A stretch of 40,777 bases of DNA, taken from positions 1 through 40,777 of the forward strand of contig CACWSO010000019.1 of assembly GCA_902763505.1 (NCBI GenBank), in the 5' to 3' direction. Below are positions 1-40,777 of this stretch, piece after piece (position 1 is the first letter of the stretch; each line of letters begins with the position of its first letter). Position numbers and translations under genes: made by a program. The notes below the pieces were generated by a model. That model worked only from the letters and a program-made list of their open reading frames with translations, was not told the DNA's origin and did no database searches. Source of the stretch: an uncultured Eubacteriales bacterium. GTDB taxonomy: Bacteria; Bacillota; Clostridia; Peptostreptococcales; Anaerovoracaceae.

Positions 1-89
1 TCCATCCGATTCTTATTGTTATCGCATGTATCGCCGCAGTTTGCAGAAGGAAGAAGGCAAATGAAATATTCTACAATAAAACTTCTTGA
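1..89 (+). CDS. C-terminal end of an upstream membrane protein (partial)
   Basis: An open frame enters from the left edge (codons in phase with base 3) and stops at TGA 87-89. Its residues read as a hydrophobic run (ILIVIACIAAVC) followed at once by a basic cluster (RRKK) and a short tail. This is the usual look of a last membrane segment with a cytoplasmic end. It overlaps the next gene by 29 bases, which suggests translational coupling. The family cannot be told from this tail alone, and chance openness cannot be excluded at this length. Confidence 0.4.
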   Translation, partial: HPILIVIACIAAVCRRKKANEIFYNKTS

Positions 90-546
90 ACTAATCAATG
101 CAGCGGTCTGCATCATTGTCTTTGGGGCTGCTATGACATTGCGGCTCCCTGCTCAGTCAACCAGTTGGATGATCACCTTGATCGTAATGCTTTTCATCCT
201 TGAACATAAATGCAACCGGAAATACCCACAGTGGGACAGGCTCTGGAAACTTCCGCCAGCTGCCATAGCTGCCCCTGTACTGCTATTGATCGTGATGATT
301 ATCGGGGCCTTCGTGACAGAGCATGGGGTTGCCTGGATGGTGGCTATTCTCGTATGTATCAGACTGATTCCAGACTATTATTATGCATTGAAATATGAAA
401 TGGATGAGCTGGATACTGTGGAAGAATTGTTGCAAAGGTATCCAGAGGTGAAATCAAAGATGAGAAAGAATGTTTTGGAGGAATTGGAAGAGGACAGTGA
501 AGCTGATAGAAACAACAGAGATAGGAGTACGGATGACAACGAATAA
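61..546 (+). CDS. small membrane protein with charged C-terminal tail
   Basis: This is a 161-residue protein of no family I recognise. About four hydrophobic segments are visible, at roughly residues 10-28, 34-48, 69-88 and 92-108. They are followed by an acidic and basic cytoplasmic tail of about 50 residues that is very rich in Glu, Asp and Arg. The ATG at 61 is preferred because purine-rich AAGGAAGAAGG lies just upstream; the frame opens earlier only with a TTG. It overlaps the following lipoprotein gene by 14 bases, so the two are probably one operon, and the preceding partial frame overlaps it too. The function is unknown. Confidence 0.7.
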   Translation: MKYSTIKLLELINAAVCIIVFGAAMTLRLPAQSTSWMITLIVMLFILEHKCNRKYPQWDRLWKLPPAAIAAPVLLLIVMIIGAFVTEHGVAWMVAILVCIRLIPDYYYALKYEMDELDTVEELLQRYPEVKSKMRKNVLEELEEDSEADRNNRDRSTDDNE

Positions 547-1177
547 GAAAATTATAATAGCAGGAATAGCAGTATTAATGGGATTTCTTATGACGGCATG
601 CGGAAATAGTTCATCGGTTCAAGGTGAAGCTGCCATGAACACGATCCAACCATATGTCCTTTCAGAGGCAGAGGAGGAAATCGTAGACGTGGTTTTGTCA
701 TCGAGTAGTTCGATAACACAGTTTACCGTAGATGAAACATACAAACATATTGTTGTAGGATATGATTACTACGAAAAGGGGAAGCTTGTTGCAAAAAACT
801 GTGATAAGTGTCAGCTCGATTTGTCTTATGACGCTGGTGCACAGACAACTTTTGGGAAAATATATACGAATATAGACAGCGATTATTCAGAGATCACAAT
901 ACGTGGAAAAGAAAGCAACGGGGAAGAAACGAATTCTCTTGGAAGCAAGGACCCACTTTCAAATGAAGATCAGACACTTGATGACATGAGCGGAATTACA
1001 ACTAGTACACTTGAGTCTCCTGTTGAAATAGAAAAGAATAAAAAGATATATATTTGGGCTACGATTGGCGACAATGATGATGAAATGGAAGTGTGCAACG
1101 ACGTTTCGACGATTCTGAACGATAAAGCATTTAAATCATATGACAAGTGCTTTCTCTTCTATGCAATCTTTAAATAG
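533..1177 (+). CDS. lipoprotein of unknown function
   Basis: This is a 214-residue exported lipoprotein. The N-terminus is a basic signal (MTTNKK), a hydrophobic core, and a lipobox LMTACG with the modified Cys near residue 20, so the mature protein should be lipid-anchored outside the membrane. The start at 533 follows AGGAG with good spacing; the longer upstream reading has no site. It lies inside the end of the upstream membrane protein gene (14-base overlap), so the pair is probably co-translated. The mature part is acidic and has a paired-Cys motif (CDKC, about residues 94-97). No domain is recognised. A strong terminator follows at 1219-1250. Confidence 0.75.
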   Translation: MTTNKKIIIAGIAVLMGFLMTACGNSSSVQGEAAMNTIQPYVLSEAEEEIVDVVLSSSSSITQFTVDETYKHIVVGYDYYEKGKLVAKNCDKCQLDLSYDAGAQTTFGKIYTNIDSDYSEITIRGKESNGEETNSLGSKDPLSNEDQTLDDMSGITTSTLESPVEIEKNKKIYIWATIGDNDDEMEVCNDVSTILNDKAFKSYDKCFLFYAIFK

Positions 1178-1218
1178 CCGGCACCAAGTACATAAATACC
1201 TATAATAATGATTACAAA

Positions 1219-1250
1219 AAACCCAGTCCGAATCATCAGGACTGGGTTTT
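1219..1250 (+). terminator. intrinsic terminator
   Basis: An 11-bp stem AAACCCAGTCC (1219-1229) pairs with GGACTGGGTTT (1239-1249) around a 9-base loop. The 3' side ends in a T-run. It lies 41 bases after the lipoprotein stop codon. Confidence 0.85.
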
Positions 1251-1365
1251 CTGAAATAGTGCCAAGCAGGTAACACTGGTAACACTTTTTTCTTTGACAC
1301 AGGACTTTTAAACGCTGTAACCGTTGAAAAATGCACGTTTTTAATTTCGTCCTTTTCAGTCGTTC

Positions 1366-1430
1366 GTGTTCGACTCCCCTATCGAGTACCAATAACAAGA
1401 CGACACCCAATGGGTGTCGTTCTTGTTATT
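1366..1430 (+). repeat. dispersed repeat copy 1: conserved head plus hairpin
   Basis: The 25-base head (GTGTTCGACTCCCC..ATCGAGTACC, 1366-1390) is identical in the copy at 4919. It is followed directly by a hairpin with base pair arms AATAACAAGA (1391-1400) and TCTTGTTATT (1421-1430), an inner stem CGACACCC (1401-1408) with GGGTGTCG (1412-1419), and one bulged T. The head resembles a tRNA T-loop and CCA end, but no matching 5' half of a tRNA is present. Confidence 0.8.
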
Positions 1431-1439
1431 AATATTCAA

Positions 1440-1580
1440 ATAGTGGGGAGTCGAACCCGCAAGGGCGTCGGCGTGAAGCGAGGAAGTCCGGTGGACTTCC
1501 GAGTAGCCGACGGGTCAAGGCCGCTGCAGAGAGCGGCCGCAGACCGGCGGATCGCGCAGCGATACGCGTAACTCCCCTAT
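1440..1580. repeat. GC-rich multi-helix palindromic element
   Basis: This gene-free stretch can fold as a branched structure. The closing stem is GGGGAGT (1445-1451) with ACTCCCC (1571-1577), extended by ATAG/TAT. A nested arm has GTCGGC (1467-1472) with GCCGAC (1506-1511), capped by GGAAGTCC (1482-1489) with GGACTTCC (1493-1500). A second hairpin is GGCCGCT (1519-1525) with AGCGGCC (1532-1538). A third is ATCGC (1551-1555) with GCGAT (1559-1563). It sits between repeat copies 1 and 2 and is much richer in G and C than its surroundings. It could be a structured RNA or a folding DNA repeat; no known family is recognised. Confidence 0.65.
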
Positions 1581-1638
1581 CGAGTACCAATAACGAACGG
1601 AGTACCGATTTCGGTACTCCGTTTTCTGATTCGTTATT
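1571..1638 (+). repeat. dispersed repeat copy 2: shortened head plus hairpin
   Basis: The head ACTCCCCTATCGAGTACC (1571-1588) matches 18 bases of copies 1 and 3. The hairpin has outer arms AATAACGAA (1589-1597) and TTCGTTATT (1630-1638) and an inner stem CGGAGTACCGA (1598-1608) with TCGGTACTCCG (1611-1621). The hairpin ends one base before the stop codon of the convergent thioesterase gene, so it may serve as that gene's terminator. Confidence 0.8.
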
Positions 1639-2070
1639 CTATAACAGCTTATCCTTCTCATAGAGTCTCTCTATGAATTCGTATATTTCGGGAAGCCGTT
1701 TCTTCAATGGAATCGGCCGCAGATCGTGATTGGTGAATCCGTGACGGCTGTGACCCTTCACATGAAGCACCCCGGTCTCGGCATTTCTGACCTCATAATC
1801 AACTTCCAGAGAGGCAGGGCCGAGTTTTACGATGCGGCATGTTATCGCGATGATCTCGTCGTATACCGCAGGTTCCTGAAATTTTGCCTGAACCGACAGG
1901 ACCGGTATCTGGAAATCTTCCTTCTCCATCTCGGAATATGGAAAACCTTCTTCTCTAAAGTACTCTGTCCTGGCAGTTTCGAAATAACGGATGTAATTCG
2001 CATGGTGCATGACCATCATCTTATCCGTGTCGTAATATTGTACCCGTGTTTTATAACAATACGGCTCCAT
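1639..2070 (-). CDS. acyl-CoA thioesterase, hotdog fold (YbgC/4HBT type)
   Basis: This 143-residue protein has the length of 4-hydroxybenzoyl-CoA-type thioesterases. Near residues 12-35 it has the family signature YYDTDKMMVMHHANYIRYFE, including the catalytic Asp (YDTD) and the HHANY motif before the long helix. These enzymes hydrolyse acyl-CoA thioesters in the cytoplasm; the chain preference cannot be read from sequence. It starts 5 bases after the stop of the acyl-CoA synthetase gene on the same strand, so synthetase and thioesterase are probably one operon acting on the same acyl-CoA pool. The end abuts repeat copy 2. Confidence 0.88.
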   Translation of the reverse strand: MEPYCYKTRVQYYDTDKMMVMHHANYIRYFETARTEYFREEGFPYSEMEKEDFQIPVLSVQAKFQEPAVYDEIIAITCRIVKLGPASLEVDYEVRNAETGVLHVKGHSRHGFTNHDLRPIPLKKRLPEIYEFIERLYEKDKLL

Positions 2071-2075
2071 GATTA

Positions 2076-3926
2076 TTACCCCTCTTTCTTCATCGCAAGT
2101 TTCAGACGTCCGGCTTCCATATCAGAAAGAGCCATTTCCTTCACCAGATAGTGCTGCAGTTTTCCGGTAGCCGTCATCGGCAGTTCCTTGACGAATCTGT
2201 AGTAACGCGGTCTCTTGTAAACTGACAGGTGATCTGACTGCAGGCAGAATTCCACCATATCTGATACTGTAAGATCATCATCTTCTGGCACGACGTATGC
2301 AACAACAGCTTCTCCTCTGATTTTGTCAGGAACACCCGTTACTGCGGTCTGGTGTACTTTCGGGTGCAGGTTCAAAGCCTCTTCCACGATGGTCGGGTAA
2401 ATGTTCTCGCCGCTGGAGATGATCATGTCGTCCTTTCTGCTTGCAATCGTAACGAACTGGTTTCTATCCCAGGTTGCCAGGTCGCCTGTGTACATCCAGC
2501 CGCCATGGAATTTCTTCTTTTCCTCTTCGGCGTTGTTGTAGTAGCAGTAGGATGACTTCGGCGTTCTGATGATGACCTCGCCGATTTCCATCTCATCCAT
2601 TGCGACCATGTCGTCAGGATCTGCGAATTTATCCTCGTACGCCTTGACGACTCTCACGTCATCGTCTGTGCAGGCGCGTCCTGCGGTTCCCGCCATCTCC
2701 GGCAGTTCATAAGGTCTGAGGAATGTGTTCCAGAAGGTTTCGGTCGTGCCATATCCGTTGAAGATGTTCGGTGTCAGGACTTCCTGAACACGGATACAAT
2801 CGGTCCTTTCAAACGGCGCACCCATGGTGACGATTCCTTTCAGGGAAGAAAGATCTGCGCCGAATTTTTCCTGCTGCCTTACCAGCATCTTCATGATGGA
2901 AGGTGCGCCAATCAAGAATGTCACGCCGTACTTCTGTACGTTCTTGAGGGCAAGCTGCGGTTGGAAAGATCTCATGATGACGACTTTTCCACCTGCAAAG
3001 AATGTCGGAGCAGGCCCGCCGGAGTGGATTCCGCCGCGGTGGAACCAAGGCGTCGTATTCATGGTTGCGTCTGTGGAATTCATTGGGAAGTGCATCATAA
3101 CATCATGGCAAGTAAGCACTTCATTGGCGTTGTATAATGGTACTCCTTTTGGTTTCCCTGTGGTCCCGGAAGTATAGAGTCGCATCATTTCGTCATAGAT
3201 ATAAGGCACAAAATCTGTAACAGGCTCCGTGTCAGGATAATCTCTGACAAAGTCACTGAAACGGATATGTCCCTCCGGTAGTTCGCCGTCTCCGACCATG
3301 AGAATGAGCTCTGGCTTTGCATCTGCAGAAGCAAGTGCCTTGACTGAATTATCTTTGTTCGCTTCGTCGTAGATATACACCTTCGGTTCGCTGGAATCCA
3401 GACACACTTTCGATTCCTCAGGCGCAAAACCAGGATTGGCAGGGCTGGTTACAGCGCCGAATTTCTGCGGTGCGAGATATGAAAAGACGAATTCCGGACA
3501 GTTCGGCAACTGGAACAGAACCACGTCTCCTTTCTGCACATTGTGATCCAGCAGGGCGTTGGAGAGTTTATTCACATCTGCATTGAGCTGGCTGTACGTC
3601 CAGGTGCTGTCAGTATGCGGATCCACCATGGCTTCCTTGTTCGGCAGCCTGCGCACGACACGAAGGAAACCCTCGATATATGTGAAGTCACGCTCGAATA
3701 CCTGCCGGAACATATTCTTCTGTTCCGGAGCTCTGTAATCCATCAGTTCATCAATGGAGACATTCAGTGTTTCTGCAATCTTCAGTGCATAAGAAACTGT
3801 TGGATCCGCGCCGCCAGCGCAGTATTTCTTTATCATGTTATAGGTAATCCCCGTGCTGTTCGCTAAGTCAGTCATTGTCATATTGCTCTGTGACAGAGCG
3901 TTTTTTAAGTTTTCACTAAAAGACAT
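2076..3926 (-). CDS. XRE-type HTH fused to AMP-forming acyl-CoA synthetase
   Basis: This 616-residue two-domain protein has an XRE/Cro-like helix-turn-helix at residues 6-62 (MTMTDLANSTGITYNMIKKY, then ALKIAETLNVSIDELM). From about residue 75 it is a full acyl-adenylate-forming synthetase: P-loop-like YTSGTTGKPKG (251-261), YGTTE (392-396), YTGD (479-482), the hinge SRKDDMIISSGENIYP (496-511) and a C-terminal catalytic Lys in the ATGK motif (about 591). The enzyme part should activate a carboxylic acid to its CoA ester with ATP; the substrate is unknown. The DNA-binding part suggests it also regulates a promoter. AGGGAGG lies 9 bases before the ATG, and there is no frame break between domains. 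The thioesterase follows in the same operon. Confidence 0.9.
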   Translation of the reverse strand: MSFSENLKNALSQSNMTMTDLANSTGITYNMIKKYCAGGADPTVSYALKIAETLNVSIDELMDYRAPEQKNMFRQVFERDFTYIEGFLRVVRRLPNKEAMVDPHTDSTWTYSQLNADVNKLSNALLDHNVQKGDVVLFQLPNCPEFVFSYLAPQKFGAVTSPANPGFAPEESKVCLDSSEPKVYIYDEANKDNSVKALASADAKPELILMVGDGELPEGHIRFSDFVRDYPDTEPVTDFVPYIYDEMMRLYTSGTTGKPKGVPLYNANEVLTCHDVMMHFPMNSTDATMNTTPWFHRGGIHSGGPAPTFFAGGKVVIMRSFQPQLALKNVQKYGVTFLIGAPSIMKMLVRQQEKFGADLSSLKGIVTMGAPFERTDCIRVQEVLTPNIFNGYGTTETFWNTFLRPYELPEMAGTAGRACTDDDVRVVKAYEDKFADPDDMVAMDEMEIGEVIIRTPKSSYCYYNNAEEEKKKFHGGWMYTGDLATWDRNQFVTIASRKDDMIISSGENIYPTIVEEALNLHPKVHQTAVTGVPDKIRGEAVVAYVVPEDDDLTVSDMVEFCLQSDHLSVYKRPRYYRFVKELPMTATGKLQHYLVKEMALSDMEAGRLKLAMKKEG

Positions 3927-3962
3927 TATAGTTACCTCCCTAATGCATTTTTACTCGTGCAT

Positions 3963-3991
3963 ATCATATATGTGAATTATAGTTCAGGCAA
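3963..3991 (-). promoter_or_regulatory. sigma-A type promoter of the HTH-acyl-CoA synthetase operon
   Basis: On the minus strand TTGCCT (3991-3986) and TATGAT (3968-3963) are separated by exactly 17 bases. This is a good vegetative promoter, 37 bases before the start codon. The spacer holds one of the two palindromes described separately. Confidence 0.65.
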
Positions 3992-4027
3992 GACAATGAT
4001 ATTTCAGTTGAACTGAATTATAATTCA
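3973..4027. promoter_or_regulatory. twin palindromic operator candidate
   Basis: TGAATTATAATTCA (4014-4027) is a perfect 14-bp palindrome. TGAATTATAGTTCA (3973-3986) is the same sequence with one change and fills the -35/-10 spacer of the synthetase promoter. A related dyad, TTCAGTTGAACTGAA (4003-4017), overlaps the outer site. Centres are 41 bp apart, about four helical turns, which suits cooperative binding by a repressor. The obvious candidate is the HTH domain of the gene itself. Confidence 0.6.
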
Positions 4028-4095
4028 CAGCAAGAACAACCAAAAACGAGCACCAGTAAGGTACTCGCTTTCAATATTTGCTTTGTGATTCTGTC

Positions 4096-4746
4096 TTAAT
4101 AGTTCTCGCCGTTCAGTTCGAAGAAACTCTGCGGGTGCGCACACACAGGACAGACGTCCGGAGCTTTGGTTCCCGTCATGAGATGGCCGCAGTTCCTGCA
4201 TTCCCAAATCTTGACCTCGCTCTTCTCGAACACTTCTTTCAACTCAACATTCTTCAGCAGTGCGCGATAGCGTTCTTCGTGGTGCTTTTCAATCGCAGCA
4301 ACGCCGCGGAACTTTTCTGCCAGTTCGTGGAACCCTTCCGCATCGGCGGTCTCCGCAAAACCGGCATACATGTCTGTCCACTCATAATTTTCACCGTCCG
4401 CTGCCATCTTGAGGTTTTCCGGCGTTGTTCCTGTTCCGCCGTGCAGTTCTTTGTACCAAAGTTTAGCATGTTCTTTCTCATTATCTGCCGTCTTGAGGAA
4501 CAAAGCAGCGATCTGCTCATATCCTTCCTTCTTTGCTACGGATGAATAGTAGGTGTACTTGTTGCGCGCTTCGGACTCCCCCGCGAAAGCTGCCTCTAAG
4601 TTTTTCTCTGTCTGTGTCCCTGCGTATGGATTGGAAGGAGTTTCTTCCAATGGCTCAAATACATCCTTCTGTTTGCATCTCGGGCAGACTTCAGGAGCGG
4701 AATCCCCCTCATGGATATATCCGCATATTCTGCATTTGAATTTCAT
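4096..4746 (-). CDS. rubrerythrin with N- and C-terminal rubredoxin-like domains
   Basis: This 216-residue non-haem iron peroxidase reduces hydrogen peroxide in anaerobes. The N-terminus has a rubredoxin-like Cys4 knuckle (C5, C8, C21, C24). The middle is the four-helix diiron domain, with [16 protein letters not shown] and EKHHEERY supplying the Glu/His ligands. The C-terminus has a second knuckle (CRNCGH then CPVC). Most rubrerythrins carry only one such domain, at either end. Two ATGs lie in frame; the second (4746) is chosen because AGGGAGG abuts the first but stands 8 bases from the second. It is monocistronic, with its own promoter at 4789-4817. Confidence 0.9.
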
Positions 4747-4788
4747 GATCATACCCTCCCTTAAAAAAGTATTATTCTTTATGCATGC

Positions 4789-4817
4789 ATTCTATCACGG
4801 TTTCTTCTGCAGAACAA
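4789..4817 (-). promoter_or_regulatory. promoter of rubrerythrin gene
   Basis: The minus strand shows TTGTTC (4817-4812), a 17-base spacer, and TAGAAT (4794-4789). It is 43 bases before the rubrerythrin start. No clear PerR box is seen. Confidence 0.55.
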
Positions 4818-4918
4818 TCGCCTTTGCCTTGCTATGTGTTTTATTACACTTCATATTACACTCGTGCGCGGCGTGGCTGGAACCTCCTTTCTGCAAGGGT
4901 TTCAGGCCCGACTCATCA

Positions 4919-4983
4919 GTGTTCGACTCCCCTATCGAGTACCAAATAACAATAGAGACCCGTTTGGGTCTCTATTGTTATTT
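4919..4983 (+). repeat. dispersed repeat copy 3: conserved head plus hairpin
   Basis: The 25-base head (4919-4943) is identical to copy 1. A perfect 18-bp stem follows: AAATAACAATAGAGACCC (4944-4961) with GGGTCTCTATTGTTATTT (4966-4983), loop GTTT. The inner stem sequence is unrelated to copies 1 and 2, while pairing is fully kept. It lies in the roughly 320-base gap between the rubrerythrin and brnT remnant genes, which otherwise holds only their promoters. Confidence 0.8.
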
Positions 4984-5019
4984 ACCTTCAGCGGTTTTGA
5001 AACAGGATATAATACATTC

Positions 5020-5054
5020 TTGACAATAATTAATTTATAATTATAATATAATTA
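5020..5054 (+). promoter_or_regulatory. consensus promoter and operator of the brnTA remnant
   Basis: TTGACA (5020-5025), a 17-base spacer and TATAAT (5043-5048) give a perfect consensus promoter. A perfect 15-bp AT-rich palindrome, AATTATAATATAATT (5040-5054), covers the -10 box. BrnA-type antitoxins are known to repress their own operon, so this is the likely operator. Confidence 0.7.
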
Positions 5055-5072
5055 TAAAAGGGAAGCCGGGTA

Positions 5073-5243
5073 TGACAGAGATGACTTTTGAATGGGATGA
5101 AAAGAAAAACAGAATCAATAAGCGGAAACATGGAATCAGTTTTGAGGAAGCAGAAACTGTGTTTTACGATAATCAGGATCATTTCCGCTCGAAAGGCAAC
5201 GAAAAATGAAACCAAAATCTATCGCGAAGGAATACAAAGGTAA
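5073..5243 (+). pseudogene. brnT: degenerate BrnT-type toxin
   Basis: The 56-codon frame starts MTEMTFEWDE and ends IISARKATKNETKIYREGIQ, the two ends typical of BrnT RNase toxins (about 90 residues). The middle is broken. After codon 10 one A is missing, so the family sequence KKNRINKRKHGISFEEAETV continues in the next frame until about 5175. About 35-40 codons of core are then absent, and the C-terminal part returns in the original frame. The product should lack the toxin core and be inactive. The stop overlaps the brnA start (TAATG), the normal coupling of this operon type. Confidence 0.75.
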
Positions 5244-5464
5244 TGAACATGAGAGATGAATATGATATCAAAAGTCTGAATCCGCGACGCAACCCATATG
5301 CGGACAAACTGAAAAAGCAGATCACAATTCGCCTGAATGCCGGTACAATCGAATATTTCAAGCAGCAGGCCGAGGAGACTGGCATTTCTTATCAGAACCT
5401 GATAAACATGTATCTGACGGATTGTGCTGTCCACGAAAAAAAGTTGGAATATACCATAAAATAG
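5243..5464 (+). CDS. brnA: BrnA-type antitoxin (orphan)
   Basis: This 73-residue protein has the BrnA layout: an N-terminal toxin-contact stretch (MRDEYDIKSLNPRRNPYADK), the ribbon KKQITIRLNAGTIEYFKQQA, and the helix ETGISYQNLINMYLTDC of a ribbon-helix-helix DNA-binding dimer. In working loci it neutralises BrnT and represses the shared promoter. Here the toxin gene just upstream is broken, so brnA is an orphan but looks intact. The start is 5243 (TAATG overlap) or the second ATG at 5249. A perfect terminator follows. Confidence 0.85.
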   Translation: MNMRDEYDIKSLNPRRNPYADKLKKQITIRLNAGTIEYFKQQAEETGISYQNLINMYLTDCAVHEKKLEYTIK

Positions 5465-5468
5465 CAAG

Positions 5469-5496
5469 GATATGCATACAACTGCATATCTTTTTT
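5469..5496 (+). terminator. terminator of brnTA
   Basis: GATATGCA (5469-5476) pairs with TGCATATC (5483-5490) around a 6-base loop, followed by six T. It begins 5 bases after the brnA stop. Confidence 0.9.
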
Positions 5497-5581
5497 ATAC
5501 CCGCATCTTCCTTCTATACTCCAGCGGCGTCATCCCCGTTTTCTCCTTAAAACGATTTCCCCAATAGATAATCCTGTCCCA
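5495..5581 (-). pseudogene. AraC-family regulator, C-terminal remnant
   Basis: The minus strand encodes about 28 residues, WDRIIYWGNRFKEKTGMTPLEYRRKMRV, then a stop. The part FKEKTGMTPLEYRRKMR is the conserved end of AraC/XylS DNA-binding domains. Nothing of the first helix-turn-helix or a sensor domain is found upstream, so this is a scrap. It shows that DNA has been lost here. Confidence 0.7.
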
Positions 5582-5656
5582 GAGAGAAGGTCTGCCAAAT
5601 CTGCACAAGTTTTTGAGCAAACTGTGCTATTATGAAAAACAGAAAGGATGCTTATT

Positions 5657-6190
5657 ATGGATTACATCGCTCACTACGACTCGCCCCTCGGCGGTATCAC
5701 GCTGGCCTCAGATGGAACCGCTTTGACCGGACTCTGGTTCGATGACCAGAAGTACTTCGGGGACACCCTGACAGAAGAATATGAAGAAAAGGATCTTCCT
5801 GTCTTTGCAAAGGCAGCAGAATGGCTGGACATCTATTTCTCCGGGAGAGATCCGGGGTTCATCCCGCCCCTCTCCATGCGGACGACAGCATTCCGCAAAC
5901 GGGTCTGGGAAATCATGCTTGAAATACCCTTCGGACAGACGATGACCTACGGACAGATCGCGGCACAGATTGCAAAAGAAAAAGGCCTCCCGCATATGTC
6001 CGCCCAGGCAGTCGGTGGTGCGGTCGGCCACAACTCCATATCCCTGATCATACCATGTCACCGGGTCGTCGGCTCTGACGGAAGCCTGACCGGATACGCC
6101 GGCGGGATCAATAAAAAAACAGCCCTCCTTGAACTGGAGGGAGCTGATTTGTCCAATTTGTACGCACAAAAAAAAGGGACTGCATTATAA
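5657..6190 (+). CDS. ogt: methylated-DNA--protein-cysteine S-methyltransferase
   Basis: This 177-residue suicide repair protein moves the alkyl group from O6-alkylguanine in DNA to its own Cys. The active-site motif IIPCHRVVGSDGSLTGYAGG is complete (about residues 133-152), with the helix-turn-helix FGQTMTYGQIAAQIAK before it and the Asn hinge replaced by the usual VGHNSIS. The N-terminal domain resembles Ogt, without a metal-binding Ada part. The second of two close ATGs (5657) is preferred because AAAGGA overlaps the first. An extended -10 promoter (TGCTATTAT, 5625-5633) lies just upstream. It is intact and stands alone between decayed genes. Confidence 0.92.
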   Translation: MDYIAHYDSPLGGITLASDGTALTGLWFDDQKYFGDTLTEEYEEKDLPVFAKAAEWLDIYFSGRDPGFIPPLSMRTTAFRKRVWEIMLEIPFGQTMTYGQIAAQIAKEKGLPHMSAQAVGGAVGHNSISLIIPCHRVVGSDGSLTGYAGGINKKTALLELEGADLSNLYAQKKGTAL

Positions 6191-6217
6191 TTTTTCATCA
6201 GTGTTTTTTTGCATCAT

Positions 6218-6661
6218 TTACTCTCGAATGATGACCTTGACGACGTTCGGATAGTATGCCTGCTCATCGTAATGATATGACAAATCCTCGACAGACCCCT
6301 TGAGGAAACTGTAAGCGAGGTCCTGATTTCGGTTCAGCGCCAAATCTGCGACAGCATTATTCATCAGGATTGCATCTGTTTTGTTGTTTTTTAGCGCCAG
6401 TATCATGTCCGGCATACTATTGTAGTATGAAAAATCACCTACATCCGGCACCTTGCTGCGCACCAATTCTTCAAAGGGTGCTCCCGTAAGCATAGAGATC
6501 CTCTTGCCTGCAAGATCTGAATAATCTTCGTATTCCGCAGTGTTTGCAAAAGCTGTGCTGACCCCGGTCATGAAAAAGACTGTGGCCACTAAAACGGCCA
6601 GTAAATGCAGACAGATACCGCTCTTTATTCTCTTATTTGCGCGTGTCTCTCTTTTCATCAT
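6218..6661 (-). pseudogene. truncated family-3 solute-binding protein
   Basis: The predicted product is about 147 residues: a signal peptide (basic MMKRETRANKRIKSG, hydrophobic core, cleavage near STAFA) and then one lobe of a periplasmic-binding fold, SDLAGKRISMLTGAPFEELV and MPDMILALKNNKTDAILMNN. That pattern belongs to extracellular solute-binding proteins of polar amino acid ABC transporters and to sensor domains derived from them, normally 250 residues or more. The second lobe is missing and no transporter genes are nearby. The start is uncertain (6661 or 6658, after GGAACAGG). It could be a small secreted protein, but a decayed gene is more likely. Confidence 0.6.
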
Positions 6662-6737
6662 TCCTGTTCCAATAAAACAGATATCTTTCCTGTGTTTCAT
6701 TATAATCCAACGACGCAAATAATAATAGACAGGTTAT

Positions 6738-6765
6738 AATAAAATGACACCCTTCCGAGTGTCAT
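6738..6765 (-). terminator. terminator after Na/Pi-cotransporter fragment
   Basis: On the minus strand ATGACAC (6765-6759) pairs with GTGTCAT (6750-6744), followed by TTTTATTAT. It lies 14 bases after the stop of the gene at 6779. Confidence 0.7.
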
Positions 6766-6778
6766 CTTTGATTCATGT

Positions 6779-7141
6779 TTACACACTGTATTGTGCCTGA
6801 TATTCTGCGAACATCTGCTTACCCCGCTCAAACTCAAGGATCCATGCTGTGATCGTCATCCCTACATTGGATCCCATAATTACATTGATTGCCTGCTTTA
6901 ACGACATTAGCCCTGAGTTTACGAAACCTACCACCATAACGGTCGTCGCCGATGAGCTCTGTATTACCGCTGTGATACCGCAGCCTGTCAGAAATCCGGA
7001 CAGCTTTCCCGTTGTCATCCGTTCCAGCATATTTCTAAGTCCCGGACCCGCTCTCCGCTCCAACGCCTGACCCATGATGTTCATCCCGAAAAGGAACAAA
7101 CATAATCCGCCGGCTAATGTCAGCACATCAAATATTGTCAT
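6779..7141 (-). pseudogene. Na/Pi cotransporter family protein, N-terminal fragment
   Basis: The 120 residues match the start of NptA/YjbB-type sodium:phosphate cotransporters. The first repeat is present: LFLFGMNIMGQALERRAGPG, the substrate-site motif QSSSATTVMVVGFV and GSNVGMTIT. Family members are 300-600 residues with a second inverted repeat and often a PhoU domain; all of that is missing. The reading frame ends in a short unrelated tail and a terminator follows at once. It is therefore a truncated gene, though a stable fragment may still be made. Confidence 0.75.
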
Positions 7142-7210
7142 TTTAAACCCTCCGATAAATAATATGTTCTGTCACATCTATCATGAAGGTTTTCTTTAAA
7201 ATCGATTACC

Positions 7211-7250
7211 TTTGACATGTAAAATCAGTGTTGAGCATGTAAAATCAGTG
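7211..7250 (+). repeat. tandem duplicate of a 20-bp sequence
   Basis: Two adjacent 20-base units (7211-7230 and 7231-7250) share the identical 14-base core ATGTAAAATCAGTG. They lie in the 288-base gap between divergent genes, upstream of the palindromic box at 7279. They may be direct-repeat regulator sites or a chance duplication. Confidence 0.6.
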
Positions 7251-7278
7251 CAAAGCACTTTCGAACGCTGATAATCAA

Positions 7279-7296
7279 TATCCCCCCATGGGGCTT
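7279..7296 (+). promoter_or_regulatory. CCCC/GGGG palindromic box 1 (CsoR-type site candidate)
   Basis: TATCCCCCCATGGGGCTT differs by one base from the box upstream of the DUF3842 gene (8226-8243). A G-tract/C-tract palindrome with an AT centre is the general form of CsoR/RcnR/CstR-family operators. It overlaps the start of a candidate promoter, TTGTTT (7295-7300), 17 bases, TACCAT (7318-7323), that would serve the membrane protein pair. Confidence 0.55.
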
Positions 7297-7317
7297 GTTT
7301 CTTCAATCATCATACGT

Positions 7318-7410
7318 TACCATAAGACAAGTGATTTCATGAAGAAATCAATTTGAACCACGAAGGCTCAACTGCGGCAAGAATGCCGTGGATGCATCGT
7401 GGTCATTTTT
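7318..7410 (+). promoter_or_regulatory. structured leader with terminator-like hairpin
   Basis: This leader precedes the membrane protein pair. TGATTTC pairs with GAAATCA (about 7332-7350). ACCACGA (7357-7363) pairs with TCGTGGT (7397-7403), enclosing CGGCA-AGAA-TGCCG (7375-7388), and CATTTTTATT follows. The arm CCACG (7358-7362) could pair instead with CGTGG at 7387-7391, giving a competing fold. This looks like an attenuator or riboswitch, but it matches no class I recognise. Confidence 0.45.
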
Positions 7411-7429
7411 ATTATAAGGAGGTTTTATT

Positions 7430-7846
7430 ATGGCGTGCTTTTTAGTACCAACAGCAGAAGCAATCGTAACAACAGTCATCGCAAAGACTGCAAAAGATGA
7501 GAAGGATTATACAGATGTAAACATTGATACAGGGATTGAAGTTTCTGAAAAACCTGTGAAGATGTCCTTCGTAAGAAAACTCAGATGGCTTTCAAACATG
7601 CTCTGGGGTGGCGCAGTACTGCTCTGTTTCGAACATCTATGGCATGGCGAAGTCGTTCCTTTCCCACCGTTCCTGACGGCGGCATCAGATCCTGCGGATA
7701 CAGCGGTCATGCTGCATGAAATGTCAACCGTAGGTGTATGCATGGCTGTTCTAATTACGGCTGTATGGGTAGGCATGGTGATCGTTTCAAATGTTATTGA
7801 GAATAGAGCAGAAAAAGAAGCCCCTGCAGCTTCACAGGAGGTGTAA
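7430..7846 (+). CDS. conserved-looking small membrane protein
   Basis: The protein has 138 residues. The N-terminus MACFLVPTAEAIVTTVI is hydrophobic, then comes a charged stretch (residues 24-48). Two or three membrane segments follow, around 56-70 and 100-122, separated by a loop LWHGEVVPFPPFL. A Lys/Glu-rich tail ends it. Cys, His and Trp residues near the membrane could bind a metal or redox cofactor, but this is inference. AGGAGG stands 7 bases before the ATG. The next gene starts one base after its stop, so the two are surely one operon and perhaps one complex. I do not recognise a named family. Confidence 0.8.
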   Translation: MACFLVPTAEAIVTTVIAKTAKDEKDYTDVNIDTGIEVSEKPVKMSFVRKLRWLSNMLWGGAVLLCFEHLWHGEVVPFPPFLTAASDPADTAVMLHEMSTVGVCMAVLITAVWVGMVIVSNVIENRAEKEAPAASQEV

Positions 7847-7847
7847 G

Positions 7848-8159
7848 ATGACTTTATTGATTACACTCTTTGCTGCAGTTGTAGCTACATTGGTATGGTA
7901 CACAAAACCTGCTCTGCGTGATCTCAAGGTTGGTGTTCTTTGCTGGATGTTCTGGGGTGCTTCCCTGATGTGGATGATCGACGCGGTATTTGAATTCTCA
8001 GAACTAGGCGCAGACTATTTCGCCCCCGCAGGCGCAGATATGCTCAACGATGGATTCCTTGGTTTTGCAGTCGTCGCTCTGGCACTTGTAATCTGGACCG
8101 TCATCGTCTTAGTGACAGATCCAAGAGGAACCGTAAAAGCAGCTTTGACAAAGAGATAA
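7848..8159 (+). CDS. small membrane protein, partner of the preceding gene
   Basis: This 103-residue, very hydrophobic protein has three likely membrane segments (about residues 1-17, 28-46 and 69-90). The second carries a Trp/Met-rich run, CWMFWGASLMWMIDAVFEF. GGAGGTG precedes the ATG, inside the end of the upstream gene. Size, spacing and topology suggest two subunits of a small membrane complex. No function is recognised. A strong terminator ends the unit. Confidence 0.8.
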   Translation: MTLLITLFAAVVATLVWYTKPALRDLKVGVLCWMFWGASLMWMIDAVFEFSELGADYFAPAGADMLNDGFLGFAVVALALVIWTVIVLVTDPRGTVKAALTKR

Positions 8160-8182
8160 TTGATTCAAACGTTTCATTTTCA

Positions 8183-8226
8183 CAATCCCATCGATTTGTT
8201 GTGCCCATCGATGGGATTGCTTTTTT
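8183..8226 (+). terminator. terminator of the membrane protein pair
   Basis: A perfect 13-bp stem CAATCCCATCGAT (8183-8195) pairs with ATCGATGGGATTG (8207-8219), followed by C and six T. Confidence 0.92.
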
Positions 8227-8243
8227 ATCCCCCTATGGGGCTT
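8226..8243 (+). promoter_or_regulatory. CCCC/GGGG palindromic box 2 (CsoR-type site candidate)
   Basis: TATCCCCCTATGGGGCTT is the near-twin of the box at 7279-7296. It lies 44 bases before the DUF3842 start, just upstream of TATTAT/TATGAT -10 candidates (about 8257-8266), so it would cover the -35 region. Confidence 0.55.
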
Positions 8244-8287
8244 CAAGCATATTCCCTATTATGATACTCTCCAACTAGGTGATTTGT

Positions 8288-8707
8288 ATGAATATATTAG
8301 TGATAGACGCGCAAGGTGGCGGCATTGGAAAACAGCTCGTTGCGCGAATCAAAAAAGAATATCCATCTGAAACAGTAACTGCTGTTGGAACAAACAGCAT
8401 CGCGACATCTGCCATGATCAAGGCTGGTGCAGATCAGGGCGCCACAGGCGAAAATTCAGTTGTTGTCGCCTGTAAAGCTGCGGATGTCATTATCGGTCCC
8501 GTTGGCATAGTGATTACAGATGCCATGCTTGGGGAAATCACCGGGGCCATTGCCCAGTCCGTAGCACAGGCAAAAGCAACACGAATCCTGATTCCATTCA
8601 ACATGTGTGACACTTTGATTGCCGGAATTGCGGATACCAGCACCAGCAGTCTGATTGATGCCGCGATGCAATCATTACGCTCTGTGATTCAGAATAGAAT
8701 TGCTTGA
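8288..8707 (+). CDS. DUF3842 family protein
   Basis: This 139-residue cytoplasmic protein has a Rossmann-like start, MNILVIDAQGGGIGKQLV, followed by the family signature GTNSIATSAMIKAGADQGATGEN and IIGPVGIVITDAMLGEIT. These features are typical of DUF3842, a short family common in Clostridia with no established function; the glycine-rich loop suggests nucleotide binding. The ATG at 8288 is chosen because AGGTGA lies 7 bases upstream; the GTG at 8279 overlaps that site. Its promoter region carries the same palindrome as the upstream membrane pair, which suggests shared control. Confidence 0.85.
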   Translation: MNILVIDAQGGGIGKQLVARIKKEYPSETVTAVGTNSIATSAMIKAGADQGATGENSVVVACKAADVIIGPVGIVITDAMLGEITGAIAQSVAQAKATRILIPFNMCDTLIAGIADTSTSSLIDAAMQSLRSVIQNRIA

Positions 8708-8745
8708 CTTTTTTCAGTTTTTTGTGATATTCTCTCAACGTTGAG
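8704..8745 (+). promoter_or_regulatory. promoter and palindrome before the MFS gene
   Basis: TTGACT (8704-8709), overlapping the DUF3842 stop, is followed after 16 bases by GATATT (8726-8731). The perfect 12-bp palindrome CTCAACGTTGAG (8734-8745) sits at the expected start of transcription and could be an operator. Confidence 0.4.
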
Positions 8746-8750
8746 TTGCG

Positions 8751-8787
8751 AAAGCGTAAGTCCAAACGGACTTGCGCTTTTCTTTTT
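8751..8787 (+). terminator. terminator or attenuator before the MFS gene
   Basis: AAAGCGTAAGTCC (8751-8763) pairs fully, with one G-T pair, with GGACTTGCGCTTT (8768-8780), followed by a T-rich run. It could end the DUF3842 transcript or attenuate transcription into the MFS gene, since a promoter candidate lies upstream of it. Confidence 0.75.
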
Positions 8788-8806
8788 GAGGAGAATGGAG
8801 CTAGAT

Positions 8807-9958
8807 ATGTACAACATTTTTAAGAAGCACAGACGTTGGAAATTGATGACAGCGATATTATCATTGTCCCTTCTCACGGTCATGGCCGGAGCCGCGGTTG
8901 CGCCTGCGCTGAACATCATTCAGGAACACTTCAACTGCGCGCCACCTGGCCTCGTACAGATGATTATCAGTATCCCTGCAATATCCATCGCGGCGACGAA
9001 TCTGTTCTTCATAAAACTGAGTCGTCTGTTCACTGCCAGAGCATTGGTAATCATCGGTCTCGTTCTATACACTGCAGGCGGTTGTCTTGCCGGAGTGTTT
9101 GATAATATCTATATTGTTCTTGTATTCCGAGCCATCGTCGGTATTGGCGTAGGAATTATCATGCCGCTGTCCACCGGGCTCATCACCTTTTTCTTCACGC
9201 GGGACAAACACAGTGTGTTGATGGGATACTCCTCATCACTGAATATGCTCGGAGGCGTGCTTGCAACACTGATTGCCGGAGCGTTGGCAATGGTTTCATG
9301 GCGTTTGTCTTTCCTTGTTTATCTGTTGGGAATTGCAGCGCTGATTCCTTGTATTCTATGGATGCCCTCTGAGTTTATTGCTGATAAAAAAAGAGACGGG
9401 AGTCCCGTCTCTGATCACAGTGGTTTCGCACCATATATCGTCTGCATGTTTCTCCTCATGCTGACATTCTTCATTTATCCGTCCAACTTTGCCATTGAAA
9501 CGATGAAAACCGGACTCTTCAGCCAATCTGCTATTGGTCCAATCATGGCAATGATGGATCTGCTGGGATTTGCAGGAGGCCTTCTCTTTTCTAAGATCAA
9601 AGGCGCTGCAGTAACCTGCGGCTGGCTGATTGCCCCTTCTGCCTTCCTGATTTCCTATGGTTTGCTGCTCTTTGCCGTAAATGTACCAGGCATTCTCTTC
9701 GGTTCCGCGTTGATTGGCTTTGCCAATGGATTCGGTGTACCGTATATCATATCGAAAGGATCTTCAAAAGCAGGAAAAAACGCGGCAACAACCATTATTC
9801 CATTGCTGTCAATGGCTCTCTATCTGGCTCAGTTTTTCACGCCTGCAATCGTCGCTGCTGTAAATACATTGGTTGGATCCTCTGCATTTTCTTCTTACTA
9901 TGTAGCGCTTGCAAGCAGTTTGCTGCTCCTGCTGTTCTCCGTCAAAATCAGAAAATAA
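8807..9958 (+). CDS. MFS transporter
   Basis: This is a 383-residue major facilitator protein with about 12 membrane segments. MFS hallmarks are visible: a conserved segment FRAIVGIGVGIIMPLSTGLI, then a basic cytoplasmic loop (TRDKHSV), and a charged central loop (FIADKKRDGSPVSDHSG, about residues 190-206) between the two six-helix halves. The substrate is unknown; it resembles drug or sugar efflux types. GGAG lies 6 bases before the ATG at 8807, preferred over the ATG at 8795 that overlaps the ribosome site. The central loop contains an antisense terminator-like palindrome. It is convergent with the aldo/keto reductase gene. Confidence 0.85.
   Translation: MYNIFKKHRRWKLMTAILSLSLLTVMAGAAVAPALNIIQEHFNCAPPGLVQMIISIPAISIAATNLFFIKLSRLFTARALVIIGLVLYTAGGCLAGVFDNIYIVLVFRAIVGIGVGIIMPLSTGLITFFFTRDKHSVLMGYSSSLNMLGGVLATLIAGALAMVSWRLSFLVYLLGIAALIPCILWMPSEFIADKKRDGSPVSDHSGFAPYIVCMFLLMLTFFIYPSNFAIETMKTGLFSQSAIGPIMAMMDLLGFAGGLLFSKIKGAAVTCGWLIAPSAFLISYGLLLFAVNVPGILFGSALIGFANGFGVPYIISKGSSKAGKNAATTIIPLLSMALYLAQFFTPAIVAAVNTLVGSSAFSSYYVALASSLLLLLFSVKIRK
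9386..9412 (-). terminator. antisense terminator-like palindrome inside the MFS gene
   Basis: AGAGACGGGA (9392-9401) and TCCCGTCTCT (9403-9412) form a perfect 10-bp inverted repeat. Read on the minus strand it is followed by seven T, a textbook intrinsic terminator. On the coding strand it encodes the flexible central loop of the transporter. Confidence 0.6.
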
Positions 9959-9965
9959 TCTGTAT

Positions 9966-11111
9966 TTATTCCCCCAGCACTTTCACGAAATCTTCCATGA
10001 CATCGGAAATGTGAATCTGCTGTGGGCAAACCTGTTCGCAGCTGCCGCAGTGCAGACACGCTGCAGGCTGTTTGTCCTGCGGAATCGCCGCTAGAGCCAT
10101 CGGTGCGATAAAGCCGAACAGTCCTGCTTTTGTTGTTAGGATGTGCTCGTTGTAAAGTTCAATCAAACGCGGAATGTCCAGACCTTGCGGACAATGATCT
10201 GTGCAATAATGGCATGCGGTGCATGGTACGGATTTTTCATCTGCCATCTGCGCCGCCACTTGCATCAATGCACTCATTTCATCCTCATTCAAAGGCAGAT
10301 CAGCCTCGAACGTAGCGATGTTGGCATGCAGTTGCTCTTCATTGGACATACCAGAGAGAATCACCTTGACTTCCGGAAGGCTCTGCAGGAAGCGGAACGC
10401 CCATGCCGGAATCTCCTCCTGCGGACGCAGTGCTTTCAGTGTTTTTTCCTGTTCTTCACTGAGCTTCGCCAGCTTGCCGCCTCTGAGCGGTTCCATAACC
10501 CAAACAGGAATGCCATATTCTGTGAGCAGTTCAACTTTCTCCTTGCCATGCTGGAATTCCCAGTCGAGATAATTCAACTGAAGCTGACAGTATTCCATGT
10601 CACTACCGTGTGCTTCCAGGAAACGCTTCAACACAGGTAACTCCCCATGACAGGAAAAGCCCAGATATTTAATGCGACCAGCCTTCTTCTGCTCAAGCAA
10701 ATAATCCATGATGCCGTACTGCGGATCAAGATATTGTTCGATATTCATCTCGCAGACATTGTGCAGAAGATAGAAATCAAAGTAGTCCAACCCCGTCCGC
10801 TGAAGTTGTGTCTCAAAGATTTCCTTCACCTTCGGCATGTTCGCAAGATCATAGCCCGGAAACTTGTCAGCCAGGTAGTAGCTGTCTCTCGGATATCTGC
10901 AAAGGGCTTCGCCCATGATTTCCTCGGAATGCTCTCCATGGTAGCCCCAAGCGGTATCGTAATAGTTGACCCCATGCTCCATGGCGTACTCCACCATGCG
11001 CATGGTCTGTGGAACATCCACCTTCGCATCATCTCCATCGATGACCGGCAGACGCATCGCGCCGAATCCCAACTGGGATAACTGTATATCTTTAAATTCT
11101 CTGTACTGCAT
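9966..11111 (-). CDS. aldo/keto reductase with C-terminal 4Fe-4S domain
   Basis: This 381-residue protein has an aldo/keto reductase barrel. FGAMRLPVIDG lies at the N-terminus, then GVNYYDTAWGYHGEHSEEIM with the catalytic Asp and Tyr; Lys (ADKFPG) and His (LLHNV) follow. After about residue 285 a ferredoxin-like domain adds two Cys clusters, CTACHYCTDHCP and CLHCGSCEQVCP, for two 4Fe-4S centres. Such fusions are common in anaerobes; the electron donor and substrate are unknown. The start at 11111 follows GGAGG at good spacing; the longer frame overlaps the upstream gene. It lies 20 bases after the acetyltransferase gene and is probably co-transcribed with it. Confidence 0.9.
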   Translation of the reverse strand: MQYREFKDIQLSQLGFGAMRLPVIDGDDAKVDVPQTMRMVEYAMEHGVNYYDTAWGYHGEHSEEIMGEALCRYPRDSYYLADKFPGYDLANMPKVKEIFETQLQRTGLDYFDFYLLHNVCEMNIEQYLDPQYGIMDYLLEQKKAGRIKYLGFSCHGELPVLKRFLEAHGSDMEYCQLQLNYLDWEFQHGKEKVELLTEYGIPVWVMEPLRGGKLAKLSEEQEKTLKALRPQEEIPAWAFRFLQSLPEVKVILSGMSNEEQLHANIATFEADLPLNEDEMSALMQVAAQMADEKSVPCTACHYCTDHCPQGLDIPRLIELYNEHILTTKAGLFGFIAPMALAAIPQDKQPAACLHCGSCEQVCPQQIHISDVMEDFVKVLGE

Positions 11112-11131
11112 ATTTACCTCCGTTTGCCATT

Positions 11132-11698
11132 CTATTTCCATAACTCCATGTGTATATGCGGTATATCATCTTTCAGGAACACGTCCGATGTGCGGGTAAA
11201 TCCTGCTTTTGTATAGTATCCTTCTACATAATCCTCTGCTTCGATGAAAATGCGGTCCGCTCCCATTTGATTCCAGGCTGTCTGTATTCCTGCTTCAAGC
11301 AGAGCTTTTCCCAGCCCCCTGCCGTGCTCCAATGTCAGAACCCTGCCCATTTGAACAGTGCGGGCATTCTCTCTTCTTTCCTGGCTGATTCCGGACGCAT
11401 CACTGTAATCAGGTATCTTGATTCCGGCCTTGATCTGCTCTTCCGTGAGATTTCCTGACCAGGTTGCCTTGCCGTCAAACAGAATCACATCCGGTGCTTC
11501 GTCGATCTCATAGAGTCTCATATAAGCAGCCACCCTGCCGTTTTCGTCTCTGCAAAAAACATGATACCCGTAGTCCCGGTCATCACAGTCCTGAAAAATG
11601 CACTCCTGCTCGATAACGAATATTTCAATCCTGGATTTCAGTATTTCGTAGACTTCTTCTGCTGACAGTTCGTCAAACTTCTTGCTCTCGAATAACAT
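11132..11698 (-). CDS. ElaA-type GNAT N-acetyltransferase
   Basis: This 188-residue protein begins with the ElaA-like signature FDELSAEEVYEILKSRIEIFVIEQ and a paired Asp/Cys region. The acetyl-CoA site QMGRVLTLEHGRGLGKALLE (about residues 127-146) has the R-G-x-G-K loop. An insert of about 35 residues (around 80-115) is not seen in short ElaA proteins. Substrates are unknown. GGAG is followed by two ATGs; the second (11698) has better spacing, the first is 11701. It forms an operon with the aldo/keto reductase. Confidence 0.82.
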   Translation of the reverse strand: MLFESKKFDELSAEEVYEILKSRIEIFVIEQECIFQDCDDRDYGYHVFCRDENGRVAAYMRLYEIDEAPDVILFDGKATWSGNLTEEQIKAGIKIPDYSDASGISQERRENARTVQMGRVLTLEHGRGLGKALLEAGIQTAWNQMGADRIFIEAEDYVEGYYTKAGFTRTSDVFLKDDIPHIHMELWK

Positions 11699-11800
11699 CA
11701 TGTCGCTCCAATCTCCATCTTAATGATACAATTATATGCGAATCCAACTTTGCTGTCTAACGGGTATTAAAAACTAATATCCGCTCTCTTATCAGACACA

Positions 11801-11833
11801 AAAGAACGGATGGGCAGCACCCATCCGTTCTTT
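11801..11833 (-). terminator. terminator of lipoprotein gene (bidirectional form)
   Basis: A 14-bp perfect stem AAAGAACGGATGGG (11801-11814) pairs with CCCATCCGTTCTTT (11820-11833). On the minus strand T-runs follow, ending the gene at 11856. Confidence 0.85.
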
Positions 11834-11855
11834 ATGTTCCAATGAATTTTTTCTC

Positions 11856-12233
11856 TTACTGTTTTTCAAAGAACATGTGCACGCCTAAAATCTTGCATTC
11901 AAGCTTGCCGTCGTTATCCTTGAATTTCATATTGATTTCATCACCAGTAACTTTGACACCATTTTTTGTTTCAACCCAGGTTGCGTCCGAACCGCCGTCT
12001 GGATCTGATACTGTAGCCGTGCCGTCATCATGCAGATCGATAATGAAATCGTTTCCTTCCAGTACTTCATTGATGTCAACTTCTTCATCCTGGAACGATG
12101 CTCCTGTTGCCTTCCATGTTCCGACATATGGACTATCAGCCGCAGATTCGTCTCCGCTGCCGCCGCATCCGGTCAGTGAAACAAATGCTAAAGACACGAT
12201 CATACATAATAAAACGATTAATGCTTTCTTCAT
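11856..12233 (-). CDS. small lipoprotein, lipocalin-like pattern
   Basis: The 125-residue product has a signal peptide (MKKALIVLLCMIVSLAFVSL) and lipobox LTGCGG with Cys at 22. The mature part starts with a Ser/Gly/Asp linker, then YVGTWKATGASF and alternating polar strands (TATVSDPDGG, ATWVETKNGVKVTGD, INMKFKDNDGKLECK). The GTW start with repeated beta strands resembles lipocalin-like or DUF-type lipoproteins of Clostridia. The ligand is unknown. AAGGAGG lies 8 bases before the ATG. It is a single-gene unit. Confidence 0.8.
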   Translation of the reverse strand: MKKALIVLLCMIVSLAFVSLTGCGGSGDESAADSPYVGTWKATGASFQDEEVDINEVLEGNDFIIDLHDDGTATVSDPDGGSDATWVETKNGVKVTGDEINMKFKDNDGKLECKILGVHMFFEKQ

Positions 12234-12363
12234 AATACTAAGCCTCCTTGTAAGATTCCTTCGCCAGTACAATATACAATAATATCGTCTTTTCCATTCT
12301 GGTCGTTCTTTCTTGTCTACACTTAGTATACTTCATATGCAGCAGAACATTCTATACTTTTTG

Positions 12364-12372
12364 TGCTACAAT
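12364..12372 (+). promoter_or_regulatory. extended -10 promoter directly before the IMPase start
   Basis: TGCTACAAT (TGn + TACAAT) ends 9 bases before the ATG at 12382, and no ribosome site lies between. Transcription would start 0-3 bases before the start codon. Confidence 0.5.
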
Positions 12373-12381
12373 ACTCTTGTT

Positions 12382-13203
12382 ATGAATTACGAAACACTAA
12401 AGAAACAAATCGAAGAGCTCGCCCGTATTGCAGGCAAAAAAATACTGAGTGCGGACGCCGCTGCTCTGCATGATGTGACAATCACAACGAAATCGAGCAG
12501 GCGGGATCTGGTCACCTCCATGGATCTGGCGATACAACGGATGCTTATGACAGAGCTGAAAAAACTCGTTCCAGAATGCTGTTTTCTTTGCGAAGAGTCG
12601 GTTCCGGAGATGGAGGACGCAATAATCACCGATGCCGATGATATCGCACGTGGTATCTGTTTCATCATCGACCCTATTGATGGCACCTCCAATTTCGTGC
12701 ACGGCAACCGCCACTCCTGCACATCCATAGCTATGGTCCAAGATGGCGCAGCGCAGATCGGCGTTATCTATGATCCATACCGCGATGAGCTATTCAGCGC
12801 GCGCAAAGGCTTTGGGTGCTCTTTGAACGGAGAGAAACTTCCTGTCTTTGATGCTTCGATGAAAAACGAAATCACTGTGTTCGGTACCGCTCCATATGAT
12901 GACTCCACGAATGGACCTACTTTCCGGCTTGCGGAAATGCTGTATGAGCTCTCTTCGGACGTCAGGCGTACAGGTTCGGCTGCTTTGGACTGCTGCTGGA
13001 CTGCCTGCGGCAGATTTGGATTGTATGCGGAGTTAAGTCTTTCGGCATGGGATTTCGCAGCAGGCAAACTCATTGCTGAGGAAACCGGTTGCATCGTCAC
13101 AGCAATCGACGGACAGCCCCTTACATTTAAAGGGAAACCGTCTATCTTATGCGGACGACCTACTGCCGTACGTGAGTTCAGTGAAGCAGAATGGAGACTA
13201 TAG
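12382..13203 (+). CDS. inositol monophosphatase family protein
   Basis: This 273-residue Mg-dependent, Li-sensitive-type phosphatase fold has the key metal sites LCEESVPE (about 74-81), FIIDPIDGTSNFVHG (about 95-109) and, near the end, SAWDFAAGKLIAEETG (about 222-237). The family hydrolyses inositol phosphates, fructose-1,6-bisphosphate, PAP or NADP; the exact substrate cannot be chosen. It starts almost at its promoter, with no ribosome binding site, so it may be translated leaderless. Its last 13 bases overlap the next gene, giving a likely three-gene operon with the membrane protein and Hsp70-like genes. Confidence 0.9.
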   Translation: MNYETLKKQIEELARIAGKKILSADAAALHDVTITTKSSRRDLVTSMDLAIQRMLMTELKKLVPECCFLCEESVPEMEDAIITDADDIARGICFIIDPIDGTSNFVHGNRHSCTSIAMVQDGAAQIGVIYDPYRDELFSARKGFGCSLNGEKLPVFDASMKNEITVFGTAPYDDSTNGPTFRLAEMLYELSSDVRRTGSAALDCCWTACGRFGLYAELSLSAWDFAAGKLIAEETGCIVTAIDGQPLTFKGKPSILCGRPTAVREFSEAEWRL

Positions 13204-14144
13204 CTTTCGAAGAAATAGTAGCGTATAATAGTAGTGTTATGAAACTGATCGAATTGTTAGAAAAAGATAAACAGAATCTTCTTACGGAACTTGCAGCTTC
13301 GAAGACAGCAGAACGAGCCGTCACAGTCTTGGAGAATGAACTGGACAAGCTTCTCCTGATGTACAATGAGCACTGCAGCAGCGAACGTGAAAGGGATGCT
13401 GCGGCGTACATTACGCAGGCAATTCGACTTTCCCTGCCTTTGATCGATTCCGTAGGTGATACAAAAGTCTGGGAGGCAGGTGAAACTGCCGACGGCAAAG
13501 ACAAGACGAAAAAGAAACTCAATCCTCTTGTCTTCCTGTTCCTGATCGGTGGACTGGTTCTCATTGGACTAGGAATGTTCCCATTCATGGCACCGGCCTT
13601 TGATGACGGACTCGACAGCATTAAGAACTTTGATGTGGCGCTCCTGAAGCCGCTTGGCTTCGTTGTGGGAGGCTTTGTATGCGGGTTCATCGCAGGATTG
13701 CTGGGCAGACGCAAACCGCAGAAGACGCCGAAGCGCAGCCAGCGTGTTGAAGTGCAGGTGGATTCTAACAAGGTCTATGTAAACTTCAGAAACGCAATCT
13801 TGTCAGCAGACCAGAGTCTGGAAGAAATCCAGTCCCAGGAACGTTGGAGTAAGCGTGATGAAGCAGGTTTGATCGACGGTCATAAACCATCCTCTTCAGA
13901 GCTGGATATCTTCTCGGATCTGCTTGCGGCCGCATACAGCAAGGATCCGGACTACGCCCTCGAGAAGATCGAAGAAATCAAATACTATCTGCACAAACAG
14001 CAGATCGAAGTTGTTGAATACAGCAAAGAAACGGCGCAGTTCTTTGACATGATGCCGGGACAGCGCGCAGGTACCATCAGACCTGCAATGGTCGCGGAAG
14101 GAAACCTGCTCCGCAAAGGCGTTGCTTCAGCAGGATCAAACTAG
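13191..14144 (+). CDS. membrane coiled-coil protein, partner of Hsp70-like ATPase
   Basis: This is a 317-residue protein with no recognised family. Residues 5-65 are strongly heptad-like and charged (coiled coil). Two membrane segments follow (about 112-134, VFLFLIGGLVLIGLGMFPFM, and 151-171, GFVVGGFVCGFIAGLLG), separated by a short loop. Residues 185-300 form a second soluble, helical region. Both ends probably face the cytoplasm. It overlaps the phosphatase gene and ends 9 bases before the Hsp70-like gene, whose ribosome site AGGAGG lies in the gap. It may be the membrane partner or client adaptor of that ATPase. Confidence 0.8.
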   Translation: METIAFEEIVAYNSSVMKLIELLEKDKQNLLTELAASKTAERAVTVLENELDKLLLMYNEHCSSERERDAAAYITQAIRLSLPLIDSVGDTKVWEAGETADGKDKTKKKLNPLVFLFLIGGLVLIGLGMFPFMAPAFDDGLDSIKNFDVALLKPLGFVVGGFVCGFIAGLLGRRKPQKTPKRSQRVEVQVDSNKVYVNFRNAILSADQSLEEIQSQERWSKRDEAGLIDGHKPSSSELDIFSDLLAAAYSKDPDYALEKIEEIKYYLHKQQIEVVEYSKETAQFFDMMPGQRAGTIRPAMVAEGNLLRKGVASAGSN

Positions 14145-14153
14145 GAGGATTCT

Positions 14154-16070
14154 ATGGATCGTTTTTTTGGATTTGATCTGGGCGATGCAGAAAGCGCTAT
14201 CGCCAGACTATATAAAGAAGATCAGGTTGTCCCTGAGATGATACCTGTCGCAGGTGAGAAGAGCTTTATCACCGCCTATGCGCAGCTCACCTCAGGGGAA
14301 CTGCTCATCGGTGAGAAGGCCTGCTACGCTGACAACGTTACGAAGCGCAGACTGCGGTTCAAGAGCCGCTTCCTCACAGATACTACGGGTACGGCAACAG
14401 ATGTCAGAAGCTTTGCCGCGGGCGTTCTCGGCGAACTCTATGGAAACGGAGATCTCATTCAGAATGAAGAAACCAGCGTTTACGTTGGCTGTCCTGCCGG
14501 TTGGGATCGAAATGCCCGTGAGCACTATCGGGAAATCTTCGAAAGCGCGGGGTATCCGCCTGTCAAAATCATCTCCGAATCGAGAGCTGCTCTGGTCAGT
14601 GCTTGCCAGTCCAAGCATCTGCAGATCGGCGTGGATATTCTGTCCAAGCCGGTTCTTGTCGTAGACATCGGATCATCCACAACTGACTTTGCGTATATAA
14701 TGGGCGGCAAGGAAGTGGAGATGCGCACAGCGGGAGAAGTTGCACTCGGCGGAGGCCTGATGGATGAAGTTCTGCTGAATGAATCTGTAGAAGCATCTGG
14801 TCTGTTCCACAAAAAAATCCAGTCCGTATTCGACGAAAGCGAACCGTGGCGAGCCTATGCTGAATTTGCAGCACGTCGTCTGAAAGAAAAGTATTTCTCA
14901 GATGAAGAATACTGGAGCAGAAACAAATGCGTCGAGAGCATCGTACTCCACTACAATCTCCCGGTTAAACTGACGCTTCGTATTGATAAAGAAATCGCCG
15001 ATAAACTGGTAAATAAAAAACTGAAAAAACTGGACGGACGTTCCTTCCGTCAGGTCTTCACAGAATCTCTGGAAGATGTCAGAAACAGCATTACCGGCAA
15101 GCAGCCTGAGCTGATTTTCCTGACCGGTGGTGTCAGCAAAATGCCGGCTGTCCGTCAGTGGTGCACCAGCGTATTCCCGGATGCAGTCATCATATCCGCG
15201 ACAGATCCGGAATTCTCCGTTGCCAGAGGACTTGCTTACTGCGGCCGTATCGACGAAGACCTAAAAGAGTTCAAAGAAGACTTAGATAAACTGGTCCATT
15301 CCAATACCATCGAAGACATTGTCAGCAAGCACATCACGACCTTATACAAAGACGCTGTCGACTGTCTTGTTGAGCCGATTGTCTCCAAGGTTGCTTTGCC
15401 GATCTTCGAGAGATGGAGATCCGGGGAAATCAGTAGGCTTGCCGATACGGATGCGATCCTGAAACAGGAAATCGGTGCATTCCTTGCAGAAGACTCAACA
15501 AGGGAAATGCTGGCAGGACCGATCACATCATGGCTGCGTCCTGTCATTGAAGATCTGGAGGCGTATACTGTGCCGATCTGCATCAAGCACCGCGTACCGT
15601 ACACGGCTCTTAGCTTGAAGTCGTATCTGTCCGTATCGGATATCGACATCAAGGTGGATGCGAAGGATCTGTTCGCCATCAACGAGATGACCATTCTTAT
15701 CGACTCCATCGTAACGGCACTCCTTGCGATTCTGATGTCCACATTGAGCTTCATCCCGTTCTTCGCGGATCCGAGCGGCATTCTGGTGGGCGTCATGACA
15801 TCCATCGTCATCCTGTTCCTGGGCAAAGACAAGATGCAAGAGAAGATGCTGACTGCCGATATTCCAAAGGCAATGCGCCGTCTGATTCCGAAGAGCGCAT
15901 TTGCATCCCGCATGGACAACATCAGCGCTGATGTGAAGGATGCATTCTACGAAAGTCTTGAGCAGGAGAAGAACGACGAGATCAAGAACCGCATGGTCGA
16001 AGAGATCTCCACACAGATTCAGCACACGCTCGTGAAGATGGCCGAGGTCGTAGAGATCCCGCTTGGGTAA
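14154..16070 (+). CDS. membrane-anchored Hsp70-like ATPase
   Basis: This 638-residue protein has an actin/Hsp70-type ATPase fold: phosphate-1 loop FGFDLGDAESAIARL (5-19), phosphate-2 LVVDIGSSTTDFAYIMGG (168-185) and adenosine motif LIFLTGGVSKMPAVRQW (about 316-332). Phosphate-1 has GDAES in place of the usual GTTNS, while phosphate-2 is intact. The normal Hsp70 substrate-binding sandwich is absent. Instead there is a helical region (about 365-520), then two hydrophobic segments (ILIDSIVTALLAILMSTLSF and ILVGVMTSIVILFLG, about 519-560) and an amphipathic tail. So it is a membrane-bound member of unknown function, with the coiled-coil protein as likely partner. Confidence 0.85.
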   Translation: MDRFFGFDLGDAESAIARLYKEDQVVPEMIPVAGEKSFITAYAQLTSGELLIGEKACYADNVTKRRLRFKSRFLTDTTGTATDVRSFAAGVLGELYGNGDLIQNEETSVYVGCPAGWDRNAREHYREIFESAGYPPVKIISESRAALVSACQSKHLQIGVDILSKPVLVVDIGSSTTDFAYIMGGKEVEMRTAGEVALGGGLMDEVLLNESVEASGLFHKKIQSVFDESEPWRAYAEFAARRLKEKYFSDEEYWSRNKCVESIVLHYNLPVKLTLRIDKEIADKLVNKKLKKLDGRSFRQVFTESLEDVRNSITGKQPELIFLTGGVSKMPAVRQWCTSVFPDAVIISATDPEFSVARGLAYCGRIDEDLKEFKEDLDKLVHSNTIEDIVSKHITTLYKDAVDCLVEPIVSKVALPIFERWRSGEISRLADTDAILKQEIGAFLAEDSTREMLAGPITSWLRPVIEDLEAYTVPICIKHRVPYTALSLKSYLSVSDIDIKVDAKDLFAINEMTILIDSIVTALLAILMSTLSFIPFFADPSGILVGVMTSIVILFLGKDKMQEKMLTADIPKAMRRLIPKSAFASRMDNISADVKDAFYESLEQEKNDEIKNRMVEEISTQIQHTLVKMAEVVEIPLG

Positions 16071-16127
16071 CTCAGGCAGGACGGCAACTGCAATAGAATA
16101 ACGACAACAAAAACAGCGCATAACAAA

Positions 16128-16160
16128 ACGGCATGAGGTGCACACCCCATGCCGTTGTTT
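16128..16160. terminator. bidirectional terminator between convergent operons
   Basis: CGGCATG (16129-16135) pairs with CATGCCG (16148-16154), flanked by A-runs and T-runs on both sides, so it can end both the Hsp70-like operon and the guaB operon. Confidence 0.8.
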
Positions 16161-16200
16161 TATTAGCTTTTGCTGTCTTACTTTCCTCCGTCTTACTGCC

Positions 16201-17709
16201 TTACTTCAGGTTGCTGTTCACAGAATCCTTCAGGATGACGTCGTGTGCGCCGCCCTCTACGATACTTGTCGCGGATACGAGGGTCAGTTTGGAGTTCTCC
16301 TGCAGTTCCTTGATGGTCATCGTACCGCAGTTGCACATGGTTGACTTGACCTTGAGCAGGGACTGACGGACGTTGTCACTGAGTGGTCCTGCATACGGAA
16401 CATAGGAGTCTACGCCTTCCTCAAACTTCATGCGGGCGTCGCCGCCGAGATCGTAGCGCTGCCAGTTGCGGGCACGGGCGGAACCTTCACCCCAATACTC
16501 TTTGTAATAGTTTCCGTTGATCTGAATCTTGTTTGTCGGTGATTCATCAAATCTCGAGAAGTAGCGGCCGAGCATGAGGAAGTCCGCTCCCATAGCGAGG
16601 GCCAGCGTCATGTGGTAATCGTAAACGATACCGCCGTCGGAACAGATTGGAACATAGATTCCTGTCTCCTTGAAGTACTCGTTTCTTGCCTTTGCAACTT
16701 CGATGACTGCGGAAGCCTGTCCGCGACCGATGCCCTTCTGCTCACGGGTGATGCAGATGCTGCCGCCGCCGATACCAATCTTTACGAAGTCTGCTCCGGC
16801 ATCCGCCAGGAAGCGGAAACCGTCACCGTCGACAACATTACCTGCTCCGATTTTCACATCATCGCCGTACTTGTCTCTGACAAACTTCAGTGTATCCGCC
16901 TGCCACTGTGAAAAACCTTCGCTGGAGTCAATGCAGAGCACATCTGCGCCTGCTTCCACGAGGGCTGGGATTCTCTCCTCAAAATCACGTGTGTTGACGC
17001 CTGCGCCAACGACATATCTCTTGTCCGGGTCGAGCAGTTCGTCCGGATATTCCTTATGAGCAATGTAGTCCTTACGGAAGACGAAATAAACGAGACGCTG
17101 CTTATCATCGACGACAGGAAGCGCATTCAGTTTGTAATCCCAAAGCATATCGTTTGCTTCGCTCAGTGTGATGCCTTCCTTCGCGTGAACCAGTTTCTCG
17201 AATGGTGTCATGAATTCGCATACGAGTGTGTCCGGGGACATTCTGCTGATTCTGTAATCACGACTCGTAACCAGGCCGACCATTCTGCCTTCTGCAGTGC
17301 CGTCCTCTGTAACCGCTGTGGTCGAGTGACCGGTGCGTTCCTTCAGATCGAGCAGATCCGCAAGGGTCTGATCCGGGCGGATGTTCGTATTGCTGCGGAC
17401 GAAGCCTGCCTTATGGTTCTTTACCCTTCTGACCATCTCCGCCTGACTTTCAATAGGCTGGGATCCGAATATGAAGGAGATGCCGCCTTCTTTTGCAAGC
17501 GCAATCGCCAGTTCATCGCCCGATACGGCCTGCATGATTGCTGATGTCATCGGAATGTTCATTGTAATCTTCGGCTCTTCGCCTCTTTTGAACTTCGTTA
17601 CCGGTGTCTTCAGCGAAACATTTTCAACTCTGCATTCTGATGATGAATAACCTGGTACCAGCAGGTATTCGTTAAATGTTCTCGATGGTTCGTCAAAATA
17701 TTTAGCCAT
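16201..17709 (-). CDS. guaB: inosine-5'-monophosphate dehydrogenase
   Basis: This 502-residue enzyme oxidises IMP to XMP with NAD, the committed step to GMP. Visible features are two CBS domains (about 95-215, TSRDYRISR and NALPVVDD), the barrel strands [14 protein letters not shown], the GNVVDGDGF and [22 protein letters not shown] catalytic loop with Cys (about 316), [20 protein letters not shown] and the flap [13 protein letters not shown]. The catalytic loop has [11 protein letters not shown] where most bacterial enzymes read VGPGSICTTR, a form seen in a divergent GuaB subgroup. AGGGAGA precedes the ATG at 17709. It is the last gene of a probable DJ-1/idi/guaB unit. Confidence 0.92.
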
Positions 17710-17755
17710 GTTATCTCCCTTCATCTGCAATATCTAAAAGCAAAATCTATATAAC

Positions 17756-18376
17756 TCAGTAAATGATTCTGTCGGTTACTTCTTTATTCATGGATCCGTA
17801 TTCCTCACCGTCTGTCGCAATGAGCAGCGCCGGCATGAACCACGCGGCGTATTTGCCCGGGTTCTTCAGCACATCGTTCATGATTTCTTCTACATCCACG
17901 AATTCCATCTGTGATGCTTCCTCCGGATTTGGCATAGGCTCTTTATCGAGCTTATCCTTTCCGAGCCATCCCACGAAGACATGGTCGAACTCATGCTCTG
18001 TCAGACCGTTATCGAATTCTGCCGTGTACAGAAATGCACCCATCTCTTCGAGCCCGTCCTCCAAATCTTCCATTGTGTACCCTGTCTCTTCCGGAAGTCT
18101 GCGCGCCGTGGCTTCTTCCAGACTTTCACCGACGCGCGGATGGGAACAGCAGCTGTTAGCCCAAAGCCCTGCAGAATGGTACTTTCCTTCTGCTCTCTGC
18201 TGCATCAGAAGCTGTGTGTGAAATGTCCTGGTCCCGTCAGGGTTGTCCATCAGGATCCTCCTGAAGACAAATATGGAAAACGCGCGGTGAAGAAGCCCCT
18301 TTTCGTGGGCTTCAAGCTTACCAACGCGTCCTGTTTCTTTGTCCTGTTCGTTTACCAGAATGAGCTGATCTTCCAA
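17756..18376 (-). CDS. idi: isopentenyl-diphosphate delta-isomerase, type 1 (Nudix fold)
   Basis: This 206-residue enzyme interconverts IPP and DMAPP. The type 1 pattern is clear: QLILVNEQDKETG, LLHRAFSIFVF, the catalytic Cys in GLWANSCCSHPRVGES, and the Nudix-like ARRLPEETGY. Later ENGL-type Glu residues are present (LTEHEFDHVFVG). The start is probably the TTG at 18376: AGGAGA sits 6 bases before it, and the protein then begins MEDQLILVNEQD as in the family. The ATG at 18394 would place the ribosome site inside the coding region. It lies 46 bases before guaB on the same strand. Confidence 0.88.
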   Translation of the reverse strand: MEDQLILVNEQDKETGRVGKLEAHEKGLLHRAFSIFVFRRILMDNPDGTRTFHTQLLMQQRAEGKYHSAGLWANSCCSHPRVGESLEEATARRLPEETGYTMEDLEDGLEEMGAFLYTAEFDNGLTEHEFDHVFVGWLGKDKLDKEPMPNPEEASQMEFVDVEEIMNDVLKNPGKYAAWFMPALLIATDGEEYGSMNKEVTDRIIY

Positions 18377-18422
18377 CGTGCTTCTCCTATGCATTCGTCT
18401 GGATTATCCGAAGTAATCTCAA

Positions 18423-18980
18423 TTATATTTCCCCAATTCTATCATATAAAAGGCCTGTTGCAACCTCTTTTTTTGTTTCTTCCCCTTTTAGGAATTCTAC
18501 AAGCACCAGCGCGAACTCCATGGCAAGGGCCGGACCCATGCCTGTGATTACGTTTCCGTCCACTGTGACGGTTCCGCCAGTCGGATTCGCGCCTGCAAGA
18601 TTACTCTCCATACCTGGATAAATCGTCGCTTCCTTTCCCTCGAGCGCTCCGTGGGCTGCCAATGCCAGCGGCGCGGCACAGATTGCTGCAAGTGGTTTTC
18701 CTGCCTTTGCAAAAGCTTTGATTTGTTCTGTGAGTCCTACATGATCTCTCAGGTTCGTCGCTCCAGGCAGTCCTCCCGGCAGCACAATCATCTCGCATGC
18801 GTCATAATCAGCATCCTCAAAAAGTATATCCGCTTCAATATTGATGCCGTGGGCTCCTCTGACGAGAAGATTCCCTGTCACGGATACTGTCTTTGCTTCC
18901 ACGCCCGCTCTTCTCAGAACGTCAACGCATGTAAGGGCTTCCACTTCTTCATATCCTTCTGCTAAATGAATGAATACCAT
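18423..18980 (-). CDS. DJ-1/PfpI family protein
   Basis: The 185-residue protein has the DJ-1 subfamily layout: FIHLAEGYEEVEALTCVDVL with the conserved Glu, VLPGGLPGATNL, the nucleophile-elbow Cys in LAAICAAPLALA (about 101-112), and VITGMGPALAMEFAL at the end. Homologues are thought to act as glyoxalases or deglycases, or on thiamine-like compounds (YajL/ThiJ). It has AAAGGAG before the ATG. It is the first gene of a run with idi and guaB, without functional logic that I can see. Confidence 0.88.
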   Translation of the reverse strand: MVFIHLAEGYEEVEALTCVDVLRRAGVEAKTVSVTGNLLVRGAHGINIEADILFEDADYDACEMIVLPGGLPGATNLRDHVGLTEQIKAFAKAGKPLAAICAAPLALAAHGALEGKEATIYPGMESNLAGANPTGGTVTVDGNVITGMGPALAMEFALVLVEFLKGEETKKEVATGLLYDRIGEI

Positions 18981-19038
18981 TCTATTTCTCCTTTCAGCAC
19001 GCGATGTATAATCAGCTTGCAGGGTAAAGCGCTAGGCT

Positions 19039-19392
19039 TTACTTCATAAACTTGTCGATTGCGTCATTCAGTTCCTTCAGCGCTTCCATATCGTCTTCCT
19101 GTACCGCTTCAACAATGCATGTCGACATGTGTTCTTTCAGAACAGCTCGGCTGACACCTTGCAGTGCCGAACTTACAGCAGAGAGCTGAATCAGAACATC
19201 TGTACAATCCCTGTCGTTTTCAACCATCTTCTTTACCGATTCCATATGGCCGATGATGCGGGACATTCTGTTCAGTATGGACTTTTTGTGTTCCGGTGAA
19301 TGGGTGTGGGTATGCTCACCGTGCACGTGTGTATGCGTATGTCCATCGTGGATATGTGTATGGGCATGTTCGTCATGTTTATGTTCTGTCAT
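19039..19392 (-). CDS. CsoR-family metal-sensing repressor with His-rich N-terminus
   Basis: This 117-residue all-helical repressor (DUF156 family) has its core in residues 36-117: ILNRMSRIIGHMESVKKMV, DRDCTDVL, LKEHMSTC. Cys63, His88 and Cys92 have the spacing 25 and 4, the same as the Cu(I) ligands Cys36-His61-Cys65 of Mycobacterium CsoR, which points to copper. RcnR nickel and FrmR formaldehyde sensors differ at these positions. The first 35 residues hold 14 His in HTH, HDGH and HVHGEH runs, an extra metal-binding tail. Its start overlaps the previous gene's stop (ATGA), so it is the last gene of that operon. The palindromes at 7279 and 8226 are possible targets. Confidence 0.85.
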   Translation of the reverse strand: MTEHKHDEHAHTHIHDGHTHTHVHGEHTHTHSPEHKKSILNRMSRIIGHMESVKKMVENDRDCTDVLIQLSAVSSALQGVSRAVLKEHMSTCIVEAVQEDDMEALKELNDAIDKFMK

Positions 19393-21005
19393 GGTATCGC
19401 AATCCTTTCCTTAGTTTTATATATTCTATCATCATTACTGCGGATTGTATTCATAAGGATGACAAGGTACCCGTCATCCATAGTGACACTTTCAATCTCT
19501 CCAATCGACAGGTCATAGCTCCCTAGGTATGCGCCGTCGGAAACCCTGTAAATATCTAGATAACTCTCTGTTTCCTGTGGCCAGGTGCATACTAGCACCG
19601 CACCATTGTATGCACCCATATCCTGCGTATGGAAAAACGGCGCAGTTTTTGTTATCGTCTGCTCAACCTTGAAATTGCTGCTACATACGTATATCTTATC
19701 TTTTTTTGCCAAATAGAACTTGTCTGTACTGATATCATAGGAGATTGCTGTACAGGCTACTGGCATCTTGATTGTATCGATCATCTCTAGGGTATCCCCA
19801 TCAAATACGCAGCAGTTCTGAACATTTCCGTCCTTTGTGCCCAGTACATAGATTTTGTTCGTATGCGGATTGTAGGCACTTCCATTTCCATGACCTATGC
19901 CTCTGGCGTCGGAAACCAGGCTTATGCTTCCTTCGGATTTGCTGTACGCAATCAGCTTCGCCTCTGTATTCTTCATGTTTACATAAGACACCACGTAATC
20001 ATCCCCCACCATATTAATGGACTGCGGGACTCTTGTCTTCGGCGCTCCATGTATCGCAGCCACGACATCCAAATCCTCTTTGGTAATCTTCTTTATAACC
20101 TTGAACTTGGAATAAGTCGGGCTTTCCTCTGTCGTACCTCTTACTTTGACTGGATCCGACACTTTCCCGTCTACCTTCTCACCATTGACTTCCGCAGTTG
20201 CTTTGATTTCGTAATCGTAATCATCTCTCGTCACTTCAAGGAAGTTATTCTCGGCTGTCATTTCAGTGAGTTCTTCATACTGCTGAGTTGCAGGATTCCT
20301 TCGGAGTACCGTGTACGCGGCCGCATATTCATTTTTCTGCCACTTGATGATTGTTCTGGAAGATGAAATGTTTTCTGCAACTGCACCTTTGACTTTATCA
20401 AGAACAGTAGGATAAACAAAAATGCTGACTTCTCTCTCGGCATCTTCATAAAGCCCGTTCCCATCCGCTGTTATGGTTATGAACGCTTCGCCGACACTTT
20501 TGAGTGCGACCGTACCAGTCTTGTCTACATTCGCGATCTTTCTATCTGTTGACCGGTAGTGCAGCGCCCCTTTCGCCGATGCTTTCAGATTGAAATCATT
20601 ACCATCAAAACCATAATATGCTGTATCGCCAACAGTGATGTTCTGGTCCAGCTTTTCGACCGTGATTTCCGCCTTGGCGCTGCGGGTCATAATGCCGAAT
20701 CGGAGATGGCCGCTGACCATGATTACGCAGTGTTCCCCCGGAGCGGACACTCTTGTAGTGTACGCGTTGCCTTTGACGTGAGGAATCACGGTAAGTCTGC
20801 CATCATGCCAAACTTTCACCTCATAACTGTCGCAACCTTCGTCGCTCCAGTATGCCGTAACCTCGAGTCCATTCTGCATAAGATGCAGATTGTCGATTTT
20901 CGTCCACTTTTCCAGTGGGTCTCCTGCAAAGGCAACCCGCAGCAGATATCCAAAGACTGCTACTATTACAAGCCCTATGACGATGCGCAGCAGTTTACTT
21001 CTCAT
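19389..21005 (-). CDS. membrane-anchored extracytoplasmic protein, Ig-like plus propeller-like
   Basis: This 538-residue protein has an N-terminal membrane anchor (SKLLRIVIGLVIVAVFGYLL, residues 3-22). About residues 120-210 resemble a bacterial Ig-like (BIG2) domain: FNLKASAKGALHYRSTDRKI, ANVDKTGTVALKSVGEAFIT. Residues 215-300 look like a fibronectin-type strand set. The C-terminal 240 residues carry blade-like repeats (NKIYVLGTKDG, DKFYLAKKDKIYV, GAVLVCTWPQE) as in a beta-propeller. It probably faces the cell wall; its ligand is unknown. The start at 21005 lies inside the end of the glycosidase-like gene (11-base overlap), so the two are coupled. Confidence 0.75.
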   Translation of the reverse strand: MRSKLLRIVIGLVIVAVFGYLLRVAFAGDPLEKWTKIDNLHLMQNGLEVTAYWSDEGCDSYEVKVWHDGRLTVIPHVKGNAYTTRVSAPGEHCVIMVSGHLRFGIMTRSAKAEITVEKLDQNITVGDTAYYGFDGNDFNLKASAKGALHYRSTDRKIANVDKTGTVALKSVGEAFITITADGNGLYEDAEREVSIFVYPTVLDKVKGAVAENISSSRTIIKWQKNEYAAAYTVLRRNPATQQYEELTEMTAENNFLEVTRDDYDYEIKATAEVNGEKVDGKVSDPVKVRGTTEESPTYSKFKVIKKITKEDLDVVAAIHGAPKTRVPQSINMVGDDYVVSYVNMKNTEAKLIAYSKSEGSISLVSDARGIGHGNGSAYNPHTNKIYVLGTKDGNVQNCCVFDGDTLEMIDTIKMPVACTAISYDISTDKFYLAKKDKIYVCSSNFKVEQTITKTAPFFHTQDMGAYNGAVLVCTWPQETESYLDIYRVSDGAYLGSYDLSIGEIESVTMDDGYLVILMNTIRSNDDRIYKTKERIAIP

Positions 21006-22716
21006 AATCCCATATTCCCTTGTACATTCTGTATTGATCGATTGATGATGCGCTGTTCCACGGAATAAAACCCCCGTCCAGACCCGCCTTGTAAAGGGCG
21101 TCGACCTGTTCCTTGAGCTTCTGTTTATCATATGTTACCGACGGCGCCCAAAACGGCGTATTGTACCCTGTGATCCAGGTCCGCGCTGCAGCCGGCGTCG
21201 GTATTTTCTTCTGTTCTTTCGCAGCGCTCTTCGCCCACGCAGTCATGACTGCCCTCGGCTCAGACCAGGTGTCAGTATCCCCGAAGTGGTCCGTATAAGG
21301 CATGCTGCTGATAGCGTCAACAATATTTGAGATTCCCGGCCAGTACTGGCCATATGCTGTCACATATCCGTCGGAACATTCCCCAAAAACATCCACGCTG
21401 AAATATGCACCCGCCTCATGGATGGAATCTGCTGCGTAGAAACAAAAATTCTGAACAGCCTGGCACTTGGATTCGCCGTATGCATTCCTGAAATTCGTAC
21501 TTTTGTCCTGCGACATTTCGTAGGCGCTCTCCGGAAATCTCACATAGTCGAACTGGATCTCATCGAAACCCATGTGTTCCACTGCTTCCGTTGCCAACGC
21601 AACATTATAATACCATACTTCCCGGCTGAACGCACTTGGCCAACCCGCTCCTGCTGACTTGGATTTGATGCAGTTTTCCGGGTGGTCTTTCGCATAATAC
21701 CTGTCATTAAAACAGGTGATTCTTCCGATGGTATAAACGCCTGCCTCCTTGAACTTCCGCACCGCTGCCTGAAACTCTTCCAGAGATACGTACGCCTTTT
21801 TATATGAAGTCGGCGAAAGCTGCTCAGCAATCGGAGATTTGTAGGAAAGCGAACCGTCCTTGATGTCTATAACCACCGCATTACAGCCTGTTTCTTTGAT
21901 GAGCTTTAGGTAGGCGTCGCTGTGAATCGCAGCATAGGAATTGAGATACATTGCCCTCGCTTCGCGACAGAATTCTTTCCCATTTATTTCTGTCCTCTCA
22001 TATGGATAATAATCCAGGTCTTCGGCTTTTCCGCCGTAGAGATTTATGTCGTATTTCGCTTTTTTGGCTTTATCGTATTCGCCGTTTTCATTGTAATAGG
22101 CGTTTGCTTCATCCTGCGTCCGGACCAGATATTTCGCGTATGCAAATCCTTCCGTCGCATCCTCGTCATCCGCAGCCTCTGCAGATTCTCCACTGACAGC
22201 ACGGACCTTGTATTTGCTGACGACGCCCTTCGCATCCAGTCCGTAAAACCCTGTCACGGCAAGCTTCGTTCCCTTCGGTGCAAAACCTGCAATCTCAGGG
22301 CCATTGCTGTTTTTGTATAAGGTAATCGGGGTGCGGACATAGAGTTCCTTCTCGCGTACGACTGCTGACTTGCTGGCAGCCAGGTTCTCCGGATGCACAT
22401 AAAGTGCTTCTGCCCTTTGCCCTTCTGCATCATCTTCCTCTTTGGAATCCATATAAATACGCTGGAATGTTCCTTCCGGCAGTTCCTCCGGCTCCTGATC
22501 TCTCAGGATGACCTCCGTACCGCGGGGAAGCTGCTCCGCTTCCTGCATCTGACCATGTACATCCAGAGCATAGGCCTGTACGAGAGGATTCTCGCCAGCA
22601 ATAAAGGCCTTCTTTTCGAAGGCCGTCTGCTCAGTTGTCGTGGCTGACACGCATGCAAGTGCGACAGTCACGATTCCTATTATTATTTTTACCGATAAAT
22701 TGTTAATCACTTTCAT
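20995..22716 (-). CDS. secreted or anchored putative glycoside hydrolase (DUF4015 type)
   Basis: The 573-residue protein has an N-terminal hydrophobic signal or anchor (residues 8-24). Residues 40-190 are two SH3-like or unknown strand-rich segments (PRGTEVILRDQEPEEL, APKGTKLAVTGFYG). From about 235 a TIM-barrel-like glycosidase domain of the DUF4015 kind follows: AIHSDAYLKLIKETGCNAVV, VIDIKDGSLSYKS, GVYTIGRITCFND and GFDEIQFDYVRFPE with the conserved Asp. The substrate is unknown, probably a wall or surface glycan. It lies 12 bases after the MFS gene, lacks a ribosome site, and has a TGATATAAT just before the ATG. Confidence 0.82.
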   Translation of the reverse strand: MKVINNLSVKIIIGIVTVALACVSATTTEQTAFEKKAFIAGENPLVQAYALDVHGQMQEAEQLPRGTEVILRDQEPEELPEGTFQRIYMDSKEEDDAEGQRAEALYVHPENLAASKSAVVREKELYVRTPITLYKNSNGPEIAGFAPKGTKLAVTGFYGLDAKGVVSKYKVRAVSGESAEAADDEDATEGFAYAKYLVRTQDEANAYYNENGEYDKAKKAKYDINLYGGKAEDLDYYPYERTEINGKEFCREARAMYLNSYAAIHSDAYLKLIKETGCNAVVIDIKDGSLSYKSPIAEQLSPTSYKKAYVSLEEFQAAVRKFKEAGVYTIGRITCFNDRYYAKDHPENCIKSKSAGAGWPSAFSREVWYYNVALATEAVEHMGFDEIQFDYVRFPESAYEMSQDKSTNFRNAYGESKCQAVQNFCFYAADSIHEAGAYFSVDVFGECSDGYVTAYGQYWPGISNIVDAISSMPYTDHFGDTDTWSEPRAVMTAWAKSAAKEQKKIPTPAAARTWITGYNTPFWAPSVTYDKQKLKEQVDALYKAGLDGGFIPWNSASSIDQYRMYKGIWDYEK

Positions 22717-22722
22717 GGTCAC

Positions 22723-22731
22723 ATTATATCA
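22723..22731 (-). promoter_or_regulatory. extended -10 directly before the glycosidase-like gene
   Basis: TGATATAAT (minus strand) uses the stop codon TGA of the MFS gene as its TGn part. It ends 6 bases before the ATG at 22716, so a transcript would begin exactly at the start codon. No -35 match is seen. Confidence 0.4.
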
Positions 22732-23961
22732 CAGTCTGGCAGACTCGCTTCCTCCATGCAGTCTTTTTTTCATGATCAAAGCGAACAAAATTGCAATGAT
22801 GCCGAACGGGATAAAGCAGCAGAACGTAATCGCATAGGATCCCGTCGCCGTGTAGACGACACCGCCCAGATATGGACCGATAAATGCGGCCAGAATCAGC
22901 TGTGAACTTGCGATTCCGAAGTTTGCAGAGAAATACCGGTTGCCGAAAATGCGTGCAATCGCTGTAGCGCTGGTCGGCGGCGCTGCACCGAAGCTAAGTC
23001 CCAGCAGGAAACATCCTGCCACGAGAATCGCCAGCACTTCTGTTCTGATGCCTGCCGCAGTGATGATCGTTGCAATCAGGAAAACGACACTGGAAATCAG
23101 CATTGTCTTGCTGATACCGAATTTGTCGTAGCTCGATCCGTATACGATCCTGCCAAATCCATTGGCAAAAGAAGTAATGCCAGCAACAAGGGCCGCTGTC
23201 TGCGCCGATACGCCAAGTCCGATCACGCACGGAGCGATATGACCCATCAGTGCCAGCCCGGAAGCGGAGAGCACCATTGTGAAGAAGAACAGAATCCAGA
23301 ACTCCACTGTTCTGACGGTTTCTGCCGGTCTCTTGTCTTCCGCTGCAGGATCGATTTCCTGTCCGTCGATTCCGTTAGATTCTGTTGCCTTTGCATCAGC
23401 GCCGGTATTGGCTGCTTTCATCAGGACGCCCGAGACAGCCAATACGATGGACATGATGATTCCGAGCATGACGAACACAGTCCGCCAACCTGCATTTCCC
23501 ATGAGCGCTGTACAGACGGGCCCGAGAACCATGGCGCCCATTCCGAACGCCATCATCATCATGCCTGAGATAAGGCCCTGTTTCGCAGGGAACCATTTGG
23601 AAATGACCCCTATGATTTCCACATAGGCAAATCCGACGCCAGCACCACAGAGTACGCCGTAGCAGATGTAGAATGCCATCAGACTGTTCGCCTGTGATGT
23701 CAAAATGAAGCCTGCCGCAATTAGAACGGCAGAGATAATCATAGAAATCAGCGGCTTGTCCTTCTTGCCGTTGAACATTCCTCCGGCCAGCATGCTCAGG
23801 CACATGGCCATGATGGAAATCGTAAATGTAAGGGATGTTTCAGATCTGGACCATCCGAATTCATTCTCAAGCGGTACGACGAAGATTGACCATCCGTAGA
23901 TCAGGCCCAAAAAAATCAATGTACATAAGGAAATGGTTATCGTAAATACTTTCAGTCTCAT
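22729..23961 (-). CDS. MFS transporter, oxalate/formate antiporter-like
   Basis: This 410-residue 12-helix carrier belongs to the OFA/monocarboxylate group. Signs are the start ISLCTLIFLGLIYGWSIFVV, PLENEFGWSRSETSLTFTIS, the GGMFNGKKDKP cytoplasmic loop, YGVLCGAGVGFAY and WFPAKQGLISGMMMM. The central loop (about 195-225) is long and acidic. Such carriers exchange small organic acids; the substrate is not certain. AAAGGA lies 10 bases before the ATG at 23961. It is the first gene of a run including the glycosidase-like and CsoR-type genes. Confidence 0.85.
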   Translation of the reverse strand: MRLKVFTITISLCTLIFLGLIYGWSIFVVPLENEFGWSRSETSLTFTISIMAMCLSMLAGGMFNGKKDKPLISMIISAVLIAAGFILTSQANSLMAFYICYGVLCGAGVGFAYVEIIGVISKWFPAKQGLISGMMMMAFGMGAMVLGPVCTALMGNAGWRTVFVMLGIIMSIVLAVSGVLMKAANTGADAKATESNGIDGQEIDPAAEDKRPAETVRTVEFWILFFFTMVLSASGLALMGHIAPCVIGLGVSAQTAALVAGITSFANGFGRIVYGSSYDKFGISKTMLISSVVFLIATIITAAGIRTEVLAILVAGCFLLGLSFGAAPPTSATAIARIFGNRYFSANFGIASSQLILAAFIGPYLGGVVYTATGSYAITFCCFIPFGIIAILFALIMKKRLHGGSESARL

Positions 23962-24000
23962 TCTTTTTTCCTTTATATCGGTTCCTTGAATGCAACGAAG

Positions 24001-24033
24001 CCCCGCGAAATGAATCGCGGGGTTTCTCTTCTT
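24001..24033. terminator. hairpin between ferritin and MFS genes
   Basis: CCCCGCG (24001-24007) pairs with CGCGGGG (24016-24022). The T-rich run is stronger on the plus strand; on the minus strand, where both neighbouring genes lie, the tail CTTCGTT is weak. It is probably a partial terminator or attenuator. Confidence 0.5.
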
Positions 24034-24074
24034 AGCTGTCTTGTTCACCAGCCGCGCTGCACTAGCGCTTGCGG

Positions 24075-24590
24075 TTAGTCGAGAGTGAATGAAGGTGCAG
24101 TGTATACTCTTGCCTTCATCTCAGCATCGAGCTCGTAAAGGCTTCTGCTGTCGCTTCCGAAGAGTTCGAATTTCGTCACGTTGTCATCCGCATTGTCCTC
24201 TTCTTCTGCCTGCTCCTTGACAAACCAGTCAAGGAACTGCATCGTTCTGAAGTCATGTTCTTCGTAAGCTGCTGCATATATTGTATTGATCAGATCTGTA
24301 ACGACTCTTTCGTGCTCTGCGCCCATCTTCAGCGGATCGATGAATGCCTTGTACTCTTTATCAGGCTTAGCAATCGCTTCCAATTCTACGGTCTCACCCT
24401 GCTGCTGCAGATATTTGATGAACAGCATAGCGTGGTCACGCTCTTCCTGCGCCTGGATCATGTACCAGTTTGCATATCCATCCAGTCCCTCATCCTTATA
24501 GTAGTTTGAAAAATCGAGATACAGGTATGCTGAATAGAACTCAGCGTTGACCTGATTGTTAAGCAAATCTTTTACTTTCTTTGATACCAT
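24075..24590 (-). CDS. ftnA: ferritin
   Basis: This 171-residue iron-storage protein is of bacterial ferritin type: LLNNQVNAEFYSAYLYLDFS, the ferroxidase-centre Glu/His in AQEERDHAMLFIKYL, AEHERVVTDLIN, and WFVKEQAEEEDN. It forms a 24-subunit cage that oxidises and stores Fe, limiting oxygen damage. AAGGAGG precedes the ATG. An extended -10 promoter (TGTTATAAT, minus strand 24632-24624) stands about 34 bases upstream. It is divergent from the flavoprotein gene and single in its unit. Confidence 0.92.
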   Translation of the reverse strand: MVSKKVKDLLNNQVNAEFYSAYLYLDFSNYYKDEGLDGYANWYMIQAQEERDHAMLFIKYLQQQGETVELEAIAKPDKEYKAFIDPLKMGAEHERVVTDLINTIYAAAYEEHDFRTMQFLDWFVKEQAEEEDNADDNVTKFELFGSDSRSLYELDAEMKARVYTAPSFTLD

Positions 24591-24694
24591 TTCGATAACC
24601 TCCTTTATGAATACTTACAAAAGATTATAACACGATTTATGGGTACTCTGTTTGTATTTTCACATATTATTTGTTATTCTTATTAGGAATGTGT

Positions 24695-25903
24695 ATGAAT
24701 TGTTCAGATACAGAGTATAACTGCATAATTGTTGGCGCCGGTGCGGCAGGACTGTTTTATGCTGCGGCTGACGAAACAGAAGGACGCAAACTCATCATCG
24801 AGAAGACATCCCGCCCGGGGCAGAAGCTGCTGATGAGTGGAAACGGTATGTGCAACATCACCCACGGTGGCAGCATCAAGGATTTTATTGCTCATTATGG
24901 AGACAAGGGCGCTAAGATCCGCACTTGCCTGTACAAGCACAGCAATCTGGAATTGATGCAGTTTATGGAAAACGCAGCTGTTCCCCTAACGGAGCGTCCG
25001 GATGGCAAACTCTTTCCCGCCTCCATGAGAGCGGCGGATGTGCTGGACGCATTGCTTGCGAAAGCATACCGAAACGGTTTCGCATTTCTGTATGATTGCG
25101 CGGTGACCGGCATCGATGAAGGAAGCAAAGGCAACGCTTCGGATGGTGTATGCATTTCTTTGTCGGACGGCAGGACCCTGCGGACGCAGAAACTGGTGAT
25201 CGCCACCGGCGGAGCATCCTATCCTGCAACAGGATCCGACGGCAGTTTTATGGAAGTGCTGAAACGGGATCTGGACGTTAAAATGACTGCGCTCAAACCT
25301 GCATTGGCGCCTGTCTTCGTTGAGAATTATCCTTACAGTAATTTGTCGGGGATTTCCTTCGATGACGTTACGGTGTCATGTGGCGGACACACAGAACGAG
25401 GGCCTATGCTTCTGACCCACAAGGGGTTCAGCGGACCTGCCATGCTGCACATTTCACAGTATGTGAAACCGGGCGCACAGCTGACGATCAATTATCTGCC
25501 AGATCAAAACATCGCGGACGTGTACAGAACGATCCGAGACGATCAGCCGGCAAACAGCAAGGGCATCGCAAATTATCTGGCAAGTGAGTTCGATCTGCCG
25601 AAAGCCTTTGCAGAAAAACTGTTCAGCGTACCTTCACGCAAGCTCTCAAGCATCGGGCACAAAGAACTTGAAAACATTGTTCATCTGATGATGGACCGGA
25701 AACATACTGTCAGCGGTACCGGCGGATTCAAAGAAGCCATGGTCACAGCAGGCGGTGTATCTCTGGAAGAGATGAATCTGAAAAACATGAGTCTTATCAA
25801 ATATCCGTGCATTCATGTGATCGGTGAGGCTCTTGATATAAACGGCGATACGGGCGGCTATAATCTGCAGTTTGCATATTCCTCAGCCCGCACCGCAGTC
25901 TAA
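24695..25903 (+). CDS. NAD(P)/FAD-dependent oxidoreductase, BaiN/HI0933 family
   Basis: The 402-residue flavoprotein has the FAD-binding start IIVGAGAAGLFYAAADE (about 10-26), PGQKLLMSGNGMCNITHGG (about 44-62), LVIATGGASYPATGSDGSFM and, near the end, HVIGEALDINGDTGGYNLQF. The layout fits the HI0933/BaiN-like family, of which some members are described as bile acid dehydroxylation or related flavin reductases; the physiological substrate here is unknown. The start at 24695 has TAGGA 6 bases before it; the upstream TTG is unlikely. AGGAGG of the next gene lies close after its stop. Confidence 0.88.
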   Translation: MNCSDTEYNCIIVGAGAAGLFYAAADETEGRKLIIEKTSRPGQKLLMSGNGMCNITHGGSIKDFIAHYGDKGAKIRTCLYKHSNLELMQFMENAAVPLTERPDGKLFPASMRAADVLDALLAKAYRNGFAFLYDCAVTGIDEGSKGNASDGVCISLSDGRTLRTQKLVIATGGASYPATGSDGSFMEVLKRDLDVKMTALKPALAPVFVENYPYSNLSGISFDDVTVSCGGHTERGPMLLTHKGFSGPAMLHISQYVKPGAQLTINYLPDQNIADVYRTIRDDQPANSKGIANYLASEFDLPKAFAEKLFSVPSRKLSSIGHKELENIVHLMMDRKHTVSGTGGFKEAMVTAGGVSLEEMNLKNMSLIKYPCIHVIGEALDINGDTGGYNLQFAYSSARTAV

Positions 25904-25919
25904 CAGGAGGAAACAAAAG

Positions 25920-27179
25920 ATGGCTGACACGAAACCAGCTGAAACAATCACAACGAAAAAGGAACGTGACTATATGTTTGACACGTTCAGAGGGATACTG
26001 ATGCTGTCGATCCCTATCTCCCACTTCACCAAGGCCTCAGGCAACTGGTACGCGGTCATGTGGGGCGGCGCAGGATTCTCGCACACATCCCCGACCGGAT
26101 TCGTCTACATCACGATCAACGTCTTCGTCATGCAGGCGTTCATGTTCTTGTCCGGGTATTTCTCCAAGAAACCGGAGCGAGCCAGGGAAACTGCATTTCG
26201 CGGCGTACTGTGGCCATATCTGGTGTTCACTACAATCACGATGATTGCTGCATGGGGCTTCAACTGTCCAATTGGACACTACTTCGGATATTTGACCCCA
26301 TCCTTCGCACTATGGTTCCTGGTTGCCCTGTTCCTCTACAGGTACTTCCTTGTGGACATCATCAAGTTCAAATGGGCTCTTCCGATGAGTATCTTCATGA
26401 TGTTCGCAGCCGGCGTTCTGCCGTTCGGACAGTTCATGGCGCTGGGACGTGTATTCTCCTACTTCCCATTCTTTATGATCGGGTACTACTGTTCCAAGGA
26501 GACGCTGGATAAAGTCAGAACCCTCAAGCGTAAGCCTGTTATCGTAGGACTGCTGGGCGCTGTGCTTGTGTTCATGTCCATCTGGCTCATGTACCACGGA
26601 CCGAAACTCGGATGGTTCCTGCTGAAGACGGACTGCAGCCACTTCGGCATGCCTTGGTATACAGATGCGCTTTGGAGACTGCTGGTATTCGGCCTGTCCT
26701 GCGGATGGATCACCTTCATGGTCAACATCCTTCCGTCAAAGCAGAACTTCCTCTGCTACATCGGAACGAACACCATGCCGATCTACCTGTTCCACCTGGG
26801 ACTGCGTCACGTCATCACACAGTACGGAATCTACATGGGCGTTGTTGGCTCCCTAATCGTTGCATGGTTTGGCGGCATCTCTCTGCTTCACGGCAAGCAC
26901 AAGAACTGGACCGTATCGATCATCATCACGGTTCTCTCCATCGCCGGAGTATTCGCTCTGTGCATGTCAGGTGCGCTGGATCCGCTTGCCGGCGGATGTC
27001 CAAAGAACCTGGTTGTCTTCTACGTCCTGGTTTGGGGCAGTGCGCTGCTGACCGGAATTTCCTTAGCGGCTCCATTCTGGGTCAAGCTCTACGACCTGCT
27101 GACAGAAGGCCCGCTGAGAGCTTCCTTTATCACTAGCTGGCTGGAAGGAAAATACTTAAAGAAAAATGAAGAAGCGTAA
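25920..27179 (+). CDS. acyltransferase 3 family membrane protein
   Basis: This 419-residue integral membrane protein has about ten membrane segments. The N-terminal signature DTFRGILMLSIPISHFTKASG carries the conserved Arg and His, followed by FMFLSGYFSKKP and the charged RARETAFRGVLWPYLVF. It fits the acyltransferase-3/OpgC-like family, which transfers acyl groups to sugars or peptidoglycan on the outer face. AGGAGG lies 7 bases before the ATG. It overlaps the next gene by 14 bases, which encodes a lipid-anchored hydrolase, so an acylation/deacylation pair is possible. Confidence 0.85.
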   Translation: MADTKPAETITTKKERDYMFDTFRGILMLSIPISHFTKASGNWYAVMWGGAGFSHTSPTGFVYITINVFVMQAFMFLSGYFSKKPERARETAFRGVLWPYLVFTTITMIAAWGFNCPIGHYFGYLTPSFALWFLVALFLYRYFLVDIIKFKWALPMSIFMMFAAGVLPFGQFMALGRVFSYFPFFMIGYYCSKETLDKVRTLKRKPVIVGLLGAVLVFMSIWLMYHGPKLGWFLLKTDCSHFGMPWYTDALWRLLVFGLSCGWITFMVNILPSKQNFLCYIGTNTMPIYLFHLGLRHVITQYGIYMGVVGSLIVAWFGGISLLHGKHKNWTVSIIITVLSIAGVFALCMSGALDPLAGGCPKNLVVFYVLVWGSALLTGISLAAPFWVKLYDLLTEGPLRASFITSWLEGKYLKKNEEA

Positions 27180-28134
27180 ACGCACAAGTCAATATAAAAA
27201 AGCAGCTGCCGTATTTATTGCGGCAGCTCTTTGCATTGCTTTTGCGCTAGGTCTCGCGGGATGCGGAACAGATTCCGGCTCCGCTACGTCAGACGGCACC
27301 TACGATACGGTCAGCGAAGCGTTCTTCCTGATGAACGAAGACGGCACGTACACATACGGCGAAATCGTTGCTCCAAAGACGGAAGACACATTCCCTCTCG
27401 TTTCCATTTCCCATGGCATCTACGGCACCATCAACAGTGGCGGCGCGAAACAGCTCTCAGAGATGCTGGCGTCACACGGTATTGCTGCCGTCCGCGTCGA
27501 CTTCAACAGATGCCTGACCAACGATCCCGAAGAGGCTCTTGCCAAAGACAAGTCCGGCCGCACAAACGAATATACTCTTTCAGACATGCTGGAATCCAAT
27601 CAGCTCGCCATCGAATACGCGCTGAACAACTACAATATCGATGAGGACCGCATCGGTGTCTACGGCAGGTCCTTCGGCGGCCGCGTCGCCATGATCATGG
27701 GCAATGAAAGCATCGGCGGCATCGACTACAAAGCGATGGCGCTCATCGCCCCTGCCGGAAACGAATACGCGCTGATCCACTACGTAGGCGGGCAGGAGGA
27801 ATGGGATCACATCCGCGCTGCTGTCGAAAAAGACGGCAGTTACAAACGCGGTAAGCTCATCTTCACTGCCAAGTGGTTTGACGAATACTATGAAATGAAC
27901 CCTGCCCTCACCGGCGATAAGTTCGGCGATAAACCGGTCATGGTCTATTACAATACAAAGGACACAGTCGTCGAACCGAAGACCAGTCTCGACTGTGCCC
28001 ATGCTTACTCTAATGTTGCGATTTATGAAGTGACGACTGACGACGGTCACGGCTACGAGATGTCTTACGAACACTCTGAAATCAAAGATGAAATCATGAA
28101 TCGCGTCGTCACCTTCTTCGAGATAAATCTCTAA
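27166..28134 (+). CDS. lipoprotein alpha/beta hydrolase
   Basis: The 322-residue product has a signal peptide and lipobox LAGC (Cys near residue 33), then an alpha/beta-hydrolase fold. SISHGIYGTINSGG forms the oxyanion region, IGVYGRSFGGRVAMIMG holds the nucleophile elbow G-R-S-F-G (Ser near 168), the Asp is in NTKDTVVEP, and the His is in DDGHGYEM. An esterase or lipase role outside the membrane is likely. It starts inside the acyltransferase gene. Its stop abuts the convergent flavodoxin-like gene's stop with no gap. Confidence 0.85.
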   Translation: MKKRKRTSQYKKAAAVFIAAALCIAFALGLAGCGTDSGSATSDGTYDTVSEAFFLMNEDGTYTYGEIVAPKTEDTFPLVSISHGIYGTINSGGAKQLSEMLASHGIAAVRVDFNRCLTNDPEEALAKDKSGRTNEYTLSDMLESNQLAIEYALNNYNIDEDRIGVYGRSFGGRVAMIMGNESIGGIDYKAMALIAPAGNEYALIHYVGGQEEWDHIRAAVEKDGSYKRGKLIFTAKWFDEYYEMNPALTGDKFGDKPVMVYYNTKDTVVEPKTSLDCAHAYSNVAIYEVTTDDGHGYEMSYEHSEIKDEIMNRVVTFFEINL

Positions 28135-28677
28135 TTACAGCGCTGCGGCGAACTGTTTCAGTTCTGCCAGCGTCGCTTCATCCACTGCCAGATCCTTTGG
28201 CTTCTCTGCTGAAATCGATTTCGCGAACGCCATATCCCATTCCAGATAATCCGCGATGCACGCAAACTGCTTCTGAATGATTTCAAATTCAGGATCGTCC
28301 AGTTCCGCTTCACCGATGACGACGGTGCCGACTTTCTTGTTGCCTTTGAGCTTTGACGCGCGCGCATAGAACTTATCTATGACCAGCTTCAGCTGCGCCG
28401 TTACGCCCCACCAATAGACAGGTGTCGCGAAGATCAGCACATCTGCCGCTTCAACGGCTTCATTGATCTCCGGCGAATCATCGGCAAAGATACACCTGCT
28501 CATGCATCCGCAGGCGTTGCAGGCTTTGCACGGAATGATATTCTTCCCTTCCGTCTCAATTACGTTCACTTCTACTTCCGCTGCGTCCGCTCTTCCGCTG
28601 AATCCCTCTTCGAGGGCTTTGATTGCAGTCAGCGTGTTTCCCCTTCTCGGGCTTCCGTTGAATATTAATACTTTCAT
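28135..28677 (-). CDS. flavodoxin-like NAD(P)H-dependent oxidoreductase
   Basis: This 180-residue protein has the FMN-binding start LIFNGSPRRGNTLTAIKAL, then a Cys-rich motif CKACNACGCMSRC (about 50-62) and the flavodoxin loop ATPVYWWGVTAQLKLVIDKFY. The combination marks the NADPH-dependent FMN reductase/iron-sulfur flavoprotein class, with the Cys cluster perhaps holding an Fe-S centre. AGGAG lies 7 bases before the ATG. It is tail-to-tail with the lipoprotein hydrolase with no spacer. Confidence 0.88.
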   Translation of the reverse strand: MKVLIFNGSPRRGNTLTAIKALEEGFSGRADAAEVEVNVIETEGKNIIPCKACNACGCMSRCIFADDSPEINEAVEAADVLIFATPVYWWGVTAQLKLVIDKFYARASKLKGNKKVGTVVIGEAELDDPEFEIIQKQFACIADYLEWDMAFAKSISAEKPKDLAVDEATLAELKQFAAAL

Positions 28678-28784
28678 TATTATCTCCTATTATGTAATCT
28701 CCTATTCTCCTGTAACACTGATTTACATATATGATAGCAATCACCCCGCACTTAGTAAATACCTTACGTTCTGCATCGAACGTT

Positions 28785-28813
28785 TTGACAGGATGCCGTG
28801 TTTTGTATATGAT
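28785..28813 (+). promoter_or_regulatory. promoter of the MnmM/YtqB-type gene
   Basis: TTGACA (28785-28790), a 17-base spacer and TATGAT (28808-28813) give a near-consensus promoter, 56 bases before the ATG. Confidence 0.7.
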
Positions 28814-28868
28814 TTGCATACAGGAAAGTGCAGCTTGCACACGGAAACTATGGAGGCTATTAAATAAG

Positions 28869-29447
28869 ATGGCAAATCTGATCAGACAGACAACGGAACT
28901 CGCGCTGCATCTTGTGCGGCCATATATAACGAAGGATAGCACCGTCATCGACGCAACCTGCGGCAACGGCCACGACACGCTGGCGCTGGCGCAGATGGCC
29001 CCGGCGAAGCTCTATGCCTTTGACATACAGGAAAATGCCATCCGCGCAACAACTGCGCTCCTGGAAGCCAATGGCTACCGCAAAAGCATCGCAGACGGGC
29101 GTTTCATTGTGCAGTGTGTCGCGCACGAAGAGATGGATGCCTATGTCTCTCGTCCGGTCAAAGCCGTCCTTTTCAATCTGGGCTATCTTCCCGGCGGTGA
29201 TAAAGAGATTACAACAAAAGCAGTATCAACGCTGAACGCCGTGCAGACCGCCATGGAACTCCTGGAAACGGATGGCGTGATCTGCATCACCATGTACAGC
29301 GGCCACGACGCAGGCAAGGAAGAAAAAGCTGCCCTGCTGAACTTCGCAGAAACGCTTGAAGCGAAACGTTGGCACACCGCCTATATCAGTATGCCGAACC
29401 AAAAGCACGATCCGCCGGAGATTCTTCTCATTACCCGCAAGGCATAA
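28869..29447 (+). CDS. mnmM: class I SAM-dependent methyltransferase, MnmM/YtqB family
   Basis: This 192-residue enzyme has the SAM-binding motif TVIDATCGNGHDTLALAQ (about 25-42), FDIQENAIRATTALLE, and the family marker LFNLGYLPGGDKEITTK (about 99-115). YtqB of Bacillus was first annotated as rRNA methylase and later identified as MnmM, which makes the final methylation of tRNA wobble uridine (nm5U to mnm5U). The same role is likely here by homology. The ATG at 28869 has GGAGG 13 bases upstream, a longer gap than its neighbours. A strong terminator follows. Confidence 0.85.
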   Translation: MANLIRQTTELALHLVRPYITKDSTVIDATCGNGHDTLALAQMAPAKLYAFDIQENAIRATTALLEANGYRKSIADGRFIVQCVAHEEMDAYVSRPVKAVLFNLGYLPGGDKEITTKAVSTLNAVQTAMELLETDGVICITMYSGHDAGKEEKAALLNFAETLEAKRWHTAYISMPNQKHDPPEILLITRKA

Positions 29448-29485
29448 AAACACAGTTCCAGATGGCGAACTAATAAGATGAAAGT

Positions 29486-29513
29486 AGACATGCTAAAAAA
29501 GCATGTCTTTTTA
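29486..29513 (+). terminator. intrinsic terminator
   Basis: AGACATGCT (29486-29494) and AGCATGTCT (29500-29508) form a 9-bp perfect stem with loop AAAAA and a T-run after it. Confidence 0.92.
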
Positions 29514-29645
29514 TATGTCACGAAAAAAAATATTGCCATATCTGTTTTTTGCTTATTTTGTGACGCTTTTTATGACGGTCTGAAATAGATAATAGAGCCA
29601 ACAAAAGCAGAAACAATCAGTATTGGAAAACAGGAGAACAGAACA

Positions 29646-31328
29646 ATGAAAAAGACAATCAGATTCAAAAGAACAGCATCGCTCACAATCGCAGCAATCA
29701 TGGCACTCTCAGCTTACATGCCGGCGGCAGCATTCGCGGCAGAAGCAGAAGGTACACCGGAAGCAAATCAGCCGGCAGTAGCAGCAGAGCTCGAGTCAGC
29801 TCAGACTCCTGCACAGGAACAGAGCGCACCGGCAGTTGCAGAACAGTCATCATCAGAGTCTGCATCCGCAGGATCATCCGATCAGGATATCGAATCCGAA
29901 GCACCGGAAGCTGAAGGATCACAGTACGGCGAAGCGACCGGAAACTGGGGATACGGAAACGACACAAAGACAACAAAGTGGACTGAGTACACGAACGGTA
30001 AAGACACCATCCTCGTATTCAGCACTACCGGCGAATCCGACGTAGATGAAGAAAACGCAGTAACGCAGATCCTCGACCAGGACGGCAACTCACAGAAGGA
30101 CAAGTTCAAGAACAAGGTCACTCAGGTGATCTTCGAGACAGGCATCACAGGAATCGGCTGGACAGCTCTCTACACTGACAAAGGTTATGAGCCACTCTAC
30201 GACAGAACCGACTACACTGTAGATCAGTCCAAGACAGATGTCTTCAAGGATTTCAGCGTACTTCAGAAGGTCGTTCCTTGCGAGACGATCAAGAAGATCG
30301 GCTGGAGCGCATTCAGAAAGTGCTACAAACTGAACGAATTCGATTTCACCAAGTGCCCGCAGCTCGAGATCATCATGAACCAGGCGTTCAATGAGTGCAA
30401 ACTGCTCGACACTGTAGATCTCTCAAACTGCAACGCTCTGCAGACGATCGCACAGTCCGCGTTCGCAGGAGCAGGCAAGGGCGGCAACGCCACTCTGGAA
30501 CTTCCTGCGGAAGGTGTCCTGTCAATCATCGGAGGATACGCATTCTACCAGTACGCAAGCAAAAACGCTGCAAACGCAGATGTCGACTTCAGCAAGGTCG
30601 CAGGCTCTGTGACCAAAGTCCTGCAGAATGCTTTCAACGGAGCGAAGCTCGCAGGTGAGATCTCCGGATTCAAAAATCTTGAGAAGATCGCAAACAACGC
30701 ATTGAATGGATCAGGAATCGAATATATACCATACGTTGCACCAGTTGAAGAACCAGCAGCTCCGGCTGAAGAACCGGCAGCTCCTGTAGACGAACCGGCA
30801 GCACCAGCTGACGAACCGGCAGCACCAGCTGAAGAACCGGCAGCTCCTATAGATGAACCTGCAGCCCCTGTAGACGAACCTGTAGCACCAGTTGAAGAAC
30901 CAGCAGCTCCGGCTGAAGAACCGGCTGACGACACAGACAGTGATCAGATCATCTCTGAGGACGAGATCTCAGCAGAAGACTCAGCAGTAACAGCTGACGC
31001 AGCGGCATCAACTACAGCAGTTGCATCCGCAGAAGCAGCAAAGGCAGCGATCGTTTCCGCATCGGCAACAAATGCCAATCAGGCAGCAGGAAGAACTGCA
31101 GGCGGATCATCCCTCTTCTCAGCAGCACACGCAATCATCGGAGACGGTGCAGCCCCTACGGCAGCCCCTTCATCAGATACTGTAACCATCGGTCAGGCAG
31201 ATATGCCGGCGGCAGCTCCACAGGCAGACTCTTCAATGATCATCATCGGAAGTCTGGCAGCAGCGATGCTCCTGATGGCAGCGGCAGCAGCAGCGATCGG
31301 AATGAGAAGAAAAGAATCTGAAAGATAA
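29646..31328 (+). CDS. BspA-like leucine-rich-repeat surface protein with Pro-rich stalk
   Basis: This 560-residue surface protein has a signal peptide (residues 1-32, cleavage after AAFA), a low-complexity Ala/Ser/Glu stretch (33-95) and about 270 residues of BspA-type repeats (ETIKKIGWSAFRKCYKLNEF, LEIIMNQAFNECKLLDTVDL, LQTIAQSAFAG). A stalk of nine heptads around EPAAPxD/E follows (about 368-428), then an Ala/Ser-rich spacer. The end is a membrane segment (IIIGSLAAAMLLMAAAAAAIGM) with the basic tail RRKESER. No LPXTG motif precedes that segment, so membrane anchoring rather than sortase linkage is expected. BspA repeats often bind host proteins. Confidence 0.85.
   Translation: MKKTIRFKRTASLTIAAIMALSAYMPAAAFAAEAEGTPEANQPAVAAELESAQTPAQEQSAPAVAEQSSSESASAGSSDQDIESEAPEAEGSQYGEATGNWGYGNDTKTTKWTEYTNGKDTILVFSTTGESDVDEENAVTQILDQDGNSQKDKFKNKVTQVIFETGITGIGWTALYTDKGYEPLYDRTDYTVDQSKTDVFKDFSVLQKVVPCETIKKIGWSAFRKCYKLNEFDFTKCPQLEIIMNQAFNECKLLDTVDLSNCNALQTIAQSAFAGAGKGGNATLELPAEGVLSIIGGYAFYQYASKNAANADVDFSKVAGSVTKVLQNAFNGAKLAGEISGFKNLEKIANNALNGSGIEYIPYVAPVEEPAAPAEEPAAPVDEPAAPADEPAAPAEEPAAPIDEPAAPVDEPVAPVEEPAAPAEEPADDTDSDQIISEDEISAEDSAVTADAAASTTAVASAEAAKAAIVSASATNANQAAGRTAGGSSLFSAAHAIIGDGAAPTAAPSSDTVTIGQADMPAAAPQADSSMIIIGSLAAAMLLMAAAAAAIGMRRKESER
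30747..30928 (+). repeat. 21-bp tandem repeats encoding EPAAPx(D/E) heptads
   Basis: About nine in-frame units of 21 bases code for EPAAP followed by A/V/I and E/D. Third codon positions differ between units (GCAGCT, GCACCA, GCTCCT), so the array is old enough to have drifted. It forms the stalk between the repeat domain and the membrane anchor. Confidence 0.85.
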
Positions 31329-31362
31329 GATACTCAATACGAATTGTTCTCTGTATAAAAAG

Positions 31363-31390
31363 ACCGCGGGTCATATGCCCCGCGGTTTTT
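31363..31390 (+). terminator. terminator of the surface protein gene
   Basis: ACCGCGGG (31363-31370) pairs with CCCGCGGT (31379-31386), followed by TTTT. It lies 35 bases after the stop. Confidence 0.85.
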
Positions 31391-31457
31391 ACATATCGTT
31401 AACTTTTTACATATCATGAAACAGAATGATCGTCATATCCGTCTTTGCGTAGGATTC

Positions 31458-32096
31458 CTATTCTCCCAACTGCTGTGTCAGATTATTGATTGCAGTCATG
31501 AAACCGCCCATAACGGCATCAAGTACGCTTTCATCAATATCTTCGCTGATATCCCATACGCCTTCGTCATTCTTAACCATTGGGAATACAACGTCGTTGG
31601 TAACAATGCCGTCCTCCGCGGAAGCAGTTTTTTCTACCGCTCCTGAGAGCAGTTCTACTGTCTTTGCGTGAAGCGCTTTTTCATCGCTTGCGATATCAGG
31701 GTTGGACATAGCAAATGCCATGAGGTCCGCAAGCCATGTATCCGTTGCCTTTTGCATATCAGCGTTTGATACGGTTGCCGGAATGTTGATGTGTGTGTCA
31801 TCCACTACTTCAGGTGTTCCGAGCGTGTAATCAAAATGACCGAACATAGATGTCAGGATCGACTGTACATCTTCTTCAGATCCCAAAGTTTCCTCAGCTT
31901 CACCGAATACATCTTCGCCGCCGGCCAGTTCTTCAATCGCAGTCATATCTGCGGATTTCAGAGCGGACAGAATCTTATCTAATGATGCTGTTGCTTCATC
32001 CTCTGGTGATGTTCCGGATCCGCCGCATCCGGCAAAAGCGAATACGATCATCAGTGACATGAGCAAGCTGACTGTAATTTTCAATAACTTTTTCAT
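31458..32096 (-). CDS. lipoprotein of DUF4878/DUF5105-like type
   Basis: The 212-residue lipoprotein has the signal MKKLLKITVSLLMSLMIVFA and lipobox FAGCGG (Cys at 24), then a Ser/Gly/Thr linker. The mature domain has the plan of small exported alpha/beta proteins seen in Clostridia: a helix with ATASLDKILSALKSADMTAI, strands FDYTLGTPEVVDDTHINIPA, a long helix, and DEGVWDISEDIDESVLDAVM near the end. The role is unknown. GGAGG lies 9 bases before the ATG. No terminator is found immediately after its stop. Confidence 0.75.
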   Translation of the reverse strand: MKKLLKITVSLLMSLMIVFAFAGCGGSGTSPEDEATASLDKILSALKSADMTAIEELAGGEDVFGEAEETLGSEEDVQSILTSMFGHFDYTLGTPEVVDDTHINIPATVSNADMQKATDTWLADLMAFAMSNPDIASDEKALHAKTVELLSGAVEKTASAEDGIVTNDVVFPMVKNDEGVWDISEDIDESVLDAVMGGFMTAINNLTQQLGE

Positions 32097-32167
32097 CGTC
32101 TGTATCCTCCATTTTTCGTTGCTTATCCTGTGCCTTGATTTTATCATAGGCGTAATTTGTTCACAAT

Positions 32168-32204
32168 AAAAAAAACGGCAGTGCTCTGCACTGCCGAAAA
32201 AAAA
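32168..32204 (-). terminator. terminator of the 28-residue gene
   Basis: CGGCAGTGC (32176-32184) pairs with GCACTGCCG (32188-32196) with a 3-base loop. On the minus strand eight T follow, in the correct place just after the small gene's stop at 32238. Confidence 0.9.
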
Positions 32205-32237
32205 CACGTTTCGCTTTTGTTTACGCTTCGTATTTGT

Positions 32238-32324
32238 TTATAAGTTGCCTTTTGAAACTATAAGGTCGATCATCTCGGCGCATTCCGCCATATCCCTGAT
32301 GAACGTTCTGATTAAGTTTCTCAT
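32238..32324 (-). CDS. 28-residue small protein gene
   Basis: This minus-strand frame encodes MRNLIRTFIRDMAECAEMID then LIVSKGNL. It is likely real for three reasons. GAGGG lies 7 bases before the ATG. A promoter TTGACT, 16 bases, TACAAT is found upstream (32419-32392). A perfect terminator lies 33 bases after the stop and cannot belong to another gene. The peptide would be a single amphipathic helix with one Cys; a regulator, membrane-associated peptide or small toxin is possible. I recognise no family. Confidence 0.6.
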   Translation of the reverse strand: MRNLIRTFIRDMAECAEMIDLIVSKGNL

Positions 32325-32391
32325 GAATATCCCTCTTTTCCGAATAAATCTTCTTTTCAGGTATCAAGTGATAGCTCTTATCTACAATTCT

Positions 32392-32419
32392 ATTGTAATA
32401 CTTAGTTTGCTTAAGTCAA
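32392..32419 (-). promoter_or_regulatory. promoter of the 28-residue gene
   Basis: On the minus strand TTGACT (32419-32414) and TACAAT (32397-32392) are 16 bases apart, about 67 bases before the ATG. The rest of the stretch up to 32637 shows no gene or RNA that I can support. Confidence 0.55.
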
Positions 32420-32637
32420 CTGCCGATTTGCAACTTGTTTGCTGTGTTTTGGGCGGTTTTGGGTGCGTAATTGTAAAATGTTTCCATATCCGTGTGCACC
32501 CCCATTCTGTTCGCCCGTTTGTCTAAGCTCCTCTCAACCCATATGCACCAAGGGTTCCGGCGATTATGATCCCGTCGCTACTGCCTCGCTCAGCCCTTTT
32601 ACTTTTTTGCTTAGTTTTCAACGTTTATACAACACTG

Positions 32638-32666
32638 TTGCGTTTTGCAAATCGGGCTTGTATAAT
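32638..32666 (+). promoter_or_regulatory. promoter of the NSS transporter gene
   Basis: TTGCGT (32638-32643), a 17-base spacer and TATAAT (32661-32666) stand 57 bases before the ATG. Confidence 0.65.
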
Positions 32667-32723
32667 ACACTTTGCGTGCCGACGGTACGCAGTCATTATT
32701 TGTTTTTAAAGGAGATAGTTTTT

Positions 32724-34061
32724 ATGGAACGTGAAAGATTAGGAAGCCGTCTTGGCTTCATTCTGCTGAGCGCAGGCTGCGCTATCGGATGCGGAAATAT
32801 TTGGAAGTTCCCGTGGATGTGCGGTCAGAACGGCGGCGGTGGTTTTGTACTCGTATACATCTGTTGCCTGCTTCTGTTGGGACTTCCTGCAATGACGATG
32901 GAGTTCTCCCTTGGTAGAGCTTCACAGGCCAGCCCGGTCCGCATGTATCAGAAACTGGAAAAGCCAGGCCAGAAGTGGCAGATCCACGGATATCTTGCAT
33001 TCGCAGGAAACGTGTGCCTGATGGCATTCTACACAGTTGTAACCGGCTGGATGATTTATTACTTCGTAAGCTTCGCCCTTGGCAATCACGAGAATCTTGG
33101 TTTTGTAACGATGATTACCAACCCGGGCGTGAATGTCGGCTATCTGGCTGTTGCTGTAGCTGTCGGATTTATCATCCTCAGTTTCAACCTCCAGGGCGGT
33201 CTGGAACGTGCGACCAAGTTCATGATGGTTGTACTGCTGTTCCTGATGCTGGTTCTGGCAGTCCGCAGCATGACGCTTTCCGGTGGTAAGGAAGGACTCT
33301 ACTTCTATCTGGTCCCTGATTTCTCAAAGATCACCGGTCCGGTTATCGTAGCTGCAATGAACCAGGCGTTCTTCACACTGTCCATCGGTATCGGTTCCAT
33401 GGCAATATTCGGAAGCTACATCGGCAAAGAGCGTTCCCTCATGGGTGAATCTGTAAACGTAATCTGCCTCGACACATTCGTTGCACTCGTTGCAGGACTG
33501 ATCATATTCCCTGCCTGCTTCACTTATGATCTGGAAGTTGGCGCTGGTCCGTCCCTGCTCTTTGATACGATGGCAACAGTATTCAACAACATGGCAGGCG
33601 GTCAGTTCTGGGGAGCTCTGTTCTTCCTGTTCATGACTTTCGCTGCACTCTCCACAGAGCTGGCAGTATTTGAGAACATCCTGGCATGCGTCCGTGAGAT
33701 GACTGGAATGAACAGACACAAAGGCAGCATCGTCTGCGGTATCGGCATCTTCCTGATTTCCCTGACGACAGCTCTGGGCTACAGTGTATTCCACTTCCAG
33801 CCTTTCGCAGAAGGCAGTGCATGGCTTGATTTCTGGGACTTCATTGTAAGCACTAACCTGCTGCCGATCGGTGCTCTCATCTTCGCAGTCTTCTGCTGCT
33901 CCGACCGTTTCGGATGGGGATGGGACAACCTGGTTGCAGAAGCCAATTCCGGAAAGGGTCTGAAGATCCAGCCTTGGATGAAGCCGTTCTTCAAGTACGT
34001 CGTTCCGATCGTCGTCCTCGTCCTGTACCTTATTGGACTTAAGTCTTTCCAGTGGAGCTAA
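32724..34061 (+). CDS. NSS-family sodium-dependent amino acid transporter
   Basis: This 445-residue sodium:neurotransmitter-symporter homologue is of the LeuT/MhsT kind. The unwound first helix has GFILLSAGCAIGCGNIWKFP followed by GGGGFVLVYICCLLLLGLPA, and the sixth-helix region AMNQAFFTLSIGIGSMAIFGSYI holds the substrate and Na site. About 11-12 membrane segments are expected; LeuT-type bacterial members often have 11 or 12. It imports amino acids with Na; which ones is unknown. AAAGGAGA precedes the ATG at 32724; the frame opens further upstream but without a start site. Confidence 0.9.
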   Translation: MERERLGSRLGFILLSAGCAIGCGNIWKFPWMCGQNGGGGFVLVYICCLLLLGLPAMTMEFSLGRASQASPVRMYQKLEKPGQKWQIHGYLAFAGNVCLMAFYTVVTGWMIYYFVSFALGNHENLGFVTMITNPGVNVGYLAVAVAVGFIILSFNLQGGLERATKFMMVVLLFLMLVLAVRSMTLSGGKEGLYFYLVPDFSKITGPVIVAAMNQAFFTLSIGIGSMAIFGSYIGKERSLMGESVNVICLDTFVALVAGLIIFPACFTYDLEVGAGPSLLFDTMATVFNNMAGGQFWGALFFLFMTFAALSTELAVFENILACVREMTGMNRHKGSIVCGIGIFLISLTTALGYSVFHFQPFAEGSAWLDFWDFIVSTNLLPIGALIFAVFCCSDRFGWGWDNLVAEANSGKGLKIQPWMKPFFKYVVPIVVLVLYLIGLKSFQWS

Positions 34062-34155
34062 ACAATAACATATCCTGAGAAGGGGCGATTCCACAAATGC
34101 TCCGGCTTTGGTCCTCGTCGCTGACGATCACCACGGCTCACTCACTAGATAATAG

Positions 34156-34201
34156 AAACCCGGAGAAACTCGCCTGACGGCTCAGACATCTCCGGGTTTT
34201 T
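34156..34201 (+). terminator. terminator of the NSS transporter gene
   Basis: AAACCCGGAGA (34156-34166) pairs with TCTCCGGGTTT (34189-34199), followed by more T. The loop is long (22 bases). Confidence 0.85.
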
Positions 34202-34289
34202 ACTATTCTCTATGTTCGTTTCGCCTGTGATCGTATCAGCTCCTGCGGAATCAGCCTCAGGCATCTGCGAAACCGCCCCTCAGCAAATG

Positions 34290-35267
34290 CTACAGCATAT
34301 GTGCGATGAGTTCTTCGCGTGGGGTTTCTGCCAGATAGCAAGGCGGGATGTCGAAGATGGTTCTGCCTCCGCAGACGCCCTCCTGCGACAATCTGTACGC
34401 AGCTCTTGCCACTGCTGCCAGAACACTTCCGGTGAAGAACGGGTTGGATTCCAGGTTCAGTGTGAACTCAATTGTATCGAGATACTCACCATCGACTCCT
34501 GTCACGCCGCTTCTGAGTACGCTGCCTCCATGCGGCAGACCTGTGTGGTCTCTGTCCATCTCTTCCTGTGTGATGAATGTAACTGTTGTATCGTAATCTG
34601 CGAAGTAGTTCGGCATGGTGACGATGGCTTCTTCAATGGCTGCCTTATCCGCACCTTCCTCTGCAACGACGAAGCACTCTCTTGTGTGCTTATCACGTGT
34701 TGTGAGCTCAGGATTCTCACCGTTTCTGACGCGGTCAACAGCTGCCTGTACCGGCACTGTGTACTGACGGGCGTCGGCAACGCCGTCGATTCTTCTGATT
34801 GCATCAGAGTGTCCCTGGCTGACGCCTCTTCCCCAGAACGTATAATCTTTGCCTGTCGGCAGAGCTGCATTGGCGTAGAGTCTCGCAACGGAGAACAGAC
34901 CCGGGTCCCAACCAACGGAGATGATTCCGATGTTTCCTGCTGCTTTTGCAGCGGCGTCTACTGTAGCCAGATGCTGCGGGATGTTCGCGTGCGTATCGAA
35001 GCTGTCAACCACGTTGCACTTAGCTGCGAGCTGCGGCGTCATCTCCGGAAGATCTGTCGCGCTTCCACCGCAGAGAATCAGGACGTCGATATCCTGCGCC
35101 ATCTCATCCAGTTTATCCATTGCTACGACAGGAGCGTCTGAAGCAATCTTCACTGTTTCAGGATCTCTCCTTGTAAAGACAGCGGTCAGTTCCATGTCGC
35201 CTGCAAGCTGCACGGCCGCTTCAACACCTCTTCCTAAATTTCCATAACCAACGATTCCGACTTTCAT
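34290..35267 (-). CDS. ddh: meso-diaminopimelate dehydrogenase
   Basis: This 325-residue NADPH enzyme makes meso-diaminopimelate directly from tetrahydrodipicolinate, a short branch of lysine and cell-wall synthesis. It has the dinucleotide loop VGIVGYGNLGRGVEAAV, LILCGGSATDLPEMTPQLAA, VVDSFDTHANIP, IISVGWDPGLFSVARLYANA and FWGRGVSQGHSDAIRRIDGV, all characteristic of Ddh. AAGGTG lies 8 bases before the ATG at 35267. It is single in its unit. Confidence 0.92.
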   Translation of the reverse strand: MKVGIVGYGNLGRGVEAAVQLAGDMELTAVFTRRDPETVKIASDAPVVAMDKLDEMAQDIDVLILCGGSATDLPEMTPQLAAKCNVVDSFDTHANIPQHLATVDAAAKAAGNIGIISVGWDPGLFSVARLYANAALPTGKDYTFWGRGVSQGHSDAIRRIDGVADARQYTVPVQAAVDRVRNGENPELTTRDKHTRECFVVAEEGADKAAIEEAIVTMPNYFADYDTTVTFITQEEMDRDHTGLPHGGSVLRSGVTGVDGEYLDTIEFTLNLESNPFFTGSVLAAVARAAYRLSQEGVCGGRTIFDIPPCYLAETPREELIAHML

Positions 35268-35509
35268 AGTCTGCACCTTCTTTCCATTTATATAAATTTG
35301 AATTATTAACACTTTAATGCATAATTTACACAACTCATAATAGCACCATATCAGCACCTCGGGCAATACTTATCAAATATGATTATGATATTATGGACAT
35401 TGTCTATCCATTGAAGAACAGCCGAGCTTGTGTTATTTTCATACATCTGATAAAAAATACGGGTAGGGGAAGGATGATTTACGAATGAAAATGTTAAAGG
35501 ACTGGATGA

Positions 35510-36082
35510 ATCATATCCATCTACTTCCTTCTGGATAATAAACGTCTCTCTTCATACTGGGTGAAAGTATCCCAAACTCTGTTCAAAGAATCTACTCTGA
35601 ATAAATGCGCCGAACTGGCAAGCGATGCAGACAGGGTGTGTACCGGATATATACGCGGTCAGGCTCTGGATGCACTGATTGTGGGAACCGTCGCCACCAT
35701 TGCGTTTCTTATCGCAGGTATCCCATATGGCCCTGTCATCGGAATCCTGACCGGCATCGGCAATTTTATTCCGTTCTTGGGACCGATCATTGGCTTTTCT
35801 TCCCTCATCATAATCTGTTTTGTCAAAGGTCTTTATATGAAAATGATCGTAGGCGGTATCATCCTGGCCTGCATCATGTTTCTGGACAGCAAACTGGTGA
35901 ACCCGAATCTTCTGAGCAAGAACGTAGAGGTTCACCCGGTTCTGGTCTTTCTTGCGCTGATCGCCGGAGAACAGATCGGCGGATTAACAGGAATGCTTGT
36001 AGCAGTTCCGTGCGCAGCCTTCCTCAAAGAGCAGTTCGAAAAGTATATGGCCAAGAGAGAGCTGGCGAAAGCGGAAAAATAG
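35510..36082 (+). pseudogene. AI-2E/PerM-family transporter, C-terminal half
   Basis: About 190 residues remain of a family usually 340-400 long. They include IISIYFLLDNKRLSSYWVKV, GYIRGQALDALIVGTVATIA, GIPYGPVIGILTGIGNFIPF, LGPIIGF and, near the end, EVHPVLVFLALIAGEQIGGL followed by GMLVAVPCAAF. That is the conserved second half with four membrane segments. The frame opens after TGA at 35507 with no start codon or ribosome site, and the N-terminal half is missing. A short 17-codon frame (ATG at 35485) in another phase abuts it and may be debris. Confidence 0.75.
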
Positions 36083-36142
36083 CGAACTGACTACGACAGA
36101 CTCATCGAGCCCACATCTTTCAGCACATAACGCCTGACGAAA

Positions 36143-38509
36143 TCAGTCTACGTCTTTCAGCGCGTCCGCCATTGGGATCTTCCGGATTCTACGCATCAGA
36201 ACAAAGTTGACGAGGAAGTAGCAGAACACGCCTGTTACGACCAGAAGCGGCACGCCCCACGGCGCCACATAGAATGTGAGCCATCCCGCAAAGGCTTTCA
36301 TCATGATGTAATAGATGACTTTGATGCCCGCCACGCCGAGCACGCCGGACAGAATGAATGAGAGCACGGTCATCACCAGCGTCGCATTGTTGTAGAGATG
36401 CCCCGCCTCCCGGTTCGTATAGCCGAGAATCTTCAGCATGGAAATGGCGTAGGTATTGCGTTCGGTGATCAGCCGCGCCAGAAGGTAGATCATCAGCAGG
36501 AAGATGACAATTGAGAAAAGCAGAAACATGAAGAACACTTTTCCCATGGAATCCTCCAGCTGGTTTGCCATGACCGTCAGATCTTTTTCCGTGATGATTG
36601 TCGCAATGTCCGATTCGTCGATGTCCTCCAGCATCCTGTCGCTGAAGTAGCCGCTGAAGTAATCCGATTCCATATCAAAGGTCTTGTTGAACTGGTCGAG
36701 GGTCATAAAGATGCAGAGTGTCGCCGGATAATAGTATTCTCCTTTGACCTTAAAAGCGTATCGATCGCTGTTGAATTCCTCTTTTAATGTAATCTCATCG
36801 CCTTCTTCCAGTCCGTACTTATCCATATATCCGTCGGAGAGAATGACGTTGTTTGCAGAAGCTTCTTTGATGCTCTTCATATCCACATACTTGGAGTCTT
36901 CCTGGATGCCGTACACGGTGATCTTCTCCCCTCGCTCGTTCTCAAGTGTGTAAACTGCGTATTTCTCCGCATCCGGATCATCTGTTTCCACCTGATCTTT
37001 CAGTATGTATTGGTAATCGCAAATCTTTGACTCCTGCACGTTAGCTTTGAAGTTCTGCAAAAGCGGTGAGAACAGCGAGCCGAACAGGAATATGAAACTG
37101 GCGAAGAATATGCCAGCGAAAAGCAGTACATAAGTCGACCGGTTCTGAATAAGAACGCGAAGCAGGAAACGTTTTTTGAAGCTGATATCCGGCAGCTTGA
37201 CCGCCTTGCTCTGTTTGTGCCTCTTGAGATCCCGCCGCAGGAACTGAAGCGGTGAAAGTGACAGTGATCTTCCAACGACGAGGAGTTCCACTGCAAACAC
37301 AATCAGGCATGGAACCAGCGTCGTTTTCACAAAGGCATCCGCGCTCCAGATTGTTGTATAGGTCGGCAGAGAATAGGAATGGTAATACATATTCGCCATC
37401 GGCATTTTGAATACGGTGTAGCCAAGGATGTTCCCTACCTGCGCCGCCGCCAAGGTGATGATCACCGGAAGTGTGACGTAGTGAACGAGCAGTTCACTTC
37501 TGGTGAAGCCTGACGCCCGCAGTGTCCCGATTGTCTTCGCTTCCTGCTCGATGGTGTTTCTGGTGGTAATGGCAAATGCAAAGGCAAGAACCACGACGAT
37601 GATATATAAGAACCACTGGAACATGACTCTATCGCTTCCCATATCTTCCCCGGTGAACTGTATCGCCTGATTGTCCTGACGGGATACAAAATCCTGCAGT
37701 GGTTTCTCACCTGATGTGACATCCAGTTCCTCATAATCTGCACCTGGGAATCCCGCCATGAGATTATTCCAGATGACTGCGCCGTACGAGATGTCAGCAC
37801 CCAGAAGCGCATTTTCATAGACAACATTCATCAGGTCTTCTGCCTTGTTCTGCTGTTCGTTTTCGGTCATCTCCTGGTTGTTGTATCTCCAGGCGTAGCA
37901 GTACTTCAGACCTGCGTTGCTGAAGTTCTTGAACTGCTGCTGCGTCACGAGCGCAACGCTGAAATTCGTCGCGTCGAACATCATATCCGAATTGTTTTTG
38001 AACAAAGCGCTGTAGTCGGATAAGGCCACCGTGCCGACAACTTTGAACTGTTTTCCTTCAACTGTCATCGGGTCGCCCACATCCAGGGTGTTGTTCTCCG
38101 CAAACAGCCTGTCGACGACGATTTCGCCTTCCTTCTCCGGCAGGCGTCCTTCCATCACATCGGCCAGATTCATCTCTTCCCGAATTTTGTATACGCGGAT
38201 CGTCCGGTCATTATCTGTCTGCTTGTCCTTATAAAACAGTTCGCAGAGTTCCACATCTTCATCTTCAATGTTTTCGATGGCTTTGTCCGTGAGTTTCAGC
38301 GATGTGATGAAGTGTCCATTCTCAATGTTGTATTTGGAAAAGCTGTCGTTATAGGTTTTGATCATGCTTCCATCCGCCACCAGAAAACCGGATACGAATC
38401 CTATGGTCAGGGCGAGAAAAAGAAACAGCACAATATACTTCCCCAGATCTTTTTTCAGTTCTCTGGGGATTCGTTTCATCAGTGGATTTTTCTTTCTGGT
38501 CGTTTTCAT
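36143..38509 (-). CDS. ABC transporter permease, FtsX/MacB type (large)
   Basis: This 788-residue permease carries two FtsX-like units. The N-terminal anchor is LGKYIVLFLFLALTIGFVSG (about 18-37). A large extracytoplasmic domain follows (about 45-300), then three membrane segments (WFLYIIVVVLAFAFAITTRN, VTLPVIITLAAAQVGNILGY and one more). A second anchor near 455 (LRVLIQNRSTYVLLFAGIFF) is followed by another outer domain and a final set of three (FFMFLLFSIVIFLLMIYLLA and others). The start at 38509 follows GGAGCGGC; a GTG at 38563 overlapping the ATPase gene is an alternative. It pairs with the ATPase gene just upstream. Confidence 0.88.
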   Translation of the reverse strand: MKTTRKKNPLMKRIPRELKKDLGKYIVLFLFLALTIGFVSGFLVADGSMIKTYNDSFSKYNIENGHFITSLKLTDKAIENIEDEDVELCELFYKDKQTDNDRTIRVYKIREEMNLADVMEGRLPEKEGEIVVDRLFAENNTLDVGDPMTVEGKQFKVVGTVALSDYSALFKNNSDMMFDATNFSVALVTQQQFKNFSNAGLKYCYAWRYNNQEMTENEQQNKAEDLMNVVYENALLGADISYGAVIWNNLMAGFPGADYEELDVTSGEKPLQDFVSRQDNQAIQFTGEDMGSDRVMFQWFLYIIVVVLAFAFAITTRNTIEQEAKTIGTLRASGFTRSELLVHYVTLPVIITLAAAQVGNILGYTVFKMPMANMYYHSYSLPTYTTIWSADAFVKTTLVPCLIVFAVELLVVGRSLSLSPLQFLRRDLKRHKQSKAVKLPDISFKKRFLLRVLIQNRSTYVLLFAGIFFASFIFLFGSLFSPLLQNFKANVQESKICDYQYILKDQVETDDPDAEKYAVYTLENERGEKITVYGIQEDSKYVDMKSIKEASANNVILSDGYMDKYGLEEGDEITLKEEFNSDRYAFKVKGEYYYPATLCIFMTLDQFNKTFDMESDYFSGYFSDRMLEDIDESDIATIITEKDLTVMANQLEDSMGKVFFMFLLFSIVIFLLMIYLLARLITERNTYAISMLKILGYTNREAGHLYNNATLVMTVLSFILSGVLGVAGIKVIYYIMMKAFAGWLTFYVAPWGVPLLVVTGVFCYFLVNFVLMRRIRKIPMADALKDVD

Positions 38510-38556
38510 TCTGCCGCTCCAATTCCACTTGTCTTGCAACTCCGGTTTCGCTCGTT

Positions 38557-39255
38557 CTACCACTCCAGTTCCGCCGCCGGAGTCTTCGTATCGTTCACGT
38601 AATTCTCTCTGACTTGTCCATCATGGAGCATGATGACTCTATCGGCCATCTGCTTGAGGGCATCGTTGTGTGTTACCAGAATAACGGTGCTCCCATATTT
38701 GTGGTTGACCGTCTCAATGAGATGGAGAATCTCTTTTGATGTGTTGTAATCCAAAGCACCCGTCGGTTCGTCGCAGAGGAGTATGTCCGGGTTCTTGACG
38801 ATAGCTCTGCCGATGGCAGTCCGCTGTTGCTGTCCGCCGGAGATCTGATTCGGCGTTTTGTCTTTGTGCTCCCAAAGGCCCAGTGTTCTGATGAGTTCGT
38901 CCAAAGGCAGCGGGTCGTCGCTCAGATACGCGCCCACTTCGATGTTCTCTTTGACGGTCAGATTCGGAATGAGATTGTAAGACTGGAAGACGAACCCCAG
39001 ATGGTCCCGTCTGTACTGGGAGAGGTCCTTCTCCGTCATCCTTTCAATTGTGTGGTCGCCGATGGTGACGCTTCCGCTGTCTGCCGTATCGATGCCGCCG
39101 ATAATGTTGAGCAGCGTCGATTTGCCGGAACCGGAAGGTCCTAGAAGCACACAGATGTCCCCGGCTTTCAGTTCAAAGGAGATTCCTCTGAGCACTTCCT
39201 GTTTGCTGTCGCCTTCACCATATGACTTTCTGATGTTTTTAAGTTCCAGATCCAT
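38557..39255 (-). CDS. ABC transporter ATP-binding protein, LolD/MacB type
   Basis: This 232-residue ATPase has Walker A LLGPSGSGKSTLLNIIGG (about 38-55), the Q-loop VFQSYNLIPNLTVKENIEV, the signature ISGGQQQRTAIGRAIVKNPD, Walker B ILLCDEPTGALD and the H-loop VILVTHND. It drives the FtsX-type permease of the next gene; such pairs export peptides, lipoproteins or antibiotics, or act on wall enzymes. AAAGGA lies 10 bases before the ATG. The promoter region holds a perfect 12-bp inverted repeat. Confidence 0.93.
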   Translation of the reverse strand: MDLELKNIRKSYGEGDSKQEVLRGISFELKAGDICVLLGPSGSGKSTLLNIIGGIDTADSGSVTIGDHTIERMTEKDLSQYRRDHLGFVFQSYNLIPNLTVKENIEVGAYLSDDPLPLDELIRTLGLWEHKDKTPNQISGGQQQRTAIGRAIVKNPDILLCDEPTGALDYNTSKEILHLIETVNHKYGSTVILVTHNDALKQMADRVIMLHDGQVRENYVNDTKTPAAELEW

Positions 39256-39302
39256 CTTCTATATCCTTTCATCCTGTCAACCGGAACTGTATTTTCAGCG
39301 TT

Positions 39303-39342
39303 AGTGGTTAGTTAACGCTAACTAACCACTTGGATTATAGCA
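39303..39342. promoter_or_regulatory. promoter and operator of the ABC exporter operon
   Basis: AGTGGTTAGTTA (39303-39314) and TAACTAACCACT (39319-39330) form a perfect 12-bp inverted repeat with a 4-base spacer. On the minus strand it begins 3 bases after an extended -10, TGCTATAAT (39342-39334), so it covers the transcription start. The form suits a TetR-family repressor, but no regulator gene is present in the window. Confidence 0.7.
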
Positions 39343-39385
39343 CACATCATCCGCTGTGAGAAGTATCTGTCCATAAAAATGACAC

Positions 39386-39415
39386 AAAAATTCCCCGGGA
39401 ATGCGTCCCGGGGAA
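39386..39415 (-). terminator. terminator of the last MFS gene
   Basis: TTCCCCGGGA (39391-39400) pairs with TCCCGGGGAA (39406-39415). On the minus strand five T follow. It lies 35 bases after the MFS stop. Confidence 0.9.
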
Positions 39416-39450
39416 TCCATGTTTCTATGTTTCTGCCTGTAGATTTTGCA

Positions 39451-40671
39451 CTATGACTGCTGTTTCTGTCCCATGAGTTTGGATTCCTGCATCTTCATGA
39501 CGATCGGAATCTCGATTGCTGTCAGGATGACGATACCGATCATCGGTGCAGTAACGGAACCGGTCGATCCACTGATCGCTTCAAAGAGCAGTACGAATAG
39601 CGCACCGGAGATCTGTCCCATGAGCAGTATCATACCAAGAGATGTACCCTCCTGTGCCGGATACGCAACCTCTGAACTGTGCTGGAACAGAATCGGCGCT
39701 ACGCCCATAATCGAGAAGCCGGCGACAGCTGCAATCACAACGAGGATGATAAAGCTCTTCACAAAGGTCAGTCCCAGATACAAAGGCACCAGCAGTGCGA
39801 CGGCCACAAGCAGGAACCGGATTCTTACGCCCACCTTATCCGAGCTGATCGGCAGGACGATGGCGCCAACGACGCCGGCAACGACGAAGGCCGCTCCGAT
39901 GATGCCTGCTTCTGCCGGTGTGATGCCGCGTCCCTTCAGAATCGTTTCGATCAAAGTCAGAATCGTATTGAAAATGCCGATGGATATGAATGCGCAGATC
40001 AGGCACAGTACATATCCGTGATTCTTGAACAGACTTGTGATGGCTTTGCGGCTGAAATCATCACGCTCATAGGCCGGACCAGGAGGCGGAACGGCCGGCT
40101 TTTCTCTAATGAAAATCAGAACTGCCAGCATGGAAATGACCGCGATGACGGCGTAGATGAACAGCATTTTCTGCACGCCCATGGAGTCCACCAGAATCGG
40201 CGAGAGCACCATCGGTATCGCGAATCCCGCGTACTGCGCCATGGTCAGAAGTCCGTCTGCAGTCGCACGTTCCTCGAACGGGAACCAGTTGGCCGCTGCT
40301 TTTGTTGTAATGTTCAGCAGGAACGGCTGGCCGATGGCGATGATGAATTGCGACACGGCAACGACTGCGAAGCTTCCTGCAAAGACAGCACGCGTGAGAG
40401 CGAAGATGCCCGTCAGGAGTGCGCCGATGACAAGAGACCTGCGGAACCCGAACCGGTCGATGACATAAGCCGCTGGGAAGCAGAAGATGATGAACATGAT
40501 CATGTAGCTTGTGGCCAGCATATCGACGGCGAACCCACTGACACCGTAGTGCTCCGCGATGACACTGGCAATCGGCGAAAAGGTCAGCCACACCATTTCC
40601 GTGGAAATGATGATCGGAATCGCCGCGATGAGAATGACCCATCTGTAAGGTGAAACATTTTCTCTTTTCAT
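39451..40671 (-). CDS. MFS transporter
   Basis: This 406-residue protein has 12 predicted membrane segments. The MFS loop-2 motif is recognisable (AAYVIDRFGFRRSLVIGALL), as is a central charged loop (EKPAVPPPGPAYERDDFSRK, about 191-210). The C-half has GAIVLPISSDKVGVRIRFLL. The pattern resembles the FLVCR/7B-like subgroup and other small-organic carriers; the substrate is unknown. Only a weak AAAAGAA lies before the ATG at 40671. Two inverted repeats lie upstream (40683-40717 imperfect and 40727-40741 perfect). Confidence 0.82.
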   Translation of the reverse strand: MKRENVSPYRWVILIAAIPIIISTEMVWLTFSPIASVIAEHYGVSGFAVDMLATSYMIMFIIFCFPAAYVIDRFGFRRSLVIGALLTGIFALTRAVFAGSFAVVAVSQFIIAIGQPFLLNITTKAAANWFPFEERATADGLLTMAQYAGFAIPMVLSPILVDSMGVQKMLFIYAVIAVISMLAVLIFIREKPAVPPPGPAYERDDFSRKAITSLFKNHGYVLCLICAFISIGIFNTILTLIETILKGRGITPAEAGIIGAAFVVAGVVGAIVLPISSDKVGVRIRFLLVAVALLVPLYLGLTFVKSFIILVVIAAVAGFSIMGVAPILFQHSSEVAYPAQEGTSLGMILLMGQISGALFVLLFEAISGSTGSVTAPMIGIVILTAIEIPIVMKMQESKLMGQKQQS

Positions 40672-40682
40672 TTCTTTTACGT

Positions 40683-40741
40683 ATAATCCAATTATCCTCT
40701 TCTAGAGGGATTGGATCTTCCTTTCTCCCAACTTAGTTGGG
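40683..40741 (-). promoter_or_regulatory. dyad-rich region before the last MFS gene
   Basis: CCCAACT (40727-40733) and AGTTGGG (40735-40741) form a perfect palindrome around one T. Nearer the gene, ATCCAAT-type arms around TCTAGA (40686-40716) make an imperfect hairpin. They could be operators or leader hairpins. Confidence 0.4.
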
Positions 40742-40777
40742 TTAATCGAAAATCTAATATATACTTCCTTTATGCAC

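Follow-up and report, generated by a model that had tools for sequence, protein, structure and literature searches.

The window, the whole 40,777-nucleotide stretch of DNA analysed here, carries on its reverse strand at positions 2076–3926 a 616-aa frame with an ATG start and zero internal stops in the ORF list, and GGGAGG stands ahead of the ATG. This gene encodes an XRE helix-turn-helix domain (residues 8–61), a short linker and an AMP-forming acyl-CoA synthetase (residues 89–589). In Pfam, HTH_3 matched the former (E = 4.9e-10, above its gathering score), and AMP-binding (residues 89–463; 2.3e-68, 231 bits) and AMP-binding_C (residues 514–589; 9.5e-19, 68.5 bits) matched the latter, both above their family cut-offs. 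The synthetase part has TSGTTGKPKG (252–261), GYGTTE (391–396), YTGD (479–482), RKDD (497–500) and K589, which we take to be the catalytic motifs of AMP-forming acyl-CoA synthetases, and with both domains above the cut-offs and these core motifs it belongs to the ANL superfamily. None of the 25 NCBIfam matches listed for the synthetase was an equivalog at cut-off. The first-pass annotation had described one uninterrupted frame joining an XRE domain to a complete synthetase, and the ORF, the Pfam domains and the core motifs confirmed this description. Catalytic motifs and a DNA-binding domain share one chain, as in trigger enzymes such as BirA; a biotin-ligase family was absent from the Pfam matches of the fusion, which is not a member of the BirA family proper, and the helix-turn-helix and catalytic folds of BirA differ from those of the fusion.

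AlphaFold2 modelled the N-terminal 70 residues as five helices in a Cro/C1 fold with a mean pLDDT of 85.4, while the full-length model (mean pLDDT 67.8) was of low quality across the synthetase core and was used for the N-terminal domain only. Judged by the HTH_3 match above the gathering score and the predicted five-helix fold, the domain is a member of the XRE/Cro-C1 group. A Foldseek search with the N-terminal model returned ImmR, SinR (also with DNA), 434 Cro and P22 c2 with DNA, all at E-values above 0.001. These four share the N-terminal domain fold with the fusion but are stand-alone or phage regulators with no attached enzyme.

Five bases past the fusion stop (gap 2071–2075, as had been noted earlier), the second gene of the operon at 1639–2070 on the reverse strand encodes a hotdog acyl-CoA thioesterase of the YbgC/FadM type, which matched 4HBT_2 and 4HBT in Pfam and TIGR00051 (YbgC/FadM) above its cut-off and was also seen in the neighbour survey. 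The synthetase-thioesterase pair is bounded by two terminator-like hairpins on the reverse strand, one at 4075–4039, which separates the rubrerythrin gene upstream from the candidate operators, and the other at 1623–1596 past the thioesterase; both are consensus matches only, and the four such hairpins in the region are about as many as in shuffles (2.8 expected). The predicted promoter TTGCCT-17-TATGAT (3963–3991, reverse strand; 9 of 12 matches) is likewise a weak consensus match, one of six promoter-like sites in the region where 4.7 were expected from shuffles. The repeat ACTCCCCTATCGAGTACCAA occurs at window positions 1571–1591 and 4925–4945, before two hairpins flanking the fusion region. 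From position 5073 onward on the forward strand, a frame starting MTEMTFEWDEKKNRINKRKHGISFEEAE resembles the BrnT-type toxins of toxin-antitoxin pairs.

Distribution and conservation of the fusion

A scan with exact peptide patterns over 84,980 genomes gave 24 loci, in 23 of which (L008–L030) an XRE domain was in frame with the synthetase at 67–99% identity; the 24th, L031, was a spurious 40-residue match and was left out. The first-pass annotation had allowed that a sequencing error might have created the fusion. The HTH_3 plus AMP-binding architecture on the contigs of 23 further genomes ruled out such an error, or a chance frame, and the fusion is genuine. By their labels, the records belong to Mogibacterium, Parasporobacterium, Lachnospiraceae, Oscillospiraceae and Clostridia, and one named strain, P. 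paucivorans DSM 15970, is among them. In the genus of the window, the fusion was found at callable length in 13 of 49 genomes, with a 14th (G503) represented by a contig-end fragment (L029), while its own genome was the only one with the fusion among 99 of its family and among 391 of its class, and in the family of P. paucivorans the fusion was found in 1 of 299 genomes. From these low counts, the fusion is rare beyond a few lineages.

Three loci cut by contig ends (L011, L016 and L029) are partial and were left out of the protein alignment. The most conserved block of the XRE domain is the recognition helix (residues 29–37, YNMIKKYCA; positions 3816–3842, reverse strand), which was assigned from alignments and the AlphaFold2 model; residues 29–36 of this helix show no variation among the 23 aligned fusions and are likewise identical in 24 of 24 aligned N-termini. 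In the synthetase part, positions in the core stretches are invariant across the 23 aligned fusions save 258, 395 and 498. The dN/dS ratio was 0–0.12 for the XRE domain in 9 of 13 pairs, those where it was defined, and 0.02–0.05 for the synthetase part in 12 of 13 pairs; by these ratios, the XRE domain is under purifying selection.

Trees built from the synthetase part set the 23 fusions apart from the other homologues with a support of 100/100. The XRE domains are too short to give a resolved tree by themselves, with good support on 4 of 20 inner branches. The thioesterase gene lies 3' of the fusion in 17 of the 23 loci and is absent there in L011, L013, L017, L026 and L027, L016 being a cut locus; this recurrence and the hairpin downstream of the pair fit the earlier suggestion that synthesis and hydrolysis would be under a single switch.

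Ten rows of the class (L049, L050, L052, L053, L055–L058, L060 and L066), which cluster in the synthetase tree, are homologous synthetases whose N-terminal domain is of another kind (KETKKxRFxRI...RLLENCSNKSNYEY...). Two pieces of this domain had no Pfam match above cut-off and one piece had no NCBIfam match; it may be another regulatory add-on. A different XRE domain (HTH_3, E = 8.5e-11) is fused to a paralogous synthetase in L133 at 1282–3168 on the reverse strand, directly downstream of another acyl-CoA synthetase gene. This second fusion was found in 1 of 49 genomes of its genus with no further copy, and no box of the type described below was found at L133; it suggests that the XRE-synthetase arrangement arose more than once.

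Candidate operators

On the coding strand ahead of the fusion, three sites related to a 14-bp palindromic consensus, TGAAYTATARTTCA, were found as candidate operators, all on the reverse strand of the window. O1 (TGAATTATAATTCA) is a perfect palindrome, O2 (TGAAATATCATTGT; 3993–4006) follows 21 bp on as a degenerate copy with four mismatches that is recognized by its conserved position 20 bp before O3, and O3 (TGAACTATAATTCA) fills the spacer between the -35 and -10 elements of the predicted promoter, while O2 abuts the predicted -35. The operators of 434 are 14-bp palindromes as well. The region 3960–4030 had been named as the promoter in the first-pass annotation, and it does hold the palindromes that the pattern scan detected at 3973–3986 (O3) and 4014–4027 (O1).

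In the own genome of 2,285,431 bases, exact TGAAYTATARTTCA occurs twice, both times before the fusion, where about 0.04 occurrences were expected, and no site with one mismatch was found across the same bases. At up to two mismatches, 15 sites were found against 16 with a reversed control, so that only the two exact boxes stand above chance and a large regulon in this genome was rejected. Within the window alone, nine boxes with up to three mismatches against 5.5 expected were not significant, and the case for the boxes therefore rests on the exact matches and on conservation.

Over the 23 fusion genomes, 18 exact boxes were found in total, of which 16 lie within 160 bp upstream of the fusion, one before an unfused synthetase paralogue with a thioesterase and one elsewhere; many of these relatives are close kin, so box counts are not independent. 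A box with up to two mismatches was present within 160 bp upstream of 24 of the 25 fused genes (L011, whose upstream sequence is absent, was not counted), compared with 8 of 1235 other 160-bp windows of the fusion loci, and the box at L026:2026, described below, is one of these eight. Upstream of 25 homologues without the XRE domain of the fusion (23 at 41–60% relatedness and two at 23–25%), no such box was found. L023 had only a three-mismatch site within 160 bp, with a one-mismatch box farther upstream, and the boxes of L018, L018b, L019b, L021 and L024 were weak (two mismatches). Of 18 loci examined, 11 show three boxes spaced by 21–22 and then 20 bp, each of them a fairly close relative of the window, while the farther relatives L020, L022 and L025 have two boxes 23 bp apart. 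Such spacings are near two helical turns and would suit cooperative binding on one face of the DNA.

The candidate operators stand before genes of the enzyme's own pathway, which are the fusion operon itself and, in two relatives, a further synthetase gene. In G487, the unfused paralogue, followed by a thioesterase of its own, has an exact box upstream and, 22 bp from it, another box with two mismatches. Of 7 genomes that contain fusion and paralogue, 1 has such a box; no box was found at the paralogous synthetase operon of the window's own genome. In P. paucivorans, two genes share an identical one-mismatch box upstream, namely the fusion and, next to it, a synthetase of a different type (L026) whose top NCBIfam match, MbcS, stays below cut-off, and another one-mismatch box precedes an MFS carboxylate transporter (L067), which is of the oxalate/formate or lactate type below every cut-off and is a lead only. 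G495 has five one-mismatch sites, one of them in L068. Single boxes inside genes (L092, L095, L098, L100 and L101) and before genes with no obvious link (a DUF1028-like gene in L070, L096 and L099) were taken as chance. The unfused paralogue (L002 589–2253, reverse; L091 600–2309, forward) reads TSGTSALPKN where the fusion reads TSGTTGKPKG, and its nucleotide-binding loop may be altered.

XRE-less synthetases beside fatty-acid synthesis genes

Four synthetases (L132, L134, L135 and L136) are 80–82% identical to the window protein, have no XRE domain and start at the residue just past the linker. A ketosynthase gene stands ahead of the synthetase in all four, and the same kind of thioesterase follows it in three, L132 being the exception; no box with up to two mismatches was found at any of them. 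The operon was read further in two loci (L141 and L142), where it reads, in order, ACP, FabK-like, FabD-like, FabG-like, FabF, FabZ-like, a second FabF and the synthetase; Pfam matches were obtained for seven L141 proteins, and the Fab names are our own assignments.

These four synthetases form a clade (99/96) nested in the fused clade, within a fork supported at 100/99, so the simplest history is one gain and one loss of the domain. Domain and boxes were lost together in this clade. The window's own genome has the same fatty-acid-synthesis operon on contig C18, with neither synthetase nor thioesterase, and in L015 and L030 the fusion is divergent from this operon. Domain and operator thus accompany an own promoter. 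The link to fatty-acid synthesis is the only substrate clue among the neighbouring genes, and from it a fatty acid is the likely, though not proven, substrate of the fusion. A regulator-like gene, which we take to be of the MarR type, closes the fatty-acid-synthesis operon at L134 (721–1197, reverse) and on C18 of the own genome (9987–10526, forward), and the ACP promoters of L141 and L142 contain another palindrome around ACAAACTAACTA.

Proposed self-regulation and known systems

The first-pass annotation had proposed that the enzyme itself could bind DNA at its own promoter. The co-distribution of boxes and domain strongly supports this proposal, since the boxes are found together with the XRE domain and not in its absence; it is highly probable that the fusion protein binds DNA at its own promoter, and it very probably switches its own gene. 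The fusion, the boxes, their co-distribution with the domain and their place over the predicted promoter, all read from sequence, led us to propose the following scheme. The C-terminal part would use ATP and CoA to activate a carboxylic acid, be it a fatty acid or another. The N-terminal XRE domain would bind the few 14-bp palindromes arrayed in the promoter of its own gene, and the protein would repress its own operon via O3 and, with O3, O1/O2. Because O3 lies in the -35/-10 spacer and O2 abuts the -35, bound protein should block RNA polymerase, and the synthetase-thioesterase operon would be held down. That repression is set by what occupies the active site had been suggested in the first-pass annotation; in our scheme, bound acid, bound acyl-AMP or the CoA-triggered domain rotation would shift the placing of the two XRE domains of a putative dimer, and the operon would be released once its acid appeared. 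The opposite sign, with acyl-AMP as a corepressor in the fashion of BirA, is nearly as likely; between an acid that releases the protein and an acyl-AMP that tightens its hold, we lean to release.

We consider it likely that the fusion is a bifunctional enzyme and autorepressor with an active-site signal, comparable to BirA, and we slightly favour the specific claim that the state of the active site sets DNA binding. A fuller version, put forward tentatively as falling just short of an even chance, has the synthetase as its own ligand-responsive repressor, whose domain rotation would bring the two XRE domains onto a helically phased array and lift them off it; the array would also control other synthetase genes in some relatives, and domain and operators would have been dropped together, as a reversible step, in the fatty-acid-synthesis operon.

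Plain autorepression, in which the XRE domain would hold the amount of enzyme constant and catalysis would be irrelevant to binding, is the less likely reading: all of the DNA evidence favours self-binding and is silent on a ligand, and the small number of targets in the own genome suits simple homeostasis, but strong purifying selection has retained the domain in an enzyme that is otherwise complete, and the boxes before other acyl-CoA synthetase genes in two relatives suit a shared signal better. It is very improbable that another regulator binds the palindromes while the XRE domain has a different role; the genome does encode further helix-turn-helix proteins (weak matches), yet the best match to the XRE domain of the fusion among its other proteins has an identity of 28–31%, and the boxes track the domain (24 of 25 fused genes against 0 of 25 without it) and are absent from the four XRE-less relatives linked to fatty-acid synthesis. 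We give least credence to an XRE-like domain that has lost DNA binding and acts as a structural or dimerisation module, as in the HppE-type enzymes HppE, HEPD and MPnS, which are among the best 50 Foldseek matches and whose XRE-like domain is to our knowledge not known to bind DNA, because the recognition helix is the most conserved block of the domain, matching palindromes precede the fused genes, and close relatives work as genes with no XRE domain, which shows it to be dispensable for folding of the enzyme.

With regard to an enzyme that represses its own operon, enzymes with a dedicated DNA-binding domain that are seemingly catalytically complete are few, among them BirA, NadR and PutA. 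BirA, a group II biotin protein ligase, is the functionally nearest system, and the XRE-less synthetases linked to fatty-acid synthesis parallel the group I biotin protein ligases, which lack a DNA-binding domain (PMC4016012). BirA modifies proteins and its corepressor, biotinoyl-AMP, is established, whereas the ligand response of the fusion is a proposal. Nearest by domain logic are BzdR/BoxR, which like the fusion combine an XRE domain with an enzyme-derived domain in an acyl-CoA-related pathway; according to PMC3602430, the shikimate-kinase-like domain of BzdR binds benzoyl-CoA and has lost catalysis, whereas the core motifs are kept in the fusion, and the engineered Q1 chimera, an XRE domain with an active enzyme, is the laboratory counterpart of the fusion. 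Nearest by enzyme class is FadD1 of Pseudomonas aeruginosa, a fatty acyl-CoA ligase with reported promoter binding and fatty-acid response, alongside which DsfR is cited; according to PMC12754631, FadD1 has no helix-turn-helix, and a leucine-zipper motif within its AMP-binding domain is credited with the binding. FadD1 regulates globally and does not repress itself from an operator array of its own. Fatty acyl-CoA ligases of the PRK06187 type with a YbgC/FadM thioesterase have the same catalytic part and operon partner and are the best NCBIfam match of the fusion, below cut-off (365 of 476 bits), but their usual members have no XRE domain. A literature search found no paper on a fusion of XRE and acyl-CoA synthetase, which is weak evidence of absence as subscription journals were largely outside its scope.

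If the proposed scheme is true, the domain rotation of ANL enzymes, which is large and well studied, would feed allosterically into transcription, and orthologues that are fused, unfused or embedded in an operon would form a ready evolutionary series for an enzyme gaining or losing the role of a regulator. The fusion is also a candidate module for acid-responsive promoters. In L018 and L019, fused genes occur in tandem, the first copy about 64% and the second 71% identical to the window protein, and these are possibly specialised enzyme and regulator copies.
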